DNA from: Myxococcales bacterium 68-20
Lineage (GTDB): Bacteria > Myxococcota_A > Polyangia > Polyangiales > Polyangiaceae
NCBI GenBank assembly: GCA_001899635.1
Contig: MKVQ01000042.1
Coordinates: 186,001-250,000, forward strand
Length of the DNA: 64,000 nucleotides
Direction of reading: 5' to 3'
Shown: piece by piece, positions 1 through 64,000 of the stretch
How the letters are laid out: each line of letters opens with the position of its first letter
Numbering within the stretch: the first letter of the stretch is position 1
Position numbers and translations under genes: made by a program
Notes under the pieces: model-generated
Database searches by the model: none
What the model saw: only the letters and a program-made list of their open reading frames with translations
What the model was told of the DNA's origin: nothing

Positions 1-191
1 TGCGCGACGGGGGCCTCGTCGTGCGCGCGGCTCTTGTAGCGAACGAAACTGGTTCGGGGGACGTGTCAAATCGTCGCTCCTGCGCGCCGGGCCGGAGCCC
101 TCGGGAGGGAGAGGGGCGCCGAGCCGGCCAGAAGCTCGCCTCGGCCCGTGCGCCCGGAGAGACGTGACCTGCCACTTTGGTGAGACACCGC

Positions 192-476
192 TCAGAGTGT
201 CAGCTTGCGCGCCATGGCGAGAAGAAGCACGCGGCCGGTTCCGCCGCGGAGCGCCGAAGCCACAATGACGCCGGCGCCGAACGCTGCGCCGATCGTCATG
301 AGCGGGCGCGCCCGAAGCGCAGTCGCCAGCTGCTTCATTGCAGAATCGAGCCGCGCGCGCGCACGACCCCGCTTCGATGGCCGCGTGCGGGAGCAGGGAG
401 TGACTCCGGGGATCGGTCCCTCCCAGTCACGAGTACCGATGTCGTCGTCGAGCGTCGCGTGATTCGTCTGCATCAT
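192..476 (-). CDS. small glycine-zipper membrane protein (DUF883/ElaB-like tail)
   Basis: This 94-residue protein has an acidic, then Arg-rich N-terminal half and one C-terminal hydrophobic segment (about residues 59-78) rich in Gly and Ala, preceded by LRARP. That layout resembles ElaB/YqjD/DUF883 proteins, where a helical domain is tethered to the inner membrane by a C-terminal helix. The start at 476 was chosen because CAGGAG lies just upstream; the open frame extends much further back (to 1106) but that part is antisense to the next gene. The function is unknown. An envelope-stress or ribosome-tethering role would be extrapolation from ElaB. Confidence 0.6.
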   Translation of the reverse strand: MMQTNHATLDDDIGTRDWEGPIPGVTPCSRTRPSKRGRARARLDSAMKQLATALRARPLMTIGAAFGAGVIVASALRGGTGRVLLLAMARKLTL

Positions 477-876
477 GGTCTCCTGTTCGTTCGTGCGTCC
501 GAGACCTCGCATTCGAGGCCGAAGAATCGGCGAACAGTGCGTTCGCTCGGCCCGTGCTCCGAGGGAAGCGTGCTTGCGAGCCTCCAATCCGCAAGCCTGT
601 CGCCGTGACGTTCGGTCTGCTCGTTTCGTGCCACTGCGTACGTGTCGAACATCACGTAGCAGGCTCGCCGTACGCAGCCGCGATGCGACGCGATTTGGGG
701 CACGTGTGGCGAGGATGCCGCGACAACCGCTTCCCGTGCGAACCCGGATGCCAGACCGTGATGCACCGGGACTCAGCTGAAGAATGGGTTTCGTCTCGGG
801 TCGATCCGACCGCTGCGCACACACTGCGCGCCCATCGATCGCCCACGCGGCACATGCGTTGCTGGGTCGCCGCGTC
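477..876. other. 400-base gap between divergent genes
   Basis: I see no convincing gene here. It separates the minus-strand membrane protein from the plus-strand lipoprotein, so both promoters should lie in it, but no clear -35/-10 pair stands out. Short frames present on both strands have the Arg-rich composition typical of antisense noise in high-GC DNA. Confidence 0.4.
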
Positions 877-1482
877 ATGAAGACTCCCAACGTCCCTACG
901 AATCTCTCGGCCACGTTCCTCGTCCTCGCCGGCCTCGCGGCGTGTGAGAAAAACCCCAACGCCGAACTGACGTCTTCGCAGGCGGAGCTGACGAGTGAGC
1001 AACGCAAGGCGCAGCAGGACGAAGCCGAGCTTCGACAGAAGCAAGCGAACGAGCGCGTCGAGAGCCAGAACGCCAGTCGCGACGACCACGCGGAGCTCCG
1101 TCGCAAGCAGGAGAGCGATCGCGCCGAGACGACCGCCGAAGGTCAGCTCGCCACCTCCGAAGCGCAGCGTGACGTCACCCACGCTCGCGAGAAGATGGCG
1201 CAGGACCGGCGCGACTTCGAGACGAAGTCGTCGGAGCGCCTCGTGAAGATCGACGCCAAGGCGAAGGAGATGAAGACGAAGAGCGCGAAGCTGGCTGCCA
1301 ACAAGAAGCAGCAGTTCAACACCAACTACGCGCGCTACATGAACGACCGTGACACGGTGAGCGCCAAGATCAACGGGCTCCACATGGTCACCGACGACAC
1401 CTGGCAGAACACCAAGCGGGACGTCGAGGGCAAGCTCGACGCTCTCGAGAACGACCTCGACAAGATGGACAAGGGACTCTGA
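877..1482 (+). CDS. coiled-coil lipoprotein of unknown function
   Basis: The 201-residue product begins with a short signal peptide and a lipobox (LAAC, Cys around residue 23), so it should be a lipoprotein. The rest is highly charged (Glu, Lys, Arg, Gln, Ala) with heptad-like spacing from about residue 30 to 200, predicting one long coiled coil. The ATG at 877 was preferred because it places the signal peptide at the N-terminus; the frame is open 93 bases further up. A periplasmic spacer or envelope-structural role is possible. It is not a family I can name. Confidence 0.7.
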   Translation: MKTPNVPTNLSATFLVLAGLAACEKNPNAELTSSQAELTSEQRKAQQDEAELRQKQANERVESQNASRDDHAELRRKQESDRAETTAEGQLATSEAQRDVTHAREKMAQDRRDFETKSSERLVKIDAKAKEMKTKSAKLAANKKQQFNTNYARYMNDRDTVSAKINGLHMVTDDTWQNTKRDVEGKLDALENDLDKMDKGL

Positions 1483-1564
1483 GTCCGACGCGTGGCCGGC
1501 GGGGCGGCGATCGCTTCGAGCGTGGCCCCGCCGATCGCGTCCGCGCTCGGAGGAGCGCCGGCGA

Positions 1565-2635
1565 TCAGGCCGCCTCTTGGAGGCCGACCTTTTCGGCCGC
1601 CCAGACGCGAACCGGCTTCACGCGCTCCTTCAAGAGAAGGATGACTTCGTCGTCGGTCATCGGCCCGCCGAGGCGGACGTATCGCTTGGCGAGCGTCTTG
1701 TACTGACCGGTCCAGAGCAGGACGGAGACGAAGAAGAAGTCGAGACCTTCGAAGACGATTGCGCCCTCTTGGGCGTACTTGTCCTTGTTGGCGATGAAGT
1801 CGGCGGGCATCTCCGACCAGTGACGGTTGGGGCGGAGGTGATGGCCGATGTGATAGCCGTCGTTGAAGCAGCGCTCGTTGTAGCCGCTGTTGATGCAGGT
1901 GATCGCGTTGGCGAGCCCGTTGTTCTTCTTCGCGACGTTGATGAACGCGTGCTGTCCCCAGTTGCCCACCATCATCATGATCCGACAGGTGGCCCAGGGA
2001 AGGGCGAAGGCGGCGAGCCCGAAGCGCCAATCGATCAGGAGCGAGCCGGCGACGAGCGCGTACTGACCAAGCTCACCGGCGAGCGCTCGGCGCGCGAGCT
2101 TGAAGCGCCTCCTCCGATGGAGATACCGCGGGAGCTCGAACACGCTGAGGAAGAAGAAGCGGGCGAGGTAGACGAGGAAGTGGGCGAAGCTGTCACGCTG
2201 GTAGCGAATCGTGGACGAGAGATCCTCGCCCATGTTGTCTTCGACGTGGTGCATCCCGGTGTGGTGCTCGCGGTACCCCGTCGGCATCCCGTAGAAGAAC
2301 GACATGAGGAGCGGGAGCGCCTTGTCGAGCCATTTGATCCGGATGAACGGCCGATGCATCGTGCAATGCAGCATCAAGATGACCGGCGGCACGAGGTATC
2401 CCCACAGCGCGAAGTAGGCGGCCATCGGGATCCAGGACGGGATCGGGGCGAAGTGAATCGCGAGCCAGACGCCGGCCATCGCCGCGATCTGGGTCGCGAC
2501 CGCTTTCAGCGCGAGGCGAACGAAGACTTCGTCGCGCGACTCGGCGAGATTCTGCCGGCACCAGCGCGAAATCGGACCGTCGCTGTACGTCGGGACGGCC
2601 TGGGGATCGGTGATGACGAGTGAGCCGGCGTGCAT
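1565..2635 (-). CDS. membrane fatty acid desaturase family protein
   Basis: The 356-residue protein has the histidine boxes of the membrane di-iron desaturase/hydroxylase superfamily: HCTMH (90-94), HHTGMHH (124-130), GQH (227-229) and HIGHH (262-266), between hydrophobic helices near residues 43-63, 72-90, 150-167, 190-225 and 298-309. Such enzymes use O2 and an electron donor to desaturate or hydroxylate lipid acyl chains or related hydrophobic substrates. The substrate cannot be told from sequence. The start at 2635 avoids an N-terminal extension that overlaps the end of the upstream gene. The 78-base gap to that gene leaves an operon uncertain. Confidence 0.88.
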   Translation of the reverse strand: MHAGSLVITDPQAVPTYSDGPISRWCRQNLAESRDEVFVRLALKAVATQIAAMAGVWLAIHFAPIPSWIPMAAYFALWGYLVPPVILMLHCTMHRPFIRIKWLDKALPLLMSFFYGMPTGYREHHTGMHHVEDNMGEDLSSTIRYQRDSFAHFLVYLARFFFLSVFELPRYLHRRRRFKLARRALAGELGQYALVAGSLLIDWRFGLAAFALPWATCRIMMMVGNWGQHAFINVAKKNNGLANAITCINSGYNERCFNDGYHIGHHLRPNRHWSEMPADFIANKDKYAQEGAIVFEGLDFFFVSVLLWTGQYKTLAKRYVRLGGPMTDDEVILLLKERVKPVRVWAAEKVGLQEAA

Positions 2636-2714
2636 CGGGATCAAACGGAGTACGTCTCTTGCGCCCCGTCGTCGAGTATTTGTGACCGGGCGCTCCTGAG
2701 GACGCTCGATCCGT

Positions 2715-4325
2715 TCAGCCCGGGGTGCGAGAGGGGCTGGTCCGGGTGGCGGCCGCAGGGACGACGGGCGGCGGAGCCGCGTGGATGAGGCCCCTCGGGA
2801 GGAGGCTCGCTCCGAGACTGCAGAAGTAGAGGTACCCCCGGAGATCGCCGAAGCGCTCGGCGACGCGCTCGAGAGGAGCTCGAGAACCGAGGCGCAACAG
2901 GCCGCCGAGCCCACGAGCAACGCCCACATCGCCTGTCGGAAAGACGTCGAGGCGTCCGAGTCCGCGCAGCAGCACGAGGTCTGCGCTCCAGGGACCGATC
3001 CCTGGCAGCTCCATCAGGAGCCGGCGTGCATCGGTCGTACTCATCGCTGCGATCGCCTCCTCTTTCAGCTCACCGGAGGCGATCATCCGTGCGATGCCCC
3101 GCAGCGACTCGGCCTTGCGCGTGCTGAGGCCACACCCTCGCAGCGTTGCGGGGCGAGCGCCGGCGACGACGTGCGCCGTCGGAAACGCATGGAATCGCCT
3201 GCCGCCGATCTCGACGTACGTGCCGAAGCGCTCGACGAACCGCCCCGCGACGGCCACGCCCGCCTCGAGGCTCACCTGCTGGAAGGGCACCACGTTCGCG
3301 AACGCCTCGAACAGCGTGGGGAACCGGGGCGGTCGCATTCCGCGAAGCGCGACTGCCGTGGGACGAAGCTTGCGCTCGGCTTCGGCGACGCGCTGGATCG
3401 GCGCCGGATCCACATCGAGACCGAGCCCCCTCCGCACGACCTGCCCGAGCCCGGCGCGCGAAGCGGCTCGTTCGTCGCCGTGTCGTAGCGAGAGCCGGAC
3501 GTCGGGATGATCGATCGTCCCGCGGTTCTCCACCTCGAGGACGACGAGCTCGTTGCCTACGGAGAGAGCCCGCAGGTAGCGGCCTTCCTCCCAGACATCG
3601 ACCCGGTTCGTCGGCCTGCGCTGCAATACGCGCACGGTCGCCTCGAGATGAAATGGCGCCTGCGTGGAGAGCCGGGAGCAGTCGGACTCTTCGCCCGGGT
3701 AGGTGACGCGCTCGCCCTCCACCTTCGCAAACGGAGTGAGGCGGTGACGGCTCGAACGTCCGAGCCCGCTGATGTGCTCGACGTGGGCACCGCGGACGGT
3801 GAGCGCATCGGCGACGAGCGATCGGTGGCAACGCCACGGCACCGCCTCCGCGCACATGAGGGCGACTCGTCCCTTCGCCACCAGGACGCGGAGCTGCGCG
3901 AGCCCTTGCTCGAATCCAGGCGTCTGCATGTAGTCGGCGAACCCGCGGAAGCTGGCGTTGTGCCAGCCCGTATTGATCGAGTCCGCGCGCGCGTGGCGTA
4001 GTCCTCCGAGCGCCGGGAGATGTACGTAGCGAAGACCGCGAGAGCGAAGAGCCTCGGGAAGCGTGTCACCGTTGAACTGCGGGTTGTGGCGAGAGCGCGG
4101 AATCGTCCGGATGTCCACGAGCACGGACACGTCGAAGCTTCGGAGCAGCGTGACCAGCTCATCCAGCGTTCGCGTCGAGTGACCGACCGTATGGAGTCGA
4201 GCTCCTTTCCAGTCATCCTTATCGCTATCGCTCACACCGATCTCTATCGCGCGCGACGGGCGCCGGCCTTGGACCGGGAGCGACATCGTGCCCATCGTCA
4301 CGGCAGCGAGTCGGCGCGCACGCAC
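2715..4325 (-). CDS. DUF488 domain fused to AlkA-like DNA glycosylase
   Basis: One 536-residue frame holds two domains. Residues about 44-195 are DUF488, with VDIRTIP (70-76) and the family signature C-x-E...CHR (158-167). Residues about 225-525 form an AlkA-type DNA-3-methyladenine glycosylase: an N-terminal beta domain, then the HhH-GPD core with the hairpin LPGIGPW (440-446) and the presumed catalytic Asp466 in PTGD. AlkA enzymes cleave alkylated bases in base excision repair. DUF488 is a poorly characterised cytoplasmic family. No internal stop or frameshift separates the domains. The start is uncertain, with Met at residues 1, 11 and 14. It is divergent from gdhA. Confidence 0.85.
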   Translation of the reverse strand: MRARRLAAVTMGTMSLPVQGRRPSRAIEIGVSDSDKDDWKGARLHTVGHSTRTLDELVTLLRSFDVSVLVDIRTIPRSRHNPQFNGDTLPEALRSRGLRYVHLPALGGLRHARADSINTGWHNASFRGFADYMQTPGFEQGLAQLRVLVAKGRVALMCAEAVPWRCHRSLVADALTVRGAHVEHISGLGRSSRHRLTPFAKVEGERVTYPGEESDCSRLSTQAPFHLEATVRVLQRRPTNRVDVWEEGRYLRALSVGNELVVLEVENRGTIDHPDVRLSLRHGDERAASRAGLGQVVRRGLGLDVDPAPIQRVAEAERKLRPTAVALRGMRPPRFPTLFEAFANVVPFQQVSLEAGVAVAGRFVERFGTYVEIGGRRFHAFPTAHVVAGARPATLRGCGLSTRKAESLRGIARMIASGELKEEAIAAMSTTDARRLLMELPGIGPWSADLVLLRGLGRLDVFPTGDVGVARGLGGLLRLGSRAPLERVAERFGDLRGYLYFCSLGASLLPRGLIHAAPPPVVPAAATRTSPSRTPG

Positions 4326-4398
4326 CGCGTCGCGTGCGTCTTCGCGAAGCTCAATCTGGCATCGTGCCGCTTTCGACGGTGCTCGCTCGCGGCGGTAG

Positions 4399-5754
<1,356 letters not shown>

Positions 5755-5852
5755 CGGTCACCTCGCCTCCCTGAGCTCGACCTGCTCGTTCACGCGGAGG
5801 CGGCCCGCAGCCAACCACCTCACAGCCCGCGACCATTTGCGCTCCGGTCTGT

Positions 5853-5868
5853 GTCGATACGTATCGAC
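5853..5868. promoter_or_regulatory. 16-base perfect palindrome GTCGATACGTATCGAC
   Basis: A perfect dyad with no spacer lies about 100 bases after the gdhA stop and 95 bases before the next start. Its symmetry suits a dimeric repressor such as a TetR-family protein; no T-run follows, so it does not look like a terminator. No regulator is encoded next to it. Confidence 0.35.
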
Positions 5869-5962
5869 CGGCATCATTCGGCGCGCGAAGGATGGCGCAG
5901 TCGATCGTCTCGACGCGTCCGATGAGGCGGCCCCGAGCAACCACGTGTGCTAGCTCTGCAAG

Positions 5963-6937
5963 GTGACACGGCCGCTTCGCCTACGACCTGCGCTGGCGCT
6001 CGCGGCGGCGGCGCATGTCCTCGCAAGCTTGCCCCTCCTTGCGGTCCACACGACGGGCCCCGTCGAAGCGGTTGGCGAGGTCCACCACGAGATCTCGCTC
6101 GATATCGACTCGCCTCGACCCGAGGGCCTCGTTGCACCGAGCGACGCGCCGTCGGAAGCTCGCGCGAAGACCGAGGTCGCACCGTCCGCGAACGGCACGC
6201 TGTCAGCACACACGCGTGAGGCGCGCACGCCTTCATCGCCGGAGCCGGCCGTCGCGTCCGCGAGTTCGGCGGCGCCAGGCGCACCGTGGGCGTTCGATCC
6301 TCTCCGCCCCGCAGCGAGCGATATCGGGCTCGGCTCGCACTGGAAGACCGTCGTCGCGGCTGGTGCGGCTGAAGCGAACGGGCACGACGCCGGAGGCAAC
6401 CCACGCGACGACGCCCGCGCGGTCGAGCGTTCGATGCGCGACGAGCTCGCCGCGCACGACGCCGCGCTCGGTCTCGGACGGGCGAGCCCGCTCGTGTCTG
6501 CCCTCCACCGAGCGGCAGCGGCGACGAACGCGCCCGCGATCGGCGCGGCGACGCTCGAGGTGGAGTGCGATGCCAGCGGGGCCGTGATCGCCGCACGCGC
6601 CGACGACCGCGCCTGGGCTCCCGTCGCCGAGGCCCTCGTACGCAATATGGGCGGAAAGACGCTCCGCTTGGCACGAGGGGCACGAGGACTGCGAGCTCGC
6701 CTTCGCGTCGTGGCCGAACGTACGCTTCCGAGTGGCCCCCGCGGCGGCTCGAGCATCGGAGCCGTCCCCGATGATGCCCCGGGCGCGAACAAGGCGTGCG
6801 ACGGCGACGGCCTCGCTCGGCGGTGCGTCGCCGGCATGCCGCTCGGCGCCACGAACGCGCAGCATGACACGTCGAACCTCGGAGCAAGCGCTTCGCGGAT
6901 CGTCCGTGTGCAGCTGCTCGGAGAATCCGAGCTCTGA
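5963..6937 (+). CDS. membrane-anchored periplasmic protein, TonB-like layout
   Basis: The 324-residue protein has one N-terminal hydrophobic helix (about residues 9-28), then a long low-complexity Ala/Pro/Ser region and a compact C-terminal part (about 185-265) beginning ATLEVECDASGAVIAA, which loosely resembles the strand pattern of TonB C-terminal domains. That arrangement would suit an energy-transducer-like or envelope-spanning protein, but I cannot assign it to TonB with confidence. The start is GTG. Nothing beside it encodes ExbB or ExbD. Confidence 0.55.
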   Translation: MTRPLRLRPALALAAAAHVLASLPLLAVHTTGPVEAVGEVHHEISLDIDSPRPEGLVAPSDAPSEARAKTEVAPSANGTLSAHTREARTPSSPEPAVASASSAAPGAPWAFDPLRPAASDIGLGSHWKTVVAAGAAEANGHDAGGNPRDDARAVERSMRDELAAHDAALGLGRASPLVSALHRAAAATNAPAIGAATLEVECDASGAVIAARADDRAWAPVAEALVRNMGGKTLRLARGARGLRARLRVVAERTLPSGPRGGSSIGAVPDDAPGANKACDGDGLARRCVAGMPLGATNAQHDTSNLGASASRIVRVQLLGESEL

Positions 6938-7096
6938 GGTTTCGACCGCTCGTTGGGCGGTGCTCCTCGAGGCGACGATGAGCACACGCACGGCCATGGC
7001 CCCTTGTGTGTGGGATACGATCCCTCGAACGTGCTTCGACATCCCCCTCCTCGTTCCCTTCGGGGCTACTGGACTCACCTTCGACGTCTGACGCCC

Positions 7097-7639
7097 TTGC
7101 ACGAACGAATCTTCGTCGTAGGCGTGCTCATCGCGAGCGTTCCGCTTCTCGCTGCCTGCCGGAAGCGCTCGTCCGAGACGACCGACGCTTCCGCGCTAGC
7201 GCGTGACTCCGACGGTGCGCGACCGAAGGGCTCGAGCGCCTTCAGGAGCTCCACGAAGCTCGATTCCCCGGAGCAGTGCCGCACGGCACTTCTCGAGACG
7301 AAGTCGTGTCGCGGGGAAGACTCGAGCTTCCAGGAGTGCCACTACTACTTCCGTGCGGAGGGCGTGCCTCGAGCAGAGACCTGTCGCGCGTTCGCGAATG
7401 CTCCCATCGACGGCGCTGCTCCCGACGCCGTCGATGGCGAGTGCAGTGAGACGTCGCCCTCGGCGTGGAAGCGCATCACATGCGGTGACTACGAGCTCCC
7501 CGCTAGCTTTGCGTGCTTCTCTTGCTCGAACGTTCGACCCGAAGCGTCTAGGCAGCTCGTGCAGGCCTTCGCCCCGGCGTGCGACCGCGCGATCGTGCTC
7601 AAGTCCTGCAACGTGGATCTCCGCGATCACCTCCGGTGA
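7097..7639 (+). CDS. cysteine-rich lipoprotein of unknown function
   Basis: The product (about 180 residues from the TTG at 7097) begins with HERIFVVGVLIASVPLLAAC, a signal peptide with lipobox LAAC, and then carries at least ten cysteines in motifs such as EQC, KSC, QEC, ETC, GEC, CFSC and KSC, suggesting disulphide bonds outside the cytoplasm. The start is uncertain: the frame is open back to 6953, but only a start near 7097 puts the signal peptide at the N-terminus, and no good ribosome binding site is visible. Similar Cys-rich secreted lipoproteins of unknown role are common in myxobacteria. Confidence 0.55.
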   Translation: MHERIFVVGVLIASVPLLAACRKRSSETTDASALARDSDGARPKGSSAFRSSTKLDSPEQCRTALLETKSCRGEDSSFQECHYYFRAEGVPRAETCRAFANAPIDGAAPDAVDGECSETSPSAWKRITCGDYELPASFACFSCSNVRPEASRQLVQAFAPACDRAIVLKSCNVDLRDHLR

Positions 7640-7678
7640 AGGCGTGACCCGAATCGGCGCCCGTCTCGTCGCACGCCG

Positions 7679-7692
7679 GAGCGTGACGCGCT

Positions 7693-7700
<8 letters not shown>
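7679..7700. terminator. hairpin between convergent genes
   Basis: GAGCGTGA and TCACGCTC form an 8-bp stem with a 6-base loop in the 53-base space between the lipoprotein stop and the uvrA stop, running into the last uvrA codons. Its position suits bidirectional termination, although there is no clear T-tract. Confidence 0.4.
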
Positions 7701-10653
<2,953 letters not shown>

Positions 10654-10858
10654 GCCGCAGCGATTAGCACACGGTGCCCGACCCTCGGACCCGGGCGCGG
10701 ACCTAACCTGACGTAGAGTTGTCAGTTTGGCAGAGCTGGCCCGACGCACCTCGGAACGCTGACAGCTTGGCGGATCCGCGAGGCCCTATCTGTCGACATG
10801 CACGGGGATTGTTCCAAGGCGGGCTTGGCACGCGCTATGCTCCGCGCCCGAGTCACCC

Positions 10859-12178
10859 ATGTTCCTTCGTCGGCCCGCAGCGCGGGTAGCACCCCGCCGC
10901 CTCGTCGCCCTCGCCTTGACGCTCTCTGCGGTCATCGGCTTCGCCCATCCGGCGCGCGCTCAGTCCATCGGCGTCGTCAACGAGGCGTCGCTGCCCCGCC
11001 TCGACAAAGACGGCAAGAACGTTCAGAAGCGTCCGCAGACGCTCACTCCGGAGGGCGTCAGCTTCCAGGACTGCATCGACGATCAGCAGATCCTGTTCAC
11101 CCTGCAGATGAGTGGCTTCGAGGCGAACGCCTCCATCCAGGCGTGGGCGACCATCGGCCAGGACTGCAAGGTGCAGACGGCGCGCGGCGGCGGCAATAAG
11201 ACCTGCTGGCAGGTCTACGACTCCGACATTCCACTCGCGACGGTAGCCGACATCAGGATCCCGGTCCGCAAGATCATGGCCGGTGTGACACCGAACAGCG
11301 CCACCACCCCTGTGTCCGACGAAAGCGTGTGCGGAAAGATCAACCTCGCCAACGTCAGCGTCCAGTTCCTCTACTTCCCGCCGGGATCGGGGGGGGGAAC
11401 CGCTTCGATGGACAAGTCGGTCACCGTGACGGTCGACACCGTGGGCCCGCTCCCACCGTCCGGCCTGCGCGCACTCCCCGGCGACACCCGGATCAAGGTG
11501 GAGTGGACGAACATCAGCGGCGGCTCGGCTGACGGCGGAGCGACCGGAGGCCTCACCGAGCTCACGGGCATCAAGGTGTATTGCGATCCGGTCAGCGCCC
11601 AGACGACGACCACGCCGAACGCACCGATCTGCCACGACGAACCTATCGATGCCGGTCCCGATGCCGACGCCAGCGTCGATGCGGGGACCGTCGAGGTCTG
11701 CGAGGACGGTGGGACGTCGACGTCGACGTCGACGGAGTGCGGCAGCGCCAACTTCGTGAATCCGGACGGCAGCAAGATCATCCCGACGGCGGAGTTCAAC
11801 TCGAAGCACGAGTGCGGATCGATCACGGGCAACACGGGCACGTCCGTCACCGCGTCGGCCGTCGGGAAGACGCCGCTCGTCAACGGCACCACCTACGCGG
11901 TCGCCGTCGCCGCGACGGACAGGTTCGGCAACGTGGGAGAGCTCTCGTCCGTGGTCTGCGAGACCCCGGAGACCACGACCGACTTCTGGGACGACTACCG
12001 AAAGGCCGGCGGCCGCGCGGGCGACGGATGCGCGACGGCCGGAGGCGGTGCGCCTCTCGCCAGCACGGCGGTCCTCGGAGTCGGCGTCACGCTCGCGCTC
12101 TCGTCGATCTTCCGCTTCAGGCGCCGACGCAAGGCCGCTCTCGACAAGAGCCAGCAGAGCGAAGGGAGCCGCCGATGA
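10859..12178 (+). CDS. surface protein with MYXO-CTERM-like anchor (MXAN_2561-like)
   Basis: The 439-residue protein starts with a signal peptide ending near HPARA (about residue 34) and has a fibronectin-III-like stretch from about 200. It ends with a Gly-rich linker, a Cys (GDGCATAGGG), one hydrophobic segment and RFRRRRK. That tail matches the logic of the MYXO-CTERM sorting signal, which directs proteins to the cell surface in Myxococcota. An Asp/Ala-rich insert (PDADASVDAG) may bind cations. It overlaps the next gene by 4 bases (ATGA), implying translational coupling. The pair resembles the adjacent MXAN_2561/MXAN_2562 families, as recalled rather than searched. Confidence 0.75.
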   Translation: MFLRRPAARVAPRRLVALALTLSAVIGFAHPARAQSIGVVNEASLPRLDKDGKNVQKRPQTLTPEGVSFQDCIDDQQILFTLQMSGFEANASIQAWATIGQDCKVQTARGGGNKTCWQVYDSDIPLATVADIRIPVRKIMAGVTPNSATTPVSDESVCGKINLANVSVQFLYFPPGSGGGTASMDKSVTVTVDTVGPLPPSGLRALPGDTRIKVEWTNISGGSADGGATGGLTELTGIKVYCDPVSAQTTTTPNAPICHDEPIDAGPDADASVDAGTVEVCEDGGTSTSTSTECGSANFVNPDGSKIIPTAEFNSKHECGSITGNTGTSVTASAVGKTPLVNGTTYAVAVAATDRFGNVGELSSVVCETPETTTDFWDDYRKAGGRAGDGCATAGGGAPLASTAVLGVGVTLALSSIFRFRRRRKAALDKSQQSEGSRR

Positions 12179-12987
12179 GCGCGTTCACCTCGGGGATCGT
12201 TCGAGGCGTGGCGCGGACCGGAGCAAAGCTCGCGATGAGCGCGCTCGCCGCGGCGGGCATCCTCCTCCACGCCGGTGATGCGAGCGCGATCGAGCTCGGG
12301 ACGCCCGCACAAGAGCATCCGTTCCGGAGCGCACAGAACTTCGCGCTCGAGCTGCGCTTCTCCCCGTATTACCCGGCGGTCGACGAAGAGCCGGGGCTCT
12401 CCGGCACGCCGTTCAAGGATCGCTTCGGCGATAGTGCGCGGCTCTACTTCGGCCTGGAGTTCGACTGGCAGACGTTCCGGATCCCGTACCTCGGGACGAT
12501 CGGCCCCGGCATCGGCGCGGGGATCGTCGGGATGAGCCGCCCGGCGGTGACACGCGACTCGCGGCGCCCCTCCGGCGACGACTACAGCCTCAGCATCTAC
12601 CCGATGTACCTCTCGGGCGTCCTCCGCGCCGACGTGCTCTGGCGAGAGCTCGGGATCCCGGTCGTGCCCTACGGCAAGTTCGGCGTGGGGATGGGGCTCT
12701 GGGAGGCGTCGAACTCGGGCGGCACGTCCAAGTCGACGCTCGCGGGCGAGAGCAAGCCCGTGGCCGGCAAGGGCATGACGCTCGGGACGCACGCGGCGCT
12801 CGGGTTGGCGTTCGCGCTCGACGCCATCGACAGCGGCGCGTCGCGCAACATGGACAACGCGATCGGCGTGAACAACACCTACGTCTACGCCGAGTACTAC
12901 TGGCTCTCGCTAAACGGGATCGGACAGGACCGGCCGCTCTACGTCGGCACCAACACCTGGGCCGCCGGGCTCGCGTTCGAGTTCTGA
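12175..12987 (+). CDS. outer membrane beta-barrel protein (MXAN_2562-like)
   Basis: The 270-residue product has a signal peptide (cleavage near GDASA, about residue 36) followed by alternating hydrophobic/polar strands and a C-terminal aromatic residue (GLAFEF), typical of outer membrane barrels assembled by BAM. The ATG overlaps the stop of the preceding surface-protein gene, so the two products probably work together at the outer membrane. A conserved feature near the N-terminus is the segment RFSPYYPAVDEEPGL. The ligand or role is unknown. Confidence 0.8.
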   Translation: MSAFTSGIVRGVARTGAKLAMSALAAAGILLHAGDASAIELGTPAQEHPFRSAQNFALELRFSPYYPAVDEEPGLSGTPFKDRFGDSARLYFGLEFDWQTFRIPYLGTIGPGIGAGIVGMSRPAVTRDSRRPSGDDYSLSIYPMYLSGVLRADVLWRELGIPVVPYGKFGVGMGLWEASNSGGTSKSTLAGESKPVAGKGMTLGTHAALGLAFALDAIDSGASRNMDNAIGVNNTYVYAEYYWLSLNGIGQDRPLYVGTNTWAAGLAFEF

Positions 12988-13004
12988 CGTAGGATGGCGC
13001 TCCC

Positions 13005-13379
13005 ATGGAGCGTCTCCTCCTCGTCTGCCTCGCCGGTGCGATCGGGTCGGGCCTGCGCTACCTCGTCGTGACCTGGACGCAACGCGCCTTCGGCGAGTCG
13101 TTCCCGTGGGGCGTGCTCGGCGTGAACGTCGTCGGGAGCTTCCTCATCGCGTTCGTCTCGGTCATCGCAGTGACGCGCGCGGAGATCTCTCCGGCGATGC
13201 GCGTCACGCTGACGGCGGGCTTCCTCGGCGGTCTCACGACATACTCGTCGTTCAACCAGGACACGCTGTCGATGATCGATCGCAAGCTGTATGGGACGGC
13301 GGCGGTGTACCTGGTCGTGACGCTCGTGACGTGCCTGCTCGCAGGCGTGCTCGGGACCAAGGTCGGCCGTAGCATCTGA
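13005..13379 (+). CDS. crcB: fluoride ion channel CrcB/FluC
   Basis: The 124-residue protein has four hydrophobic helices and FluC hallmarks: an N-terminal GAIGSGLRY segment, GVNVVGSF in the second helix, and GFLGGLTTYSSFNQD in the third, with the polar track that lines the fluoride pore. Dual-topology FluC dimers export F- from the cytoplasm. It begins 17 bases after the preceding barrel gene. No fluoride riboswitch could be placed in that short gap, so its expression may depend on read-through. Confidence 0.93.
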   Translation: MERLLLVCLAGAIGSGLRYLVVTWTQRAFGESFPWGVLGVNVVGSFLIAFVSVIAVTRAEISPAMRVTLTAGFLGGLTTYSSFNQDTLSMIDRKLYGTAAVYLVVTLVTCLLAGVLGTKVGRSI

Positions 13380-13392
13380 TACGCTCGAGGCG

Positions 13393-14385
13393 ATGCTCTC
13401 GAAGCTCGGCGCAGAGGCGCGCCGCTACGTCGGCTCCGTCGTCATCGATGGCTTCTTCAACGGCGCGTCTCGCCTCGCACGGATGCATCCGAGGGCGAAG
13501 CCCGAGCGCCACGCGGTCGAGCAGATCGCCGACCTCGGCTACCTCCCGGGCTCGACGTCGCGCGATCACCTCCTCGACGTATGGCGCCCCATGGCCTCGG
13601 GGCACGGACAACCAGAGCCTCCGTGGCCGGTCGTCTTCTACGTGCACGGCGGCGGGTTTCGGATCCTCTCCAAGGACACGCACTGGGTGATGGCGCTCGG
13701 GTTCGCGCGCCGTGGCTTCATCGTGTTCAACGTGAGCTACCGGCTCGCGCCGAAGCATCGCTTCCCGACGCCGCTCGAGGACGTCTGCCACGCATTCGAC
13801 TGGGTGGTGAAGAACGCGGCTCGCTTCGGGGGAGACCCGAGCCGCATCGTGCTCGCCGGCGAGTCCGCAGGCGCGAACCTCGTCACGAGCCTCTCGCTCG
13901 CGCTCGCCTACCAGCGTCCCGAGCCGTTCGCGCAGCTCGCGTGGGACAGCGGCGTGATCCCGCGCGCCGTCGTTCCTGCCTGCGGCGTGTTCCAGGTGAG
14001 CGACCTCGCTCGGCTGAAGCGGCGCAAGGCGAACATGTCCACGTTCATCGCCGATCGACTCGCCGAGGTCGAGCGCGCTTACCTCGGATCGGGTCCGTGG
14101 CCGTGCGATCTCGATCTCGCGGATCCGGTCGTGCTCCTCGAGCGAGGCGAGAGGCCGGCGCGCGCGCTGCCGCCGTATTTCCTGCCAGTCGGCACGAAGG
14201 ACCCGCTCCTCCCCGACACGCGGCGTCTCGGCGTGGCACTCCGAGCCCTCGGCACCGAGGCGGTCGAGAGCTACTACCCGGGAGAGCTCCACGCCTTCCA
14301 CGCGCTCGTCATGCGCGAGGCCGCCCGCAGGTGCTGGGCCGACACGTTCGCGTTCCTCGATCGCCACGTCCCGCGCGAGCCGTAG
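13393..14385 (+). CDS. alpha/beta hydrolase, hormone-sensitive-lipase-type esterase
   Basis: The 330-residue enzyme has the HSL/acetylesterase signature: oxyanion motif HGGGF (85-89), nucleophile elbow GESAG (Ser158), acid Asp270 in GTKDPLLPD and His300 in GELHAFHA. Such enzymes hydrolyse short acyl esters or lipid-derived esters; the natural substrate is not evident. There is no signal peptide, so it should be cytoplasmic. It follows crcB by 13 bases and is probably cotranscribed with it, though a functional link is not obvious. Confidence 0.88.
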   Translation: MLSKLGAEARRYVGSVVIDGFFNGASRLARMHPRAKPERHAVEQIADLGYLPGSTSRDHLLDVWRPMASGHGQPEPPWPVVFYVHGGGFRILSKDTHWVMALGFARRGFIVFNVSYRLAPKHRFPTPLEDVCHAFDWVVKNAARFGGDPSRIVLAGESAGANLVTSLSLALAYQRPEPFAQLAWDSGVIPRAVVPACGVFQVSDLARLKRRKANMSTFIADRLAEVERAYLGSGPWPCDLDLADPVVLLERGERPARALPPYFLPVGTKDPLLPDTRRLGVALRALGTEAVESYYPGELHAFHALVMREAARRCWADTFAFLDRHVPREP

Positions 14386-14423
14386 ATCGACATCGACGCG
14401 CCCTCCGTCGAGCGCTTCCGACG

Positions 14424-14669
14424 TCAGCCGGTGACCTTGCCCCACGGGAGCGACCCCGAACGCGACTCGCGCAGCCGGAAGCGCGCGACGCTGAGCGCAT
14501 CGAGACGCTCGCGGAGGCACGGTGCGCAGGCCGAGGCGCCTTCGCCGATCGTCGCGGAGGCGTCGACCTCTCGCGTACAGAGCGTGCAGCGCGCGATCGC
14601 GCCTCCGTCCGCGCGAAGCTCACCGTTCGAGATGGTGCCCCCGCCAGTCACGTGAACGTCGATGCTCAT
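14424..14669 (-). CDS. small CxxC zinc-ribbon-like protein
   Basis: The 81-residue product has two CxxC pairs, CTLC and CAPC, about 20 residues apart in its middle, suggesting a zinc-ribbon or treble-clef-like fold. The start at 14669 is fixed by a strong ribosome binding site (GGAGGAGGGAG) just upstream; the frame itself is open to 14732. It has no signal peptide or membrane segment. The function is unknown. It converges on the esterase gene. Confidence 0.6.
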   Translation of the reverse strand: MSIDVHVTGGGTISNGELRADGGAIARCTLCTREVDASATIGEGASACAPCLRERLDALSVARFRLRESRSGSLPWGKVTG

Positions 14670-14783
14670 GCGCTCCCTCCTCCGCCGTGGAGGATCGATC
14701 ACACGAGCCCGCATGACAAGAGACGAGGCCACAAGCCGCTCGTGACAGGATTAGCCGAGCCAGCGCACGCCGGAGCGCGGAAC

Positions 14784-14994
14784 GGGCAACAGGGAACAGG
14801 CAAGTTGAACGGGGAACGGCGATCCAGCCTACTCCCGTTCCCTCTTCTGAATCCGCCGCTGCCTATCCGAACGGCATCGGCCTTAGGCGAACGAACCGAT
14901 CGAGCCCCCGTTCCCTGTTGCCTGTTCCCTGTTGCCTGTTCCCTGTTCTAAATCCGCCTCTGCCTCTCCGAACGGCACGGCCTTAGGCGAACAA
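14784..14994. repeat. intergenic repeat cluster (family C, tandem copies)
   Basis: Two direct copies (about 14834-14893 and 14908-14994) share the order CCGTTCCCT, AATCCGCC, CTGCCT, CCGAACGGCA, CGGCCTTAGGCGAAC. They are preceded by the purine-rich complement of the first block (GGGAACAGG, GGGGAACGG), so the region can fold into alternative hairpins. Within the second copy TTCCCTGTTGCCTG is itself iterated. A related element is at 25866-25999. It lies between convergent and divergent genes, outside coding sequence. Confidence 0.65.
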
Positions 14995-15022
14995 GCCGAG
15001 CTGGGTTATCCTTTCGCAGCAG

Positions 15023-15943
15023 ATGTACCCGGCTGGCCGCTGGTTTGGTGCCTTCGCTTTCGCTTGTGTGGTCTCGACGGTCACGCCCGACGCGCGCGCG
15101 TTCTGCCGTACGACGACGGAGAAGTCTCCTCCCGACTACGACGCCGTCGGCGCCGGATGTTGGGAGCGAGGAGTCCCGCTCTTCTGGCGCAACGCGTGCC
15201 TCGGCTACAGCATGCAGCGCGGAGCGAGCCGGAAGATCTCGTACGAGGACGCGGCCAACGCCCTCTCGACCGCGTTCACCCGGTGGACCGGCGCCACGTG
15301 CCCGACCGACGGCTCGGGCCGCTCCCGAACGAGCATCGACGTGCGCGATCTCGGACCGGCCGAGTGCGGAAACGTCGAGTACAAGTCGGGCGTCGCGAAC
15401 CAGAACGTGATCGTCTTCCGGGACGAGACCTGGAAGTACGGCAAGACCGTGCTCGGTCTCACCACCGTCGTCTACAACCCGACGACCGGCGAGATCTACG
15501 GCGCCGACATGGAGATCAACACGCTCGACATGGAGCCACTGGCGGTACGCGATCCGGTCGCGCCCGACGCCTACGACTTCTTGAGCGTGGTCACGCACGA
15601 GGCGGGCCACTTCCTCGGCATCGCCCACTCCGACGTGCCGGGCGCGACGATGTACGCGCGCTACGACCAGGGGCAGACGAGCATGCGCAACCTCTCGCCC
15701 GACGACATCTCGGCGATCTGCACCGTGTACCGCCCCGACGGAGATCGCGCCGTGCTCAACGGAAAGATCACGCAGGCCCCGCAGTGCGACCCGACCCCGC
15801 GCGGCGGATACAACCCCGAGTGCCAGGAGAAGCAAACCGGCTGCATGGCACAGGCGAGCCCGGCGAAGCCGGTGAGCGGCGTCGCGTGGGCGCTCGCGAT
15901 CGGCGGAGCGCTCCTCGTCCGGCGTGGGATGCGCCGGCGCTGA
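15023..15943 (+). CDS. secreted matrixin-like zinc metalloprotease with surface-anchor tail
   Basis: The 306-residue protein has a signal peptide (cleaved near TPDARA, about residue 26), the zinc-binding metzincin motif HEAGHFLGIAH (192-202; Glu193 catalytic) and a Met-turn (ATMYA, Met210), all as in matrixin/M10-like proteases. The C-terminus is GCMAQASPAK, a hydrophobic helix, then RRGMRRR, a MYXO-CTERM-like sorting signal. It is therefore predicted to act at the cell surface on extracellular protein. Several cysteine pairs suggest disulphides. A GC-rich hairpin follows the stop. Confidence 0.87.
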   Translation: MYPAGRWFGAFAFACVVSTVTPDARAFCRTTTEKSPPDYDAVGAGCWERGVPLFWRNACLGYSMQRGASRKISYEDAANALSTAFTRWTGATCPTDGSGRSRTSIDVRDLGPAECGNVEYKSGVANQNVIVFRDETWKYGKTVLGLTTVVYNPTTGEIYGADMEINTLDMEPLAVRDPVAPDAYDFLSVVTHEAGHFLGIAHSDVPGATMYARYDQGQTSMRNLSPDDISAICTVYRPDGDRAVLNGKITQAPQCDPTPRGGYNPECQEKQTGCMAQASPAKPVSGVAWALAIGGALLVRRGMRRR

Positions 15944-15955
15944 CTGCACACGCTC

Positions 15956-15993
15956 GGCTCGCGCGCGAGACGACGCGCGAGCCTTCGATTTCG
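15956..15993 (+). terminator. rho-independent-like terminator of the protease gene
   Basis: GGCTCGCGCG and CGCGCGAGCC form a perfect 10-bp stem with an 8-base loop, followed by TTCGATTTCG. It begins 12 bases after the protease stop. The downstream T content is modest, as is common in high-GC genomes. Confidence 0.55.
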
Positions 15994-16209
15994 AGCGCGC
16001 TTCGCTCGTGAGGCACGCATCGGCGGCAGCCACACTCGGCTTCGCGAAACCTCGAACGTCGAACGACACAGCTCGAGCGTGAGCGATCTAGCTCGAGCGA
16101 TCGTGAAGCGCGAGCGTTGCCCTTTCCGCTTTCCGCCGCTCGAGGACCGTTCCTAAGGTGCCGGCCCTCGGGGACAGTGCCCACTCGGGCGGATTGGATG
16201 TGCTCAACG

Positions 16210-18330
16210 ATGCGGACCCTGCATGCCTTGACCCCCGCACTCTCGATCGTGCTCGCGACCTTGATCGGATGCAGTACGTCGAGCGACGACAACAGAGCGA
16301 CTGAACGTCAGGCGGACGGGAACGGCTCGACGGAGGAAACTCCGACCTGCGACGACACGACCGCTCCGAAGATCTCGAGCTCGCTCGCCGACATCGGCGT
16401 TCCTCTCAGCGCCAAGAGCGCGTCCCGAACGATCGAGTTCACCGAACCGGTGACGATCGTGCCGGGCGGCATCGTCATCAGTCCCGGCGCAACCGTCTCG
16501 GTGAAGCCGGCGCTTCCCGCGACGAGCAAGACCTTCACGGTCGACGCATTCGGGCTTCTCGCGGGGACGGACTATGTCCTCACGGTGGTCCCCGGCATGG
16601 TGATGGACCGATGCGGTAACACGCTCGCGGCCAGGGCAACCGCCAACTTCGTGGCCGGCTGCGAGGCAGACCAGGACGCGCCGGCGTTGACGAGCGCTAC
16701 GAGCGCCGTGGCGATCCCGATCGGAGCGACGTCGGTGACGTACGAGCTCACGTTCGACGAGGTCGTCTCCATCGCTCCCGGTGGGATCACGGCAAGCAAC
16801 GGCGCTCTCGTCGGGGTCAGCCCCCCGCTGCCCGCGCGAGCGTCGAGCTTCAGAGTCGAGCTGAGCAGAGTCGTCGCCTCCAAGGCCTACGATCTCACCG
16901 TGCAAGCGAGCGCCGTCGCCGATGCTTGCTCGAATGCCCTGCCGGCGAACGTCGTCATCCCCTTCGTCGGTACATGTCTCTCCGACAACCGCGCGCCGAC
17001 GATCACCAGCTCGTCGGCGCCGCGACGCTTCACGGACGGCGCGGCGAGCCACACGTTCTCGTTCGACGAGCCCGTCACGATCGCGGCCGGCGGCATCAGC
17101 GTCGACAACGGCGCCGAGCTGAGGATCACGCCGGAGCTGCCGGCGACCGCCACCTCCTTCGAGGTCGAGGTGTTGGGGCTCTCCGACGACAAGACGTACA
17201 CCCTGACGGCGGCGGCGGGCTCGATCAAGGACGCCTGCGGCGCCGCCCCCGAGGCGAGCCAAGAGGTGCAGCTCGTGCAATGCGCGGGTGACACGACCGC
17301 TCCGAAGCTGCTCAGCGATACGCAGACCCTGAGCTGCAATTCGGCCGCGCATACCTACACGATGAAGTTCGACGAGCGCGTCGCGCTCGCAGCGAATGCC
17401 ATCGCGATCGACGGAGGAGCGACGATCACGTCGATCACGCCGGCGCTTCCGGCGGTCTCCGACACGTTCACGATCGCGCTCGACAACCTCACGGCGACGC
17501 ATGCCCTCTCCATCGCGGCGGGTGAGCTCACGGACGAGTGTGGCAACCGCTCTTCCAGCGCGCTGACCGTCACCGCCGGCGTCGGCGCAGCGACCGGCAC
17601 GCAGCAGCTCGACTACTCCGGCAGCATCGTCCCGTTCGTCGTGCCGAGCTGCCCGCTGGTCACGATCGAGGCGTGGGGCGCGGCCGGCAACGCGTCCGGC
17701 ACCTCCGCCTTCCCGGGCGGGCTCGGCGCTCGGATGAAGGGAGAGTTCTCGTCACTTCCGTCGCGCGAGCTCCGGATCCTGGTCGGGCAACGCGGAGGCG
17801 CGCCAGACACGAACGGCGGCGGTGGCGGGAGCTTCGTGGTGACGTCCGCCAACGCGCCGCTGGTGATTGCAGGCGGCGGTGGTGGCTCCGGGACAAGTGA
17901 CGGCGCCCACAAGCATGGCACGACCGCCACCAGCGGGCAGAGCTGTCCGAACGGAGACGCGGGCGGTATCGACGGCAACGGCGGGGCAGCGGGAGGCGCG
18001 GGCTACGCTGCGGGAGCCGGCGGAGGCCTCCTGACGTCCGGCGCGAATGGCTCGAACGCAGGCGCGGGCGGGGCGTCGTTCCTGCTCGGAGGCGCAGGCG
18101 GCGCAGGCGGATTCGGAATCGGCGGCTTCGGCGGCGGCGGCCATGGAAGCGGCTCCGCCGTCGGTGGTGGCGGCGGCGGCTACTCCGGCGGCGGCTCGTG
18201 CACCAACGGTGACGTCCCGGGCGCGGGCTCCGTGGGCGCCGGCGGCGGCTCGTTCAACGCCGGGACGAACCAGGACAATGCCAGCGGCGTCAACGACCAG
18301 AACGGGAAGGTCGTGATCACCTGGCAGTGA
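16210..18330 (+). CDS. lipoprotein with Ig-like repeats and ALK/LTK-type glycine-rich domain
   Basis: The 706-residue product has a signal peptide with lipobox LIGC (Cys around 21). Residues about 50-465 hold four Ig-like (Big-type) repeats, each starting near TAPK/DAPA/RAPT and containing F-D/T-E-x-V...GGI plus a C-terminal C-G/S-N motif. Residues about 480-706 are a glycine-rich domain beginning TIEAWGAAG, with GGLGARMKGEF and many GGGG runs, as in the Gly-rich domain of ALK/LTK kinases and some bacterial surface proteins. An adhesive or matrix role is inferred. The start at 16210 was chosen for the signal peptide; an ATG at 16198 is also in frame. Confidence 0.75.
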   Translation: MRTLHALTPALSIVLATLIGCSTSSDDNRATERQADGNGSTEETPTCDDTTAPKISSSLADIGVPLSAKSASRTIEFTEPVTIVPGGIVISPGATVSVKPALPATSKTFTVDAFGLLAGTDYVLTVVPGMVMDRCGNTLAARATANFVAGCEADQDAPALTSATSAVAIPIGATSVTYELTFDEVVSIAPGGITASNGALVGVSPPLPARASSFRVELSRVVASKAYDLTVQASAVADACSNALPANVVIPFVGTCLSDNRAPTITSSSAPRRFTDGAASHTFSFDEPVTIAAGGISVDNGAELRITPELPATATSFEVEVLGLSDDKTYTLTAAAGSIKDACGAAPEASQEVQLVQCAGDTTAPKLLSDTQTLSCNSAAHTYTMKFDERVALAANAIAIDGGATITSITPALPAVSDTFTIALDNLTATHALSIAAGELTDECGNRSSSALTVTAGVGAATGTQQLDYSGSIVPFVVPSCPLVTIEAWGAAGNASGTSAFPGGLGARMKGEFSSLPSRELRILVGQRGGAPDTNGGGGGSFVVTSANAPLVIAGGGGGSGTSDGAHKHGTTATSGQSCPNGDAGGIDGNGGAAGGAGYAAGAGGGLLTSGANGSNAGAGGASFLLGGAGGAGGFGIGGFGGGGHGSGSAVGGGGGGYSGGGSCTNGDVPGAGSVGAGGGSFNAGTNQDNASGVNDQNGKVVITWQ

Positions 18331-18344
18331 TGCCGACGCGCCCT

Positions 18345-18385
18345 GCGCGGAGCACGACCGAGCGATCGTCGTCGTGCTCCCGCGC
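18345..18385. terminator. bidirectional hairpin between convergent genes
   Basis: GGAGCACGAC (18349-18358) pairs perfectly with GTCGTGCTCC (18371-18380) around a 12-base loop, and flanking GCGC bases extend the stem with one bulge. It lies between the stops of two convergent genes, so it can serve both. Confidence 0.55.
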
Positions 18386-18424
18386 AACGCGGAACGCGAT
18401 GAGCGCGCTACGCCTCGAGCGTGC

Positions 18425-19555
18425 TCAGCTCGAACGCGTGGTCTTCTTCACGATCACGCTGCCGACCGAGTAGCCGGCGCCGAACGAGCAGATGACGCCG
18501 ACGTCGCCGTCGTCGATGCCGGCGCGGTTCTTGTGGAACGTGATGATCGAGCCGCACGAGCTCGTGTTCGCGTACTCCTCCAGCACGCTCGGCGCCTCGA
18601 CCGGCGTCGCATCGCGGCCGAGGAGCTTGCGCGCGATCCACTGGTTCATCGTGCCGTTCGCCTGGTGGAGCCACATCCGCTTGATCTGGGACGGAGCGAT
18701 GCCGAGGCTATCGAGGTGGCCGGCGATGAGATCGGCCACCATCGGCGAGACGTCCTTGAAGACCTTGCGGCCCTGCTGGACGAAGAGCTTGTCGGCGTCG
18801 TCGCGGTGCTCGGGCGCGGCGCGGTTGAGGAAGCCGGCGTTGTTCCGGATGTTGTTCGAGAACTTCGTCGCGAGGCGCGTCCCGAGGATCTCGTAGACGC
18901 TCGTCGCCTGCGTGGTCGCCATGTCCTCGACGACGACGGCCGTGCACGCGTCGCCGAAGATGAAGTGGCTCTCGCGATCGCGGAAGTTGAGATGGCCGGA
19001 GCAGATCTCCGGCGAGACGACGAGCGCGCTCTTCACGCTTCCGCCGGCGATGAGGTCGCGCGCGACGTTGATCCCGAACGTGGCGGAGGAGCAGGCGACG
19101 TTCATGTCGAACGCGAAGCCCTTCGTGCCGAGCGCCTCCTGCACCTCGACGCTGATCGCCGGATATGCGCGCTGCATGTTCGAGCAGGCAACGATGACCG
19201 CGCCGATGCGATCGGGCGTGGTGTTCGCCTGCGCGAGCGCCTCGCGCGCGGCGGCGAGCGCCATCTCGCACTGGAGCGAGGGCTCGTCGTTCGAGCGCTC
19301 CGGGATGCGCGGAGCGAGGATCGCCGGATCGAGGATGCCTTCACGGTCCATAACGTAGCGACGGCCGATGCCGGACGCGCTCGTGATGAACTCGGCCGAC
19401 GACGGCTCGAGCGCCTTCTTCTCGCCGCGCGCGATCGCGTCGGCGTTCTTCGCGTTCTCCGCCTCGACGTAGGCGTTGAACGCAGCAACGAGCTCGTCGT
19501 TCGAGATCGAGTAGGGGGGCGTGAAGAGGCCGGTTCCGGTGATGGCGATGGGCAT
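18425..19555 (-). CDS. beta-ketoacyl-ACP synthase III family (KAS III/FabH-like)
   Basis: The 376-residue enzyme has the thiolase-fold catalytic triad of KAS III: Cys155 in NVACSSATFG, His297 in WLHQANGTMN and Asn330 in EYANTSSCGS. KAS III enzymes condense an acyl-CoA starter with malonyl-ACP or catalyse related acyl transfers. It is about 50 residues longer than E. coli FabH, partly because of an insert near residues 25-50 and another near 225-265, so it may belong to a specialised clade rather than primary fatty acid initiation. No acyl carrier protein or other fatty acid genes are adjacent. Confidence 0.88.
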   Translation of the reverse strand: MPIAITGTGLFTPPYSISNDELVAAFNAYVEAENAKNADAIARGEKKALEPSSAEFITSASGIGRRYVMDREGILDPAILAPRIPERSNDEPSLQCEMALAAAREALAQANTTPDRIGAVIVACSNMQRAYPAISVEVQEALGTKGFAFDMNVACSSATFGINVARDLIAGGSVKSALVVSPEICSGHLNFRDRESHFIFGDACTAVVVEDMATTQATSVYEILGTRLATKFSNNIRNNAGFLNRAAPEHRDDADKLFVQQGRKVFKDVSPMVADLIAGHLDSLGIAPSQIKRMWLHQANGTMNQWIARKLLGRDATPVEAPSVLEEYANTSSCGSIITFHKNRAGIDDGDVGVICSFGAGYSVGSVIVKKTTRSS

Positions 19556-19684
19556 CGGGGGAGCTCATCCGAGTAGCCGGGATCGCCAGAGACGGCAACC
19601 GCCTGGCCCTTTCATTTTGCCGCGCCGCGTCGATCCCCCGTCGGCGCTCGGTCGTTCGCAGCCCCCGGGCTACGATGCCGAGCC

Positions 19685-19924
19685 GTGTTTCGCTTCAGCA
19701 GCCTTGGGCTCGTTTCGCTCCTCCTCGTCACCGGCTGCCCGCCTGGCGAGAAGCCCTCGCCGTCCTCCTCGTCGTCGTCGAGCCCGAACCTCGTGGCGGG
19801 CCAGGGCAAGTGCACGAAGGTCGGTCAGAGCTGCGAGGTCTCGCCGGGCAAGCTGGGCACCTGCGTGCAGAAGGACGACTGCCCGGATCCGGGGGGCTGC
19901 TTCGTCTGCCAATCACAGCACTGA
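19685..19924 (+). CDS. small cysteine-containing lipoprotein
   Basis: The 79-residue product starts at a GTG, has a signal peptide with lipobox VTGC (Cys18), a Ser-rich linker and a compact C-terminal domain with six cysteines (GKC, QSC, GTC, DDC, GGC, FVC), which would form disulphides in the periplasm or outside the cell. It resembles many uncharacterised small myxobacterial lipoproteins. Confidence 0.65.
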   Translation: MFRFSSLGLVSLLLVTGCPPGEKPSPSSSSSSSPNLVAGQGKCTKVGQSCEVSPGKLGTCVQKDDCPDPGGCFVCQSQH

Positions 19925-19966
19925 AGGGGGCCGCCGAGCCGGCATGCGGCGTGCGTCGCGCTGGCC

Positions 19967-20155
19967 ATGCCTTCCCAACCGCAGCCCGAGGCGCAGCAGA
20001 CAGGTGAAGCCCGGCTCGTCGAACATGGAGCACAGCCCACGCCACCCGGCGCGAAACCCGACGCGCCAACCGCCGACGCGCGAGCATGGCAAGATGCTCT
20101 CGACCGCGAGCGAGCGACGGGCGAAGGAATGCCTGTTCCGAAGTGGGAGCGCTGA
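19967..20155 (+). CDS. possible 62-residue hydrophilic protein
   Basis: A short frame starts with MPSQPQPEAQQ, is rich in Pro, Ala and Glu, and ends RERATGEGMPVPKWER, a tail that reads like conserved protein rather than noise. No signal peptide or known domain is seen. Its stop codon lies inside the family A repeat at 20151. Support is weak: there is no strong ribosome binding site and I do not recognise the family. If it is not a gene, the gap 19925-20316 holds only the repeats listed below. Confidence 0.35.
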   Translation: MPSQPQPEAQQTGEARLVEHGAQPTPPGAKPDAPTADARAWQDALDRERATGEGMPVPKWER

Positions 20156-20180
20156 GGCGCAACCCAGTTGCGCCGCTCGT
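20151..20180 (+). repeat. family A repeat, hairpin GGCGCAAC-CCA-GTTGCGCC
   Basis: GCTGAGGCGCAACCCAGTTG continues to GCGCCGCTCGT. It contains a perfect 8-bp stem with a 3-base loop. A near-identical copy is at 59413, and a half-copy on the other strand is at 40172-40187. Confidence 0.6.
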
Positions 20181-20189
20181 GAGAAGGTA

Positions 20190-20289
20190 GATGGCCGTGA
20201 TCGGATCGGCGGCAGAGACCGAGCATTGCGCTCGCCTCGCCCGTCAGCGCGAGCGCAATGCTCGGTCAATTCAATCGATCACGGCCATC
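20190..20289. repeat. 100-base nested perfect inverted repeat
   Basis: Outer arms GATGGCCGTGATCG (20190-20203) and CGATCACGGCCATC (20276-20289) are perfectly complementary over 14 bases. Inner arms GACCGAGCATTGCGCTCGC (20217-20235) and its reverse complement (20249-20267) match over 19 bases. The internal spacers are 13 and 8 bases and the apical loop 13. It lies between a lipoprotein gene and the thpR stop. It is much longer than a normal terminator. Confidence 0.75.
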
Positions 20290-20316
20290 ATGCCGTGAGG
20301 CTCGCGTCCGCCTCGA

Positions 20317-20889
20317 TCAGACCGAGACGCCGCGCCCGAGCTCGAAGCGTGCGAGCGAAGTGTGCACCGGCGCCTCCTTCCCGAGCTCGCTCTTGTAGAG
20401 CGTGAGCGCGCGGAGCCGACCGCCCTCGGGCATCATCGAAGACGAGGACGCCGCGAAGAGCCGCCTCAGATCGGCTGGCTCGCGAAGACGCGCCAGCGTG
20501 AGATGCGGACGAAACGCACGCGTCTCGGGCGGGAATCCGAGCGCGGTGACCGCACGCTCGGCCTTCGCCGCCAGGTCGGAGACGGCGCCGCCCTCGTCGA
20601 GGTGAAGCGCCAGCACGCGCGCGCGCCTCGCGTTCGGAAACGCGAGCAGCGAGGTCGAGCGAACCTCGATCGGCCGCGGCGCCTCCTCGCCGAGCGCGGT
20701 GACGAGCTCGCCGAGCGCCGGCACCAGCGCCTCGTCCGTGTCTCCGAGGAAGCGAAGCGTGACGTGGAGGGTCGTGCTCGCGACCCAGCGCGCACGCGGC
20801 AGCCGCTCGCCGCGCAGCTCGTCGATCAGCGCGACGACGCTGCGGAGGAGCGCATCGTCCAGGTCGAGCGCGAGAAACGTCCGGAGCAC
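20317..20889 (-). CDS. thpR: RNA 2',3'-cyclic phosphodiesterase / 2'-5' RNA ligase family
   Basis: The 190-residue protein has the two HxTx motifs of the 2H phosphoesterase superfamily, HVTL (42-45) and HLTL (129-132), and the LigT N-terminal pattern RTFLALDL. Length and motif spacing fit bacterial ThpR, which opens 2',3'-cyclic phosphates on RNA and can ligate tRNA halves in vitro. It is cytoplasmic. It stands alone on the minus strand beside the large inverted repeat. Confidence 0.9.
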   Translation of the reverse strand: MLRTFLALDLDDALLRSVVALIDELRGERLPRARWVASTTLHVTLRFLGDTDEALVPALGELVTALGEEAPRPIEVRSTSLLAFPNARRARVLALHLDEGGAVSDLAAKAERAVTALGFPPETRAFRPHLTLARLREPADLRRLFAASSSSMMPEGGRLRALTLYKSELGKEAPVHTSLARFELGRGVSV

Positions 20890-20992
20890 GCTCGCAGCCT
20901 AGCGGATGTCGCGCCAACACGCGGCACGTGCCTTGCGACATCGCGCTGCGCGCAATCGCGCCCTAGCGAACGAAGACGAAGGAGAAGAGGAC

Positions 20993-21319
20993 ATGGCGAC
21001 CGTGACGACGACGGGAACGGAAACGATCGAACAAGGCAAGGTCGAGGCTCCGCGCGGCGGGGTCGAAGGTGTGGGCTCGCCGATCTCGAACGAGGCGTAC
21101 AACATCATCGCGGCGCTCCAGGCGAAGCTCCAGGGACTGGAGGCCTATCGCAAGTATGCGATGGACTCCGACGGCGAGCTCTGGTGCGACCTCTCGCAGG
21201 TCGAGATGAAGGGCGTCGAGAAGCTCGTCGGACGACTCGAGAAGCTCGTCAGCGAGGGCAAGTTCCGGATGGCGCTGAACGTGAAGGAGCAGGAGAAAGA
21301 GGCGGAAGAGAGCCACTGA
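20993..21319 (+). CDS. conserved hypothetical protein, 108 residues
   Basis: The start at 20993 follows AAGGAGAAGAGG, a good ribosome binding site. The protein is hydrophilic with a helical centre (NIIAALQAKLQGLEAYRKYA) and a charged C-terminus (VKEQEKEAEES). The pattern suggests a small soluble helical protein, perhaps a dimer, but I do not recognise the family. It converges on the hybrid histidine kinase gene. Confidence 0.6.
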   Translation: MATVTTTGTETIEQGKVEAPRGGVEGVGSPISNEAYNIIAALQAKLQGLEAYRKYAMDSDGELWCDLSQVEMKGVEKLVGRLEKLVSEGKFRMALNVKEQEKEAEESH

Positions 21320-21361
21320 CGCGGCGTGCGCCTCGCAGCGCGCGAGCGAACGGCAGCGCCC

Positions 21362-22990
21362 TCAGCCGGCGCGCTCGCCGGGCCCAGACGAGCGCGGTCT
21401 CGCGCCGACGCGCGAGACCGCCTCCACGGCGGCGAGCACGTCGGCACGACGGAACGGCTTGGTCACGATCGGCTGCTTCGTCGACGCCACATGAGCCTTC
21501 GCGCGTTCGCCGAAGGCGCCGCCCGTCACGAACACGAAGCGAGCGGCGAGCGAGGGCGACTCGCGCGCGATCTCCTGGTGTACGTCGGCGCCGGTGAGGT
21601 CCGGCATCATCACGTCGCAGAGGATGGCGTCGAAGTCGTCGTCTCGACGCAACGTCTCGAGGGCGTCGCGGCCGCTCGGGGCGACGACCACGTCGTGGTC
21701 CTCCATCAGGAGCCGCCGAAGGACTCGAACGACCGGCGCCTCGTCGTCCACGATCAGCACGCGGCACCGCCGTCGTGCCGGGGCCACGTCACTCGTCATT
21801 GCCGGCACCGGCACCTGCGCGGCCGGTAGGGACAGGCGGACCGTCGAGCCCTCCCCGCGCACGCTAGATACCGAGACATCCCCACCGCACGACGTCACCG
21901 CCGACTGGACGAGCGGAATGGCCCCTGCCGCCTCCGTCTCGAAGCAGGGACCGACGATGCTCCGCTTCGTCTCCGGCGCCATCTCCTCCCCCGTGTCACG
22001 GATCTCGATGAAGACGCGCCCGGCCTCGTCGACGCCGGTGGTCACGGAGATCTCGTCGCGCTCGACATGACCTTCGGGGATCGCCTTCACCGCGTTCACC
22101 ATCAGGTCGAGGACGACCTCGACGAGCATCGCTTCGCTCGCCGTCACGCTCGGCGGCGCACCGAGCTGTCGGATGAGGCGTGCTCGATGACGGATCTCGT
22201 TCTTCGCGAACGTCAGCACGCCCTCCACCACCCGGTCGACATCGACCGTCATCGACACGTTCGGCTCCGAGCGCGCGAAGACGCGCATGCCCCGGATGAT
22301 GTCGGAGATGCGGAGCGCTCCCTGGCGAGCCTCACGGAGCATCTCCACGAGGTCGGCATCGGCCGCCGATGCGTCGAGGATCGAGAGCGCGATGTCGAGA
22401 TTTCCGAGGATGTACGTGAGCGGGTTGTTGATCTCGTGCGCGAGCCCGCTCGCGAGCGCGCTCACCGACGCGATCCTCTGCTCGATCGCGCGATGCTCGA
22501 GGTCGTGGAGCGAGCGGGCTCGCTCCGCCACGGCAAGCTCGGTGGCAGCACGACGCGCAAACGACGTAAGCGCGCGTAGACCGATGCGCTCGAGCCCGTC
22601 CTCGGAAGCGACCGCACAGACGATCACGCATTCTCCGGAGCCTGCGAGCGACGACGACGCGGCGAGATGAGCGCCGTTCTCGAGCACGAAGCGACCGAGA
22701 TGCGACGGCGCCGGCGCGTGCAGCGAGCTCGCTCCGTCGAGGAGAGGTTCGAGGACCGTCCCTTCGAGCGCGAGCTCTTCCGATTCGACGGCCGAAGCCT
22801 CTTCGCTGCCGGCGAACGCCGCAAGGACGCGCGCCGCGCCACGCCTCGCCGCGAGGACGAGGACGAGACGCGCCGACGCCACCTCACACAGCGCCCGCGC
22901 GAGCGCCGAGAAATACCCGTGCTCGACGGCGTCCGACGTTGCTTCGATGACATGCCAGAGGTCGGCCACGGAACGTTCCTTCCTCTCCAA
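21362..22990 (-). CDS. hybrid sensor histidine kinase with C-terminal receiver
   Basis: The 542-residue soluble protein has an N-terminal GAF-like sensory region (about 10-155), a HisKA domain with phosphoacceptor His185 (LAHEINNP), an HATPase domain with N-box (VLDLMVNAVKA) and a C-terminal receiver (about 409-530) with Asp459 in CDVMMPD and Lys511 in TKPF. The G1 box reads DTGEEM and the ATP-lid/G2 region lacks the usual GxGLGL, so kinase activity may be weak or depend on a partner. No output domain is fused and no regulator is adjacent. It has no membrane segment. Confidence 0.88.
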   Translation of the reverse strand: MERKERSVADLWHVIEATSDAVEHGYFSALARALCEVASARLVLVLAARRGAARVLAAFAGSEEASAVESEELALEGTVLEPLLDGASSLHAPAPSHLGRFVLENGAHLAASSSLAGSGECVIVCAVASEDGLERIGLRALTSFARRAATELAVAERARSLHDLEHRAIEQRIASVSALASGLAHEINNPLTYILGNLDIALSILDASAADADLVEMLREARQGALRISDIIRGMRVFARSEPNVSMTVDVDRVVEGVLTFAKNEIRHRARLIRQLGAPPSVTASEAMLVEVVLDLMVNAVKAIPEGHVERDEISVTTGVDEAGRVFIEIRDTGEEMAPETKRSIVGPCFETEAAGAIPLVQSAVTSCGGDVSVSSVRGEGSTVRLSLPAAQVPVPAMTSDVAPARRRCRVLIVDDEAPVVRVLRRLLMEDHDVVVAPSGRDALETLRRDDDFDAILCDVMMPDLTGADVHQEIARESPSLAARFVFVTGGAFGERAKAHVASTKQPIVTKPFRRADVLAAVEAVSRVGARPRSSGPGERAG

Positions 22991-23044
22991 ACGACCCGAC
23001 GCGCCGCCTCTTCAGTGGGCCGCCCTCGCCCGCCGACACAGTGA

Positions 23045-23065
23045 ACTTGAAAATCGTTTTCAAGT
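23045..23065. promoter_or_regulatory. Fur-family (Zur-like) operator upstream of rpsD
   Basis: A perfect 9-3-9 palindrome: ACTTGAAAA, TCG centre, TTTTCAAGT. The core TTGAAAATCGTTTTCAA closely resembles Zur boxes of the TGAAAATC-type known from actinobacteria. It sits 30 bases before the rpsD start and about 55 bases before the divergent kinase start, so it could control one or both. Low-GC bases in a high-GC intergenic region add weight. Confidence 0.65.
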
Positions 23066-23095
23066 AAGGCATAGGCTACGGAGGAGAACCTGCCG

Positions 23096-23707
23096 ATGAG
23101 TCGTTTCACAGGACCGCGCGTGAAGCGCATGAGGGCGCTCGGGACGGAGCTGCCCGGTCTGTCGCCGAAGAAGATCGACAAGCGCCCCTACCCGCCGGGC
23201 CAACACGGACAAGGCCGGAAGAAGCTGACGGAGTTCGCTCTCCGGCTGCAGGAGAAGCAGAAGCTCAGGCTCAACTACGGCGTGACCGAGCTCCAGCTCC
23301 GCCATCTCGTCGAGGAAGCGAAGACGAGCAAGGGCGCGACCGGCCACAAGCTCGTGGAGCTCCTCGAGCGCCGGCTCGACAACGTGGTCTTCCGCGCCGG
23401 GCTCGCGCGCACCATCCCGGGCGCGCGGCAGCTCGTCAACCACGGCCACATCCTCGTGAACGGCAAGCGCGTCGACATCGCGTCCTACCGCGTGTCCAAG
23501 GGCGAGACCATCAGCGTCCGCGAGAAGAGCAAGAACCTCGCTTCGATCGCGGCGGCGAAGGGGATCGCCGACAACTTCCAGACGCCGTGGCTCGAGGTGA
23601 ACCGCGACGCGCTCAGCGCCGTCGTCGCCGAGCTTCCCGACGAGAACGCGGTGCTCTTCCCGCTGCGCGTGCAGCTCGTCGTCGAGTACTACTCCCAGCG
23701 TCTCTGA
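23096..23707 (+). CDS. rpsD: 30S ribosomal protein S4, cysteine-free form
   Basis: The 203-residue protein is a full-length S4: N-terminal domain with GPRVKRMRALG and RPYPPGQHG, then the S4 RNA-binding domain (about 90-160: LVELLERRLDNVVFRAG, GHILVNGKRVDI). S4 nucleates 30S assembly by binding 16S rRNA. It contains no cysteine at all, so it is the zinc-independent type. It is not next to rpsM, rpsK or rpoA, where S4 usually sits, and lies behind a Zur-like box. This suggests a second, zinc-starvation copy, though a unique rpsD cannot be excluded from this window. Confidence 0.95.
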   Translation: MSRFTGPRVKRMRALGTELPGLSPKKIDKRPYPPGQHGQGRKKLTEFALRLQEKQKLRLNYGVTELQLRHLVEEAKTSKGATGHKLVELLERRLDNVVFRAGLARTIPGARQLVNHGHILVNGKRVDIASYRVSKGETISVREKSKNLASIAAAKGIADNFQTPWLEVNRDALSAVVAELPDENAVLFPLRVQLVVEYYSQRL

Positions 23708-23738
23708 CGCGACCGGACACCCTAGGAAGGAAGCACGC

Positions 23739-24557
23739 GTGGAGGGACGCATGGAGACGAGGACGAACGAGGCCTCGACCGAGCGCGAGGGGGTGCAACT
23801 CCACGAAGAGGAGCTCGTCGACCTGCTCGCGCGGGCCCTCGCCGGCCGGGATCTACCCGACACCGGCTTCGACGATCCCACCGCGCGAGCCCTCCTCGAC
23901 GCCCTCGACGTCGATCGCGATCGCTACGATCGCGCGCGCCTCCGTCTGTCTCTTGCGACCACGATGGTGGTCGACGCGGTCGTTCGTGGTTTCTTCGATC
24001 GCCACCCCGACGGGCTGGCGATCGGAGTGAACCAGGGGCTCTGCACGCGCTTCAGCCGTGTCGACAACGGTTCGCTCCGGTGGCTCGACATCGACCCGGC
24101 GCCGGTCGCGACCTTCAAGCAGTCGCTCCTTCCGACACACGAGCGCCACACCGTGGGCTCGTGTTGTTCCCTCCGCTGCAGCGGCTGGGTCGGGTGCCTC
24201 CGTGAGCTGCGCGACGTGCCCGCTCTCATCGTGGCGCAGGGAACGTTCCGCCGCTCGTCGCACGAGGACCTCGACGCGTTCCTCGTGCGCGCCGTCGAGC
24301 ACGCGGGACCAGGGACCGAGCTCGTCCTCGACTACGACGTTCGGGCGCCGCTGAGGCCGTCGTCGCTGAATCTTCGAGGCGCGTGCCTCGAATCTCCTTC
24401 ACCCGACGGACACGTCGCGCGCTACCCGCGCCTCCGCTTCGTGTCACCGGACGAATACCCCGCAGAGATCGCGCACGCGGTGAGCGGGATGAACGGCGTC
24501 TCTCGCCTCTTCCGCGGTCGCGGAGTGGCGTCGGTCGCCCATCTCCGGTTCGTCTGA
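23739..24557 (+). CDS. SAM-dependent methyltransferase, leucine carboxyl methyltransferase family
   Basis: The 272-residue product has the LCM-family pattern: VVRGFFDRHPDGLAIGVNQGLCTRFSRVDN (motif I region with the usual YD-x-LA equivalent), DIDPAPVATFKQSLLP (acidic motif II) and LIVAQGTF in place of the post-II strand. Related bacterial enzymes methylate polyketides, haloacids or unknown small molecules. The GTG start is favoured by AGGAAGGAAG 6 bases upstream; an ATG at 23751 is possible. It begins 31 bases after rpsD and may share its promoter and Zur-like control. Confidence 0.78.
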   Translation: MEGRMETRTNEASTEREGVQLHEEELVDLLARALAGRDLPDTGFDDPTARALLDALDVDRDRYDRARLRLSLATTMVVDAVVRGFFDRHPDGLAIGVNQGLCTRFSRVDNGSLRWLDIDPAPVATFKQSLLPTHERHTVGSCCSLRCSGWVGCLRELRDVPALIVAQGTFRRSSHEDLDAFLVRAVEHAGPGTELVLDYDVRAPLRPSSLNLRGACLESPSPDGHVARYPRLRFVSPDEYPAEIAHAVSGMNGVSRLFRGRGVASVAHLRFV

Positions 24558-24564
24558 GGAAGGG

Positions 24565-25845
24565 TCACCGTCGCTGCCGGTTACGCGGCGGACGCCGAGA
24601 CGGCGGCGGCGCCTGCGATACCGACGCTGCCGGGACGATCTCGGGCGCGGAGACGGAGACGCTCGGCTGAGCGATCGGCGCAGCAGCCTCGCTCGGCACC
24701 TCGGTGACGGGTCGAGGCGGATCTCGCTGCGAGAGAGAAACGACCACGACCATCGCGAGAAGCGCGAGCAACCCCGCGCCGACGATGAAGAGACCGATGC
24801 GCGATGGTCCAGGCGCCACGCTCACGCGCACCGGCACCTGCGCAGTGATCCCCGGCTCGCGACGCACCGGCATCGGCGGAGGTGGAGGTGGCAAGCTCGA
24901 ACGCGCGCTCGTCCCGCAGATGCGCGCGACACGGTCCGCCGACTCGATCCCGAACGGCGTCGCGAAGGGGCGGAGCCCGGCCGCGAGATCGCCGAGCGTC
25001 GCTCGTGCAGCGGGATCCTTCTCGAGACACGCGAGCACCACCGCCTCGACACGCTCGGAGACGTCCGGGCGCAGCGCACGGAGCGACGCCGGCGGCAGCA
25101 TCGTGACCGCCGCGAGGACGCTACCCACGGTGTCGCCCTCGAACGGCAGCCTCGCCGTCAGGATCTCGAAGAGGACGACGCCGAGCGCCCAGACGTCCAC
25201 CTTGGCGGTGACGTACTTCGAGGTCCGAATCTGCTCGGGCGCCATGTACGCGGGCGATCCGATCACTGCCTGCGTCGACGTGAGGGACGGGTCACCGCCG
25301 CGCTCGGGTGCGAGCTTCGAGATGCCGAAGTCGAGGACCTTCAGCCAGCGGGAGCCGTCGGGGCGCCGGGTGAGGAAGAGGTTCGAGGGCTTGATGTCGC
25401 GATGGACGATCCCTTCCACGTGAGCCTCGGCGAGCGCCTCGGCCGCCTGGAGGACGCAATCGGCGGCGAGCTGGATCGAGAGCGGCCCGCGCTGCGTGAG
25501 CTTCTCGAGGTCGATGCCTTCGAGCAGCTCCATGGCCATGAACGGAAGCCCCTCGTCCGTCACGCCGATATCGTGGATGCGAACGACGTGATCGGTCCGA
25601 ATGCGCGAGGCCGCGCTCGCCTCCTGCCGGAAGCGCTCGACCGCCGTGGGATCGACGGCGCGATCGGGCCGGAGGAACTTGATCGCGATGCGGCGATCGA
25701 GCACGAGATGGCGAGCCGCAACGACGGCGCCCATCGTCCCGATCCCGACGACGGCCTCGATCCGGTAGCGGCCGTCGATCACGATGCCGGGGCGAGGGAC
25801 CCAGTCCTCGACCCGGAGATGTGGCGGGGGTGCGAGGTCGACCAC
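24565..25845 (-). CDS. eukaryote-like Ser/Thr protein kinase with C-terminal membrane segment
   Basis: The 426-residue protein has a complete Hanks-type kinase domain (about 25-285): glycine loop VGIGTMGAV, Lys56 in AIKFL, HRDIKPSN (148-155; Asp150 catalytic), DFG (172-174), and APEQ. A Pro-rich linker leads to one transmembrane helix (about 350-370) and a Pro/Ala/Ser-rich tail of about 55 residues, which should lie outside the cytoplasm and is too short for a PASTA-type sensor. It phosphorylates Ser/Thr on unknown substrates. It converges with the methyltransferase gene. Confidence 0.92.
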   Translation of the reverse strand: MVDLAPPPHLRVEDWVPRPGIVIDGRYRIEAVVGIGTMGAVVAARHLVLDRRIAIKFLRPDRAVDPTAVERFRQEASAASRIRTDHVVRIHDIGVTDEGLPFMAMELLEGIDLEKLTQRGPLSIQLAADCVLQAAEALAEAHVEGIVHRDIKPSNLFLTRRPDGSRWLKVLDFGISKLAPERGGDPSLTSTQAVIGSPAYMAPEQIRTSKYVTAKVDVWALGVVLFEILTARLPFEGDTVGSVLAAVTMLPPASLRALRPDVSERVEAVVLACLEKDPAARATLGDLAAGLRPFATPFGIESADRVARICGTSARSSLPPPPPPMPVRREPGITAQVPVRVSVAPGPSRIGLFIVGAGLLALLAMVVVVSLSQRDPPRPVTEVPSEAAAPIAQPSVSVSAPEIVPAASVSQAPPPSRRPPRNRQRR

Positions 25846-25865
25846 GCTGTCACTCTAACGGCAAT

Positions 25866-25999
25866 GCCGTTCGATTAAGCGAACCGAGAGAGATTCAACA
25901 GGAAGGCGGAAAGGCGGGAAGAGAGTTTGATCAATGAATCCTTCCCGTCTTCCCGTCTTCCTGTTTCTGTCTCTGGCGGCCACGGCCTAACCGAACGGC
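25866..25999. repeat. intergenic nested inverted repeat (family C copy)
   Basis: Outer arms GCCGTTCGATTA (25866-25877) and TAACCGAACGGC (25988-25999) match at 11 of 12 positions. Inner arms of 25 bases (25897-25921, AACAGGAAGG...; 25941-25965, ...CTTCCTGTT) match at 22. The right half, with TCTGTCTCTGG and CGGCCTAACCGAACGGC, resembles the units at 14834-14994. It fills the space between the kinase start and the ATP-grasp gene stop. Confidence 0.65.
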
Positions 26000-26064
26000 G
26001 TTGACTCGAACGGACGACCGCGCGATTGGCCGAACGTCTCGCGTCGAGCGTCGTGTAGCTCGCG

Positions 26065-27282
26065 CTATTGCGCGTACATCCGGATGTCCGTCGCCGCGGC
26101 CTGGCACATCCGAAACGCCTCGTCCCAGTTCGGGTGCCGGACGATGAGGTGACCGTCGGAGGTCTGCGTCTGCTTCCAGTCGCGGCGCGGCGTGCCCGGC
26201 CGGAGAAGCTTCTCCTCGACGACCCACGGCCCGTATGCGCGGAGCCAGTCGAGGAGGCCGTCGATGCGCGTGATCTGTCCCCATCCCTGCGCGCGCTTGA
26301 AGACGATTCCCACGTTGTACCTGCGGGTCGCGTCCGCCTCGAAGTGGCCCCAGCACGACACGCGAGCCCACTCGCGGAACAGATCGATGTCGCAGGTGTA
26401 GTTCATCTGATCGACGAGCCCCGCGCCGCCTGGACGGCACGCGATCTCGCCGAAGACGGCCTCGCCCTTCGGGGTGAGGTACCACTCCATGTGCGTGAAG
26501 CCATCGCCCATGCCGAGCGCGTCGAGCACGCCGCGGCCGAGCGCCAGCCCGCCGGCGAGCTTCGGCTGCGCGAGGTCGCGGACGCTGATCGCGATCGGGC
26601 TGATCCACTCGACCGTCCGTGCCTCGAGCGGCTTCGGGAAGTACTGCGAGACGTTCTCCATCACCGGCTTACCGCCGATGCAGAGCGTGTCGTACGTGAG
26701 CTCCTCGCCCTCGATGTACTCCTCGCAGCTCGCCTGCGAGAGGCCGCCGAGCATGGGCAACACCTGCTCGAGCTCGGTCGGGCTCGTCACCTTGTACGTG
26801 TCCGCACAGCCGGCGCCCGCGATCGGCTTCAGGATGAGCGGGTAGCCGATCTCCTCGGCCGTCTCTCGTACGTCTTTCGCGGAATGGACACGACGTGAAC
26901 GGGGAACGCGGAGACCGGCGGCCTGGACGCGCTCCTTCATCAGCTGCTTGTCGCGGAACGCTCGCACGGTGTCGACGGACATCCCGGGCAGCCCCCACCG
27001 CTCGCGAAGGCGCGCAGCGAGCATCACGAGCGGCTCCCAGTTGGTGAGCACGCGATCGATCGAGCCGCCGCGAAGCCAGTCGGAGACGCGATCCATCACG
27101 TCCATCTCGTCGAGGATCAGCGGGACGGTGAGGTAGTCGTAGAGGTACGGCTTGACGCGATGAGGGAGCTGACCGCGCGGCGTGTCTCCGACGCCGTACA
27201 CGGTCGCGCCGACCTCGGCGAGACCACGCGCGAAGTTGACCATCTCCGCGGGGTACGAAGGTGAGAGGAGGACGACGCGCAT
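26065..27282 (-). CDS. ATP-grasp family ligase
   Basis: The 405-residue protein has an N-terminal Rossmann-like domain (MRVVLLSPSYPAEM, residues 1-90), then the ATP-grasp fold: KPIAGAGCADTYKV as the nucleotide-binding loop, EEYIEGEELTYD, and FTHMEWYLTPKGEAVFGEIACRPGGAG as the metal-binding strand. ATP-grasp enzymes join a carboxylate to an amine or thiol through an acyl phosphate. The substrate is unknown; the layout is like carbamoyl-phosphate-synthase or biotin-carboxylase relatives that modify amino acids or peptides. The start at 27282 is the ATG opening the Rossmann strand. Confidence 0.82.
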   Translation of the reverse strand: MRVVLLSPSYPAEMVNFARGLAEVGATVYGVGDTPRGQLPHRVKPYLYDYLTVPLILDEMDVMDRVSDWLRGGSIDRVLTNWEPLVMLAARLRERWGLPGMSVDTVRAFRDKQLMKERVQAAGLRVPRSRRVHSAKDVRETAEEIGYPLILKPIAGAGCADTYKVTSPTELEQVLPMLGGLSQASCEEYIEGEELTYDTLCIGGKPVMENVSQYFPKPLEARTVEWISPIAISVRDLAQPKLAGGLALGRGVLDALGMGDGFTHMEWYLTPKGEAVFGEIACRPGGAGLVDQMNYTCDIDLFREWARVSCWGHFEADATRRYNVGIVFKRAQGWGQITRIDGLLDWLRAYGPWVVEEKLLRPGTPRRDWKQTQTSDGHLIVRHPNWDEAFRMCQAAATDIRMYAQ

Positions 27283-27310
27283 GGGAGCTACTTTCGACGC
27301 GGGCCGGAGG

Positions 27311-27350
27311 CCCACCACTGCGGGCGGTTGGGGCGCGAGCCCCAAGTTTT
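27311..27350 (+). repeat. family B repeat: GCGA-tetraloop hairpin, terminator-like
   Basis: CCACTGCGGGCGGTTGGGG leads into a perfect 7-bp stem, TTGGGGC and GCCCCAA, closing a GCGA (GNRA) tetraloop (27328-27345), then GTTTT. Copies are at 48024-48063 and, inverted, at 61387-61420. Each lies 20-60 bases upstream of a minus-strand start codon. This copy also ends like an intrinsic terminator on the plus strand. Confidence 0.6.
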
Positions 27351-27551
27351 AGCATGGCCGTCGTCCGCGGGGAGCGGGAGGTTCGCGGGGGCCTTCTCAC
27401 TGCGCAGCTCGCGCGTTCGTCCGCGGAGTCCCTCACGAAAGGGCTCTGTCGCCTCGGCCGCAGCGACGTCCGTGGTCGTGCTCTCGCCCGTGTCTCGTTG
27501 CGCGCTCCAGCACAGGTTGTAAGGTCGGGCGCGGCGTGGCATGCAAGATGG

Positions 27552-28814
27552 ATGAGTCGACGCTCGCCGGCCGTACCGCGCCGCGCCGTACTGCAAGGTG
27601 GCCTCGCCTCCTTCGCGATGCTCATGAGCCAGCCATGGCTCGGCGGCTGCTCGCGGCGGACGTCCACCGCAGGCACCTCGCGAGCTCAGACTGCGAGCGC
27701 GGCCATCACCCCACGCCTCGCGGCCGACGGCGGCGTCGACCGGCGGCTCGTCTCGAAGATCGCGGAGGTCGGACCTCTCGGAGCTCCGGACGCAAACGGA
27801 GTCCGCTTGCCGGCAGGCTTTCGCGCTCGCGTGATCGCGCGGACACGTGAACGGGTCGTCACCGGCAAGGAGTACCTCTGGCATGCGTCGCCCGACGGCG
27901 GCGCGACGTTCGGGACGGAGGACGGCGGCTGGATCTACGTCTCGAACTCGGAGGAGCCACGCGGCGGAGGCGTCGGGGCCGTCCGCTTCGATCGCGATGG
28001 CGTGATCGTCGATGCCTACGCCATCCTCTCGAACACGAGCACCAACTGCGCGGGCGGCCCCACGCCATGGAGCACGTGGCTCTCGTGCGAGGAGATCGCC
28101 AAGGGCCAGGTGTACGAGTGCGATCCTCGAGGCGCGCGCCCCGCGACCGTGAGGCCCGCGCTCGGGACCTTCAGGCACGAGGCCGTGTCGATCGATCCGG
28201 TCCGACATCATGCCTACCTCACCGAGGACGAGCCCGATGGGTGCTTCTACCGCTTCGTCCCGGACGCGCTCGGCGCGCACGGGTTCGCCGACCTCTCCGC
28301 CGGCCGGCTCGAGGTCGCGGTGGTCGAGCTCGGCGCGGTGAGCTGGCGCCCGGTCCCCGATCCACGCTACGAGAAGTCGACACCGACGCGCTTCCAGGTC
28401 CGAGCGGCCACGCACTTCAACGGCGGCGAGGGCATCTGGTGGCACGACGGCGTCGTCTACTTCACGACCAAGGGCGACAACCGCGTGCACGCCTTCGACA
28501 CGCGGAGCAGCAAGATCCGCGTGCTCTATGACGCTGCTCGCGAGAAGTCGCCGCTGCTCTACGGGGTCGACAACGTCACGGTGTCCGCCTCGGGCGACGT
28601 GCTCGTCGCCGAGGACGGCGGGCGCATGAAGATCGTCGCGATCCTCCCGTCGGGAGAGCTCAAGGAGCTGATGCAGCTCGTCGGTCACCCCGACAGCGAG
28701 ATCACCGGTCCTGCATTCGATCCCTCCGGCACGCGGCTCTATTTCAGCTCGCAGCGCGGAGTACGCGGCGGCACGACCTTCGAGATCACGGGCCCCTTCC
28801 ACGTCGAGGCGTGA
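27552..28814 (+). CDS. PhoX-family (DUF839) exported phosphatase-like protein
   Basis: The 420-residue product starts with a twin-arginine-like signal (SRRSPAVPRRAVLQGGLASFAML) and a possible lipobox LGGC, indicating Tat export and membrane anchoring. The rest is a beta-propeller of the PhoX/DUF839 family, with GWIYVSNSEE, TPWSTWLSCEE, GTFRHEAVSIDP, YLTEDEPDGCFYRFVP and FNGGEGIWWHDGVVYFTTKGDNRV. PhoX alkaline phosphatases use Ca/Fe clusters to release phosphate from esters. Whether this member is active is unknown. The start at 27552 was chosen for the signal peptide. It converges on the flavin/haem operon. Confidence 0.85.
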   Translation: MSRRSPAVPRRAVLQGGLASFAMLMSQPWLGGCSRRTSTAGTSRAQTASAAITPRLAADGGVDRRLVSKIAEVGPLGAPDANGVRLPAGFRARVIARTRERVVTGKEYLWHASPDGGATFGTEDGGWIYVSNSEEPRGGGVGAVRFDRDGVIVDAYAILSNTSTNCAGGPTPWSTWLSCEEIAKGQVYECDPRGARPATVRPALGTFRHEAVSIDPVRHHAYLTEDEPDGCFYRFVPDALGAHGFADLSAGRLEVAVVELGAVSWRPVPDPRYEKSTPTRFQVRAATHFNGGEGIWWHDGVVYFTTKGDNRVHAFDTRSSKIRVLYDAAREKSPLLYGVDNVTVSASGDVLVAEDGGRMKIVAILPSGELKELMQLVGHPDSEITGPAFDPSGTRLYFSSQRGVRGGTTFEITGPFHVEA

Positions 28815-28834
28815 TCTCGGCGCTCGTCCGCGCG

Positions 28835-30151
28835 CTATCGGAACAAGTGCCGGAGGGCGAGGATCGTCGCGTGCATCTGATGCTGCGTGACGTCGATGCG
28901 GAGGTCCGGCTCGCTCGCGTGGTTCTGCACGCCGCCGGTCGCCTTGGGATCATCGATCGGCCCGAGCGCCGATGCGCGCGGATGACCGACCTGCCAGGAA
29001 AGGAGGTTCCCGAGGCCTTGATGAATCGCGCACGCGTATTTCGCCGAGCGTCGCGCGTCTCCTGTCTTCTCGGCCCATGCATACGCCGGAATCAGGCCCT
29101 CGTACGCATAGCCGGTATTCCGCTGCCGCCCGAGGACGCCATGTACGTCGAGCATCCAGTCGGCCAGTGAGAGGAGCCACTCGCCGTACGGCGCATCACT
29201 GCTCCACTTGGACGTCGCGAGCTCGTAGAAGGCCATCGACGACCACTGATAGTAGCCCTTCGTCGTGTCGGAGTCGGGGTCGGCGGCCAGCGCCTGCTGG
29301 ACGTTGACGCGATGCCCGGCGGCGGCGGCCTTCTTCACGATCGGGGCGAGATCGTCGCGTCCGAGGTACTTCATCGCTTTCACCAGCGCGAGCAGCGCCT
29401 CGCCGTCGTAGTACGAAGAGTGCGGACCAGAGGCGGCGCCCCCGTCGTAGTCGTACTTGCGGAACCAGAGCCCCTGGTCGTCGCGAGACTCGACGAGGTA
29501 GGCGACGTAGGCATTGGCCCGTGACGTCCACAGATCGATCGCGCTCCGGTCGTCCGGCGGTAGGCTGCGCACGTAGTCGATCACGGAGAGCGTGACCAAC
29601 GCCGCCATGCCGAGGCCGCCCGAATCGCGCGGTCTCCCTTCGACGGAGTAGGTCGGGAAGCGGCCGCCCGCCTTCGTCGTGCCGGCCCGGCCATCGAAGA
29701 AGCGAAGCCCCTTCTCGAGCGCAGGTCCGAGCGAGGCCGGCGCGCGCGGGGGGCCTTCGAACTGCGCGATCAGCGCGAGCCCCCAGAGCGCCCCCGCCTG
29801 ACGCACCTCGCTGTCGTCCGCCGCGTAGGTCTTCGCCTTCCAGTCGTAGAGATAATCGAAGTTCCCCGCCTCTCGCTGGTGCGCGACGAGGAACTCGGTG
29901 CCCAGCGTCAGGGACGTCTCGAGCTCGGCCCTCGTGAGCGACAGCTGGCAAGCACCTCCGTCGAGCAGGCCGCGAGCGGCGTCGCTCGCGTTCGGCGAGG
30001 GCCCGGCGACATGCTGCTTGCGCACGGCCACGCCGACGAAAACCACGGCGGCAAGGACCGCCAGCGACGCAACGATGAGACCACGCCTAGTAAGCACGTC
30101 ACCATGCGTAGACGATCCGTCGCCATACGTCACGATCGCGAGCGCTTGCAT
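28835..30151 (-). CDS. membrane-anchored alpha/alpha-toroid protein
   Basis: The 438-residue protein has one N-terminal membrane segment (about 24-45, after VLTRRG) and then repeated helical pairs with Gly-rich turns, including NFDYLYDWKAKTY, GALWGLALIAQF, SSYYDGEALLALVKAMKYLG and NTGYAYEGLIPAYAWAE. This resembles (alpha/alpha)6 toroid enzymes such as terpene cyclases, epimerases or polysaccharide-processing glycosidases. The catalytic residues cannot be assigned. It is the last gene of the DUF2271 operon, 36 bases after DUF3570, so an envelope role in that system is likely. Confidence 0.65.
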   Translation of the reverse strand: MQALAIVTYGDGSSTHGDVLTRRGLIVASLAVLAAVVFVGVAVRKQHVAGPSPNASDAARGLLDGGACQLSLTRAELETSLTLGTEFLVAHQREAGNFDYLYDWKAKTYAADDSEVRQAGALWGLALIAQFEGPPRAPASLGPALEKGLRFFDGRAGTTKAGGRFPTYSVEGRPRDSGGLGMAALVTLSVIDYVRSLPPDDRSAIDLWTSRANAYVAYLVESRDDQGLWFRKYDYDGGAASGPHSSYYDGEALLALVKAMKYLGRDDLAPIVKKAAAAGHRVNVQQALAADPDSDTTKGYYQWSSMAFYELATSKWSSDAPYGEWLLSLADWMLDVHGVLGRQRNTGYAYEGLIPAYAWAEKTGDARRSAKYACAIHQGLGNLLSWQVGHPRASALGPIDDPKATGGVQNHASEPDLRIDVTQHQMHATILALRHLFR

Positions 30152-30187
30152 CGCGGCCGGTGGTCGACGGTGCGCGACGTCTCACGA

Positions 30188-31462
30188 TCACTGGAACGCG
30201 CCTTCGAATGCCATCGCGGTGAAGATCGCCTGGCGCTGCGAGATGAACAGCGCGTCGATGAACGACGTATGCATTCCCGCAGCGCGGACGACGAACGCCG
30301 TGCGCACCGCCGCGAGACGCTGGGTCAGCGCCACTCTCAAATCCATGCCGACCGTGAGGATCGCGAGCGGGCCGAGCTCGCGATCGCCGGTGCGCAGCCT
30401 GGGGATCATGACGGCGCCGTCGGTCTCGGTCACCGTGGGAGCGCGTTGCCAGAAGGAGGCTCCGCTCTGCAGATGCAGTCGCACGTCGGGCGACAGCGTG
30501 GTGCGCTCCGACAGGTCCATCGCGTAGCGGCCCTCGGTCGTCGTCGCGAGCTGTCCCCACGAGTCCATGTACAGGCGCTCTTCGATGCGCAGCGTCGCCC
30601 ATCTCGAGCGATGAAGCCACCGACCGGTGGCCGCGTAACGCTCGCGTTCCGTGGGGAGCTGCTCGAGCGGCCGCTCGTCGCGTCGGAGCGCGTTCACGAG
30701 CGCGACGTGAGCTCCCGGCGGGACCTGCGGCGCCACCTGCGCGTCGAACATCGGGACGTAGCGGTAGGGCTTCGATTGATCGCCTCGCTCGACGACCACG
30801 TCGGCGCCGAGCCACAACACCGACGAGGGGCTCAGCACGAACGAGGCGCCCGCGGCCATCTGGTGACGAACGAGCGTGCGATGGAAGACGGAGAAGGGCG
30901 TCCCCGCCCGACCGATCGTGTCGTGGCCCAGCGCGTACGAGACGGCGAGCGTCACGTGATCGTCGTCGAGCTTCCACGATGGGCTCAGGCCGCCGCTGAT
31001 CGAGAGGTAGTCGGGCTCGACGGAGACGGAGGCCGAACCCGCACCGCGCAGGTCACCTGGTCCGTACGCGCCGTCGATGCTCACCGCGTGACGAATCTCT
31101 CTCCAGCGTGAGGATGCCGTGGACACGATGTCGACGGACGCGGCGCTGACGACATCGACGAGGTAGCGCGCGCCCACCGCCCAGCCCTCGGCGTCGTCGC
31201 GTATCCCCGCACGAGCGTTCGGCGCCACGACCGTGACGTTGTCGGTGTCGGCGTACGTCGAGAGCTCCGCCGAAGCTTCGACCGTCGCCCCCGTGGGCGG
31301 CGCGCCGGCGCTCGGAGTCGCGCTGCTTCCAGCGCCCTCACCGGCAGACGCCGGCTTGGCGAAGGCCGAGATCGAGATCGCGCACGCGAGTGCGAACAGC
31401 GCTCGCGCAAGTAGCCTCGGGAGGCCGAGTCGATCAGTTGCAGCCGCAGCCGCTCGTTGCAT
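30188..31462 (-). CDS. DUF3570 outer membrane protein
   Basis: The product (about 424 residues from the ATG at 31462; an ATG at 31504 is equally open) has a signal peptide ending near KPASA and then barrel-like alternating strands: GWAVGARYLVDVVSAASVDIVSTAS, HDTIGRAGTP, EERLYMDSWGQLATTTEGRYAMDLSERTTLSPDVRLH and a C-terminal FEGAFQ. These are DUF3570 features: a large barrel regularly encoded beside DUF4266. The start region overlaps DUF4266 by 29 bases and has GGGAG 6-8 bases upstream. Its function is unknown; transport or export of a redox-active ligand is a reasonable guess. Confidence 0.8.
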   Translation of the reverse strand: MQRAAAAATDRLGLPRLLARALFALACAISISAFAKPASAGEGAGSSATPSAGAPPTGATVEASAELSTYADTDNVTVVAPNARAGIRDDAEGWAVGARYLVDVVSAASVDIVSTASSRWREIRHAVSIDGAYGPGDLRGAGSASVSVEPDYLSISGGLSPSWKLDDDHVTLAVSYALGHDTIGRAGTPFSVFHRTLVRHQMAAGASFVLSPSSVLWLGADVVVERGDQSKPYRYVPMFDAQVAPQVPPGAHVALVNALRRDERPLEQLPTERERYAATGRWLHRSRWATLRIEERLYMDSWGQLATTTEGRYAMDLSERTTLSPDVRLHLQSGASFWQRAPTVTETDGAVMIPRLRTGDRELGPLAILTVGMDLRVALTQRLAAVRTAFVVRAAGMHTSFIDALFISQRQAIFTAMAFEGAFQ

Positions 31463-31637
31463 CGAGACTCCCGCCAACGGCGCCTTCCTGGACGGCGCGA
31501 ACATGTTGCTCTCCCGGCCCGATGACGCTCGACTGCGTCATGCTCGGATGCGCGAGCCGCCCGCGTTGATGAGGAGCGACGCGCGTGCAGCCAGCGGCCG
31601 CGACGAGGAGGACGATCGAGCACGCGACCTTCTTCAT
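31434..31637 (-). CDS. DUF4266 small lipoprotein
   Basis: The 67-residue protein has a lipobox (AAGC, Cys17) and ends in GCGCN, the hallmark of DUF4266, with EQH in its middle as usual. It overlaps the upstream gene by 1-3 bases and the downstream DUF3570 gene by about 29, showing tight coupling. DUF4266 is almost always found with DUF3570. The CxC tail could bind metal or take part in disulphide exchange, which is inference. Confidence 0.85.
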   Translation of the reverse strand: MKKVACSIVLLVAAAGCTRVAPHQRGRLAHPSMTQSSVIGPGEQHVRAVQEGAVGGSLDATSGCGCN

Positions 31638-32131
31638 CAGGGCCTCTCCACCTGCGCGCCGGTCGCGCACGCCGCCTCGTCGGTCTTCGTCGCGAGCCAA
31701 GAACGGAGGCAGACATCGCCCGATGTGCCGAGCGCGAACGGCGCTCCGCCCTTGTGGCTCTCCAGGCCGAGCGCCTTGCGAACGAGAGTGAGCCGCTCCG
31801 GTGCCGCGCCGCCTTCCGCGACGACGCGGGCGAAGAGCTCCGGCTCGAGTCCGACGACCGCGCGCAGGTTGGCCGCGTGTTCGTCCGTCGTCGTCGCACC
31901 GGCGCCCGGCGCGTCGTCGTCCGCCAGGCGGAGCCCGTCGTTGTGGAAGAGACGCAATGGTCGCCCCGACTGGCCGTGGCAGTCGAGCGAGCCACACCGC
32001 GCGCCGAGCATCTCGCTCACGCTCGCCCATCCTTCACGCGGTGGGCTGCCCGCCTGCGGAGCAGCTTCGGCGCCGGAGCACGCAAGAGCCGCAAGCGCGG
32101 TCCACCCGGCCGCGAGCCAAACACGCGTCAT
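31637..32131 (-). CDS. lipoprotein with CX4CH haem-like motif
   Basis: The 164-residue product has a signal peptide with a probable lipobox ending at Cys18, then CGSLDCHG (Cys46, Cys51, His52), a CX4CH motif instead of the usual CX2CH, and later two cysteines (DVC, AAC) and LESHKGG. CGSLDCHG-type motifs with following LRLF occur in deltaproteobacterial/myxobacterial cytochrome-like proteins. Haem attachment is plausible but not certain. Start and stop overlap both neighbours by 4 bases (ATGA), so it is translated as part of a polycistron. Confidence 0.7.
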   Translation of the reverse strand: MTRVWLAAGWTALAALACSGAEAAPQAGSPPREGWASVSEMLGARCGSLDCHGQSGRPLRLFHNDGLRLADDDAPGAGATTTDEHAANLRAVVGLEPELFARVVAEGGAAPERLTLVRKALGLESHKGGAPFALGTSGDVCLRSWLATKTDEAACATGAQVERP

Positions 32132-32652
32132 GGGCACCCACTCGCGTCCATGGGGCGCGGGGTGCCGAAGAGGTAGACGCGTCCCGCGCTCGATCTCGAG
32201 GTCCGATCGTCGTGGCACGAGGCACACGAGCCGTCGCGCTGCACGGGCGTATCCATCTCGATGCGGTAGCGACCTGCCTCCAGCGCGACGAACAAGGGAT
32301 AGCGAGGCGCGAAGTCGGCGGGCTCGACGAAGAAGTTACCCGCGCAGTTCGTGGCGGCACGGAATGTCCGCTTGTCCGCGTCGACGAGCTCGACGACGAC
32401 CCCCGGCGCGGGGTCCGGCGCGTCGGCGGTCACGAAGACCGTGCCGGCGACGGAGAACTCGCGGGCCGACGAGCGGCCGTCGTGGCACACGACGCATGGC
32501 TGGCCGGCACGGTGGAGCGGCCCGGGCGGGACTCCCGCGGCCTCGGGGCCGAGCGCTACGATCGTGCGCTCGCGAAGCGGGTCGTCGCATCCGAACGCGA
32601 GCGCCACAGCCAGAAGCACTGCGAGGCCGGGCCACACCGAGCTCACGGTCAT
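32128..32652 (-). CDS. di-haem cytochrome c-like lipoprotein
   Basis: The 174-residue protein has lipobox AFGC (Cys22) and two canonical CXXCH motifs, CVVCH (53-57) and CASCH (143-147). Between them lies a carboxypeptidase-regulatory-like beta domain (GTVFVTADAPDPAPGVVVELVDADKRTF). It should be a periplasmic or surface di-haem electron carrier needing the cytochrome c maturation machinery. ATGA overlaps on both sides place it second in the operon, right after the predicted flavinylated DUF2271 protein, which suggests electron transfer between the two. Confidence 0.82.
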   Translation of the reverse strand: MTVSSVWPGLAVLLAVALAFGCDDPLRERTIVALGPEAAGVPPGPLHRAGQPCVVCHDGRSSAREFSVAGTVFVTADAPDPAPGVVVELVDADKRTFRAATNCAGNFFVEPADFAPRYPLFVALEAGRYRIEMDTPVQRDGSCASCHDDRTSRSSAGRVYLFGTPRPMDASGCP

Positions 32653-33332
32653 GGCAGCGGGACGATCCGGAACCCTCGGGACGTCGCGTCGTCGGGGACG
32701 CTCGCCGCGCTCACGGAGGCCGCGAGCTCGAACGGAAGAAGGCGATGAGGTCCAGGCGGGCTCTCGGTCGAGGAGTTCTCTTCGGTGAACTCGAGGTGAA
32801 CGACGTACGAGCCGGGCGCCACCGCTGCGCCTCGAGCGTCACGACAATCCCACGCCACGATGTGAGCACCGGCGCTCCTACGTGTAGCGCCCGTGATGGC
32901 GTCGACGTCGTTGCCGTTCGACGACGCCTGCCAGGCCACCGCATGCTCGAGCCGCTTGTTCCCCCACACGTCGAGCGTGCGCACGAAAGCGCCCGACGCC
33001 GTCGCGATCCAGATCGCGCCGACGTTCTCGGGCGCATACTCGCCTCGATAGGAGATCGTGGTCACCTCGACACGCGCGCACGCGCCGCTCGGTACGGCGC
33101 CACCGTCTCCGGCCGTGTCCGTCCCCGACTTCTCGCCGCCCGCTCCCGTACCGCGTCCTTCCCCCGCGTCCGCGTTCTTCTCGCCCTCGCTCGCAAGCCC
33201 CGGTCTGCGATCCCAGTACGACGCGTCCGTGCGCGTCGGATCGCACGCCATGCCGAGTGCCGCCGCGCCGAGCAGCCCGATGACGTGCAAGCCGACCTTG
33301 CCTCCCTGAAGCGCCGCTCGCGAACGCACCAT
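32649..33332 (-). CDS. DUF2271 lipoprotein with FMN-attachment motif
   Basis: The 227-residue protein has a signal peptide with a Cys at residue 30 (GMAC), a low-complexity Gly/Asp/Glu linker (about 45-82) and a DUF2271 domain (about 88-205) with YAPENVGAIWIATASGAFVRTL, VDAITGATR and HIVAWDCRDARGAAVAPGSY. DAITGAT (144-150) fits the Dxx(S/T)GA(T/S) motif that ApbE uses to attach FMN to a Thr, here Thr150. It is the first gene of the left operon, behind a Fur-family-like box. The start at 33332 was chosen because it opens the signal peptide. No apbE gene is in the window. Confidence 0.85.
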   Translation of the reverse strand: MVRSRAALQGGKVGLHVIGLLGAAALGMACDPTRTDASYWDRRPGLASEGEKNADAGEGRGTGAGGEKSGTDTAGDGGAVPSGACARVEVTTISYRGEYAPENVGAIWIATASGAFVRTLDVWGNKRLEHAVAWQASSNGNDVDAITGATRRSAGAHIVAWDCRDARGAAVAPGSYVVHLEFTEENSSTESPPGPHRLLPFELAASVSAASVPDDATSRGFRIVPLP

Positions 33333-33358
33333 GACCGCCGCGAGCTTCCTAGCACCGT

Positions 33359-33387
33359 TTGTTGAAATTGAAAATCGGTTGCAACAA
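33359..33387. promoter_or_regulatory. Fur-family-like box in divergent promoter
   Basis: Inverted arms TTGTTG (33359-33364) and CAACAA (33382-33387) flank GAAATTGAAAATCGGTTG. The part TTGAAAATCGGTTGCAA matches the rpsD-upstream palindrome at 14 of 17 positions. It lies 27 bases upstream of both divergent starts (33332 and 33414), so a single repressor could shut off both gene sets. Confidence 0.5.
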
Positions 33388-33413
33388 GTCGGGTTCGGCG
33401 ATACCCGAGACAC

Positions 33414-34313
33414 GTGGGTCGCCGTCGTCTGCCATCGACCGCGTTCCTGATCGTCGGGCTCGCGCCTGCGCTCGCGCATGCCGACGCAGCGAGCTCCGAG
33501 CCCGCTGCGCTGGAAGAGAGCACGTCTCGAGAGGACGCAGCGGAAGAGAGCGGGCCTCGAGAGAGCGCGCCACCGGAGATGCCTGCGCCCGCGACCGCCG
33601 CCACGGCCAATGCCAATGCCCCCGAGGCCCGCACCGCGCAGCGGTCCGAAGCTCGCCGGTGGGTCTTCGTATCCTTCCGCCAGGACCTCGCGTGGGTGGA
33701 GGGCGACCACGTCTGTTCTCCCGAGGTCCAGCGAAGCGGCGACTTCAGCTGCTTTCGCGCGAACGGCACGCAGTACCTCGGCACGCCGCGAAGCGAGGAC
33801 GCAGCGAGCGCGAGCGGCCTCTCGGTGGCGACGACGCGCCTCCTCGCGACCTATCAGCATTTCGTCGGGACGCACTGGTCCGTCGGCGCCGTCGTCGGGC
33901 TCGTGCTGCGCGGCGGCGGCCCGCGTCCGGTCGGACGTGACGCGCGCGAGTTCTTCCCCTTCCACCTCGAGGGGCAGCTCTCGTGGTGGCCGTCGGGCGC
34001 GCCTGCACGCGGCGAAGGCCCCTCACCGTTCCTCCTGCTCGGCGGAGGGCTCGCGCAGATCGACAGCCGCTTCTCGCTCGCCGTCCGCGAAGACCCGCGC
34101 GCTCCGCTTCCACCGTCGCAGCTCGACAACCCCGAGCGACAGACGCTCGACGTCTACAAGAAGAGCGGGACGGGCTTCGTCGGTCTGGGCGGCGGCATTG
34201 CCGCCTCGACGAGCAGCTCGCTCCTGTGGAGGCTCGCCCTCGAGGCGATGGGCTCGTTCCCGGCGTTCGGGATCGGCGCAGGTCTGGAGGCAGGCGTTGG
34301 CTTCGACCTCTGA
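33414..34313 (+). CDS. outer membrane beta-barrel-like protein
   Basis: The 299-residue product starts at GTG with a signal peptide (LIVGLAPALAHA). An Ala/Glu/Pro-rich linker follows to about residue 75, then strands such as RWVFVSFRQDLAWVEGD, THWSVGAVVGLVLRGGG, FPFHLEGQLSWWP and FLLLGGGLAQIDS, ending GLEAGVGFDL. This is the pattern of a small outer membrane barrel. It is the first gene of the right-hand set and overlaps the next gene by 17 bases. Confidence 0.72.
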   Translation: MGRRRLPSTAFLIVGLAPALAHADAASSEPAALEESTSREDAAEESGPRESAPPEMPAPATAATANANAPEARTAQRSEARRWVFVSFRQDLAWVEGDHVCSPEVQRSGDFSCFRANGTQYLGTPRSEDAASASGLSVATTRLLATYQHFVGTHWSVGAVVGLVLRGGGPRPVGRDAREFFPFHLEGQLSWWPSGAPARGEGPSPFLLLGGGLAQIDSRFSLAVREDPRAPLPPSQLDNPERQTLDVYKKSGTGFVGLGGGIAASTSSSLLWRLALEAMGSFPAFGIGAGLEAGVGFDL

Positions 34314-35802
34314 CACGCAGCGGCCGGCCCGCTCGCTCGGGACGCTCCTTCTCGCAGGCGCCGCGCTCGCGACGACGCAGCTCCTCGCGGTGCGCGAGCT
34401 CGTGAGCGCGCTCTTCGGAGAGGAGGTGGTGATCCTCCTCGTCACCGCCACGCTCTTCGCGGCCATCTCGTTCGGATACTGGCTCGCCCCTCGAATGCGA
34501 CGCTTCGGACGCGCTGGCCAGATCGCGTTCGTCGCCGGCTGCCTGCTGCACCTCACCCTTCCCGTGCTGCCGCGCCATGCCTTCGCCTGGCTCGCGGCGC
34601 ATGGGTGGAACGGCACCGCACCGCTCTTCGTCGCGATCGTGCTCGCCGTCGTCCTCCTCGCGCCCCTCTCGACGTTGCTCCCGCGCGCCGTCGCCAGCTA
34701 CGCCGATCCCGTCCAGGGCATGCGATGGAGCTACACCGCCGAGCTCGTCGGGTTCTTGCTCGGCCTCGGGCTGACGCAGCCCTGCTTCGGTCACGGGATC
34801 GAGGTCCTCCTCGCACTGCACTGGACGCTCCTCGCGCTGGTTGCCGGGCTCGCGCTCGGGACCCGTGCGCTCGCCGTCGTCGCCGTCCCTGCGATGCTGC
34901 TCTGGCCCTCGCTCGCCGCACGCTCCCGCGCCGCGAGCAACGCGCTCTATCGGGACGTCCACGGCATGCGCTCCGCGGACGTCGTCTTCTCCGTCGACTC
35001 TCCCTACCAGCGCGTCGAGGTCGTCGACAGCGGAGCCGGGCGTCGCTCGCTCTACCTCGACGGCCTCGAGAACCTGAACGCCGGCGATCTCGCCCTCCTC
35101 AACGAGTACCTCGCGGTCGTCCCCGCGCGGCTCGCACGGCCCTCCAGCACGCTCGTGATCGGCAACGGCACGTTGTCGCTCGTCGCACCGCTCGGAGCGT
35201 TGTCGAACGAGCTGCTCACGGTGGAGATCGACCCGGTCGTCATCGCGGCCGGCGAGCGCTTCTTCAGCCCGAACGCAGGGCGAGCCAACCTCTCCTGGAA
35301 GCTCGCCCTGGGCGACGGCAAGTCGTTCCTCGCGAGCACGAACCAATCGTTCGACCTCGTCGTGGTCGACGTGCCGAGCCCGCTCACGTTCCAGGAGGCA
35401 TTCCTCCACACGCGGGAGTTCTACGCGCTCGTTCGCTCACGACTCACGCCTCGCGGCGTCGTCTCCGTCCAGCTGAGCGGACATCGCCTCGGCGCGCTCG
35501 AGCGCTCGCCGTCGCGAGTCACCGCCGCGCTCGCCGCGGAGCTCCCCGAGGTCCTCGTCGTGGAGAGCGTCGTCGCCGACCGTGCGTTCGCATACGCGTC
35601 GTCGAACCTTCCCTTCCACGCCGACGACGTCCGAGCCTTCGCGCCGCCCTCCGAGACGCAGCTCGTCGTGATCGATCCCGAGACCGTACGCGCGCGGACG
35701 GGCGGCGCCCATCCGCTCGACATCGACTCACTCGATCTCGTGCTGCGCCGCGGCCTCGAGCGCCTGATCGACCGCCGAGCGAGTGGAGGCGGAGATGGGT
35801 GA
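34297..35802 (+). CDS. membrane-bound spermidine-synthase-like enzyme
   Basis: The 501-residue protein begins at a TTG with GGAGG six bases upstream. Residues about 10-210 contain six to seven hydrophobic helices. Residues about 235-460 are a spermidine-synthase-like Rossmann domain: LYLDGLENLN, VIGNGTLSLVAPLG (nucleotide loop), LLTVEIDP (acidic end of strand 2), GDGKSFL and FDLVVVDVPSP. Aminopropyltransferases use decarboxylated SAM; membrane-fused relatives are poorly understood. GNGTLS replaces the usual GGGDGG and DVPSP replaces D-(S/T)-DP, so substrate or activity may differ. The signal is strong for fold, weaker for reaction. Confidence 0.78.
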   Translation: MASTSDTQRPARSLGTLLLAGAALATTQLLAVRELVSALFGEEVVILLVTATLFAAISFGYWLAPRMRRFGRAGQIAFVAGCLLHLTLPVLPRHAFAWLAAHGWNGTAPLFVAIVLAVVLLAPLSTLLPRAVASYADPVQGMRWSYTAELVGFLLGLGLTQPCFGHGIEVLLALHWTLLALVAGLALGTRALAVVAVPAMLLWPSLAARSRAASNALYRDVHGMRSADVVFSVDSPYQRVEVVDSGAGRRSLYLDGLENLNAGDLALLNEYLAVVPARLARPSSTLVIGNGTLSLVAPLGALSNELLTVEIDPVVIAAGERFFSPNAGRANLSWKLALGDGKSFLASTNQSFDLVVVDVPSPLTFQEAFLHTREFYALVRSRLTPRGVVSVQLSGHRLGALERSPSRVTAALAAELPEVLVVESVVADRAFAYASSNLPFHADDVRAFAPPSETQLVVIDPETVRARTGGAHPLDIDSLDLVLRRGLERLIDRRASGGGDG

Positions 35803-36310
35803 GCGCCGTGCGAAGATCATCGCGAGCGTGACCGGATTCCACTTCGCCGCGCTCCAGGTGGGCGCGTTCCTGGCGGTCCAGAGCGTCTCGTCATCGGCCT
35901 GGTCGACCTACGCAGCGCTGACCTCCGCCTGGCTCGCCGGGACGTTGTTCGGGCTCTGGGTCACGCTCCCGGCCCGCCCGACGATCCTCGCCGGTGTCCT
36001 CGCATTCGAGGGACTGGTCGGCTTCACACGTGTAGCGCCGTGGTCGCGGTGGATGTTCGTCTTCGGCATCGCCGCGGTCGCCGTCGGAGGTCTCTGGGCC
36101 GGCGGGTTCTTCACTCGCGCCGCGAGACGCCGCGCCACGGACGGCGTGTTCCTCCACGAGAACAACGGCTTTCTACTCGGTCTCGTAGCGACTCCGTTCG
36201 CCTTCGCCTTCGGTGGACGCACGGCGCTCGCAGCGCTCCCGCTCATCACGGCGGCGGCGCTCTTCGGGCTGGACCAAATATCGACACAAGAAAGGAGACT
36301 CGAACCATGA
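35795..36310 (+). CDS. small integral membrane protein, partner of spermidine-synthase-like enzyme
   Basis: The 171-residue product has five to six hydrophobic segments (for example FHFAALQVGAFLAVQSV, LVGFTRVAPW, MFVFGIAAVAVGGLWAGGFFTR, GFLLGLVATPFAFAFGG). The chosen ATG overlaps the previous stop by 8 bases and has GGAGG 5 bases upstream. In larger fused membrane spermidine synthases a second bundle of helices follows the first; here it seems to be a separate polypeptide, so the two products probably form a complex. That is inference from context. Confidence 0.6.
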   Translation: MGERRAKIIASVTGFHFAALQVGAFLAVQSVSSSAWSTYAALTSAWLAGTLFGLWVTLPARPTILAGVLAFEGLVGFTRVAPWSRWMFVFGIAAVAVGGLWAGGFFTRAARRRATDGVFLHENNGFLLGLVATPFAFAFGGRTALAALPLITAAALFGLDQISTQERRLEP

Positions 36311-36768
36311 CGCGTACCCTGCTCCTCACATCCGTTCCCGTCGTCGCCGCCGCCTCGGTGGCCGCATGCATGTCGGTCGACGATACGCCTGGCGTGGCGG
36401 TGGCCAAGACACCGAGCGGCGACGGCGAGGACGCCGGCCCCAAGAGCCGCAGCGACGGCCCCACCAGCGCCTCGCCCGACGCGGCGACCGGATGTCCCTC
36501 ACACGCCGAGGACGGAGCGACCCTCGCCGGGTGCTGCCTCGCCACCGGCCGCTGCGGCTACTTCGTCCCGAGCCTCAATGCCTGCACCGATCCCGTCCAG
36601 CTCGGGCTTTCGAGCAGCGAGACGACGTGCACGTACGATGGCTCGTCGACCGGCGAGGACGATGACGACAAGGACAAGGACAAGGACAAGGACAAGGACA
36701 AGGACAAGGACAAGGACAAGGACAAGGACAAGGACAAGGACAAGGACAAGGACAAGGACAAGGACTGA
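36307..36768 (+). CDS. lipoprotein with C-terminal (Asp-Lys)16 tail
   Basis: The 153-residue protein has lipobox VAAC (Cys21), a Cys-rich middle (GCPSHAEDG, GCCLATGRCGYFVP, NACTD, TTCTYDG) and an acidic run EDDDD followed by sixteen Asp-Lys pairs and a final Asp. The tail is perfectly alternating in charge and could act as an extended surface brush or metal/polyanion-binding arm. It overlaps the upstream stop (ATGA), so it is the last gene of the right-hand set. It shows no homology that I recognise. Confidence 0.72.
   Translation: MTRTLLLTSVPVVAAASVAACMSVDDTPGVAVAKTPSGDGEDAGPKSRSDGPTSASPDAATGCPSHAEDGATLAGCCLATGRCGYFVPSLNACTDPVQLGLSSSETTCTYDGSSTGEDDDDKDKDKDKDKDKDKDKDKDKDKDKDKDKDKDKD
36667..36765 (+). 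repeat. perfect tandem hexamer GACAAG x16
   Basis: Sixteen uninterrupted GACAAG units plus GAC encode the Asp-Lys tail just before the stop. Because the unit is 6 bases, copy-number change by slippage would keep the frame and only change tail length. Confidence 0.97.
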
Positions 36769-36822
36769 GACGATTGAGACGTCTCACGCGTCCGACCACG
36801 TCGGAGCGATGGCAGCGCCCCG

Positions 36823-36966
36823 TCAGTCGACGGCGACGAGCGCAGCATCGGAGCGAATCGCGCTCTGCGCTGCTGCCGCGAGACCGAAACAGCTCACCGA
36901 CCCGACAAAGACGAAGCCGGTCAGGACGAAGAGCCAGAAGGGAGCATCGAAGCGGACGGCGTTCAT
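36823..36966 (-). CDS. possible 47-residue single-span membrane protein
   Basis: The frame MNAVRFDAPFWLFVLTGFVF continues with a hydrophobic stretch to about residue 35 and a short polar tail, consistent with one transmembrane helix. No clear ribosome binding site precedes it, and the frame extends further upstream with poor composition. It lies in the space between the (DK)16 lipoprotein and ligA, which otherwise appears empty. Confidence 0.3.
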   Translation of the reverse strand: MNAVRFDAPFWLFVLTGFVFVGSVSCFGLAAAAQSAIRSDAALVAVD

Positions 36967-37127
36967 CGGGTGGGTCTCGGTGAAGGAAAGGGGGCGGCGA
37001 GGGCCGATCGTGGCAAAGAGCGCCGTGGGACCGCAAGAAAGCTGCGCGGGGTGGCCCCTCGGCCCCCGCTCGCGCAGCCTCCCACGCGTCCGCTCCGTGT
37101 AGATCTCGTTCCGGTCGTCGAGCCGGC

Positions 37128-39083
37128 TCACACGTCCGCGGCGCTGCTCGACGCCGCGTCGACGAGCGTCATGAACGCGTCGGAATCGATGCACTGCGTG
37201 CCGTACTTGCGCGCCTTCTCCGCCTTCGTCGACGCCGAGCTCGGGTCCGACATCACGAGGTAGTGGAGCTCCTTCGTCACGCCGGAGAGCACGGTACCGC
37301 CGTGCTTCTCGACCAGCGTTTCGTACTCCTTGCGCGGCCGCGGGAGCGTGCCGGTGAAGCAGAACGTCTTCCCCGCGAGGCCACCGCCCGCGCTCGGCGC
37401 GACCGGGACGACGCCGACGGCGAGCAGGCGCTGGATCTCCTCGGAACGAGCAGCGAGGCCGGTCACGACGCTCTTCGCCTTGATCGCGCCCATGCCCTTG
37501 AGCGCCGCGAGCTCCTCGGCGGTCGCGGCCTGCACCTTCTCGAGCGTGTCGAAGCCGTTCGCCACGAGCAGCTTCGCCGTCTCGAGCGCGAAGTCGTCCA
37601 TGCCGAGCGACCCGAGGAAGACCGGGAGCGACAGCGGGAGCTTCGCCTTCAGATTGTCGAGCACCTTCTTTGCGATGGTCGCGCCGCGGCGCTCGAGGCC
37701 GGCGATGTCGTCGATCGTGAGCCGATAGAGATCGGCGGGCTCGCGTACGAGCTGCGCCTCGACGAGCTGCGCGATCAGCTTGTCACCCAACTCGAGGATG
37801 TCCTGCGTCCCGACCCAGCGGCGGATGCGTCCCTCGACGATCGCGCGGCACTGGAGGTTGGTGCACACGAGGTACTCGCCTCGCCGGCCGAGCGCAGCAT
37901 CGCAGGTCGCGCATGCGCTCGGGATCGCGACGGAGGGGCCGTGCTTCACGACGACCTCCTCGAGATGCGGGATGACGTCGTTGCGCCGCGAGACGAGCAC
38001 CTCGTGGCCGACGCCGATGCCGAGCCGCTCCACGTTGGACACGTTGTGGAGGACGACGAACTGCACGGTGGCGCCGCCGATCTCGACCGGCTCGACGTTC
38101 GCGATCGGCGTGACGCGCCCCGTCGGTCCGGTCTCCCAGTTGATCGCGATGACACGGCTGACCTTCGCGAGCGACGCGAACTTGTAGGCCACCGCGGCGC
38201 GCGGCCGGCCGCCGAGCTCACCGAGGAGATGTTGAGCGCGGAGATCGTTGGCGCGCACGACGAGCCCATCGATCTCGTAGTCGAGCTCCGCGCGCTTCTT
38301 CGACGAATACTCGTTGTGAATCCGGAGCGCTCCCTCGAGGTCGGTCACCTCGAACGGCGGGACGATCAGCCCGAGCTGGAGGAGCCGCTCGTACTTCTCC
38401 TTCTCGGTCGCGTGCTCGGTGTCGCCGCCCTCGAGGTCGTAGAACATCACCGTGAGGTGCTCGCACCCGGCGCCGTCGAAGCGCTTCGACGTGCCCGCCG
38501 CTCTGTTGCGCGGCGGAGCGTCAGTGCCGGGGAAGCCGATCTTCATGTCGGAGAGCTTCAGGATGATCTCGCCGCGGATCGAGACCGTCAGCGGCTCGGG
38601 CAGGCGTGCAGGCACGCCCTTCATGCGCCGCGCGTTCGAGGTGATGCGCTCGCCGACCTGACCGTCGCCGCGCGTGATGGCCTCGACGAGCTTACCGTTC
38701 TCGTAGTTCACCGCGAGCGAGAGCCCGTCGAGCTTCTCCGTGACGAGGAGGTCGTTCGCGATCGGCACAAGGGCGCTCTCGACGCCGAGCTGATCGCACC
38801 GCGCCACCCACTGGCGAAACTCTGCCTCGTTCACCGCCTTGTTCAGCGAGCCCATCGGGATGGCGTGGCGAGCCTTCTCCCACTCGGTGACCACCTCGTT
38901 CACGGGCGCACCGACGCTCTTCAGGATCGCGTGTTCGGGCTCGAGCGCGCGCAGCTCGTCCTCGAGAGCGTCGTACGCCGCGTCGGAGACGAGCGCTTGG
39001 CCGTTGTAGTAGGCGTCCTTGTACTTGCGGAGCAGCTCGGCGAGCTCGGCGACGCGATCAGCGGAGGAAGAGCTGGTGCCCAT
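37128..39083 (-). CDS. ligA: NAD-dependent DNA ligase
   Basis: The 651-residue enzyme has the LigA domain order: Ia domain (YYNGQALVSDAAYD, NAD-binding), adenylation domain with nucleophile Lys117 in EKLDGLS, OB fold, four-Cys zinc finger (CATCDAALGRRGEYLVC...C), HhH repeats and a C-terminal BRCT domain (about 570-645: GKTFCFTGTLPRPRKEYE). It seals nicks using NAD+ during replication and repair. The sequence is somewhat divergent from E. coli LigA, so a second ligase elsewhere in the genome is possible. Confidence 0.94.
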   Translation of the reverse strand: MGTSSSSADRVAELAELLRKYKDAYYNGQALVSDAAYDALEDELRALEPEHAILKSVGAPVNEVVTEWEKARHAIPMGSLNKAVNEAEFRQWVARCDQLGVESALVPIANDLLVTEKLDGLSLAVNYENGKLVEAITRGDGQVGERITSNARRMKGVPARLPEPLTVSIRGEIILKLSDMKIGFPGTDAPPRNRAAGTSKRFDGAGCEHLTVMFYDLEGGDTEHATEKEKYERLLQLGLIVPPFEVTDLEGALRIHNEYSSKKRAELDYEIDGLVVRANDLRAQHLLGELGGRPRAAVAYKFASLAKVSRVIAINWETGPTGRVTPIANVEPVEIGGATVQFVVLHNVSNVERLGIGVGHEVLVSRRNDVIPHLEEVVVKHGPSVAIPSACATCDAALGRRGEYLVCTNLQCRAIVEGRIRRWVGTQDILELGDKLIAQLVEAQLVREPADLYRLTIDDIAGLERRGATIAKKVLDNLKAKLPLSLPVFLGSLGMDDFALETAKLLVANGFDTLEKVQAATAEELAALKGMGAIKAKSVVTGLAARSEEIQRLLAVGVVPVAPSAGGGLAGKTFCFTGTLPRPRKEYETLVEKHGGTVLSGVTKELHYLVMSDPSSASTKAEKARKYGTQCIDSDAFMTLVDAASSSAADV

Positions 39084-39255
39084 GGGGGACCGGAGCTTAG
39101 GAAAATACTCGAACGTGGACCACCGGCATCCGCGCTACACGGCGACAGTCTGCGCCGCGACCTCGGCAATACGCCGATCGCAATTGCGTCGCTGATGCGC
39201 GGCGCGCTCGCCTGGCACCCGACGTGATCTCCTTCGTCGCGTCCGGAGGAACGTC

Positions 39256-40098
39256 ATGGGCCAGCAACCACAATCCGTCCAGCAGCAACCCACCGACACC
39301 GCGAGCCTCATCATCGAAGACGTCGCCCGACGTGTGCACCTGCCCTCGAGCATCACGCCTCGTGACGCCATCCAGGCCGTGATGTGCACCTTCACGCGGC
39401 ACGTGTCCCGCGGAGAAGCCGCTCGCGTCTTCGAGGTGCTCCCGAAGGTGGTCCAGCCGCTCCTCGAGCGCTGCATGTTGCATCGGGACGAACCTGCGAA
39501 GCGGTTCGGGCGCAATGAGCTCCTCGACGAGCTCGGCGCCCACCTCGGCGTGTCCGTGCCGAAGGCGGAGGAGATCGCGTCGGCCGTGCTCCACGCCGTC
39601 AGCTCGCGGTTGCCGGCGCAGGAGCTCGGCGAGGTCACGGCCCAGCTCCCGCGCGAGCTCCGCGACCTCTGGGTCATCCCCAAGATCCCCGTCGGCACGC
39701 CGGTCGAGCCACATCCGATCCTCTCGAGGATCGAGCAGACCGTGGCGCTGCCCCGAGGTGTGACGGGGATCGGCGCGTTCACCTCGGTCATGAGACATCT
39801 GTCGCGACGTCTCTCGCTCGGCGAAGCGCGCCATCTCTGCATGGCGTTGCCCTCGGACCTGCGCCAGCTCCTCGAGGACTCCCTGCTGGGCCGCGGCGAG
39901 CATCCCGTGAAGCTCGGCAAGGGCGAGTTCCTCGAGCGCGTCGGACAGGATCTCGGGATCTCCGAGCCGCGCGAGGTCGAGATGGTCGCCAAGGCGGTGT
40001 TCAAGCACGTTGAGGACCACCTCCCCGCGAGCGTCTTCAAGCACGTCTCGATGCAGCTGCCACGCGAGCTCTCCGACCTCTGGGCGCTGCCTTACTGA
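39256..40098 (+). CDS. tandem DUF2267 protein
   Basis: The 280-residue protein consists of two similar halves. Each has a helical unit with RDAIQAVMCTFTRHVSRGEAARVFEVLPKVVQPLLE or ITGIGAFTSV...LSLGEARHLCMALPSDLRQLLE, then FLERVGQDLG/LLDELGAHLG and a final LPRELRDLW. That is the DUF2267 pattern, found in small soluble proteins of unknown function, some linked to stress. There is no signal peptide. The start ATG follows a GGAGG-like stretch. Confidence 0.85.
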   Translation: MGQQPQSVQQQPTDTASLIIEDVARRVHLPSSITPRDAIQAVMCTFTRHVSRGEAARVFEVLPKVVQPLLERCMLHRDEPAKRFGRNELLDELGAHLGVSVPKAEEIASAVLHAVSSRLPAQELGEVTAQLPRELRDLWVIPKIPVGTPVEPHPILSRIEQTVALPRGVTGIGAFTSVMRHLSRRLSLGEARHLCMALPSDLRQLLEDSLLGRGEHPVKLGKGEFLERVGQDLGISEPREVEMVAKAVFKHVEDHLPASVFKHVSMQLPRELSDLWALPY

Positions 40099-40180
40099 GC
40101 GCCGAGCATGGTGCTCGGCTGCAGTGACGTGGTCTGCTCACCGCCTCGTGCGCTTCGACATCGGCAGAGCGAGTTGCGCC

Positions 40181-41740
40181 TCAGCGCGCGGCGAAGGCCG
40201 TCGCGAGCTGCACGGGGAGACGCAGCAAGAAGGTCGTCCCGCTCGGCCCGCCGGGCTCCAGACGCACGGCTCCGCCGAGATCGCTGGCGATCCGGTGAAC
40301 CACGGCGAGCCCCAGGCCAGTCCCCGACGCTCGCGTCGTGAAGAACGGCTCGAACACGCGCACGGCCACCTCGGGCGCGATCGTCGGTCCGTCGTTGTAG
40401 ACGCGAATGTAGAGGTCTTGCTCGTCGACGTTCGCCGTCAGCGCGACGCGTCCTCCCTCGTCGACGTTCTGGAGCGCGTTGACGAGGAGGTTGACCAGCG
40501 CGCGGCGGAGGAGAGTCGGATCTGTGTCGATGAACGGGAGAGCCTCGGGCAGCTCGAGTTGGACCTGCTCGGCGGCACCGCCGAACGTCGGATCGAGCCG
40601 TGCTGCCTCCACGGCCTGGCGAAGCACCGGCTCGAGCGCGACGCTCTCCACCTCCACCGCCGACGGGCGGGCGTAGTCGAGGAGGTCGGTCACGAGCCCT
40701 CGAAGTCGCTCTGCCTCCTCGTGGATGATGTCGAGGAGCTCCGGCTTCGCGCTCGTGTCGGAGCGCCGCTTCCGAAGGGTGGTGAGCGCATTGAAGATGA
40801 CGCCGAGCGGATTGCGGACCTCGTGCGCCATCACCGCCGCCATCTCGCCGACGGCGGCGAGGCGCTCCTTGTGCACGAGCTCGGCGCGGAGAGCCTGCGC
40901 GTGGATCGCGGCGCCGATCTGCGCTGCAAAGAGCTGCACCGCCACGAAGTCGTGCTCGGTCAGGTCGCGGCCGGTCACTGCGAGGTGATGGGTCACCCGT
41001 CCGTTCGTGCGGACCGGACACCACGCGCTGCGAATGAGCTGGGCGCGCTCCATGCTGGCGCCGAGCGCCTTCGCCGTCCGCGCGACGCCGGGCATGAGCG
41101 TGGGGACGTTGTCGAGGAAGATCGGCCGCCCGGTCCTCACCACCTCGGCGAGGATCGGCGTCTTTGCATACGGCATGCGCTGGCCGACGAGCGTGTGCCC
41201 GTAGTCACCGACAGGATCGCCGGGCTTCGAGATGATCCGCCTGGTGATCGAGCCACCGGCGACGAGCTCCGTGAACGCGACGATCCAACCGAGCGCGTGG
41301 AAGATCGGCTCCGTCGCGTCGAGCAACGAGTCTGCGTCGAGCAGCGTGCTCCCTCGAGCGAACATCTCCGCCAACGTGCCCATCAGGTCCTCTGCGCGCG
41401 TCACGTCGGTGACGTCGCGGGCGCTCATGACGAGAGCGTCACCGCGATGCCCGAAGCGCAGGTCCGTCGTGATCTCGGTGTTGTCCGATCTGCGCACGAA
41501 GCGCACTCGACACGTCGCGGGCAGCTCCCATCCGTCCTCGCGCTGCTTCTCGAGCAGACCGAGTCGCTGCCGTTCGCCGGGAGCGAGCACGTCCTCGAAC
41601 GTGCTGCCGACGAGTGCCCCGCCAAGGAGACGCACGGCAGCTTCGTTCGCCCAGACGACGCGCTCCTCCCGCACGACGAAGAGCACGTCGGGCAACGCGT
41701 CGAACACGTTCAGGTCTAGATCTCCGACCAAGCCACCCAC
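40181..41740 (-). CDS. cytoplasmic PAS-GAF sensor histidine kinase
   Basis: The 519-residue protein has a PAS domain (about 12-115: DALPDVLFVVREERVVWANEAA), a GAF domain (about 125-285), HisKA with phosphoacceptor His306 (MAHEVRNPLG) and an intact HATPase domain: N-box RALVNLLVNALQN, G1 NDGPTI, F-box FEPFFTT and G2 GTGLGLAVV. It has no membrane segment, so it senses an internal or diffusible signal. No response regulator is adjacent. Its stop codon falls in a partial family A repeat. Confidence 0.92.
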   Translation of the reverse strand: MGGLVGDLDLNVFDALPDVLFVVREERVVWANEAAVRLLGGALVGSTFEDVLAPGERQRLGLLEKQREDGWELPATCRVRFVRRSDNTEITTDLRFGHRGDALVMSARDVTDVTRAEDLMGTLAEMFARGSTLLDADSLLDATEPIFHALGWIVAFTELVAGGSITRRIISKPGDPVGDYGHTLVGQRMPYAKTPILAEVVRTGRPIFLDNVPTLMPGVARTAKALGASMERAQLIRSAWCPVRTNGRVTHHLAVTGRDLTEHDFVAVQLFAAQIGAAIHAQALRAELVHKERLAAVGEMAAVMAHEVRNPLGVIFNALTTLRKRRSDTSAKPELLDIIHEEAERLRGLVTDLLDYARPSAVEVESVALEPVLRQAVEAARLDPTFGGAAEQVQLELPEALPFIDTDPTLLRRALVNLLVNALQNVDEGGRVALTANVDEQDLYIRVYNDGPTIAPEVAVRVFEPFFTTRASGTGLGLAVVHRIASDLGGAVRLEPGGPSGTTFLLRLPVQLATAFAAR

Positions 41741-41910
41741 CAGATCGCCTGAGATCCTAGCGGCTGCAGCGAATTTCCACTACCCGTCCGGCATCGACCC
41801 ATCCGATGACGCACCTCAGCGAAGGATGGGATACCCGCGCGCTTTTGCGCCCATCGGCAGGACACGGCGCTTCACGAGGAGCGTCGCGAGCTCGACCGTA
41901 GTGGCCGGGC

Positions 41911-43497
41911 TCAATGGATTGCCTCGCCCGGTCTCGGCAAGGCGAGGACGCGATCGGGGTCGTCTCCGAACAGCTCGCCGACACGCGCGCGTACGGCCGC
42001 CGGAACCGGGTTCGATCGCGCGCGCGCGCAGCGAGCGGCCTCTTCGATCGAGCTCACGGATTCGTTGCAGAACGCAGTCTTCCAGCCGTCGTCGAGCGAT
42101 CGCTGGAGCTCGGCGCGGATCCGATCGCGCTGGAGCTGCCGCCACCACATGCCACTCGGCAACGTGCCACGCTCCGGATGAACTCCGGCGGGGGCGAACT
42201 CGGCGTCGTGCTCGTAGGCCGCGCGCGAGTCCTCCGCCGAGCCGCGCGCCTCGACCGGGCGAAGACCGGAGCCGAGGTCGACGCGGACGAAGAACGTCGC
42301 CTGGTAGCGCCCCTCGTGCTTCGTCGCCGGGTAGCGGAAGATTCGCGGCTCGTCGCGGTAGCGCGTCACCTGACGCGTCCGCGTCTGGTACTCGGTCCGA
42401 ACCTTGCGCACGTTGCGCATGCGAGACTCCTCGCGGTAGCGCGTCACCGGTCTACTGACGGTGCACATCCCCCGCTGCGGAGGGCGGCACGACTCGAGCC
42501 GATCCTCGTACGCGGTGTAGGGAACCCGCTCGGTGTAGGTCTGCGTCTCGACGTACGGGACCTCGACGGGCTGCTGATACGTCTCCGTCGCCTCGTAGGG
42601 CACGCGCTCCGTCCACGAGCGCGTGAGCTCGGTCGGCTCCTGCGTGAGCTCCGCGGCGACGCTCCCCTGGACCTGCGCCGCTGCACGCGTGGTCGACGTC
42701 GCCGTGAACCAGACGGAGCGCTCGAACGCCTGGGAGATCGCGCGCTCGAGCTCGACCTGCTCTCCCGGAGGCGTACCGAGGATCCCGCCGGAGATCGCGA
42801 CACCGCCGACGAGGAACGGGCGCGCCTTCCACGCCGGCATCGGCCCGCCGAGCTCCTTGCAGTAGGCCGCGACGAGCTCCAGCGCGAACGGCTGCTCGGC
42901 CGCGACCTCGGTCGCCCGCGTGCACGTCTTGGTGCCGGCCGCGGCGATCTCTCCGTCGAGCTCGGGGGAGGCCGCAGCGAGCTCGGGACGGCTCAACCAG
43001 TCGGCGGCCGCGGCTCGACGCGCGCGCGCAGCGAGCGCTCGCCCGCGCGTCGTCTCGGAGCGAACGGACGTGCTGATCGTCGTCGTGGCCCAATCGATCG
43101 TCGTCCCGATCCGCGCTGCGCGCGACGAGTCGATGGACTCGGCATGGAGCCGGTCCTTCGTCCGGACGGCCTCGAGCGCGGCCCCCAACGCCTCGGCTTC
43201 GTTGCCCCCGGCGCGGGCAGCATCCGCACGGTCGAGCATCTGATCGAGCAACCCGCGCTCGGCCCTCGTGAGGAGCCCCTTCACTCGCGCATCGCTCGGG
43301 TCGCGAGCGAGGACCTGCGTGTAGAGCTCGACGGCGCCGCGGTAGTCGCCGCGCTCGAGCGCATCGTCGGCACGACCACGCAGCGTCGCGCAGGCCATCG
43401 AACCGAGCAGGAGCAGGAGCAGGAGCACCATGGGTCGCGGTCGCGCCAGGACACTCGCGGGACCGGCACGACGAGGGGAAGCAGTGGCAGGGCGCAT
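41911..43497 (-). CDS. large lipoprotein with TPR-like N-terminus and Tyr/Arg-rich repeats
   Basis: The 528-residue product has lipobox GSMAC (Cys36), TPR-like helices (about 40-90: ALERGDYRGAVELYTQVLARDP), a mixed region, and then at about 300-390 an unusual tract of short repeats: ERVPYEATETYQQPVEVPYV, ETQTYTERVPYTAYEDR, PVTRYREESR, RKVRTEYQTRTRQVTRYRDE. The tract alternates aromatic, Thr and charged residues and may form beta structure. The C-terminal part is unassigned. The start at 43497 opens the signal peptide. Family unknown to me. Confidence 0.68.
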   Translation of the reverse strand: MRPATASPRRAGPASVLARPRPMVLLLLLLLGSMACATLRGRADDALERGDYRGAVELYTQVLARDPSDARVKGLLTRAERGLLDQMLDRADAARAGGNEAEALGAALEAVRTKDRLHAESIDSSRAARIGTTIDWATTTISTSVRSETTRGRALAARARRAAAADWLSRPELAAASPELDGEIAAAGTKTCTRATEVAAEQPFALELVAAYCKELGGPMPAWKARPFLVGGVAISGGILGTPPGEQVELERAISQAFERSVWFTATSTTRAAAQVQGSVAAELTQEPTELTRSWTERVPYEATETYQQPVEVPYVETQTYTERVPYTAYEDRLESCRPPQRGMCTVSRPVTRYREESRMRNVRKVRTEYQTRTRQVTRYRDEPRIFRYPATKHEGRYQATFFVRVDLGSGLRPVEARGSAEDSRAAYEHDAEFAPAGVHPERGTLPSGMWWRQLQRDRIRAELQRSLDDGWKTAFCNESVSSIEEAARCARARSNPVPAAVRARVGELFGDDPDRVLALPRPGEAIH

Positions 43498-43715
43498 GGG
43501 CTCTCGAGTCTCGACTCTATTCGATCTCGATGATCGACGTGCGTGGGGCCGATCTATTCTGACGAGCCTGCGGATCGGCTCGATTCGCGCGACGTAGCGC
43601 ATCCTCGCGAGCTCGCGACGCGTCGGCGGCCCCGCCCGAGAACGTCGCGCACGGGGCTGGCAAGGCCGAGCCTCGATGATGACCCGTCACCGGCGCCCTG
43701 CTAAGGAAGAGCGTC

Positions 43716-44393
43716 GTGCCCAGACTGCTTCAGATCCTCCTCGGACGTGAGCGGAGCCGCGTGTACGCCCTCGAGGAAGGCTCCTACGTCGTGGGCCGGG
43801 GAGACGGCTCCGACCTCGTCGTCGCGAGCGACATCGTCAGCCGGCGGCACGCGAGCATCGTCGTCTCCGCGACGGACGTGCGGGTCACCGATCTCGAGAG
43901 CAGCAACGGCACATACATCAACGGCTCGCACGTCCTCGGCGAGAGCGTCGCAGTCGAGGGAGACATCCTCCTCGTCGGCGACGTCGCGATGCGCCTGCAC
44001 GGGACCAAGGTGCCCACGCTCTCGGCGCTGCGCCCGGACGCAGAGCCCGGCTCGTCGATGAACCTTTCGGGGAACTTGCTCGAGGTGCCGCCGCCGACGC
44101 TCCTCCGGTACCTCGCCGTCATCAAGAAGACCGGCGTGCTGCAGCTCACATCGCCGCCGATCCAGAGCAGGATCACGTTCACGCGAGGTCACATCGGCGA
44201 GGTCCTCGTCGATACCCGCAAGACGAGAGATCCGATCCAGGCGCTCACCGCAATCCTGCGATGGAAGGGCACGTTCGACGTCGGCCCTCCGAGCAACGCC
44301 GGGTCGTCTCTGCTCCTCGGCCTCGACGCCGTGCTGCCCCCCGTCGGCAGCGCATCGCGCCCCTCGATGCTGCCAAAGCCGCCGCGGCCCTGA
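43716..44393 (+). CDS. FHA domain plus DUF4388 protein
   Basis: The 225-residue protein has an FHA domain (about 20-95) with GRGDGSDLV, SRRHASI and SSNGTYINGS, the phosphothreonine-binding loops, and then a DUF4388/PATAN-like region (about 110-200: GNLLEVPPPTLLRYLAVIKKTGVLQL, ITFTRGHIGEVLVDT). FHA-DUF4388 proteins are typical of Myxococcota and act in phospho-Thr signalling; the Ser/Thr kinase at 24.6 kb is a possible, unproven partner. The start is GTG. Confidence 0.88.
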   Translation: MPRLLQILLGRERSRVYALEEGSYVVGRGDGSDLVVASDIVSRRHASIVVSATDVRVTDLESSNGTYINGSHVLGESVAVEGDILLVGDVAMRLHGTKVPTLSALRPDAEPGSSMNLSGNLLEVPPPTLLRYLAVIKKTGVLQLTSPPIQSRITFTRGHIGEVLVDTRKTRDPIQALTAILRWKGTFDVGPPSNAGSSLLLGLDAVLPPVGSASRPSMLPKPPRP

Positions 44394-44397
44394 TCGA

Positions 44398-44724
44398 TCA
44401 CTTGCAGACCGTCACGGGCACCTCCTTGATCCTGCCGCTCGGCTCGGGGAGCTTCAACCAGTACATGTAGCAGTTGCCGAACCACGGTTGCTGCATCTCG
44501 TCGAGGTAGTGCCGGAGGTCCCAGATCGGCGGCCGCGTCCCCCACTGCTCGAGCATCGGGAACTGCGGGGCGGGTAGGCTGGGCACGTCGTCGACCGGCG
44601 TGAACGCCGAGCTGACGTCGGAGGACGACGACTCCTCGGGCTCGTCACCGTCGGGCGGGGCGCCGCATCCGATCATCGATGCGAGCACCATCATCAAGCC
44701 AACCACGACCGACCTTGTGGACAT
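44398..44724 (-). CDS. small lipoprotein of unknown function
   Basis: The 108-residue product has lipobox MIGC (Cys20), an acidic Ser-rich linker (GDEPEESSSSD) and a C-terminal domain with Trp/Tyr and two cysteines (GNCYMYWL, VTVC). It converges on the FHA gene with 4 bases between stops. The ATG at 44724 opens the signal peptide. Confidence 0.6.
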   Translation of the reverse strand: MSTRSVVVGLMMVLASMIGCGAPPDGDEPEESSSSDVSSAFTPVDDVPSLPAPQFPMLEQWGTRPPIWDLRHYLDEMQQPWFGNCYMYWLKLPEPSGRIKEVPVTVCK

Positions 44725-45112
44725 GCTGTTTCCCCGTGGGAATACAAGCAGCCCACGTACCAACACCCCGACGTCATCTCGATGACCGGATGGCGTGGGT
44801 TTGGCCACCCGACGGCGTCGAGCTCGGGCCGAAGCGCGCGTCGCCCACGCCCGACATGGCCGTTCCGACACAGCGAGCTCGACAACCGCCACGTTGGTTG
44901 GGAGAAGCCTCGCTCCGGGCAGTGGTGAGGCGGAGCTGAGCAGACGTGCGCTCGACGCATCGGAGCGTCGAGCCGTCCCGAGGCCGACACGCGACGCGTG
45001 CGTCATCGGATTGCCGGCGGCGCTCGTTGCTCCTCACCACCGTCGCTCGCAGCGGTCGAGCGCTTCACGGCATGGTGCGTGTAGCGTCGCGAGGCGACGG
45101 GGCGCTGTGCCG
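44725..45112. other. 388-base gap without a supported gene
   Basis: Frames here are Arg-rich antisense-type noise. It carries the promoter of the small lipoprotein and ends at the fragment gene at 45113. I see no repeat or hairpin of note. Confidence 0.35.
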
Positions 45113-45472
45113 TCAGGCGACGCGGTCGAGGTCGGCGATCATCCCCGCGCCGTCGAGACGATCCGCCGCGAGCCCGTTCATGTACCGCGTGAGCCCCACC
45201 TTCTCGTAGCGCGGGACGATGCGGGGCGAGACGAGACCGATGGCGCGGAGGTTGGGGACGAGCCGCGAGAACATCGTCTGCCGGAACTGGCTCATCCCCG
45301 GCGTCTCGGTGACGAACGACTTCCACGCCCGGCGGGACATGATCCCTTCGAACCACTCCTCGTAGACCTCGAGCGCGAGGAAGCGATTGCGCATGAGGAG
45401 CGCGACTTCGAACACCCAGTGGGGCGCGACGGTACCACACGCCTCGTCGCGGTGTGGCGGAGTCCGAGCGAG
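45113..45472 (-). pseudogene. probable 5'-truncated fragment of a larger protein
   Basis: The frame reads VAPHWVFEVALLMRNRFLAL and on to ETPGMSQFRQTMFSRLVPNL, a well-formed helical protein sequence with many conserved-looking Trp, Phe and Arg residues, but it is only about 100-120 residues long. It begins abruptly after an in-frame stop at 45473-45475, with no start codon that has a ribosome binding site (GTG at 45415 is the only one). It looks like the C-terminal part of a longer helical enzyme. I do not recognise the family; a genuine small protein is the alternative. Confidence 0.4.
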
Positions 45473-45561
45473 CTAGACGGCGATGCGCAGGCGGCGCACA
45501 TCGATTCGAATCGTCGCGCGACGGATGTGCGCGCGGCTCACGGGTTGCACCGCGCGTGCAC

Positions 45562-46002
45562 ATGAAGCGAGCCTTCGGTGACGATAGCCGTGCCTCCGAC
45601 GACGCTACGCGCGAGGCCGCCGGCGTCGTGGGGGCCGTGCTGTTCGGTGCAGCGTCGGTGATGGAGCTCGTCCGGATGGCGACCCTGCGAACTCCTTGGC
45701 CGGGCTTCAACACCCGGATCGACTGGGTCCTCGGCGTGATCGCGATCCTTCTCTGGGTCGCGAGCGCGTACGTGCTCGCGACACGCAGCCACAAGCACCG
45801 GGGCGTCGCGTTCGGCGGAGCGTTCGCGCTCCTCGCCTATGGGCTGCTCGGGCTTGTGGGACGATCGCACTTCGGCCTGGTGTACGTCGCGTTTGCCGTC
45901 GTGATGCCGCTGATCGAGCGGCTCGCCTTCCGCGGACGGCTCACGTTCGGTCGCCGCTTGGATGAACCGCTCCCGCCACGCTCGGGCCGCGAGATCTTGT
46001 GA
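45562..46002 (+). CDS. four-helix membrane protein
   Basis: The 146-residue product has four hydrophobic segments (AAGVVGAVLFGAASVMELV, IDWVLGVIAILLWVASAYVLA, VAFGGAFALLAYGLLGLV, FGLVYVAFAVVMPLIERLAF) and short polar loops. It belongs in the inner membrane. No motif indicates a function. The start at 45562 removes an Arg-rich upstream extension. Confidence 0.6.
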   Translation: MKRAFGDDSRASDDATREAAGVVGAVLFGAASVMELVRMATLRTPWPGFNTRIDWVLGVIAILLWVASAYVLATRSHKHRGVAFGGAFALLAYGLLGLVGRSHFGLVYVAFAVVMPLIERLAFRGRLTFGRRLDEPLPPRSGREIL

Positions 46003-46010
46003 GCATCACC

Positions 46011-46973
46011 TCACGGGCACGGATTGTCGTTGGGGCTTCCCACCGGCGGCTTGTCTGTGCCCGCCGGTCCCGGCGCCACGTTCGGTCCGCCGCCGTCGAC
46101 GGCTTCTTCCGGCAGAAGCGGCGGGAGTAGCGCCTCGATCTCCGGCACCTTGTCGACACGCGTGAAGGTAAAGCCCTCCTGCTTCAGGATCGGGACCATG
46201 TACATGACCATGTCGACCGTACCGAGCTGCTCCGGGTCTTGCAGGTTGTAGTAGGGGTCATGCATGAGCACGATGCCCTTACCCGCGCGCTTGATCTCGG
46301 TGATGTAGAGGTCTCCGCACGTCTTCATCGGAGTCCGCTTCCCGTCCGCGCCGTCGTCCCAGCAGTCCCAGTCGGCGGCGCGTCCTGCGGTCTCGTCCAT
46401 CTTTTCACCGACGTCCCAGAGGATCGGCCCGACGTACTTGCCCATCGGCGAGGTCGAGAGCGCGGCAAACGTCGTGTCGTCGTAGTCGCCGTACGGCGGA
46501 CGGAAGAGGAACCGTTTCGAGGGAATGAACGGCTCGATTTTCGAGTCCGTCTCCACCAGCTCCTTCACGATGTCGGCGTCGGAAAGACGAGCCTGCCCCG
46601 TCGCGGTCCCCGTCAACGACAGATGGTTCTCGGTGTGATTGGCGACGAGATGCCCGTCATCGATGAGCTGCTGGAGCACCTCCGCTGCGTCCGTCCCCAT
46701 CGACATTCCGTTCACGAAGAACGCCGCCTGGATCCCCTGCTCCTTGAGGTAGCGCGAGAGCAGCTTCGTGCGCGGTCCCGGTCCGTCGTCGAAGGTGAGC
46801 GCGAGGACCTTCGCCTCCAAGCTGGTGCCGCGAAGCCCGATGCTCTGGAGCGCTTGCGTCCCCGAACATGTCCTTCCGGCGGCGCGGTTCGAGCTCTTGT
46901 TCGAGCAGTGAATGAAAGTCGTAAGGGCGGCCACGGCGACCAGGCCGGAGGTGATGATTCGATGGGGTGCCAT
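46011..46973 (-). CDS. exported polysaccharide deacetylase (NodB domain)
   Basis: The 320-residue product has an N-terminal hydrophobic signal (ITSGLVAVAALTTF) followed by Cys23 with a poor lipobox, then a CE4/NodB domain: TFDDGPGPRT (Asp62, Asp63), NHTENH (metal His113 and His117), RPPYGDYD and a C-terminal GIVLMHDPY. Such enzymes remove acetyl groups from chitin, peptidoglycan or exopolysaccharide. It would act outside the cytoplasm. The C-terminus is Pro/Gly-rich. The frame opens 18 bases earlier at 46991; either start is possible. Confidence 0.85.
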   Translation of the reverse strand: MAPHRIITSGLVAVAALTTFIHCSNKSSNRAAGRTCSGTQALQSIGLRGTSLEAKVLALTFDDGPGPRTKLLSRYLKEQGIQAAFFVNGMSMGTDAAEVLQQLIDDGHLVANHTENHLSLTGTATGQARLSDADIVKELVETDSKIEPFIPSKRFLFRPPYGDYDDTTFAALSTSPMGKYVGPILWDVGEKMDETAGRAADWDCWDDGADGKRTPMKTCGDLYITEIKRAGKGIVLMHDPYYNLQDPEQLGTVDMVMYMVPILKQEGFTFTRVDKVPEIEALLPPLLPEEAVDGGGPNVAPGPAGTDKPPVGSPNDNPCP

Positions 46974-47331
46974 TGGACGGTACCCATCCAATGCATGAGC
47001 CGATCCGTGCGCTCACCTCGCGACAGCGTGCCGGCGATTCGTCGCGCGCACGCCGAGTTTCACGCCATCTCCACCCGCCATCCGCCCTTCGCTCGGGCCC
47101 AGCGAGGCCATGTGCGCCCCTCGCCGACCCGCCACGTGTGAAGGAATGTGACGCCCATCGCTTTCTTCGTCTCTCGGGCGTTCCTTCTCGCCCCGCGCGC
47201 GCACCGATCGCGCCGACGTCCGCGTCCATCGCTGCGGCGATCAGATTGCATGATCGCCGAGCGAGGAGGAGGGAGAAGGAGGTCGATCCGAGCTCCATGG
47301 ACGCTGGACGCGGAGCACCGCTCTCAGACCG
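46974..47331. other. 358-base gap
   Basis: It lies between the deacetylase start and the stop of the PH-like protein gene, both on the minus strand. No frame in it has plausible protein composition, and no repeat family copy is present. It should hold the deacetylase promoter. Confidence 0.35.
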
Positions 47332-47976
47332 TCACGACCAGGAGCGCGGCGGCTGGCTTCCCTGCTGCGGCGCGGAGGGCGCTGCTGCGAAAGGGGCCGG
47401 CGCGGGCGCGACGCCGTAGGGGCCTGGCGACGGCGGCGGCGACGATACGTAGCCGGGCGCGTTCTGCGGCGGGAGCGACGGCGGCGGCGCTGCGTAGCCG
47501 ATCTGGGGCTGGCCGTAGCCGCCCTGCGCGATGGGGGCCGCCAGCTGGGGCGCGCCCTGCCTGCTCTGGAACGCCGCCTCGATGGTCTTCGCCCCCGGGA
47601 TGTTGTTCTGCATCGGAGCGAACAGACCGAAGAAGCCGTTCGGGATCGGCATCGTGAGGCTGATCGGCCCGCGCTCGCCCGTGCCGCGCACGTGGAGCTT
47701 CTTCTTGAGGAAGAGCCCCTTCACCGTGAGGGCCTGGACGTTGCTCCAGGCGATCGAGTCGACCTGGTGCAGGCGCTGCTCGAGCGGCTGGATGAAGCTG
47801 TAACGGTGGTCGACGAGGATCAGACGCCGGTCGGTGGCGAGGACGAGGTACTGCCGGCGAATGAAGCCGAACGCCCACCACGGCATGTAGCTCGTGACGG
47901 TCTGGCCGACGAGCTGCTCGCCCGGATCGAGGATGCCACGCGAGAGAATCTGAACATGCAAGTCGCTGAAGAACAT
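47332..47976 (-). CDS. PH-like domain protein with Pro/Ala-rich tail
   Basis: The 214-residue protein has an N-terminal domain (about 1-120) with GILDPGEQLVGQTV, YLVLATDRRLILVDHRY and DSIAWSNVQALTVKG, the pattern of bacterial PH-like/GRAM-like domains. A Pro/Ala/Gly/Tyr-rich disordered tail (about 135-214) follows. There is no signal peptide. The start ATG has GGAGG 5 bases upstream. A lipid- or protein-binding role is inferred from fold only. Confidence 0.65.
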   Translation of the reverse strand: MFFSDLHVQILSRGILDPGEQLVGQTVTSYMPWWAFGFIRRQYLVLATDRRLILVDHRYSFIQPLEQRLHQVDSIAWSNVQALTVKGLFLKKKLHVRGTGERGPISLTMPIPNGFFGLFAPMQNNIPGAKTIEAAFQSRQGAPQLAAPIAQGGYGQPQIGYAAPPPSLPPQNAPGYVSSPPPSPGPYGVAPAPAPFAAAPSAPQQGSQPPRSWS

Positions 47977-48023
47977 GGAACCGAACCTCCGCGCTTGGAT
48001 ACGCTGACGCGAAGGAATGCTTC

Positions 48024-48063
48024 CCCCGCTGCGGGAGGTCGGGGCGCGAGCCCCAAGTCCATG
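48024..48063 (+). repeat. family B repeat: GCGA-tetraloop hairpin
   Basis: CCCCGCTGCGGGAGGTC is followed by GGGGC-GCGA-GCCCC and AAGTCC. The stem and tetraloop are identical to the copy at 27311. It lies 48 bases upstream of the PH-like protein start. Confidence 0.6.
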
Positions 48064-48268
48064 CGCACCGAAGGCGCACGTCCGCCGCTCGACGTCCGAC
48101 GTCGTTCGAGGCGACGGTCGCGCTCGCCTCGAGCCTCTCATGCGCGACCGACGAGCTGCGCCGCGTGCATGCGTGGGCTCCTCGACGGGGCGTACGGGCA
48201 CGCTTGTTGAACGTCTCTTCGAGCACGCTGCATGACCGTCTCGTGCACGAGGTCAGAAGAGGAGCCAC

Positions 48269-48826
48269 ATGGCTGTGCCGGTCCAGATCACGTTCCGCGA
48301 TATCCCTCCTTCAGCAGCAGTCACAGCACACGTCGGAAGGCGGGCCGAAAAACTGGAGACCTTCTTCGATCGCATGTCGAAGTGCCACGTCGTGGTGGAA
48401 GAGCCGCATAGGCACCGCCGCCAAGGCAAGAAGTACAAGGTCGAGATCGACATGGTCGTCCCCGGAAGAGAGCTCGTCATCTCGAAGAACCCGGAGGACA
48501 CCAAAGACGACCTCCACGCCACGATCGACATGGCGTTCGACGACGCCGAGCGCGTGCTCGAAGACTACGTGCGCCAGCTCCGGCCCGATCTGAAGACGCA
48601 CCTCACGCCGCCGCGAGGGGTCATCTCGAAGGTCTTCCACGACCGCGGGTACGGCTTCATCGCCGTCGAGGGCGAGGCCGAAGGCCAGGAGGTGTACTTC
48701 CACCGGAACAGCGTCATCGGCGAGAAGTTCGAGCGCCTCAACGTCGGCGTGAAGGTGCGGTTCGCTGAAGAGGACGGCGACAAGGGCCCGCAGGCCAGCA
48801 CCGTGTACGTCGTCGGAACGAGCTGA
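48269..48826 (+). CDS. HPF/RaiA ribosome-hibernation domain fused to a cold-shock domain
   Basis: The 185-residue protein has an N-terminal HPF/RaiA-like domain (about 3-105: VQITFRDIPPSAAVTAHVGRRAEKLETFFDRM, KYKVEIDMVVPGRELVI, DLHATIDMAFDDAERVLEDY) and a C-terminal cold-shock domain (about 117-182) with RNP1-like GYGFIAVEG and RNP2-like VYFHRNS. HPF domains bind the 30S A/P-site region and stall ribosomes in stationary phase; the cold-shock domain binds RNA. The conventional dimerising C-terminal domain of long HPF is absent. Confidence 0.9.
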   Translation: MAVPVQITFRDIPPSAAVTAHVGRRAEKLETFFDRMSKCHVVVEEPHRHRRQGKKYKVEIDMVVPGRELVISKNPEDTKDDLHATIDMAFDDAERVLEDYVRQLRPDLKTHLTPPRGVISKVFHDRGYGFIAVEGEAEGQEVYFHRNSVIGEKFERLNVGVKVRFAEEDGDKGPQASTVYVVGTS

Positions 48827-48847
48827 CCCGGCCGCAACTGGGCGTGA

Positions 48848-48890
48848 GGCGTCACGAGCTCGCTCGTGGCGCCGGCGCCCTTTCTTTCGT
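48848..48890 (+). terminator. terminator after the HPF-cold-shock gene
   Basis: GGCGTCACGAG and CTCGTGGCGCC form an 11-bp stem with one mismatch and a CTCG loop, followed after GGCGCCC by TTTCTTTCG. It lies between convergent genes. Confidence 0.6.
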
Positions 48891-48897
48891 CGTCCCG

Positions 48898-49575
48898 TCA
48901 GCGCGGCGGCTTCGGCTCGGACGCGCCGGGATCGTCCTCGCCCGGTTCGTCTTCGTCTTCGACGCCCGACTCACCGCCGGGCGGGGCGCCCAGTTGGTCC
49001 TGCATGCCGAGCGCCTCGAGGAGGTGCTGCTGGACCCCTTCGAACAGCTTCGCGACGTCGTAGGACGTCGCCGGCTCCGCCGGCCCGCCCTGGGCGGCTC
49101 CGAAGAGCTGACCGGCAAACGCCTGGAGCGTCTCCATGTCGATCGGCGGCAGCCCTGCGAGCGAGACGCCGCCCGCGATGTCCTCGTCGTCGTCATCCAC
49201 GAGCGAGGTCGCGATCCAGATGCCTCCGGACGCGACTTCCTCCACGACGGCGTCGTAGGTCGTCCCCTCCGGCTCGCACGAGTCCGGAAAGAAGAGGAGC
49301 CCGCGCGGGTCGTCGTGCACCTCGGGCAGCGCTTCGCCGAACTGGGCGAGCCATTCGCGCGCCTCGCTCGGGTTCTGCTCGAACACCGCGAACGGCTGGA
49401 ACGTGTGCACGAGCATCGTTCCGTCTTCGAGCTCCTCGGCGTAGAAGCCCTCGCTCTCCTCGCTCTCGTCGTCGAGATCGAGGAAGGGCTTCAGCTTGTC
49501 GGGCGTCTTCGGGCGAAACAGGGCAACGGCGTCGGCATGGGAGCCGCGGAGCGCGGTATGAGAATCGTCGTTCAT
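48898..49575 (-). CDS. acidic cytoplasmic protein of unknown function
   Basis: The 225-residue product has no signal peptide, is rich in Glu and Asp, and has a mixed central part (TMLVHTFQPFAVFEQNPSEAREWLAQFGEALPEV) and a disordered acidic C-terminus (SGVEDEDEPGEDDPG). The start at 49575 removes a long antisense-type extension. I do not recognise the family. It shares orientation with the zinc-ribbon gene upstream, 38 bases away, and may be cotranscribed with it. Confidence 0.6.
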   Translation of the reverse strand: MNDDSHTALRGSHADAVALFRPKTPDKLKPFLDLDDESEESEGFYAEELEDGTMLVHTFQPFAVFEQNPSEAREWLAQFGEALPEVHDDPRGLLFFPDSCEPEGTTYDAVVEEVASGGIWIATSLVDDDDEDIAGGVSLAGLPPIDMETLQAFAGQLFGAAQGGPAEPATSYDVAKLFEGVQQHLLEALGMQDQLGAPPGGESGVEDEDEPGEDDPGASEPKPPR

Positions 49576-49613
49576 GTCACGAGAACCTTCGTTCGTTCGA
49601 GCAGCGCGAGCCC

Positions 49614-49865
49614 TCAGCGATAGGGCACCTGGGCCGGGACGTCGACCCGCTCCGCGCGTTTGCCGAAGTAATCCCATGCGCTCCTCGGATCGGTGAACCA
49701 GCTCGTGCAGCCGCACCCGAGGCACATCAAGAGGACGAACTGCGGACAAGACGCCCCGGAGTGGCTCCCGCCCGCGTAAAGCTCGAAGCTCGCCTCCTTC
49801 AGGCGCGCGAAGCTCGTGCTCGAACACCACGGACAAGGGCGGGTCGGGACCGGCAGTGCTTGCAT
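49614..49865 (-). CDS. small zinc-ribbon-like protein
   Basis: The 83-residue product has CPWC near the N-terminus and CLGCGC about 35 residues later, a zinc-ribbon spacing, plus WFTDP and an aromatic C-terminal region. It is probably cytoplasmic. Similar small proteins are common in Myxococcota with no known role. Met at residues 1 and 13 of the open frame are both possible; 49865 puts the ribbon near the N-terminus. Confidence 0.58.
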   Translation of the reverse strand: MQALPVPTRPCPWCSSTSFARLKEASFELYAGGSHSGASCPQFVLLMCLGCGCTSWFTDPRSAWDYFGKRAERVDVPAQVPYR

Positions 49866-49964
49866 GCCTCGCCTGTAACCGAGGACGGCGCTACCGGGCA
49901 ACGCCGGCGGGCCGCCGCCCTCTCAGGACAGCTCGAGCGAGCTCGCGAACCGAGCCAGCATGCC

Positions 49965-50933
49965 TCAGCGCGCCTGGTGCCCGAGGCGTACTTCCATCGT
50001 CGGATGCTTCGCCGCGAAGCGACGCAGGCGCTCGAGGCTCGACGCGCTCCGCTTCCGGTCGCTCGAGAACGAGCCGGGCTCGACGCCGTGATCCCAGCCC
50101 CACGTCGTATGGCATGCATCTCCCGTCAGGAGCACGGGGCCCGCTTTCGTGCGCGCGATGTAGGCGGTGCTTCCAGCGGTGTGTCCCGGCACGTGGATCG
50201 CCCAGAAGGTCTGGTCGCCGAAGACGTCGACGAGGCCGTCGAAGACGCCGTCGGGGTCCGGACCGAAGCGCCAGACCGACAGCGGCGGCTTGTTCTCGAG
50301 CGCCCGATTCACGATCGGGGCGACGAAGAGGTTCTCGATGCTCCGCGCGCTCGTCTCTCCGGGCCCGACGAACACCGGGGTGCCGGCGGGGACATCACGC
50401 ATGCCGGTGATGTGGTCGAGATGCAGATGCGTGAGGAAGACGCCGGCGACGTGCGGCTGCTCCTGCTGCTCGAGCCACGTCTTCGTGTCGGTCCGGCGCT
50501 TCATCTTGTCGATGTTGGCGACGCTCGCCACGAACCCGCGGATCACGGCCTCGTCCGGCTTCTCGAACAGCATGCGCTCGACGCCGGTATCGACGAGGAA
50601 CGTCCCGCGGGTCGGATGATGCACGGCGTGGAAGGCAACATGGACCGGCTCGTCGCGATCGGTGAGCTTTGCCTTCTTCGCTTCTGCGTGGTCGAGATTG
50701 AGGAGCCCGGAGAGCGGCACCTGCCAGTCGGCGCCGATGACGGTCTCGACGGTCAGCGGCCCGGGCTGATCGACCACTGCCTCGAGCGACGAGGTCCGAG
50801 CCGACGCGCCGAGGGTCGCGGGCGTCTCCGGATGCGACGTCGTCGAGCAGCCGACGGTCGCGAGGGCTGCGAGGGTCGCCGACAGCGCGAGGGCCGCGTT
50901 GCGGAGGGGCTTCTTGTTCGAGCGCGTTTTCAT
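49965..50933 (-). CDS. metallo-beta-lactamase-fold lipoprotein hydrolase
   Basis: The 322-residue protein has lipobox TVGC (Cys29) and all MBL-fold metal ligands: HLHLDH (169-174), His251 in HTAGS, Asp272 in GDACH and His319 in GHQ. The two-metal set and VDTG (115-118) match the AHL-lactonase-like or lipid/ester-hydrolysing MBL branch. It would act in the periplasm. It is divergent from a LysR-type regulator with dyad sequences between, so control by that regulator is likely. The substrate is unknown. Confidence 0.85.
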   Translation of the reverse strand: MKTRSNKKPLRNAALALSATLAALATVGCSTTSHPETPATLGASARTSSLEAVVDQPGPLTVETVIGADWQVPLSGLLNLDHAEAKKAKLTDRDEPVHVAFHAVHHPTRGTFLVDTGVERMLFEKPDEAVIRGFVASVANIDKMKRRTDTKTWLEQQEQPHVAGVFLTHLHLDHITGMRDVPAGTPVFVGPGETSARSIENLFVAPIVNRALENKPPLSVWRFGPDPDGVFDGLVDVFGDQTFWAIHVPGHTAGSTAYIARTKAGPVLLTGDACHTTWGWDHGVEPGSFSSDRKRSASSLERLRRFAAKHPTMEVRLGHQAR

Positions 50934-50944
50934 GCCTCGAAGAT

Positions 50945-50990
50945 GAGGCATGCCTCCATGCATGAAAATCGACCAAAATGGCATGCTACC
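50945..50990. promoter_or_regulatory. dyad-rich operator region between MBL and LysR genes
   Basis: The perfect 12-base palindrome GAGGCATGCCTC (50945-50956) is followed by two further GCATG-containing half sites (50960-50964, 50981-50985) flanking an A/T-rich core, ATGAAAATCGACCAAAAT. LysR-type proteins bind interrupted dyads between divergent genes, so this is the obvious operator candidate. Confidence 0.5.
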
Positions 50991-50998
50991 ATACGTCT

Positions 50999-51937
50999 GT
51001 GCATATCCCCTGGGAGGAGCTCCAGCTGCTGCTCGCCATCGCGGAAGCGCGCAGCCTCACGGCCGCCGCGAGACGGCTTCGCATCACGCAGCCGACCGCG
51101 AGCCGGCGTCTCTCGCAGCTCGAGTCGCTCCTCGGCGAGCGTCTCTTCGTCCGGAGCGTGGAGGGCGTCGCGCCGACGCCCTTCGGCGAGCGGATGCTCG
51201 AGCCGGCGCGGCGCATGGCCGAGTGGGCCGGTGAGGTGGACCGGGCGGCCGCCCGTGCCGAGACCTCACCGCGCGGCGTCGTCCGCATCACCGCGCCGCC
51301 CGGGATCGCGTTCGAGCTCCTCGCGCCGTTCGCAGCATGGCTCCGCGACGCCCTGCCCGACGTCCAGCTCGAGGTCGTGTCGACGATCCACTACGTGGAT
51401 CTCGTGCGGCGCGAGGCCGACCTCGCGCTCCGGATGTCACCCGGTGACAACAAGGACCTCGTCACGGTGGCGTCCGTCGAGCACGGCGTCGGCGTCTTCG
51501 GATCACCGGCGTACGCGAAGACGTTGCCGAAACGCCCGCGCCTCACCGACATCGCCTGGCTCGGCTGGGCGCCGCCGCTCGAGCACCTCTCGCCGAACCC
51601 CGAGCTGGCGAAGCTGATCCCCGACTTCCGCCCCGTCTTCGCGTCGGACGACTTCCTCGTCCAGCTTCGAGCCGCGGAGGCGGGCATCGGCGCGATCTTC
51701 CTCGGACGCGTGCGCCATCGCTTCTCGACCTCGACGCTGGTCGAGCTGGACGTCGACATCGGCCCCCTACGCCGAGCGCTCCACCTCGTCTGCGCGAAGA
51801 CGGCGCTCGACATCCCGCGCGTCCGCGCCGTCGCCGACCTCCTCGTCGCCGAGATGCGCGCCGCCGAGGAGACGCCGCGAAGGCGCCCTCCTTCCCCTCC
51901 CCCGAACGGCAAGCGCAGCGCTCGAGCGAGCCGATGA
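50999..51937 (+). CDS. LysR-type transcriptional regulator
   Basis: The 312-residue protein (GTG start; an ATG at 50978 is also in frame) has an N-terminal winged HTH (about 4-62: WEELQLLLAIAEARSLTAAARRLRITQPTASRRLSQLE) and a periplasmic-binding-protein-like effector domain (about 85-290). The 50999 start puts the HTH at the usual distance from the N-terminus. Divergent placement suggests it controls the MBL-fold lipoprotein gene and itself. The C-terminus is Arg/Pro-rich. Confidence 0.88.
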   Translation: MHIPWEELQLLLAIAEARSLTAAARRLRITQPTASRRLSQLESLLGERLFVRSVEGVAPTPFGERMLEPARRMAEWAGEVDRAAARAETSPRGVVRITAPPGIAFELLAPFAAWLRDALPDVQLEVVSTIHYVDLVRREADLALRMSPGDNKDLVTVASVEHGVGVFGSPAYAKTLPKRPRLTDIAWLGWAPPLEHLSPNPELAKLIPDFRPVFASDDFLVQLRAAEAGIGAIFLGRVRHRFSTSTLVELDVDIGPLRRALHLVCAKTALDIPRVRAVADLLVAEMRAAEETPRRRPPSPPPNGKRSARASR

Positions 51938-52065
51938 GCGCTGCGCGCATGTCTACTTGCCTCTTCACGCGATCAGTCCGCCTGCGCGGCGCTACCGTCC
52001 CGCCGACGCACGAATCGCCACTGACGTCAGCACGCCGGACGACCTGATGCGCGAGATGCTCTTGG

Positions 52066-52087
52066 CATAGTCATATGGACGACATCG
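52066..52087 (+). promoter_or_regulatory. shared upstream motif, copy 1 (Cys-rich lipoprotein gene)
   Basis: CATAGTCATATGGACGACA ends 47-50 bases before the ATG at 52134. Similar motifs precede the two LuxR-type genes at nearly the same distance. The core GTC-N5-GAC is a short dyad. A possible -10 (TAGCGT, 52122) lies 56 bases after the motif start, which suits an activator site at about -65 to -45. Confidence 0.5.
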
Positions 52088-52133
52088 CCGGCCCACGCGT
52101 GCGGGAGAACGATCGAGCGGGTAGCGTCATCGG

Positions 52134-53171
52134 ATGCTCTCGAGACCCGTAGTAAGCGTTGCTCTCGTCGCTCTCGTCTCTACGTCGGTCGTTCATGCCG
52201 GCTGCGTCGGTGACGGCATCGACACCATCTCCGGAACCGAGGACGCTGGCGGCGGAGATGGGGAGCCCGGCACGCCCCCTCCCGACGCCGGAAGCCTCGA
52301 TCCCGACGCCACAGCGCCGACGGGTTGTCCTCTCGGCTGCCTTCCGCCGGCGCCAGCGGGCTGGACGGGCCCGAGCGCAGTCTACGATGGCCCTCCGGGC
52401 ACCAAGCCGGCGGCGTGCCCGTCGTCGAACTACACGCAGCTCGAAGTCGAAGCTCACCAGGGAATGACCGCGACGGCGGCCGTCTGCGACTGCGGTACGG
52501 CAACCGTCAAGGACGCGTTCTGCTCGGCCGGCGTCGAGACATGGTCCGGGTCCGGCTGCAGCGGAACGGCTATCTTTCAAGGCACGGCCAAGTCGAACGG
52601 AGGCTGCCTCACGAGCTCCGATGGCGCCTCGTCAACCCTGAAGGTGACGACGCCCACGCTCAATCGGGGCAAGTGTGAATATCCAAATCCAACCGAAACC
52701 CTCCAGGCCCCGACCTTCGCGAAGGCCGACGTGGCCTGCGGTCTCCCACAGCTTGGCGTGTGCGAAGGCCGGTCGGACTGCACGGCAGCGCCCCTACCCG
52801 AGGCACCTTTCACGCGGGTCTGCATTCACAAGGAAGGCGAGGTGGCCTGTCCGAGCGCCGACTACGCGCACCGCTTCGTCGCGTACAAGAAGCTCGTCGA
52901 CGAGCGCGGCTGCGCGGCGTGTGAAGGCACGCCCACCGGCGGCACGTGCGGCACCAAGTGGGGTAGAGGCACCAACGTGCTCAGCTGCGACGTAGCTATC
53001 GCGCCGACGACCTACGACGCGAACGCTTGCATCACCAATCCCGGCAACAACGCGCTGATCGACATTCGCGCGATGGCACCGACCTCCATCTCCTGCAATT
53101 TGACCGCTGGCGGAGCTCCGACGGGCCAGGCCGCCTCCGAAGAGCCGGTCACCTTCTGCTGCAGCAAGTAG
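52134..53171 (+). CDS. cysteine-rich secreted lipoprotein
   Basis: The 345-residue product has a signal peptide with Cys24 (VHAGC), an Asp/Gly/Pro-rich linker (about 30-75) and a long region with about 24 cysteines, including GCPLGCLPPAP, CDCGTATVKDAFC, GCSGTAIF, CGLPQLGVCEGRSDC, CAACEGTPTGGTCGTKW and FCCSK. It should be strongly disulphide-bonded and extracellular. No domain is recognised. The upstream motif it shares with the LuxR-type genes suggests that they control it. Confidence 0.68.
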   Translation: MLSRPVVSVALVALVSTSVVHAGCVGDGIDTISGTEDAGGGDGEPGTPPPDAGSLDPDATAPTGCPLGCLPPAPAGWTGPSAVYDGPPGTKPAACPSSNYTQLEVEAHQGMTATAAVCDCGTATVKDAFCSAGVETWSGSGCSGTAIFQGTAKSNGGCLTSSDGASSTLKVTTPTLNRGKCEYPNPTETLQAPTFAKADVACGLPQLGVCEGRSDCTAAPLPEAPFTRVCIHKEGEVACPSADYAHRFVAYKKLVDERGCAACEGTPTGGTCGTKWGRGTNVLSCDVAIAPTTYDANACITNPGNNALIDIRAMAPTSISCNLTAGGAPTGQAASEEPVTFCCSK

Positions 53172-53250
53172 CTCGGTGTTGGGGGAGCGGACTGACGGGC
53201 TGTACGGATCGCGAGGCAGCGCTCGCGATCCTGCTGCCAAGCGAAGGGTC

Positions 53251-53272
53251 CATAGTCAACAGGATGACAACG
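53251..53272 (+). promoter_or_regulatory. shared upstream motif, copy 2 (first LuxR-type gene)
   Basis: CATAGTCAACAGGATGACAA ends about 50 bases before the GTG at 53321. A -10-like TATACG is at 53311, 60 bases after the motif start and just before the start codon, so the transcript may be nearly leaderless. Confidence 0.5.
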
Positions 53273-53320
53273 CGGGCGCGCCCTTGATCTTCCGTCGCCT
53301 TCGAAGAAACTATACGAGAC

Positions 53321-54316
53321 GTGACACGGCTCGACTTCATCGGCGCCATCGAGCTCGCGTACGCTCGAGAGAAGGATGACGCGGCGTGGCTCGAGGAGCT
53401 GACGCGTTTCGTTGCGCCTGCCTTCAGCCCATGCTCCCCGACCACTTCGTACCTCTTCGATCTCCACGACGAGGACGTACAGCTCGGACTTGCCGCCAGC
53501 GTCGGGGAGACACCGTACAGCCGCGACCACTATGCGGTTTCTCACGAGATCGGCCACGCGACCACGGGCCGAGCGAAGCGCGTCGTCTACGAGTGTGAGA
53601 TGTTCACGTTGCTCTCCCGCGTGATCGGCGCGGACATGACCAAGCGTACGATCCAGGGGGCGGGGATGAGGGGCGACGATTCGCTCGGTCTCCGCGCCAA
53701 CGCCACGCCCGACAGCGGAGTGCTCATCACGACCCAGGTGTCCGACGGGTTCCGTATCCGCAATCGCGCCCTCTGGACTCGCTTTGCCGCCCACGTCGGG
53801 ACGGCACTGCGGCTACGGCGCAGGCAGCACGAGCCCTCGCCCGACACCGCGCTGGCTGTGCTCGACCCGCTCGGACGGCTCGAGCATGGGACCGCCGGGA
53901 CCATTGCGGCGCGCCATGATCTCGCGAGCGCTGCGCAAGGCATGGATCGCGCGCGCGGCAAGCTGCGCCGGCTCGATCCCGAGCGCGCCAGCGCGCTCTG
54001 GCGAACGATGGTGCGTGGTGAGTGGTCGCTCGTCGACTGGTTCGATCACGACGGCAAGCGATTCCTGCTCGCTCACGACAACCAGATCCGGGTCACGCGG
54101 CACCGATCGCTGACCGAGCGCGAACGGCAGGTCGTCGCCTGCGCCGCGATGAGCCACTCGAACAAGCTCATCGCCTACGACCTCGGCTTGTCGACCGGAA
54201 CCGTAGCGGTCATCCTTGGGCGGGCGGCGAAGAAGCTCGGCGTGTCCGGACGCGTCGCGCTGATCCGCGCGTTCCGCGAGCTCGAGCGTCAACGGGAGGA
54301 CGAAGGCAACGAATGA
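53321..54316 (+). CDS. LuxR-family regulator, copy 1 of a duplicated cassette
   Basis: The 331-residue protein has an N-terminal sensory region (about 1-255) without receiver signatures and a C-terminal LuxR HTH (about 263-322: LTERERQVVACAAMSHSNKLIAYDLGLSTGTVAVILGRAAKKLGV). The sensory part includes KRVVYECEMFTLLSRVIGADMTKR and GEWSLVDWFDHDGKRFLLAHDN, shared nearly word for word with the paralogue at 54777. The signal is unknown. The GTG start is preceded by TATACG. Its stop overlaps the next gene (ATGA). Confidence 0.85.
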   Translation: MTRLDFIGAIELAYAREKDDAAWLEELTRFVAPAFSPCSPTTSYLFDLHDEDVQLGLAASVGETPYSRDHYAVSHEIGHATTGRAKRVVYECEMFTLLSRVIGADMTKRTIQGAGMRGDDSLGLRANATPDSGVLITTQVSDGFRIRNRALWTRFAAHVGTALRLRRRQHEPSPDTALAVLDPLGRLEHGTAGTIAARHDLASAAQGMDRARGKLRRLDPERASALWRTMVRGEWSLVDWFDHDGKRFLLAHDNQIRVTRHRSLTERERQVVACAAMSHSNKLIAYDLGLSTGTVAVILGRAAKKLGVSGRVALIRAFRELERQREDEGNE

Positions 54317-54609
54317 AACCTCCCGTGTCCGATTCTCCCCCGCCCTCGCTCGTCGCGTATGAGCTCGAGCCTGGCACGGTGCTCTTCGTCCACGAGCTAC
54401 CGCGTGTGGGCCAGCTCCCGGTCCTCAGCGCTGCCGAACACGAGGTGCTCGTTCTCCTCCTCGACGGCCACAACACCCGCGGCATCGCCGACGCGCGTGG
54501 CACGTCCCCACGCACGACCGCAAACCAGGTCGCGAGCATCTTCAAGAAGCTCGGCGTCGGGTCGCGCGCGGAGCTCGCGGCGAAGGTTCTGACGAGGTCC
54601 CGGCGATGA
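54313..54609 (+). CDS. small LuxR-type HTH protein
   Basis: The 98-residue product has a short N-terminal beta-like part (VAYELEPGTVLFVHELP) and a LuxR HTH (about 38-98: LSAAEHEVLVLLLDGHNTRGIADARGTSPRTTANQVASIFKKLGV). It overlaps the stop of the larger LuxR-type gene by 4 bases, so the two are translated together and may form a heteromeric regulator. It has no receiver or ligand domain. Confidence 0.82.
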   Translation: MKPPVSDSPPPSLVAYELEPGTVLFVHELPRVGQLPVLSAAEHEVLVLLLDGHNTRGIADARGTSPRTTANQVASIFKKLGVGSRAELAAKVLTRSRR

Positions 54610-54708
54610 GCGCGCTGCACGGCGTCGCTCGTCGCGCGCGCCGCCGGGATGCGTCCTGCCACTCAGTTCTTCAGGCTCACGAACTGCACGGCCCAACTGC
54701 TCCGCGTC

Positions 54709-54730
54709 CATAGTCATCTAGACGACAAGC
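54709..54730 (+). promoter_or_regulatory. shared upstream motif, copy 3 (second LuxR-type gene)
   Basis: CATAGTCATCTAGACGACAA ends 47-50 bases before the GTG at 54777. A -10-like TATTTT is at 54766, 57 bases after the motif start. Confidence 0.5.
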
Positions 54731-54776
54731 GCGACTGCGTTGACGGCATCCGGTCGATGCACGGATATTTTCGCCA

Positions 54777-55745
54777 GTGAGGAAACCGCTCGATGTGATC
54801 GCGGCCATCGAAGCCGCCTACGATCGTTCGTCGGACGAGGCGGCATGGCTCGAACGGCTGGCGCGCATCGTCGCCCCTTCGTTCAGTTCCGTCACGGAGG
54901 CGACCTCGGCGTTCGTCTACGATCTCCACCCGGACACGGGGGTTCACCTCGGCAGCTTCGCGAGCGTCGGCGAGAAGCCGTATACGTGCGAGCACTACAA
55001 GAGGCAGCATGCGATGGTCGACACTGCATTGCATCGTCAGGCATACGAGTGCGACATGTTCACTCTCCTGTCGCGCGCCGTCGGCCCGGAGCACGCCCGG
55101 ACGACGATCGCCGCCGCCGGAATGACGGGTGACGACGCCCTCGGGTTGCGCGCCAACATCACGCCCACGAGCGGTGTCATCGTCACGACCCACGTGTCTC
55201 GAGGGTATCGGATCCGCGACCGAACCATGTGGACGCGCCTCGCCGCTCACGTCGGAGCGGCGGCTCGTCTGCGGCGGACCCAGCGTCACGCCGCCCCCGC
55301 CGTGTTGGCTCCCAACGGCAAGCTCGAACACGGAACGACGAGGACCATCGCAGCGCGCGCGGACCTGGCGACGGCCGCGAAGTCGATGGATCGTGCGCGC
55401 GGGAAGCTGCGCCGGATCGATCCGGAGGCCGCGAGCGCGCTCTGGCAGGCGATGGTCTGTGGAGAATGGTCGCTCGTCGATTGGTTCGATCACGACGGGA
55501 AGCGTTTTCTCCTCGCCCACGACAACCGCATCGAGACCGCGCCGCGCCGCGACCTCACCGAACGCGAACGCCAGGTCGTCGCGTGCGCGGCGATGGGGCA
55601 TGCGAACAAGCTGATCGCCTACGACCTCGGGCTCTCGACAGGAAGCGTGAGCATCGTCCTCTCGCGCGCGGCGAAGAAGCTCGGCGTCTCGTCGCGCGTC
55701 GCGCTGATCCGTGCATACCGCGACCTCGTCGCGAGCAAATCCTGA
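54777..55745 (+). CDS. LuxR-family regulator, copy 2 of a duplicated cassette
   Basis: The 322-residue protein is a close paralogue of the one at 53321, alignable over its whole length without large gaps, with the same GEWSLVDWFDHDGKRFLLAHDN segment and an intact HTH (LTERERQVVACAAMGHANKLIAYDLGLSTGSVSIVLSRAAKKLGV). The GTG start has a GATATTTT -10-like element. The sensory parts differ most in the first 60 residues, so the two may detect different signals. Its small HTH partner has decayed downstream. Confidence 0.85.
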   Translation: MRKPLDVIAAIEAAYDRSSDEAAWLERLARIVAPSFSSVTEATSAFVYDLHPDTGVHLGSFASVGEKPYTCEHYKRQHAMVDTALHRQAYECDMFTLLSRAVGPEHARTTIAAAGMTGDDALGLRANITPTSGVIVTTHVSRGYRIRDRTMWTRLAAHVGAAARLRRTQRHAAPAVLAPNGKLEHGTTRTIAARADLATAAKSMDRARGKLRRIDPEAASALWQAMVCGEWSLVDWFDHDGKRFLLAHDNRIETAPRRDLTERERQVVACAAMGHANKLIAYDLGLSTGSVSIVLSRAAKKLGVSSRVALIRAYRDLVASKS

Positions 55746-55752
55746 AGCCCGA

Positions 55753-55863
55753 GAGCACGACAACGCCGGTATCGCCCAGGTGCGCGGCACGTCGCTCCAC
55801 ACGCCGGCCAACCAAGTTGCGAACATCTTTCGCAAGCTCGGACCGAGGTCGCTTCGGGAGACA
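55753..55863 (+). pseudogene. decayed remnant of the small LuxR-type HTH gene
   Basis: The frame reads EHDNAGIAQVRGTSLHTPAN and QVANIFRKLGPRSLRET, which aligns directly with HNTRGIADARGTSPRTTANQ, VASIFKKLGVGSRAEL of the intact partner at 54313. It lacks the N-terminal 50 residues, the start codon and the last helix. It sits just after the second LuxR gene, where the duplicated partner should be. Confidence 0.75.
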
Positions 55864-55925
55864 CGTCCGGGAGTCGCGACGACGAGTACGTGGCGATCGG
55901 GCGGCTGAGCGGTAGGCTCGTGTCC

Positions 55926-56366
55926 ATGCCGCTGCTCATGTTGCCGCCGCACCCCGCGGTGTACCTGGCCGATCGCGACGGGCTCGCCGCGTATCTGCGA
56001 GCGCGAGGCTTCGACTACGGGGTGCAGCCGGCCGGCTACACGATCAACGTCGATATCGGCGCGGTCGTCGACTACCTGATCGACGTCCACTGGCTCGACG
56101 ATCAGGTGCGCTTCGTCGCGCCGTCGGCGGTGACCATTCCACCGGCGCTCCTCGCCGAGGCCGCGCTCGCCGTCGAGCGGGTGAACGCCGAGATCGGGTT
56201 CCCGGTGTGGCGGGTCCTGCCGAACCTCGCCGCGACGTACACGGCTACGCTCGATCACCGGGGGACGCTGTCGAGCCGCGTGCTCGAGTACGCGATCGCG
56301 CTCCTGCACGACGCGCTCGTCCGCCATCTACCGGTGCTGCGCGCCCAGCTCGGGGAACCGGCGTGA
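55926..56366 (+). CDS. YbjN-like domain protein
   Basis: The 146-residue product has the YbjN/type III secretion-chaperone-like fold pattern: an N-terminal helix (VYLADRDGLAAYLRARGFDY), paired strands (YTINVDIGAVVDYL, QVRFVAPSAV), a helix (PALLAEAALAVERVNAEI) and a final helical segment. YbjN proteins are cytoplasmic and often regulatory. The start ATG at 55926 is preferred over the GTG at 55890. It overlaps the next gene by 4 bases (GTGA), so the pair is coupled. Confidence 0.68.
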   Translation: MPLLMLPPHPAVYLADRDGLAAYLRARGFDYGVQPAGYTINVDIGAVVDYLIDVHWLDDQVRFVAPSAVTIPPALLAEAALAVERVNAEIGFPVWRVLPNLAATYTATLDHRGTLSSRVLEYAIALLHDALVRHLPVLRAQLGEPA

Positions 56367-56887
56367 TCGCGCGGTCGAGCCGCGAGTGCCTGCTGTACAT
56401 GCAGCTCCACCCGTGCGCGTGCGGCGCGCCGAGCGCGACCGCGAGCAGGGGCGTGCGCGCGACCGCGAGCGGCCTGGTCGCGAGCTACGCCGGCGCGTGT
56501 CCGCAGTGCGGGCGCGAGAACGCGTTCGAGTTCGAGCTCGATCCCGAGATACCGCCGCTCGACGCCTACGGCGGCGCGCGCCCGTCGCAGATCATCTGCC
56601 CGGGGCAGTTCGCGTTGCACTCCGACGAGCTCGCCGCGCGCTGGCCGGCGGCTCCGACGACCATCCCCGCCGACGAGCGCGCCGCCGCGCGCGAGGCTCT
56701 CGTGTGGGCGATGCACGATCTCGAGGAGGTCGCGAAGTTCGCGCGCGACGGCGCGGTCCCCGAGGCGGCGTTCACCTCGGAGGCCGGCCGCGAGCTGTAC
56801 CACGCGCAGCCCGGGCGATTCCGCAGCGCGCGCTTGACCGCGCGCATGGAGGCCTATCGCCGGCTGGTCGCGGCCTTCGGTGACTAG
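56363..56887 (+). CDS. zinc-ribbon-containing protein of unknown function
   Basis: The 174-residue protein has CACG near residue 20 and CPQCG near 48, probably binding one zinc, then FEFELDPEIPP and a helical C-terminal half (ERAAAREALVWAMHDLEEVAKFARDG). It starts with GTG overlapping the YbjN-like stop. No signal peptide. The coupling suggests the two proteins form a complex; the function is unknown. Confidence 0.62.
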   Translation: MIARSSRECLLYMQLHPCACGAPSATASRGVRATASGLVASYAGACPQCGRENAFEFELDPEIPPLDAYGGARPSQIICPGQFALHSDELAARWPAAPTTIPADERAAAREALVWAMHDLEEVAKFARDGAVPEAAFTSEAGRELYHAQPGRFRSARLTARMEAYRRLVAAFGD

Positions 56888-56899
56888 CCCGGGGTAGCG

Positions 56900-57997
56900 T
56901 CAGCTCTGGACGCGGCGCTGAGCTTCGAGCCGGTCGTAGTGACGGTAGCCGAGCTTGTCGATGACCGACTTCGGGGCGAGGCCGATGTCCGCAAGCGTCT
57001 TGATGGCATAGGTGCCGGCGAGCACCGGCGGCCCGTACGACTTGCGCGCCGAGTCCGACTGGAACGGCGCGAGCGGATAGAGGACGCTGTTCGCGTTCGC
57101 GTGCATGAAGTGCGCGGACGAGTCGCGCGTCCAGCCGGCGACGCCCGGCGCCGTGATGACGTGCGGGGTCGCGACGAACTCGCCGCCGGTGAGGATCTCG
57201 AGCTGCTGCCCGATCTGAGCGACGATGCAGCCCTCGGGCGGCCGTCCTCGGACCTGCACTCCGGCGGGGTTCTCGGGCGTCCCGCGCGTCCGCAAGAAGA
57301 GACCGCTCTTGTCGTCGGGCTTCGGCGCCGGCTTCCCGGACGGATCGACGAAGCGACCACCGGGCAGGAGCGTGAGCAGGTTGAAGTCCGTGTGCTCCTC
57401 GCCCCAGACGATGCCGGTGTCGACCTGCTCGGGCGCGAGCGCGAGGTAGTGGAGAATGCGGGTGACGTGCGCGCCGCCCTCGCAGATGTCCGTGAACGTG
57501 CTCTCGGCAAGGCCGAGCGCCAGCGCGGCGCCGCGGAGGAGCGAAGCGCCCGCCTCGTGCAGGGCACGTCCCATCTTGGTGTACTCTGCACGGAACGCGT
57601 CGCTGTTCTCCGGCCACACGTTCGGCGGGAAGAGCTCCGGGTATTGCGCCTCGAGCACCGGATCGTTGTCGTAGGGTGCCATGAAGTAGCACTCCTTGAA
57701 GTCCGGCTGCCCCCCGCTGGCGACGGCGACCTCCGTGTTCGGCGGAGTCCACCCACGCTGGAACCAGAGATCCGGACGCGCGAGCCGCTGCTTCTCCGCC
57801 TCGGGACGCTTCGCGAAGGCGCGAAACTCGTCGTAGAGGCGCATGACCCCATCGGAGTCGACGCCGTGGCCCTTCACGTAGGCGAGGCCGTACGTTCCGA
57901 AGGCTTCACGGATGGCCTTGCAGGCCACTTCGATGCGAGAGCGATCGTTCGAGCGAAGATCGGCGAGGTCGACGGTCGGAATGTCGAGTGCGGTCAT
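56900..57997 (-). CDS. 2-oxoglutarate/Fe(II)-dependent oxygenase (IPNS-like)
   Basis: The 365-residue enzyme has the N-terminal DIOX region (IPTVDLADLRSNDRSRIEVACKAIREAFGTYGLAYVKGHGV) and the jelly-roll core with iron ligands His202 and Asp204 (HTD) and His279 (TPHVI), and the 2OG-binding RxS (Arg291, Ser293). This is the isopenicillin-N-synthase-like subgroup, which oxidises small molecules or natural products. The substrate cannot be inferred. The start at 57997 fits the usual N-terminus. It converges with the zinc-ribbon gene. Confidence 0.9.
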   Translation of the reverse strand: MTALDIPTVDLADLRSNDRSRIEVACKAIREAFGTYGLAYVKGHGVDSDGVMRLYDEFRAFAKRPEAEKQRLARPDLWFQRGWTPPNTEVAVASGGQPDFKECYFMAPYDNDPVLEAQYPELFPPNVWPENSDAFRAEYTKMGRALHEAGASLLRGAALALGLAESTFTDICEGGAHVTRILHYLALAPEQVDTGIVWGEEHTDFNLLTLLPGGRFVDPSGKPAPKPDDKSGLFLRTRGTPENPAGVQVRGRPPEGCIVAQIGQQLEILTGGEFVATPHVITAPGVAGWTRDSSAHFMHANANSVLYPLAPFQSDSARKSYGPPVLAGTYAIKTLADIGLAPKSVIDKLGYRHYDRLEAQRRVQS

Positions 57998-58138
57998 GAG
58001 CTCCGCATCTCTAGCAACACCGGCCGCGGGTCTCCAGGGGTTGCGTACCACGCGGGTGCGGGCCGTCTCCCCCGTGCCGCGTGGCGGCCTCGCCATCGTC
58101 CGCGAGGCCGCCGATGGACTCGGCGGCCTCGCCAACGG

Positions 58139-59401
58139 TCAGAACTTGAGCTCGACGGATCCCGCCGAGCGTGCGAGCTGGGTCGAAGGCACCCCCAGCT
58201 GGCCAGCGTTGTTGATCCCCCAGCATCGGAGCGAGCCCGCCGAGCTGAGCGCGCAGAGGGGCTCGAGGCGCACCGCGTCGCTCACGCGCGGCATTTCGTT
58301 GAAGCGGTAGACGCCGTCGACGACCGCGAGACACCGGACCTTGCCATTCGTGAATAGTAGGCAATTACCGGCGACGTCCTCGACGTCGGACATCATCCGA
58401 TTCGGCTCATCGGGCGTCGGGTCGAGGACCCTCGTGGGGGTATACGACGGCATGCTCTCCAATCCCGACCCCCAGAACCACAGCGTCTTGTCCTCCGCGA
58501 GGGCGAACGTATAGGTGTTGGCCTGAACCTTCTTGATGCCGCTCAGTCCGGCAACGCGCGTCGGACTGGTGACCGGATTGAACACCATCCCGTTTCCCGT
58601 CAGCGACCCCGCTCCCCAGCACCAGACTTCGCCGTCTTTCACGGCACAGGTGGTAGTAATGCCGCACGATACCTGGTCTGCGGTGAAGTCCGGGATTACT
58701 TGCGGCACTGGCTGGACCACGCCCCCCGGGGTCCCCAATCCCAACACGCCGCTCGAGCTCGCCCCCCAGCAGGCGACACGGGAGTCGGTCAAGATCGCGC
58801 AGGCGTGACTCTGGCCCACGGAGACGTCGGCGACGCCGGTCAGGAACGGCTCGGCGGGAACACTCGCCTTCACGGCGGTCGTGCCGTAGGCCCCTCCCCA
58901 GCACTTCAGGTCGTCGTCGTCCGTGACGCCGCAGATCGTGCCGTTGGTGGCGTTGGCGCTCCGAATCACCCTGAAGGTCGGCGCGTCCGGAGAGTCGATC
59001 GGAAACGGCTTGAACGTCGTTCCCATCGCGACGATCGGCGTGACGTCCCCTCGCCCGAGCTGGCCGGCGTTGTTGTTGCCCCAACACTCGACCGTCGTCC
59101 CACTCGACCGCTGCACACGGGCACAGAAGGTCGTGCTGTGTGCCCACATGTCCAGGACCACAGGCGCACCTGCGTCGCCGCCGCTGTCCCACTCGATCCG
59201 GCGGTCGGGTGCAGCATCGGACGCCGCGTCGTCCTCGACATGGGCATCACCGCCGCCCGCATCGACATGACTCGTGCCGGAGTCCCGATCGTCATCAGGC
59301 AGCGCAGGCCCGGCGGGCGCGTCCGGGTCGCTACTGCAACCGACCAGGAGCCGGATCATAAAACATGCCGCCGAGAACGTCTTCAAGTGCAACTTGGTCA
59401 T
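58139..59401 (-). CDS. RCC1-repeat lipoprotein
   Basis: The 420-residue product has lipobox LVGC (Cys22), a linker rich in Asp, Gly and Ala (about 25-70) and RCC1-type blades carrying motifs such as VECWGNNNAGQLGRGD, LKCWGGAYG, VACWGASSSGVLGLG, VWCWGAGSL and LRCWGINNAGQLG. RCC1 repeats form a seven-bladed propeller; in myxobacteria they are secreted surface proteins of unknown role. It is the last gene in the minus-strand lipoprotein series. Confidence 0.85.
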   Translation of the reverse strand: MTKLHLKTFSAACFMIRLLVGCSSDPDAPAGPALPDDDRDSGTSHVDAGGGDAHVEDDAASDAAPDRRIEWDSGGDAGAPVVLDMWAHSTTFCARVQRSSGTTVECWGNNNAGQLGRGDVTPIVAMGTTFKPFPIDSPDAPTFRVIRSANATNGTICGVTDDDDLKCWGGAYGTTAVKASVPAEPFLTGVADVSVGQSHACAILTDSRVACWGASSSGVLGLGTPGGVVQPVPQVIPDFTADQVSCGITTTCAVKDGEVWCWGAGSLTGNGMVFNPVTSPTRVAGLSGIKKVQANTYTFALAEDKTLWFWGSGLESMPSYTPTRVLDPTPDEPNRMMSDVEDVAGNCLLFTNGKVRCLAVVDGVYRFNEMPRVSDAVRLEPLCALSSAGSLRCWGINNAGQLGVPSTQLARSAGSVELKF

Positions 59402-59412
59402 CGATAACGCTC

Positions 59413-59442
59413 GCTGAGGCGCAACTCGGTTGCGCCGATCGT
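59413..59442 (+). repeat. family A repeat, hairpin GGCGCAAC-TCG-GTTGCGCC
   Basis: GCTGAGGCGCAACTCGGTTG continues GCGCCGATCGTG. It matches the copy at 20151 except in the loop and one flank base. It lies in the 57-base gap between the RCC1 gene start and the IgGFc-like gene stop. Confidence 0.6.
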
Positions 59443-59458
59443 GGCCATACCGCTTGGA

Positions 59459-61366
59459 CTATCGCGGCACTGAAAAGGGAACACTGGAGATCGTACGGAG
59501 CCCAGCTCCGCCCGGATAGGCGTAGCTGGCAGCGAAATCGAACCCCCAGACGGTGAGCCCAAAAGGCTCCTTGCTGCGGACTTCGTGTCGCCCGTTGTTG
59601 CAGGTGCCTGCAGCGAACTGCTGAGGCTCGCCTCTGCGCACGAGCGTGACGCGGGCGTACTGAAAGCGCCCCTGCGCATCGATCGGCTTCCAGTCCGTGA
59701 TCGTCCCTGCGCAGTCGAGGACGACGTCTTCGAATCCGTTCCCGCGATCCTGACGAACGACGACAAGGGTCGTGTAGCCGTACGTCATGTCCGTGAAGAA
59801 CGTATAGGTATCGAGGTATTGCCCTGAGGGGACGACGTTGACAAACTCGGGATCACCGATCTGTCCGCCAAGCGGCCCCGCTCCATCGCCATAGCTGAGG
59901 CTCGACATGTAGCCGGCCAAGTAGAACGGGTGCTGCTCATTCTGGCTTTTGATGACGAAAGGTTCGGCTGTCCAGAACGTCACCGCCTCACCTTGCGAGA
60001 GAGTGATGGGGGCACCCTGGGGGCGCCTGGGCTGATACTCCAGCGTCGTCCCGTCGACCGCTCCGATGACGCGCCACGGGGCGGACTCTTGCGCCGCTGC
60101 GTCGGCGCTATTCTCGCCCAGGCGCAGCTTCTTTCGGTCCTCGTAGCGAACGGCGGCATATTCGCTCCCCCACGCTCGGACGGGGGGAATCTGTTGCTGC
60201 GTCACATCGCAACAGCAGGTACCGAACGTGGTGGGGAAGACCGAGCAGTTCGAGCCGCCGAAGACCCCGATGGGCTTGTCCGACTCGATCGGGGCTCCCG
60301 CGAGCTCATTATGCCCGGCGAACTGAAGGACCTCGCCCTTCGCGAGCTTGAAGACCTGCGAGCGCTCGTCGCTGCCCGGTATCGCCCCCGGGAGCTTGAC
60401 GAGATCATGACGGATCCGCACTTCGGTGTCGTCGTTCGCGGCGACGATTTGAAGTGTCGGCTCCTGCGGCGACACCCCGCGATCGTTCGGATCCCACCCG
60501 TCCACGGCGAGATATTTCGTATCCCATGAGCTGGTCGGCAAAAGGACGGTTGCGGCGGGGATATAGCTCGCTGCGCCGCCGTATGGAAAGATCGAATACG
60601 CGCTGACCGGCAGGTCCGTGGCAATGTAAAATGCAGCGCCCACTCCCGAGCGGAGAGGGATCGTGGGATCCTCTGACTCCAGCGCTGCCGGCAGTGGGCA
60701 GACGACGTGGTCGCTGAGGGAGGGCGGTGGAACGACGTTCTGGTACAAGAACACGATGGCGACTTCCCCTGGGGGAAGAGGGCCGTCGAGGACCTCGTAA
60801 TCGACCTCACCCCCGGTCATGCGAGGGATGGCCATGCTCCGCGAGAGGTCGAGCGGCTTCCCCATATGCTCGACCCGAACGTTCACGGGGCGACTCCACG
60901 TGTTCGCGACGAACGCGGCAAAGCAAGAGCCGCGATGATCCTCCTTTATACCGCCGGCCGTGGAGCGGATCGTTGCGACGGCGGGTGTCGTCCAGAAGGA
61001 GCAGCCGATCGTTCCTTCGTTGTGCTCGGCGCTCGAGCACGCGGGTACGCATGCTCCGTTCGCGCATCCCGTGTCGGGAGGGCATTCGCGGATGACCTCG
61101 CCGGTGCAACCGCTCAGGACCGAATGGAGGTCTCGAGAGCAGACCGCACCTCCACAAGCGTCGCTTTGCGCGTCGGCTTGATCGAACGTGCCGGTGTTCG
61201 GTTTCTCGACGAATGACGCACGCTCCGTCGTCCCGCAGGCGACCATGACGCTCGCTCCGCAGGCGATCGCGATGCCGCACGACACGATCGAGCGCAGTGT
61301 GAACCATCCACTCGCCTCGGTGGAGGCCGCTCGGCCGAAAGACTCGCTCGTACGACGCGCTCTCAT
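59459..61366 (-). CDS. IgGFc-binding-like lipoprotein
   Basis: The 635-residue protein has a signal peptide with Cys44 (MVAC), a Cys-rich EGF-like segment (about 70-130: CGGAVCSRDLHSVLSGC, CPPDTGCANGACVPAC) and a long C-terminal domain (about 140-620) with ATDLPVSAYSIFPYGGAASYIPAATVLLP, KPIGVFGGSNCSVFP, HPFYLAGYMS and PFGLTVWGFD. These match the IgGFc-binding N-terminal-like domain found in FCGBP and in many myxobacterial surface proteins. An adhesion or matrix role is inferred. Confidence 0.83.
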   Translation of the reverse strand: MRARRTSESFGRAASTEASGWFTLRSIVSCGIAIACGASVMVACGTTERASFVEKPNTGTFDQADAQSDACGGAVCSRDLHSVLSGCTGEVIRECPPDTGCANGACVPACSSAEHNEGTIGCSFWTTPAVATIRSTAGGIKEDHRGSCFAAFVANTWSRPVNVRVEHMGKPLDLSRSMAIPRMTGGEVDYEVLDGPLPPGEVAIVFLYQNVVPPPSLSDHVVCPLPAALESEDPTIPLRSGVGAAFYIATDLPVSAYSIFPYGGAASYIPAATVLLPTSSWDTKYLAVDGWDPNDRGVSPQEPTLQIVAANDDTEVRIRHDLVKLPGAIPGSDERSQVFKLAKGEVLQFAGHNELAGAPIESDKPIGVFGGSNCSVFPTTFGTCCCDVTQQQIPPVRAWGSEYAAVRYEDRKKLRLGENSADAAAQESAPWRVIGAVDGTTLEYQPRRPQGAPITLSQGEAVTFWTAEPFVIKSQNEQHPFYLAGYMSSLSYGDGAGPLGGQIGDPEFVNVVPSGQYLDTYTFFTDMTYGYTTLVVVRQDRGNGFEDVVLDCAGTITDWKPIDAQGRFQYARVTLVRRGEPQQFAAGTCNNGRHEVRSKEPFGLTVWGFDFAASYAYPGGAGLRTISSVPFSVPR

Positions 61367-61386
61367 GTGTACATCCTCGAAAACGA

Positions 61387-61420
61387 GCTAGGGGCTCGCG
61401 CCCAACTACCCGCAGTGGTG
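61387..61420 (-). repeat. family B repeat, inverted copy
   Basis: Read on the minus strand: CACCACTGCGGGTAGTTGGG, then CGCGAGCCCCTAG. The stem is shorter by one G than in the other copies. It lies 21 bases upstream of the IgGFc-like gene start. Confidence 0.55.
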
Positions 61421-61463
61421 CGACTGCGCCGCGCATCGAGCTGCGCGCTTCTTCGATGACGAA

Positions 61464-62906
61464 TCAGAATACGACCGTCTGCGGACCGTGATGCGATACG
61501 TCGTCTTTCGTACCGATCCCGAGCTGCCCCGCGGAATTGTCACCCCAGCACTGCACGGAGCCGTCCTCGAGGAGCGCACACGTGGCGTGGTCCATCGTGG
61601 CGATCTGAACGACGCGGGCATCCGTCGGCCCCTCGGTCTTGAGCCCCCCGACGACGACGGGGATGAGCGTGAACTCGGCGTCGCCGCTGCCGAGCTGTCC
61701 GCTCGTGTTGTCGCCCCAGCAATACGCGCGGCCCCGCTGATCGACAGCGCAGGTCGTGAGGTTGCTCGCAGCCACCTCTCGGATCGCGTCCGCGCCCATC
61801 AGCGAGACGGGAGACGGGGCAAAGACATCGATCCTCGAGCTGTTGCCGACCGCGCCGGTCGCGTTTCGTCCCCAGCAAAACACGGTGCCCTGCGAGAGCG
61901 CGCAGGCGTGCACGTCCCCCGCGACGAGCCGCGTGACCTTGTGAAGCGAGGGGATCTCTCGAGGCTCTTCGTCGGGCGAGAACGAGGTCTCTCGCGCCAG
62001 CGCGTCCCTCTGCGCGGAGTTGGTTTGGTGCCAGTCACCGCCGCCCCACGAAAGGACGTCACCGTCGTCACGCAGCGCGAAGCCGACGCGCGTCGTCCCA
62101 GCCCCTGCGAGCACGCGGTGGAAGCGGAGGTTCACCGGGCCGGCGACGCCGAACGGCCTCGGCAAGTATCCGCGTCCGAGCTGCAAGGCAGCGTTGTTGC
62201 CCCAGCAGTGCATCCCGGCGCCTTCTCCGTCGGGCCCCAGCTCGCCGATCGCGCACGCGAACGTCCCGGCCACGTCGACGCGGGTGGCGAGAGGCAGTCC
62301 TTGGACTCGCGAGGCAGTCGTGTGGGCGTCTCCATCGGCGACGACCCGGTCGGCGTCGAGCCCAAGCTGGCCGTACGTGTTCTCGCCCCAGCACATGACG
62401 GAGCCGTCCGAGCGGCGGGCGCAGCTCGTTCCGGCGCTGCTGCGCCCGGAGACGCTGATCTGTGTGACGTCCGCGAGGTTCGTGACGGCCACGGGCTTGG
62501 CGGAATACGGCGCGCCCGAGGCCCCACCGTCCGGAGCGCCGGCGGTCATCGGCGTCTCCGCGCCGAGCTGGCCGCTCGAGTTGCTGCCCCAGCACCGGAC
62601 CGTCTTGTCGGAGAGGAGTGCACAGACGTGACTTCCGCTGCTCGCCGAGAGCGCGATGACGCACGGAGAGACCTTGCACGTGACTTCGCCGGAGAAGCTC
62701 GACGTCGGGGTGCCGGCGTCCTCGACATCGACGTCAACGTCGCCGAGCGCGCTGTCGGGAGCGCCTCCTGCGTCGTCGATGATACCGACGGTGACGTCAT
62801 TGCCGTCCGAGCATGCCCCCGAGAGCATGCCCGCGGTCAGGAGAGCGAGCAGAGCAGCGCGACGTACCGACGAGAAATGGGATGAGGCGTGGAGCATGGC
62901 GATCAC
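61464..62906 (-). CDS. RCC1-repeat lipoprotein
   Basis: The 480-residue protein has a signal peptide with lipobox SGAC (Cys32) and RCC1 blades bearing VRCWGSNSSGQLGAE, VMCWGENTYGQLGLD, MHCWGNNAALQLGRG, VFCWGRNATGAVGN, AYCWGDNTSGQLGSGD and VQCWGDNSAGQLGIG. The GTG at 62906 is preferred because GGGAG lies 7-8 bases upstream and it overlaps the stop of the preceding gene (GTGA); an ATG at 62897 is also possible. It is paralogous to the RCC1 lipoprotein at 58139. Confidence 0.87.
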   Translation of the reverse strand: MIAMLHASSHFSSVRRAALLALLTAGMLSGACSDGNDVTVGIIDDAGGAPDSALGDVDVDVEDAGTPTSSFSGEVTCKVSPCVIALSASSGSHVCALLSDKTVRCWGSNSSGQLGAETPMTAGAPDGGASGAPYSAKPVAVTNLADVTQISVSGRSSAGTSCARRSDGSVMCWGENTYGQLGLDADRVVADGDAHTTASRVQGLPLATRVDVAGTFACAIGELGPDGEGAGMHCWGNNAALQLGRGYLPRPFGVAGPVNLRFHRVLAGAGTTRVGFALRDDGDVLSWGGGDWHQTNSAQRDALARETSFSPDEEPREIPSLHKVTRLVAGDVHACALSQGTVFCWGRNATGAVGNSSRIDVFAPSPVSLMGADAIREVAASNLTTCAVDQRGRAYCWGDNTSGQLGSGDAEFTLIPVVVGGLKTEGPTDARVVQIATMDHATCALLEDGSVQCWGDNSAGQLGIGTKDDVSHHGPQTVVF

Positions 62907-64000
62907 TTCTGAGCTCCCTTGTCGACGTTGCGATGCAGCGCGACGTTCTCACCGACGACCCAGACGTCGTCGGGGCCGCTGCCGGAGACCGCGTGCAGAT
63001 GGCTCGCGAGGACGTCCCAGGAATTGGTGGTGGCGGTGATGGCGAGCTCCGAGCCGTCCCAGTGATGGATCCTGCCGAACGTCCCCGCGAACCAGACGTC
63101 GTTCGGCCCGCTCCCCCAGATATCGGAGATGCGCTTGAGGCCGCCGCTCATGGTCACTCGTTGTTCGGACCACTTCAGGGCAGGATCGGTGAGGCTCGCC
63201 GTTCCGTGAACGAAGCCGCGGCCTCCGCGCAGCCAGACGTTCTGCCGATCGTAGGCCCACACCGACGAGAAGGTGTTGCCCGAGGCATAATTCTCCGTAC
63301 CCGCGCCGACGGTCTGACGCTCCCAGCCGTCGCCTTTGTCGAGGAAGAGCGCGCCGCCGTAGGAGAGCCAATCCGTCGACTGGCCGGAGACCCATATGTC
63401 GAAGCCCGCGCACCATACGTGGTGGAGGTCGAGCATCGCGCCGGGGCTCGACGTGGTCCACGACGGATGGCCGTCCTCTCCGGTCTCGCCGCTCCAGCGG
63501 AGGACCGTGCCCGACGAGCCGACGATCGCGACGTTGCGAGGACGCTCCGCGTCGCGAGCTCCCTCGCAGATGCCCAGCAGATCGGTCGTGACGCCGCTCG
63601 GGATCTCCGCCCAGCCGGTCCCGTTGGGAGCATGGAAGATCGCGCCCTGGCCACCGACGGCCCACAGGGCTCCTTCGTGGTCGCCCCATACGCCGTAGAG
63701 GGGCTTTCCCGCGTCCCATACGACCGACCAGAGCGTCCCGTTCCAGCGGAGAACCAGGCCTTGCTCACTGACCGCCCAGGCGTCGTTCGGAGCCGGCACC
63801 CAGACGTCCATCAGCGAGAGCTTCCCGCCGTCCGGGATCGGCAGCGGTGTCTTGCACCAGTCCACCGTGCAAGGATCGACTCCGGCCTCACCGGAGTCGA
63901 CGGCGATGCCCGCGTCGGGATCGGCGGCGCCGTCGAGGTCATCGTTCGGTCGCGATGCATCCTCGATCACGCCGGCGCCGCCGTCGTCTCGAGGCGCCGC
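62903..64000 (-). CDS. beta-propeller-like surface protein, 5' end outside the window
   Basis: The visible 365 residues have an acidic Asp/Gly/Ala-rich region, then repeats of the type DVWV-x-G...G-x-x-x-x-W-x-G, for example LMDVWVPAPNDAWAVSEQGL, YGVWGDHEGALWAVGGQGAI, ISDIWGSGPNDVWFAGTFGR and LHAVSGSGPDDVWVVGENVA. They are compatible with a six- or seven-bladed propeller. The frame is open to the window edge, so the start and probably a lipoprotein signal lie beyond it. It overlaps the downstream RCC1 gene by 4 bases. Confidence 0.75.
   Translation of the reverse strand, partial: AAPRDDGGAGVIEDASRPNDDLDGAADPDAGIAVDSGEAGVDPCTVDWCKTPLPIPDGGKLSLMDVWVPAPNDAWAVSEQGLVLRWNGTLWSVVWDAGKPLYGVWGDHEGALWAVGGQGAIFHAPNGTGWAEIPSGVTTDLLGICEGARDAERPRNVAIVGSSGTVLRWSGETGEDGHPSWTTSSPGAMLDLHHVWCAGFDIWVSGQSTDWLSYGGALFLDKGDGWERQTVGAGTENYASGNTFSSVWAYDRQNVWLRGGRGFVHGTASLTDPALKWSEQRVTMSGGLKRISDIWGSGPNDVWFAGTFGRIHHWDGSELAITATTNSWDVLASHLHAVSGSGPDDVWVVGENVALHRNVDKGAQK

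Follow-up and report, generated by a model that had tools for sequence, protein, structure and literature searches.

We asked what function could unite ten divergently oriented genes in the genome of a Labilithrix strain (own genome, G000), in which predicted flavoproteins and haem-motif lipoproteins share a promoter region with a spermidine synthase-like membrane protein. The genes occupy positions 28835 to 36768 of the 64,000-nucleotide stretch of DNA that was analysed (henceforth the window). The host is a soil bacterium.

A divergent ten-gene locus

Inspection of the window confirmed the ten genes and the box between them that an earlier note on this DNA had described, each gene lying where that note had placed it. 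The reverse strand encodes a 227-residue DUF2271 lipoprotein (32649..33332; PF10029, 48.8 bits, cut-off 27.3), a di-CXXCH lipoprotein with an Ig/CarboxypepD-reg-like middle part (32128..32652), a CX4CH lipoprotein (31637..32131), a small DUF4266 lipoprotein with a C-terminal CGCN (31434..31637; PF14086, 39.3 bits, cut-off 27), a DUF3570 protein (30188..31462; PF12094, 67.9 bits, cut-off 25) and, as a peripheral member, a toroid-like protein (28835..30151), whose gene has an ortholog in G006 and was not found in the compared stretch of G003. Encoded on the forward strand are a small outer membrane barrel-like protein (33414..34313, with the start uncertain between 33414 and 33579), a membrane protein with a spermidine synthase-like (SpdSyn-like) domain and an altered active site (34297..35802; PF01564, 47.1 bits, cut-off 22.9), its small membrane partner of 175 residues (35783..36310) and a lipoprotein with a (DK)16 run (36307..36768), the repeat number being as previously counted. 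Among the ten proteins, Pfam matches above the cut-off were obtained for DUF2271, DUF4266, DUF3570 and Spermine_synth; the CX4CH, toroid-like, small barrel and small membrane proteins had no match, and all matches of the (DK)16 lipoprotein fell below the cut-off. Independent gene calling recovered the locus genes except that for DUF4266, the smallest, which was missed, and shortened the CX4CH and barrel genes.

The left-arm genes had been described as coupled by ATGA or larger overlaps up to a last gap of 36 bases. Both the gap, between the DUF3570 and toroid genes, and the overlaps were found, with ATGA at the DUF2271/di-CXXCH and di-CXXCH/CX4CH junctions, but the CX4CH and DUF4266 genes overlap by only 1 base (TGATG, not ATGA). 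Labilithrix orthologues suggest that DUF3570 starts at 31462, within an open frame that begins at 31504, in which case its gene overlaps that of DUF4266 by 29 bases. In the right arm, the barrel and SpdSyn-like genes overlap by 17 bases with a TTG start, and the genes for the small membrane protein and the (DK)16 lipoprotein meet in an ATGA overlap.

Predicted flavinylation and haem-motif proteins of the left arm

We class the left arm as a variant of the ApbE flavinylation systems (Meheust 2021). The DUF2271 lipoprotein contains DAITGAT, an ApbE-type acceptor motif of the form [S/T]GA[S/T], and a passage in PMC8238504 describes a TGAT site flavinylated experimentally in another DUF2271 protein. 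We predict flavinylation of the window protein from this motif, although TGAT is kept in only 4 of 8 aligned relatives. A FlgD_ig match of the same protein was discounted as Ig-like overlap, not function. The DUF3570 protein is predicted to be an outer membrane barrel: it was modelled as one with 16 strands (manual count), and the model matches porins. Its acceptor region is SAASVDIVSTAS, and its two motifs read SAAS and STAS, in both of which the Ser acceptor is kept and the Gly of [S/T]GA[S/T] is lost. The protein is without the two [S/T]GA[S/T] motifs expected of a DsbD-type cluster, and we predict that it is probably flavinylated nonetheless.

The ten proteins include no ApbE, DsbD or thioredoxin by Pfam; one ApbE match (G000:C44) and two DsbD_TM matches lie elsewhere in the genome, outside the locus. 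ApbE is present in 11 of the 12 Labilithrix genomes and FMN_bind in none of the 12. Across 58 genomes, DUF3570 was absent from 6 of 7 without ApbE versus 8 of 51 with it (Fisher p 4.5e-4, descent ignored). Counting against the explanation that we favour below, G010 has ApbE although DUF2271, DUF3570 and FMN_bind all gave no match there; ApbE may serve NqrB/RnfD, another ApbE substrate.

Both CXXCH motifs of the di-CXXCH lipoprotein are invariant in 8 of 8 aligned sequences, and the lipobox Cys, CX4CHG and one further His of the CX4CH lipoprotein are invariant in 13 of 13. CX4CH is a non-canonical haem-attachment motif. Neither protein matches a known cytochrome domain in Pfam above the cut-off; the cytochrome matches of the di-CXXCH lipoprotein stay below it (Cytochrome_C7, 19.9 versus 24.8). 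The CX4CH lipoprotein was modelled as helical (pLDDT 83), and a fold search of this model against the PDB gave no match. The flavin and haem lipoproteins proposed in the earlier note are borne out, at the level of sequence, by the flavinylation motif of DUF2271 and the conserved haem-motif lipoproteins adjoining it.

The locus combines two modules

Linkage was counted in 17 loci for which DUF2271 was the only criterion of choice. All 17 have DUF3570; the CX4CH lipoprotein occurs in 16, DUF4266 in 14 and a profile match to the small barrel in 10. Of 19 loci in all, L164 and L170 were left out of these counts because they had been chosen via the CX4CH lipoprotein or the small membrane protein, which would be circular; L028, with its DUF2271 gene at a contig end, was also left out. 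By these linkage patterns the small barrel belongs with the left arm, so that the right arm, treated before as a single unit, is not one. What remains of it, namely the SpdSyn-like protein with its small partner and the (DK)n lipoprotein, we take as a second module.

Three Labilithrix genomes and one genome of another family (L164) have the two modules side by side, and each is also found without the other. Minicystis rosea DSM 24000 has a left arm in which the DUF3570 sequence is spread over two overlapping frames. Linkage of the two arms, on which the earlier note had staked its proposal, thus recurs in relatives, so arms never conserved together is not what is seen. The small membrane partner adjoins the SpdSyn-like gene in 9 genomes, all those whose stretches were read. 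Homologues of the (DK)n lipoprotein occur in G003, G005 and G006, and a lipoprotein of G484 resembles it in the tail only.

The divergent promoter carries a predicted Fur operator

The box TTGAAATTGAAAATCGGTTGCAA sits in the divergent promoter (33359..33387, strand unassigned) and consists of a delta-type Fur box and a weaker second box at 6 bp. Its core, TGAAATTGAAAATCGGTTGCA, is fully conserved in G003, whereas G006 departs from it at 2 of 21 bases. PMC545781 gives a delta-Fur consensus and also boxes that overlap with a 6-bp shift. Allowing up to 3 mismatches, TGAAAATNATTTTCA has 2 matches in the 64 kb against 0.08 expected, a number reached in 1 of 100 shuffles. A matrix trained on other sites, from Labilithrix only and without the window box, scores the window box at 17.7, rank 2 of 63,986 window positions, and places the box at rank 1 in both orthologous stretches (G003 and G006). 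With up to 2 mismatches, TGAAAATNATTTTCA occurs at 13 places in the own genome versus 1 for the backwards control, and 6 of the 13 adjoin TonB receptors, imelysins or a PepSY_TM gene. Against this stand the other 7 of the 13 sites used, which have no obvious iron gene alongside, and the window box itself, one half of which is degenerate (3 mismatches).

The matrix-scored boxes counted in favour are those of the window, G003, G006, G484, G005, G158 and G024. Among the 17 DUF2271-chosen loci, this Labilithrix-trained matrix found a clear, fitly placed site only in the window, L024, L026 and L025; the Minicystis locus L071 has a weaker pair of sites (15.8 each) farther upstream, before a same-strand run leading into the cluster, and no clear box was seen in the 12 others. 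Most distant relatives are without such a box. A Zur (zinc) reading was considered as well, since a similar site lies ahead of an S4 gene and half of the window box resembles a Desulfovibrio ZUR half-site presented in PMC545781. We preferred Fur and set Zur aside because of the iron-type genes beside 6 of the 13 other sites. In Caulobacter, Fur targets a DUF2271 operon that helps the cells to grow in the presence of EDTA (PMC11870441). The promoter box is, by its sequence, a delta-type Fur box and predicted operator; Fur is predicted to control the locus, which is probably switched on under iron shortage. The earlier proposal that the locus is metal-responsive is supported in the form of this Fur-type box.

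A candidate iron-reducing envelope system

Our best explanation, to which we assign a probability of about 0.5, is that the locus encodes a Fur-repressed flavin/haem electron-transfer system of the envelope that reduces ferric iron for uptake. When iron is scarce, Fur would leave the shared box and both arms would be expressed. ApbE, encoded elsewhere, would attach FMN to DUF2271 and probably also to DUF3570, whose acceptor region would sit in one of the loops on the long-loop (outer) side of the barrel. Thiol carriers such as DsbD would supply electrons to the CGC protein DUF4266. From there the flavins, together with the two haem-motif lipoproteins, would relay the electrons to ferric iron, either at the outer membrane or beyond it, and the resulting ferrous iron would be imported. 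The charged lipoprotein might keep metal ions close, while the SpdSyn-like membrane protein might modify a partner, perhaps the charged lipoprotein. Yeast-like reductive uptake through an FTR1 permease is unsupported in Labilithrix, with FTR1 found in 0 of the 4 Labilithrix genomes tested and in 3 of all 10 genomes searched. DUF3570 and DUF4266 are scarcely treated in the literature searched, and the haem-motif lipoproteins, the iron-type operator and the predicted barrel suggest for them a testable role in flavin electron transfer at the outer membrane. If this explanation is true, flavins, not a haem chain, would bridge the outer membrane.

Alternative explanations

The arms might be separate operons that share a promoter region only, the redox system being the left arm plus the barrel. 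The stretches read from Minicystis, G406 and G455 do contain the SpdSyn-like gene and its small partner but no haem-motif gene, and the pair is absent from 14 of the 17 DUF2271-chosen loci, some on short contigs. We consider this separation unlikely, however, as the two co-occur in L164, which is from another family, where a lipoprotein bearing a DK-type tail is encoded between them, and as in G005 and G163 a CXXCH lipoprotein (35% and 26% identity to P0001) is encoded beside the pair or not far from it. The earlier note had the right arm produce or export a polyamine-like ligand, here taken as one for metal; this is unsupported and to us highly improbable. The SpdSyn-like protein has a Spermine_synth domain above the Pfam cut-off behind its membrane helices, and the first Asp of DxxDP is kept in 7 of 7 relatives. 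The acids of GGGDG and DxxDP are the active-site acids of spermidine synthases, but the protein reads GNGT and DVPSP at these motifs, the GGGDG acid and the second DxxDP acid are replaced in 7 of 7 relatives and in comparison with solved enzymes, and the speE equivalog scores 60 bits against a cut-off of 250. It would be a long shot for the SpdSyn-like enzyme and its partner to alkylate the (DK)n lysines. The product would resemble silaffins, being an envelope protein decorated with amines that binds metal and hands iron on to DUF3570, a 'flavoporin' if it carries flavins on an outer loop. In 5 of 5 genomes that combine the pair with a charged-tail lipoprotein (G000, G003, with its tail split between two contig ends, G005, G006 and G484), the tail bears lysine, and charged tails without lysine are found in DUF2271 loci lacking the pair (L025, L170 and, a short one, L071). 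Counting against alkylation, a genome-wide search, which covered DK runs only, found no (DK)4 run in G142, G163, G406 or G455 despite the pair; the G163 contig ends behind it. DK runs alone are unspecific: DNA for four consecutive DK, in any frame, is held by 50 of the 317 genomes of the class, and the long runs among the matches listed are those of this module in four genomes (G000, G003, G005 and G006) and that of an unrelated G167 protein.

Other alternatives concern the electron acceptor. Thiol, flavin and haem carriers might oxidise or reduce envelope copper, so that the system would serve copper or a copper-dependent step and not iron. Genes of the MbnB/TglH/ChrH family and DUF2063 adjoin the cluster in L030, as do MbnP and CCP_MauG genes in L074; the end of an L169 gene looks MbnB-like by eye, and in L025 a multicopper oxidase gene comes before those for the charged lipoprotein and for DUF3570. 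The window locus has no such gene, though, its box motif stands beside iron-type genes, and the L025 oxidase, with two strong Fur-type sites upstream, could be a ferroxidase, all of which leaves copper a rather doubtful choice. A modelled outer membrane barrel with haem-motif lipoproteins would also suit a respiratory (dissimilatory) electron exporter resembling porin-cytochrome conduits; we hold this to be very unlikely, given that the locus has only three haem motifs and no multihaem protein and that iron-limitation-type control suits uptake.

Comparison with known systems

The iron-reducing system that we propose shares features with described clusters. The DsbD-type flavinylation cluster, as outlined in Meheust 2021 (PMC8238504), comprises ApbE, DUF3570, DUF4266 and a thioredoxin-like protein. 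In the window, too, DUF3570 adjoins DUF4266 with its CXC end, and among relatives L027 clusters DsbD and a thioredoxin-like gene and L070 has ApbE. By contrast, the window locus is without ApbE, DsbD and thioredoxin, has SAAS and STAS as acceptor motifs, and contains in addition DUF2271, two haem-motif lipoproteins (CX4CH and di-CXXCH) and the SpdSyn/DK module. For the PepSY-type DUF2271 cluster, ferric reduction has been proposed (Meheust 2021, PMC8238504), and CCNA_03155-03159 of Caulobacter is such a cluster (PMC11870441). A DUF2271 protein with a flavinylation motif and a link to Fur are common to both, whereas the ten window proteins include no PepSY or DUF4198 by Pfam. The SpdSyn-like protein resembles the fused MFS/spermidine synthase (NF037959) in that membrane helices precede the spermidine synthase domain, but scores below the cut-off (36.9 bits versus 40), has an altered active site and is accompanied by a separate small membrane partner. 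Finally, porin-cytochrome conduits of the MtrCAB type consist of a barrel and haem lipoproteins that cross the outer membrane. The window locus shares with them a barrel, haem-motif lipoproteins and the idea of an outer membrane crossing; unlike them, it is without a multihaem cytochrome, and its predicted flavin acceptor region is part of the barrel.

A recurrent gene set around DUF2271

A gene and Pfam check of the window found all ten genes of the earlier note present as claimed. The left arm, on the minus strand, comprises a DUF2271 lipoprotein (32649-33332), a di-CXXCH lipoprotein (32128-32652), a CX4CH lipoprotein (31637-32131), DUF4266 (31434-31637), DUF3570 (30188-31462) and a toroid-like protein (28835-30151). 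The right arm, on the plus strand, comprises a barrel-like protein (33414 or 33579 to 34313), a spermidine-synthase-like membrane protein (henceforth SpdSyn, 34297-35802), a small membrane protein (35783-36310) and a (DK)16 lipoprotein (36307-36768). Pfam matches exceed the cut-off for DUF2271, DUF4266, DUF3570 and Spermine_synth (SpdSyn).

Linkage was scored as profile matches within 8.5 kb of DUF2271 at 17 loci chosen by DUF2271 alone, several of them on short contigs (the window, L024, L025, L026, L027, L029, L030, L033, L070, L071, L072, L074, L075, L078, L079, L080 and L082). Among these loci, which are not independent since three come from genome G044 and three from Labilithrix, DUF3570 lies near DUF2271 in 17/17, CX4CH in 16/17, DUF4266 in 14/17, the barrel in 10/17, di-CXXCH in 8/17 and a charged-tail lipoprotein in 3/17. 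CX4CH is missing from L070 only, a KSB1 contig ending 0.6 kb past DUF2271. Two more loci, L164 and L170, stay outside the counts because they were fetched via CX4CH or the small protein; each carries DUF2271, DUF3570, CX4CH, DUF4266 and a charged-tail lipoprotein. The L027 cluster includes DsbD and a thioredoxin-like gene, that of L070 includes ApbE (Pfam), and DsbD was read by eye in L075, L078 and L079. The window's own genome holds two further clusters of DUF3570 with di-CXXCH and CX4CH lipoproteins (L167 on contig C43, L168 on C48), whose DUF3570 proteins have a long N-terminal extension (698 and 626 aa). At L029, a single open frame (3233-4816) spans the CXXCH protein and DUF2271, either a fusion or a missed stop, and in Minicystis rosea (L071, 8503-9707) DUF3570 is matched as two overlapping pieces in different frames, either a broken gene or a sequencing error.

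Flavin acceptors, an outer-membrane barrel and haem motifs

The text available of Meheust et al. (2021, PMC8238504) shows DUF2271 and DUF3570 to be substrates of the FMN transferase ApbE, modified at [S/T]GA[S/T], with two such sites in DUF3570. The window's DUF2271 reads DAITGAT; TGAT occurs in four of eight aligned relatives, the rest having TSAT, TAAT or TAGT. In the DUF3570 acceptor region of the window locus, SAASVDIVSTAS, both Ser acceptors are kept and the Gly is lost. The spaced acceptor pair is common to 12 of 13 aligned DUF3570 sequences, the window's included; two of the 13 (L074 and L077) have Gly in the first motif, and none has it in the second. The own genome has a single ApbE match, outside the locus, and across 12 genomes of the genus ApbE is found in 11 and FMN_bind in none. 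Among 58 relatives, DUF3570 is absent in 6/7 without ApbE versus 8/51 with ApbE (p = 4.5e-4, descent ignored). Two genomes run against this association: G012, 80% complete, has DUF3570 without ApbE, and G010 has ApbE, while searches there for DUF3570, DUF2271 and FMN_bind matched none. We predict flavinylation of proteins of the window locus.

A DUF3570 model built from 13 sequences (mean pLDDT 79) has 16 long strands by our count, with 111-124 counted as one. Its loops alternate, the even-numbered spanning 2 to 7 residues and the odd-numbered 3, 13, 2, 9, 44, 4, 33 and 7. It is the 13-residue third loop, modelled with low confidence, that holds the acceptor Ser residues; this loop is on the long-loop side, which in porins is the outer side. 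Among the best 50 PDB matches listed, the top ones are barrels of the outer membrane such as OmpG, FadL and CymA (E 2e-9 to 1e-6); because TM scores are about 0.3 to 0.6, the fold class is supported and a close relative is not. DUF3570 is thus predicted from the model to be an outer-membrane barrel by fold class.

The lipobox Cys, CX4CHG and one more His are invariant in all 13 aligned CX4CH lipoproteins, and both CXXCH motifs of the di-CXXCH protein are kept in 8/8; from these motifs we infer that both lipoproteins may bind haem. The CX4CH model is helical (pLDDT 83), and a PDB fold search with it gave no match. CX4CH relatives occur in 115 of 377 genomes of a phylum sample, often at the same places as DUF3570 (some compared by eye, uncounted).

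The SpdSyn module occurs with and without the left arm

SpdSyn adjoins the small membrane protein in nine genomes (the own genome, G003, G006, G005, G163, G142, G484, G455 and G406), within longer frames in G455 and G406. The proposed linkage of the two arms holds in part: the SpdSyn pair is next to the left arm in three Labilithrix genomes (the own one, G003 and G006) and in G484, which belongs to another family. No haem-motif gene lies near the pair in the stretches read around it in G142, G455 and G406, and the pair occurs in 3/17 DUF2271 loci. In G005, imelysin and fatty acid hydroxylase genes precede the pair, which is followed by DK and CXXCH lipoproteins; in G163 a di-CXXCH lipoprotein precedes it. 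Minicystis rosea (G142) has two tandem pairs (L112, 7159-11041), about half a megabase from its left-arm locus. The small protein was matched in 8/377 genomes of the phylum sample, three of these weakly (E 2e-4 to 6e-4).

A DNA-ligase-like gene flanks the locus in the window and in G006 and is also found at a G003 contig end, so synteny on the right-hand side appears to hold across the genus; the G003 assembly breaks within the DK repeat, and the contig end with the ligase-like gene carries the rest of a DK-type repeat. The window's left-flank genes had no match in the G003 stretch. The G484 DK-type lipoprotein resembles the others in its tail only, and tblastn at 1e-10 gave no match to it. 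Charged tails were found in 2/288 other genes of non-random control loci, both being the DK protein in other copies.

The acids of GGGDGG and DSSDP hold the amine groups in spermidine synthase. Compared with the plant enzyme, GNGTLS replaces GGGDGG and DVPSP replaces DSSDP in SpdSyn; both acids are missing in 7/7 relatives, all of which retain the leading Asp of the second motif. The earlier idea that the right arm makes or exports a polyamine-like ligand is not supported, and by its sequence SpdSyn is unlikely to be a polyamine maker.

A Fur-type box between the arms

The delta-proteobacterial Fur box is WTGAAAATNATTTTCAW, and Desulfovibrio has paired boxes with a 6 bp shift, as far as the text available of Rodionov et al. 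(2004, PMC545781) goes. At up to two mismatches, the own genome has 13 Fur-type palindromes versus one for the backwards pattern; six adjoin a TonB receptor, an imelysin or a PepSY_TM protein (two of these sites share one imelysin), and seven adjoin genes without evident iron role. A matrix was made from 12 of these sites, leaving out the window's site at ribosomal protein S4; the locus box (33359-33387) is not among the 13. The suspected Fur-family-like box between the arms is borne out: it scores 17.7, second of 63,986 window positions behind the S4 site, and rank 1 in the G003 and G006 stretches. G484 has its two top-ranked sites between DUF3570 and CX4CH; G005 a site of 25.7 upstream of the imelysin-SpdSyn operon; G158 a rank 1 site upstream of a charged lipoprotein-DUF3570 pair; G024 a site of 13.6 upstream of DUF2271 and two stronger ones at its oxidase-DUF3570 run; and Minicystis two weaker sites (15.8 each) ahead of the run leading into its cluster. 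With this own-genome matrix, 12 of the 17 DUF2271-chosen loci showed no fitting site. We predict that the window locus is under Fur control. At L025 (11219-14529), a multicopper oxidase, an acidic-repeat lipoprotein and DUF3570 lie in a row with two strong Fur-type sites upstream.

The window's top-scoring Fur-type site (23042-23062, score 29.7) lies 57 bases before an S4 gene (23120-23707). Ribosomal protein S4 has an N-terminal Cys cluster; the N-terminus encoded here has none, and this S4 is possibly a metal-sparing copy.

A proposed envelope electron path for iron

Taking together the genes, their motifs, their linkage and the box found here, we read the locus as a Fur-repressed envelope path that carries electrons by flavin and haem and serves iron acquisition by reduction. 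Electrons would pass via envelope flavin and haem to ferric iron, the acceptor, route and direction being our proposal, and the SpdSyn/DK module may contribute a part of its own. Copper is the best other metal that such a path could serve instead, because copper-linked genes adjoin the flavin/haem cluster in two relatives: MbnB/TglH/ChrH-family and DUF2063 genes at L030 (430-2186), and MbnP and CCP_MauG genes at L074 (4285-6356). At L169 (3-437) the end of an MbnB-like gene was seen by eye beside the cluster, and these three neighbourhoods suggest a possible copper-metallophore link of flavin/haem clusters.

Coverage of DUF3570 and of DUF4266 is sparse in the literature searched, and the portions available on DUF2271, DUF4266, DUF3570 and flavinylation make no mention of the CX4CH partner. 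In Caulobacter, according to the available text of PMC11870441, Fur directly targets a DUF2271 operon, which helps to maintain fitness in the presence of EDTA.
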